A DNA stretch of 6,235 bases from DASVDK01 sp036562265 [NCBI: Thermodesulfobacteriota bacterium]. GTDB lineage: Bacteria > DASVDK01. The notes beneath the pieces are model-generated. The model did not search any database and had not been told where the DNA came from. It saw only the letters and a list, made by a program, of their open reading frames with translations. This document shows positions 1 through 6,235 of this stretch, one piece after another. The translations under genes and the position numbers were made by a program. The first letter of the stretch is position 1, and each line of letters opens with the position of its first letter. The DNA lies in assembly GCA_036562265.1 (NCBI GenBank), contig DATCKS010000607.1:1-6235 (forward strand). The letters run 5' to 3'.

Positions 1-1
1 G

Positions 2-568
2 GACGAGCTCGTCCGCCGGCTCCTCGAGTACGAGCGCTTCAAGGAGGCCGGCCTCGCCCTCGCCGCGCGCGACCAGCTCGGCTGGGACGTCTTCGCGCGC
101 CTGTTCGACGCGCCGGAGCTGGCCGACCCGGAGATCGTCCCCTCGGGGCCGCGGCCGTTCGAGCCGATCTCGATCACCGACCTCCTGGTCGCCTTCGCGA
201 CCGCCCTCGCGAACCGCCCGAAGCACGCCGTCCACGAGGTCGTGGTCGAGCGGCTCTCGCTGGCCGACAAGATCACCGAGATCCTCGACCGGCTCGCCAC
301 GCGCGAGAGCCTCGCCTTCGAGGAGATGTTCCCGCCCGACGCGAGCCGCGCCGAGGTCGTGGTGAGCTTCCTCGCCGTGCTCGAGCTGGTCCGCATGCGG
401 GTGATCCGGGCGTACCAGGCCGGCCCCTTCGGGCCGATCCGCCTCTTCGCGCGGGCATCGGAGCCGGGAGGGGGAGCTTCGGACCTCCTCCCGACGACCT
501 CCCCGGAGGGCTCGCCCGTGCCGGCCGAAGGGGATCCGGCCTCCGCTCCGGACGGCGCCGAGGAGTAG
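2..568 (+). CDS. scpA: Segregation and condensation protein A, C-terminal 188 residues (5' end outside window)
   Basis: ScpA is the kleisin subunit of the bacterial SMC condensin. Its N-terminal region contacts the SMC neck and its C-terminal winged helix contacts the SMC head, with ScpB bound to the middle. Only the 3' part is present and the frame is open from base 2. Visible residues 1-25 match the kleisin helix (DELVRRLLEYERFKEA). Residues about 80-150 form the C-terminal winged helix, with VERLSLADKI, then FLAVLELVRM, then GPFGPIRLFA, a typical ScpA ending. The last ~35 residues are a Gly/Pro/Glu-rich tail beyond the usual fold. The stop lies 3 bases before scpB, which fits a co-translated scpAB pair and strongly supports the call. 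The N-terminal domain and start codon cannot be assessed. Confidence 0.93.
   Translation, partial: DELVRRLLEYERFKEAGLALAARDQLGWDVFARLFDAPELADPEIVPSGPRPFEPISITDLLVAFATALANRPKHAVHEVVVERLSLADKITEILDRLATRESLAFEEMFPPDASRAEVVVSFLAVLELVRMRVIRAYQAGPFGPIRLFARASEPGGGASDLLPTTSPEGSPVPAEGDPASAPDGAEE
560..565 (+). promoter_or_regulatory. Ribosome binding site of scpB
   Basis: GAGGAG lies inside the last codons of scpA, 6 bases before the GTG start of scpB. It is one of the few clear Shine-Dalgarno sequences in the window and supports the GTG start at 572. Confidence 0.6.
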
Positions 569-571
569 GCC

Positions 572-1303
572 GTGGACCGGTCGGAGGTCAAGACGATCCT
601 CGAGGCGCTCCTCTTCGTCTCGGACTCGCCGCTGCCGCGGCGGCGGATGGAGGCGGTGCTCGAGGGCTTCGCGGCGCCCGAGGAGGTCGCCTCGGCGCTC
701 GCGCAGCTCGAACTCGACTACCAGTCGCCCGATCGGGCTCTGACGCTCGTGCAGGTGGCCGGCGGCTACCAGCTCAGGACGCGGCCCGAGATGGCGCCGT
801 GGCTCAGGCGGTTCCTGGCCGTCAAGCCGATCAGGTTCACGCAGGCGGCGCGCGAGACGCTCGCCATCGTGGCCTACCGGCAGCCGGTGACGCGAGGCGA
901 CATCGAGGACATCCGCGGGGTCGACTCGGGCGGCGTCCTCAAGGCGCTCCTCGACCGCAAGCTCGTGCGCATCGTCGGCCGGAAGGACGTCCCGGGCCGC
1001 CCGCTGCTCTACGGGACGACGCCGGAGTTCCTCGAGCACTTCGGCCTGAAGGACCTCTCGCAGCTCCCGACGCTCAAGGAGTTTGCCGACCTCGCGGCCG
1101 AGGGGCGGCTCGAGCAGACGGCCGAGGGGGGAGCGGGAGACGACGCCGGCGAGGCGGCCGACGCCGCGACGCTCGCCGCCGGGTCGGGATCCGGCGCCGA
1201 CGAAGGCTCCGGCGCCGGCGAGCGCTCGGGCGGCGAGGCCGGTCGAGACGCCGAGGCGGGCGGCGCCGGCGACGGACCGTCCGGGGACGAGCGGCCGAGC
1301 TGA
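572..1303 (+). CDS. scpB: Segregation and condensation protein B
   Basis: ScpB dimerises and binds the central region of ScpA in the SMC-ScpAB complex that compacts and separates newly replicated chromosomes. The 243-residue product has two winged helices. The first is at about residues 1-80 (EALLFVSDSPL near 11-21). The second is at about 88-160 with the hallmark run ETLAIVAYRQPVTRGDIE, then GVLKALLDRKLVRIVGRKD and PGRPLLYGTTPEFLEHFGL. The GTG start is chosen because GAGGAG ends 6 bases upstream, it lies just after the scpA stop, and translation begins with the expected first helix. Residues about 175-243 are an acidic, Gly/Ala/Glu/Asp-rich, probably disordered tail. Many ScpB proteins end soon after the second winged helix, so this tail is an extension. 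rluB follows after 4 bases. Confidence 0.95.
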   Translation: MDRSEVKTILEALLFVSDSPLPRRRMEAVLEGFAAPEEVASALAQLELDYQSPDRALTLVQVAGGYQLRTRPEMAPWLRRFLAVKPIRFTQAARETLAIVAYRQPVTRGDIEDIRGVDSGGVLKALLDRKLVRIVGRKDVPGRPLLYGTTPEFLEHFGLKDLSQLPTLKEFADLAAEGRLEQTAEGGAGDDAGEAADAATLAAGSGSGADEGSGAGERSGGEAGRDAEAGGAGDGPSGDERPS

Positions 1304-1307
1304 CCCC

Positions 1308-2108
1308 ATGCCCGAGGTCCGGCTCCAGAAGATCATCGCGGATGCCGGCCTCGCGTCGCGCCGCGAGGCCGAGCGTCTCATCGAGGCGGGCGAGGTGCAG
1401 GTGAACGGCCGCGTGGTCCGGGAACTCGGCGCGAAGGCCGACCCCGAGCGCGACCACGTGAAGGTTCGGGGCCGCCTCGTCCCGCGGCCCGCGCCGAAGG
1501 TCTTCTTCGCGCTGCACAAGCCGCCGGGCGTGGTCACGACGATGCGCGACCCGGAGGGTCGGCCGACCGTCGCGGATCTCCTGACCGGTATCCGGCCGCG
1601 CGTCTACCCGGTCGGGCGGCTCGACTGGGATGCCGAAGGGCTCCTGCTCGTCACGAACGACGGCGACCTCGCAGCCCGGCTCGCGCACCCGCGGTCGCAC
1701 GTCCCCAAGACCTACGAGGTGAAGGTCAAGGGGATCCCGACGCGGGCCGCGCTCGAGGCGCTCGCCGCCGGGCCGATGCTCGACGACGGGCCGACGCGGC
1801 CGGCGTTCGTCCGCTTCCTGCGGCGCGCCGAGCAGAACGCCTGGATCGAACTCACGATCCGCGAGGGGCGCAACCACCAGGTCAAGCGCATGTGCGAGGC
1901 GGTAGGCCACCCGGCCCTCAAGATCCGGCGGGTGCGCTTCGACGGCATCGCGCTCGGCGACCTGCCGCGAGGCCGGTATCGCGCCCTCTCGGACGCCGAG
2001 GTGCGCGCCCTGCGCGCCGCCGTGGCGAAGGCGGCCGACGCCGCGGCGGCGGAGTCGAAGGACGCCCGACGGGCGCGGCCGAGGCGGGCCGCCCGCGATA
2101 GACTGTAG
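1308..2108 (+). CDS. rluB: RsuA/RluB-family rRNA pseudouridine synthase, RluB type
   Basis: This enzyme converts a uridine in ribosomal RNA to pseudouridine. RluB proteins act on 23S helix 80 (U2605 in E. coli numbering), while the related RsuA acts on 16S U516. The 266-residue product has an N-terminal S4 RNA-binding domain (about 2-60; [19 protein letters not shown], then [10 protein letters not shown]). A catalytic domain follows with GRLD at 103-106, D106 being the catalytic aspartate, then [21 protein letters not shown] and [11 protein letters not shown] (185-195). The ATG is chosen because the S4 domain starts at residue 2 and it lies 4 bases after the scpB stop; an earlier in-frame TTG would overlap scpB by over 200 bases. 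Residues about 238-266 are a basic Ala/Arg/Lys tail. RluB is preferred over RsuA because scpA-scpB-rluB is a common order and the motif context resembles B. subtilis RluB; the target site is inferred. Confidence 0.92.
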
Positions 2109-2110
2109 GC

Positions 2111-2440
2111 ATGGCAGAAACGGTTCTCGGACGGCTGATTCGCCGGCGGGGGCTACCGTGGACGACGCTCGTCCGGTGGCTTCCCAAGGCGCCCCGCGTC
2201 CTGCGCCTCGTCTGGCGCCTGATCGCCGACCGGCGGGTCCCGGCCTGGCCGAAGGTGCTGGCCCTCGCGGTTGCCGCCTATCTCCTCGCGCCGGTGGACC
2301 TCGTCCCGGAGGCGATCTTCGGGCCGTTCGGCGTGGCCGACGACGTCGGGCTCGTCGTCCTCGCCCTGAAGACCCTCCTCTCGTCGACCCCGGCGTCGGT
2401 CCTCGCCGAGCACCTCGAGGCGGTCGGGCTCGACGTGTGA
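2111..2440 (+). CDS. DUF1232 (YkvA-like) small membrane protein
   Basis: This 109-residue protein has no assigned biochemical role. The DUF1232 signature is clear: [20 protein letters not shown] (about 40-59), then APVDLVPE (60-67) and GVADDVG (74-80), followed by a second hydrophobic stretch [10 protein letters not shown] (81-90). The first stretch and probably the second are membrane-associated. The N-terminus is basic ([20 protein letters not shown]). The family is recognised by the YLLxPxDLxP core followed by an Asp pair, but its function is not established. The ATG is 2 bases after the rluB stop and no good Shine-Dalgarno precedes it, so it is probably translated by coupling or as a leaderless message. 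Its TGA overlaps the GTG start of mutL. Nothing in the sequence links it to pseudouridylation or mismatch repair beyond shared transcription. Confidence 0.88.
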
Positions 2441-2958
2441 ACGGACCGGCCCCGCGCATCCGGCGGCTCCCCGAGGCGGTCGCGGCGAGGATCGCCGCCG
2501 GCGAGGTGGTGGAGCGTCCGGCCGCCGCGGTGAAGGAGCTGATCGAGAACGCCCTCGACGCCGGGGCGGGCCGCATCGACGTGACGATCGAGCAGGGGGG
2601 GCGGCGGCTCCTCGAAGTGGCCGACGACGGGTGCGGCATGACGCCCGACGAGGCGCGCCTCGCCCTCGAGCGACACGCCACGAGCAAGATCCGCACGGCC
2701 GACGACCTCCTCGCCATCGAGACCTACGGCTTCCGCGGCGAGGCGCTCGCCGCCATCGCCGCGGTGTCGCGCCTCACCCTCGTGACGCGCGTGCCGGAGG
2801 CGGTCGCGGGGGTCCGGATCGAGGTGGAGGGCGGGGTGATCAGGGCCGAGCGGCCGGCCGGCGCAACGCCGACCTCGCCGAGCGGCTCGACGCCCTCCTG
2901 GGTCCAGAGGCGCCGCCGCTCGTGGAGGTGCACGCGGAGGAGGGGGGGCTCGCCGTGA
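2437..2958 (+). pseudogene. mutL: MutL N-terminal GHKL ATPase fragment (frame 1, 173 codons, about 142 homologous)
   Basis: The start is the GTG at 2437, whose last two bases lie in the TGA of the DUF1232 gene. Translation then begins [22 protein letters not shown], in register with known MutL N-termini. GHKL ATPase motifs are visible. Motif I is [19 protein letters not shown], with E34 at the general-base position and N38 at the Mg-binding position. Motif II is DDGCGM (63-68). RHATSKI follows at 79-85 and GFRGEAL at 98-104. Homology ends at ERPAGA (138-143). The last ~30 codons are an out-of-frame Ser/Arg/Pro-rich readout ending at 2958. The fragment lacks the motif IV region (VGTT...) and the second subdomain of the ATPase, so it is not expected to hydrolyse ATP. 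Confidence 0.88.
2850..2870 (+). other. Deletion and frame-change junction in mutL
   Basis: On the left, frame 1 reads AERPAGA, the usual sequence just before the PVGTTVEVRDLF block. On the right, frame 3 reads [14 protein letters not shown], which matches the later MutL segment preceding the substrate-binding transducer domain. The join therefore lies at about 2857-2867, in a GC repeat (GGCCGGCCGGCGC). The repeat could have supplied microhomology for a deletion, or could have confused polymerase or assembler. The missing length cannot be read from the window. E. coli and B. subtilis MutL, from memory, imply 60-70 codons, and the frame change requires a non-multiple of three. Confidence 0.75.
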
Positions 2959-4013
2959 CCGGGCGCCTGTCGCCCCCCGGCGTCTCGCGGCCCGGCACCT
3001 CGAGCCTCTACCTCTTCGTGAACGGCCGGCCGGTGCGCGACCGGTCGATCCTGCACGCGACGCTCCAGGGGAGCCGCCACGCCCACGAGCCGGGACGCTA
3101 CCCGATGGGGGCGCTCTTCGTCGTGGTGCCGCCGCACATGGTGGACGTGAACGTCCACCCGCAGAAGGCCGAGGTCCGCTTCCGCGATCCGGCGGCGGTG
3201 CACGGCCTGGTGGCCCGCGCGGTCGAGTCGGCCCTCGTCGCCGCCGGCGCGCTGCCGGCGGCGGTCCGCGGCGAGCCGGTGGGGACCGTCCCGCCGCCGG
3301 GCGGGGGAGGCGAGCGGGTGCAGGCGGCGCTCGACGCGTTCCTCGCGCGCGCCGATCGGGCGGCCGAGCCGGCCGAGGTCTTCTCGTCGGCGCCGGTACG
3401 GGAGGCGCCGGCCCCCGCGCCCGGTTCGCGCTTCGCGGCGCTCCGCTACATCGGCCAGTTGCGGGCCTCCTACCTCCTCTGCGAGGGGAGGGAGGGGCTC
3501 GTCGTGATCGACCAGCACGCCGCGCACGAGCGGTTGCGGTTCGAGCGCCTCAGGCGGGCCCTTGCCGAGGGACGGACGCCGGCCGTCCGCCTGCTCGTGC
3601 CGCGGGCGGTCACGTTGCGGGCCGACCGGGCCGCGCTGGTCGTCGAGCGGGCCGGCGCCCTGGCCGACCTGGGGCTCGAGGTGGAGCCGTTCGGGCCGGT
3701 CGGCACGCTTCGGGTGACCGCCGTCCCGATGGGGCTCGAAACGCTCGACCCAGGCCCGCTCCTCGAGTCGGTTGCCGAGGACCTCGAGGGGCTCTCCCCC
3801 GCGCGCTCGATCGAGGAGGCACGCGACCACCTGCTCGCGACGGTGGCCTGCCACGGCGCGGTCACCTTCCGCCAGGCGCTCGATCCGCTCGAGGCGACCG
3901 CGCTCCTCGCGGACCTCGATCGCTACGAGGTCACCGGCGCCTGCCCGCACGGCCGGCCGGTCAGCCGGCTGATCGGCTTCGCGGAGCTCGAGCGGCTGTT
4001 CGACCGCCGGTAG
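2865..4013 (+). pseudogene. mutL: MutL transducer and C-terminal endonuclease/dimerisation fragment (frame 3)
   Basis: From about 2865 the frame encodes the end of the ATPase region and the transducer domain. This part includes YLFVNGRPVRDR near 3010-3045 and PHMVDVNVHPQKAEVRFRDP near 3134-3190. A Pro/Ala/Glu-rich linker follows (about 3240-3430), then the C-terminal domain. That domain has the metal-dependent endonuclease motif DQHAAHERLRFE (3510-3545, fitting DQHAx2Ex4E), then ACHGAV, CPHGRP (3942-3959) and a terminal FDRR. This is the nicking type of MutL found in bacteria lacking MutH. At the usual beta-clamp contact (QxxxVP in B. subtilis) the sequence is VRLLVP, without Gln. No convincing start codon with a ribosome binding site exists at the beginning of this part, so separate translation is doubtful. 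miaA starts 2 bases after its stop. Confidence 0.88.
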
Positions 4014-4015
4014 GC

Positions 4016-4957
4016 ATGGCATCGGACGAGCGGCCGCGCATCCTCGCCATCGTCGGGCCGACGGCGTCGGGCAAGACCGCCCTGGCCATCGAGCTGGCCG
4101 AGCGTTTCGGGCTCCCGATCCTCGGCGCCGACTCGCTGCAGGTCTACCGCTACCTCGACATCGGCAGCGCGAAGCCGACCCCCGAGGACCGCCGCCGCGC
4201 CGCGCACTACCTGATCGACCTGGTCGACCCGGACGAGCCCTTCACGGCCGCCGACTACGCTGCGCACGGCCGCCGCGTGGTCGAGACGCTCGGGATCGGC
4301 CGGCCCGGCGGCCCGCCCGGCGCGCTCCTCGTGGGGGGCACCGGCCTCTACGTCCGCGCCCTCACGCGCGGCCTCATCCCGGTGCCGGCCGTCGGGGCGG
4401 GGGTCCGGGCGCGCATCGAGGCCGAGGTCGCCGCCGACCCGGCCGCCGCCCGGGCCCGCCTCGCCGCGGCCGATCCCGAGACGGCGCGGCGGCTCCCGCC
4501 GGCCGACCGGGTGCGCCTCGTCCGGGCCCTCGAGATCCTCGAGGCGACCGGCGAGCCCCCCTCGGCGCTGCGGGCCGCGCATCGCTTCGGCGACCGGGTC
4601 TTCGACGTCGCCATCGCCGTGCTCGACGTCCCCGTGGCCGACCTCGACCGGGCGATCGGGGCGCGCGTGGACCGGATGCTGGCGGCCGGGCTGGTCGAGG
4701 AGGTACGTGCCCTCCACGCCCGCGGCTACGGGCCCTGGCTCAAGCCGATGCGGGCCCTCGGGTACCGGCAGATCGGGGACTACCTGGCCGGGCGGTTGAC
4801 GCTTGCCGAGGCGGCGGCGAGCATCAAGATCGAGACCCGACGGTACGCCAAGCGGCAGCGGACCTGGTGGCGCGGCGAGCGGGAGGCCCAGTGGGTGGAC
4901 GTGTCAGAAGCCCGCGTCAGACTCGCGGAATTGGCGCGGCGCCACTTGCATCTCTGA
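4016..4957 (+). CDS. miaA: tRNA dimethylallyltransferase
   Basis: MiaA transfers a dimethylallyl group from DMAPP to N6 of A37 in tRNAs reading UNN codons. This is the first step towards ms2i6A and it stabilises codon-anticodon pairing. The 313-residue length is typical. Motifs in order: P-loop GPTASGKT (14-21), the catalytic-aspartate block ADSLQVYRYLDIGSAKPT (38-55, D39 matching E. coli D35), DPDEPFTAADY (71-81), GGTGLYVRALTRGL (107-120), and a late basic block KIETRRYAKRQRTWWR that binds tRNA. The ATG lies 2 bases after the mutL stop with no strong Shine-Dalgarno, suggesting coupling to mutL translation. mutL-miaA-hfq is a well-known order. The reading frame is uninterrupted and I see nothing anomalous. 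Confidence 0.97.
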   Translation: MASDERPRILAIVGPTASGKTALAIELAERFGLPILGADSLQVYRYLDIGSAKPTPEDRRRAAHYLIDLVDPDEPFTAADYAAHGRRVVETLGIGRPGGPPGALLVGGTGLYVRALTRGLIPVPAVGAGVRARIEAEVAADPAAARARLAAADPETARRLPPADRVRLVRALEILEATGEPPSALRAAHRFGDRVFDVAIAVLDVPVADLDRAIGARVDRMLAAGLVEEVRALHARGYGPWLKPMRALGYRQIGDYLAGRLTLAEAAASIKIETRRYAKRQRTWWRGEREAQWVDVSEARVRLAELARRHLHL

Positions 4958-4973
4958 CCGGCTCGCGTATCAT
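4946..4973 (+). promoter_or_regulatory. Candidate sigma-70-type promoter for hfq
   Basis: TTGCAT (4946-4951), a 16-base spacer and TATCAT (4968-4973) straddle the end of miaA. The -10 matches TATAAT at 5 of 6 positions and the -35 matches TTGACA at only 3 of 6. It stands out as a relatively AT-rich patch in very GC-rich DNA, just before the largest intergenic gap. Transcription would begin near 4980 and give hfq a leader of about 80 bases. In E. coli, hfq also has promoters inside and after miaA. No experimental support is visible. Confidence 0.4.
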
Positions 4974-5012
4974 GGGGCCTTCGCCCCCGGGGGGTGTCGG
5001 CGCCGGCGCCCC
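4974..5012 (+). other. Two adjacent GC-rich hairpins in the miaA-hfq gap
   Basis: The first hairpin is GGGGC-CTTC-GCCCC (4974-4987), a 5-bp stem with a four-base loop. The second pairs GGGGTGTCG (4991-4999) with CGGCGCCCC (5004-5012) around a GCGC loop, giving 9 bp with two G-U pairs. Neither is followed by a T-run, so a classical intrinsic terminator is unlikely. They could attenuate read-through from miaA or structure the hfq leader. The first overlaps the predicted transcription start, so it would form fully only in read-through RNA. Confidence 0.4.
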
Positions 5013-5055
5013 GGACCCGAGCGGGCATGAGTCCTCGATTGCATGGATGGAGATG

Positions 5056-5060
5056 TGAGG
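5056..5060 (+). promoter_or_regulatory. Ribosome binding site of hfq
   Basis: TGAGG with a 2-base spacer precedes the ATG at 5063, and the purine-rich GGATGGAGA lies just upstream (5045-5053). GGAG at 5049-5052, 10 bases before the ATG, is an alternative Shine-Dalgarno. Either supports the 5063 start over the in-frame ATG at 5027, which would add 12 residues outside the conserved Hfq fold. The two GGA triplets here also resemble the core of CsrA/RsmA sites. CsrA is known to repress hfq in E. coli, but no csrA is in view. Confidence 0.5.
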
Positions 5061-5062
5061 CC

Positions 5063-5425
5063 ATGAACAAAGCGCCGATCAACGTTCAGGATCAGTTCCT
5101 CAACCAGGTGCGTCGCGAGAAGATCGCCGTGACCGTGGACCTCGCATCGGGCAAGAGCGTCAAGGGCACCATCCGAAGCTTCGACAACTTCTGCGTCATC
5201 GTCGAGGGCCAGGGCCAGCAGCTCATCTACAAGCACGCCATCTCGAGCATCTACCCGACCGAGCGGACCGTGCGGCTCGGCGCCTTCAACGAGGGACACG
5301 GCGGTCACGGGGTGGACCGCCGGCCGATGGAGCGCCGCGTCGCGTACGGCGGCCACGGCAGCGACGCCTCCGCGCACGGGTCCGGCGAGTCGGCCGAGGG
5401 CAACGGGCCGGCCCGCAAGGCGTAG
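5063..5425 (+). CDS. hfq: RNA chaperone Hfq with a Gly/His-rich C-terminal tail
   Basis: Hfq is a hexameric Sm-like ring that binds small RNAs and mRNAs and promotes their pairing, stability or decay. The core is clear in residues 5-72: INVQDQFLNQVRREK, then SFDNF (39-43) and the Sm2 signature YKHAIS (56-61). Proximal-face residues Q9, D10, F43, Y56, K57 and H58 and the rim basic patch R17-R18-E19-K20 are all kept. On the distal face, the position of E. coli Tyr25 (Phe in B. subtilis) is Asp26 and that of Lys31 is Ser32. The core resembles the B. subtilis form (DQFLNQ, QQLIYKHAIS). Residues ~73-120 form a flexible tail with GHGGHG (78-83), a second GGHG (96-99) and a basic end. At 120 residues it exceeds both E. 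coli (102) and B. subtilis (73). Position after miaA is the classical one. Confidence 0.96.
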   Translation: MNKAPINVQDQFLNQVRREKIAVTVDLASGKSVKGTIRSFDNFCVIVEGQGQQLIYKHAISSIYPTERTVRLGAFNEGHGGHGVDRRPMERRVAYGGHGSDASAHGSGESAEGNGPARKA

Positions 5426-5452
5426 GCCCGCCGCGCAGGCCACGGCCTCGCC

Positions 5453-6151
5453 ATGCGGCTCTTCCCGATCGCGGCGCTGATCGCGGTGCCGGCCCTCGTG
5501 GTCGGGCTGGCGGGGCCGGTCCCATCGTCGGCAGAGCCCCAGGGCAACACGCTCCTGCCGGTGCAGGTCGAGGGGCTCGCGCCCATCGAGAACGACAACA
5601 TCACCGCCGCCAGGGAGCAGGCGGTGGCCGACGCGCTCCAGCGTGCGGTCGAGCGGGCGGCGGCGACCCTCGTCCCCCCCGAGACGCTCGCCCAGCAGGA
5701 CGCGCTGCTCCGCGAGCAGCTGTACTCCGACCCGGTCCGCTTCGTTCAGACGTACCGGATCATCGCCGAGCTGCCGGCCGGGACGCTCTACCAGGCGTCG
5801 ATCGAGGCGGTCGTCGACCGCGAACCGCTCAGGCGGGCGCTGGTCGACCTCGGGCTCCTCACGGCCGGTGCGCCGGCCGGACCGCTCGGCATCGTGAGCG
5901 TGACGGCGCGCGGCGCGACCCGCAAGGCACAGCTCGACGCGCTCACCGCGGCGCTCGGCGACCAGGGACAGGCGCAGCGGGTTCGCTACCGGTCGGCCGC
6001 GCCAGGCGCCGTCGTCCTCGAGGTCGAGACGCCGCTGCCGCCGGCGGCTCTCGCGCAGGAGCTGGCCCGGCTGCAGGTAGAGGGCGCGCAGGTAACGGTG
6101 GCGTCTCCCGACGGGCGTCGGCTGGAGGTCCTGTTCACGCCGGTCCGCTGA
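5453..6151 (+). CDS. Exported protein, possibly FlgT N-terminal-like (or DUF2066-like); function unknown
   Basis: I do not recognise a characterised protein here. The 232-residue product starts with a signal peptide: MRLF, a hydrophobic core to about residue 20, then PVPSSA before E28 (likely signal peptidase I site SSA-EP). No lipobox cysteine is present, so a periplasmic location is likely. Residues about 36-135 read VQVEGLAPI, then ITAAREQAVADALQRAVERAA, then DPVRFVQTYRIIAEL, YQASIEAVVD and LRRALVDLGLL. This pattern recalls the N-terminal domain of flagellar assembly protein FlgT and its non-flagellar relatives. DUF2066 is the alternative. The rest (about 145-232) looks like a second alpha/beta domain (GIVSVTARGA, then VLEVETPLPPAALAQELARL) ending in RRLEVLFTPVR. 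No clear ribosome binding site is seen. The last base of its stop is the first of the next gene's ATG, suggesting coupling. No flagellar gene is nearby. Confidence 0.75.
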   Translation: MRLFPIAALIAVPALVVGLAGPVPSSAEPQGNTLLPVQVEGLAPIENDNITAAREQAVADALQRAVERAAATLVPPETLAQQDALLREQLYSDPVRFVQTYRIIAELPAGTLYQASIEAVVDREPLRRALVDLGLLTAGAPAGPLGIVSVTARGATRKAQLDALTAALGDQGQAQRVRYRSAAPGAVVLEVETPLPPAALAQELARLQVEGAQVTVASPDGRRLEVLFTPVR

Positions 6152-6235
6152 TGAACCTTCCGAACGCGATCACGCTCGCCCGTCTCCTCGCCGTGCCGTT
6201 CATCGGGTGGCTCGTCGTCCAGGAGCGCTACGGGG
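6151..6235 (+). CDS. pgsA: CDP-alcohol phosphatidyltransferase, N-terminal 28 residues (runs off window)
   Basis: The visible start is MNLPNAITLARLLAVPFIGW followed by LVVQERYG. LPNxxTLxRLLxVP is the typical opening of PgsA-type membrane enzymes, which make phosphatidylglycerol phosphate from CDP-diacylglycerol and glycerol-3-phosphate. The diagnostic DGx2ARx8Gx3Dx3D motif lies further downstream, outside the window, so related CDP-alcohol transferases cannot be excluded. The ATG overlaps the previous stop by one base (TGATG). GGAGGT lies 21 bases upstream, too far to be its ribosome binding site, so translational coupling is likely. Confidence 0.72.
   Translation, partial: MNLPNAITLARLLAVPFIGWLVVQERYG

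Follow-up and report, generated by a model that had tools for sequence, protein, structure and literature searches.

A mutL gene of a very GC-rich bacterial contig reads as a null allele through the loss of about 187 bases

MutL in bacteria and the locus under study

The described systems with which this locus can be compared are the bacterial MutL that bears its own endonuclease motif (TIGR00585) and the switchable mutL of Salmonella. The endonuclease motif is defined as D(Q/M)HA(X)2E(X)4E in PMC8744996, where it also appears that the beta-clamp motif QXX(L/I)XP may not be universal. In E. coli, MutL deficient in ATP binding raises mutagenesis (PMC12733681). In Salmonella, mutL alleles switched off through repeats have been described, in which the bases go through short repeats, in a switch based on a 6-bp repeat (PMC2955026). 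The gene analysed here shares with bacterial MutL the ATPase motifs, the C-terminal domain and the D(Q/M)HA(X)2E(X)4E motif, and it adjoins miaA, as in many of the bacterial loci that were fetched. Contrary to these, it is without about 62 residues, including GTxVxVxDLFxNxPARxKFL, and its halves lie in different frames. It resembles the Salmonella switch in having a broken allele that arises from base loss, but it differs from the alleles of PMC2955026 in that about 187 nt are gone together with a change of frame, and neither reversal nor a repeat on each side of the break is in evidence.

The window, that is, the whole stretch of DNA that was analysed (6235 bases), has a GC content of 75% and carries tightly packed genes, all on the + strand (Table 1). 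With the exception of mutL, every gene is one uninterrupted open frame in the ORF list. mutL starts with a GTG (2437) that overlaps the stop codon of the DUF1232 gene before it. At the other end of the window, the protein encoded at 5453-6151 gave a match to FlgT_N of 27.1 bits, slightly below the Pfam cut-off of 28.8. The order in the window is scpA-scpB-rluB followed by mutL-miaA-hfq. In six loci of one class (L087, L089, L090, L095, L096 and L097), scpB comes after miaA-hfq, and rluB is also there, except in L097; in that class, mutL is on a separate contig from miaA-hfq-scpB in at least three genomes (G119, G148 and G015).

Table 1. Positions of mutL parts, junction elements and neighbouring genes in the window
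Feature	Position	Strand	Description
scpA 3′ end		+	open at window start (ORF list, profile matches)
scpB, RluB-type pseudouridine synthase, DUF1232 gene, mutL (two frames), miaA, hfq		+	further genes, in this order
mutL 5′ part, frame 1	2437..2864	+	MutL residues 1-142, GHKL ATPase motifs
Open frame left to 5′ part	2437..2958	+	173 codons and stop (ORF list)
Deletion junction	2852..2872	+	GGCCGGCC tract, then frame change at 2864/2865
mutL 3′ part, frame 3	2865..4013	+	remainder of second N-terminal subdomain, linker, C-terminal dimerisation/endonuclease domain
Endonuclease motif D(Q/M)HA(X)2E(X)4E	3510..3545	+	reads DQHAAHERLRFE (pattern search)
Clamp-binding motif position	3585-3602	+	reads VRLLVP, V replacing conserved Q
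Hfq	5063-5425	+	Sm core, then long glycine- and histidine-rich tail
Gene adjoining hfq	5453-6151	+	signal-peptide-like start (by eye)
GGCCGGCC copies	46-53, 418-425, 2852-2859, 3024-3031, 3951-3958, 4298-4305, 5406-5413		

Two reading frames and a missing block

A first-pass annotation of this DNA had placed mutL in two frames out of register with each other, and both the profile matches and a switch in the phase of third-position GC confirm it. The frame 1 part, from 2437 to about 2864, corresponds to positions 1-135 of TIGR00585 (E 4.3e-64, profile search) and also matches HATPase_c_3. The frame 3 part matches TIGR00585 positions 197-331 and PF01119, the latter beginning at profile position 13, and its C-terminal domain matches PF08676 (Pfam MutL_C, E 2.5e-32). 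In a frame plot, GC at third codon positions follows frame 1 to about 2860 and frame 3 beyond, the exact breakpoint being uncertain by a few bases. One continuous MutL reading frame is not present, as the frame changes from 1 to 3 at 2864/2865, and the final 31 or so of the 173 frame 1 codons are out of register. As written, mutL is a null allele: frame 1 would yield an ATPase stump of 173 residues, which, with the C-terminal part separate or absent, should provide no mismatch repair.

The missing block shows as the jump of the profile match from position 135 to position 197. Its size was determined with 117 intact MutL proteins, taken as open frames of at least 430-450 codons from the fetched loci, a few of them twice from one genome. 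Net loss was taken from BLAST end points, as the distance in each relative from the counterpart of the last N-part residue to that of the first C-part residue; 10 of the 117 relatives were left out because their matches ended too far from the junction. Comparison with the MutL of relatives, which the first-pass annotation had proposed as the way to measure the gap, gave 187 nt as the most frequent net loss (66 of the 107 relatives measured; median 187, range 148-229), with 190 nt in nine and 184 nt in seven. Ten of the 11 near relatives were listed, with 187 nt in eight, 190 in one and 181 in one. By alignment, the gap is 62 residues in 79 of 86 relatives (counted by hand from a list) and in 104 of 107 in a second, larger alignment. 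A third alignment (MAFFT, 117 relatives) shifted the last residues of the N part to the far side of the gap, and its counts (0 for all 117) are void. Because 187 leaves a remainder of 1 on division by three, a loss of this size gives the frame change observed. The proposal of a deletion that also shifts the frame is therefore supported, at about 187 nt relative to intact MutL proteins.

The block carries GTxVxVxDLFxNxPARxKFL, which we take to be ATPase motif IV, and has the consensus p.GT...V..LF.ntPARlKFLk...tE...i...v.r.Ala.P.v.F.l..d. TIGR00585 positions 136-196 are unmatched in the window, and a tblastn search of the window did not find the block elsewhere in it (best E 0.026). At least 50 residues occupy the interval in all 107 intact MutL proteins. 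The coordinates of the first-pass annotation and its estimate of 60-70 absent residues, including the DLFxNxPAR block, were correct.

Condition of the remaining gene and its relatives

What is left of mutL is well preserved. Columns conserved at 95% or above in 86 relatives are kept in 32 of 32 cases in the N part and in 34 of 35 in the C part; with the same criterion and 107 relatives, the figures are 33/33 and 30/30. The 5′ part has the GHKL ATPase motifs, presumably those numbered I-III, and the 3′ part has the C-terminal dimerisation/endonuclease domain with its motif (PF08676 and pattern). Third-position GC is 0.97 in the 5′ part and 0.96 in the 3′ part, at the upper end of the 0.91-0.96 of the neighbour genes. 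The beta-clamp motif QXX(L/I)XP is absent, and the sole conserved column missed is the V for Q within it. Q stands at this position in 110 of the 117 intact relatives and E, K, N or H in the other seven, six of which (E, K or N) come from one class where a seventh sampled relative, L106, has Q. The substitution was considered as a sign of decay and dropped, because these seven intact relatives also differ and the motif is perhaps not universal. Further, of the 108 root-to-tip paths in the MutL tree, that of the window is the shortest; the terminal branch of its MutL is 0.82 versus a median of 0.42, the 20th longest of 108, and could hide mild relaxation. On balance, mutL bears no sign of a long-dead gene, which suggests that the loss is either recent or technical.

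No close relative was found in whole genomes of several phyla and classes, where the best match to the C half was 50% identical (L125) and matches to the N half reached 68% (L123). Among the matches listed in a scan of genome contigs, the best by E-value was 38% and the highest 40% identical. Two scans of IMG/VR gave four relatives at 25-30% in one and none in the other, and plasmid records gave none covering 80%. Judged from these identities, none of the relatives found is close enough for the junction to be read from it. The window stands beside L026, an unclassified MAG, both in the MutL tree (support 0.69, together with L076) and in the MiaA tree (support 0.90), which places its lineage only loosely. 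Of 198 genomes surveyed in one phylum, 178 matched TIGR00585 at E 1e-10. Among the matches listed, strongest first, all 150 rows counted by eye are one open frame with no stops, spanning the profile from position 22 or lower to position 320 or higher. The other 20 genomes gave no match at that threshold, and their assemblies may be incomplete. The intact relatives measured above were picked as long open frames and are therefore a weak test of how frequent broken mutL is.

How the bases may have been lost

The junction sits within GGCCGGCCGGCGC, the core of which is the palindrome GGCCGGCC. The window has seven copies of this word where 1.41 would be expected, and none of 200 dinucleotide shuffles reached seven. 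Its over-representation and its place at the junction plausibly fit a false join as well as slippage, and prove neither. Two words of the GGCCGGCC type about 187 bp apart, the second of them hypothetical, could have given rise to slippage or to a false overlap during assembly. Some short-read assemblers bridge coverage gaps through overlaps down to about ten bases. A 5-bp hairpin at 2859-2871 spans the junction; it was rejected as a cause, since the window has 48 such hairpins, which makes this one unremarkable, and the fold z-scores are 0.78 and -0.26.

What has to be explained is a deletion of known size, with a change of frame, in an otherwise intact gene. We lean towards a loss in sequencing or assembly rather than a real and recent null allele, because the gene that is broken is conserved and undecayed and the contig is small and very rich in GC; that about 187 bases of mutL were lost there and not in the cell is somewhat probable. 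A stretch within a single mutL would have been very GC-rich and poorly covered, two ends of the same mutL would have been joined on a short GC-rich likeness of the GGCCGGCC type or through a chimeric read, and about 187 bases (some 62 codons) would have dropped out at 2864/2865, producing the frame change and the null allele as written. The remaining gene looks to be under full selection, as judged by conserved columns, third-position GC and tree path; the missing interval is present in every relative measured and the reading is open in the 150 rows among the matches listed; and the junction lies in a tract of a word that is over-represented in the window. The GC content, too, would fit a small, unbinned metagenome contig. 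Against this, the contig is otherwise clean, its other genes being open and in frame with no break in composition at the junction, and the long terminal branch may mask mild relaxation. Moreover, the loss of 187 bases inside a contig is an uncommon assembler fault, and a recent true deletion would look identical.

Such a deletion, in which the sequenced population would have lost about 187 bp through replication slippage or through recombination of short GC-rich repeats and mutL would be null, is a serious contender, although its probability falls a little short of even. The flanking genes are intact, composition is unbroken and the seven GGCCGGCC copies in 6235 bases amount to roughly one per kb. 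In Salmonella, mutL is described as alternating between a working and a broken form with changes in repeat number (PMC2955026), which is in keeping with it, and the absence of MutL may be tolerated, as 20 of 198 genomes are without a TIGR00585 match. However, with no decay around the break, the deletion would need to have happened very lately and still predominate in the assembly, and no broken MutL was seen in the 150 rows among the matches listed, strongest first.

It is very unlikely that the rearrangement is fixed and still works, either as two cooperating polypeptides or through a -1 frameshift that yields one shortened MutL, and no better chance can be given to a lineage with a fixed split MutL without DLFxNxPARxKFL that functions as two cooperating polypeptides. 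Catalytic motifs are intact in both halves, and frame 3 already reads open ahead of the junction, from 2631, and offers a GTG that may act as start. This opening means little, because most of the other genes in the window, with its 75% GC, have open off-frames too. Furthermore, both products would be without a block present in 107 of 107 measured relatives, and no classic slippery heptamer was seen by eye at the junction. Least probable of all is a chimeric contig in which mutL pieces of two organisms are joined: a false join between relatives could produce the jump in register, but the idea was rejected for want of a composition break across the junction, GC being 0.7455 to its left versus 0.751 to its right, the codon-usage distance being equalled in 166 of 1000 random deals and the tetranucleotide distance (0.238) lying inside the 0.236-0.309 of seven other split points.

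In conclusion, neither a technical loss nor a recent null allele is novel; repeat-switched mutL alleles are already described (PMC2955026), which makes a null mutL here one of a known kind. Only a split MutL that is fixed and working would be a surprise. If the deletion is real, it would be one more natural loss-of-function allele of mutL, in a lineage for which the collections searched gave no close relative, and the strain, if it has no second mutL, would lack the mismatch repair that depends on MutL and be a mutator. If the loss is technical, as we lean to think, the locus calls for caution over genes called in metagenome contigs of very high GC.
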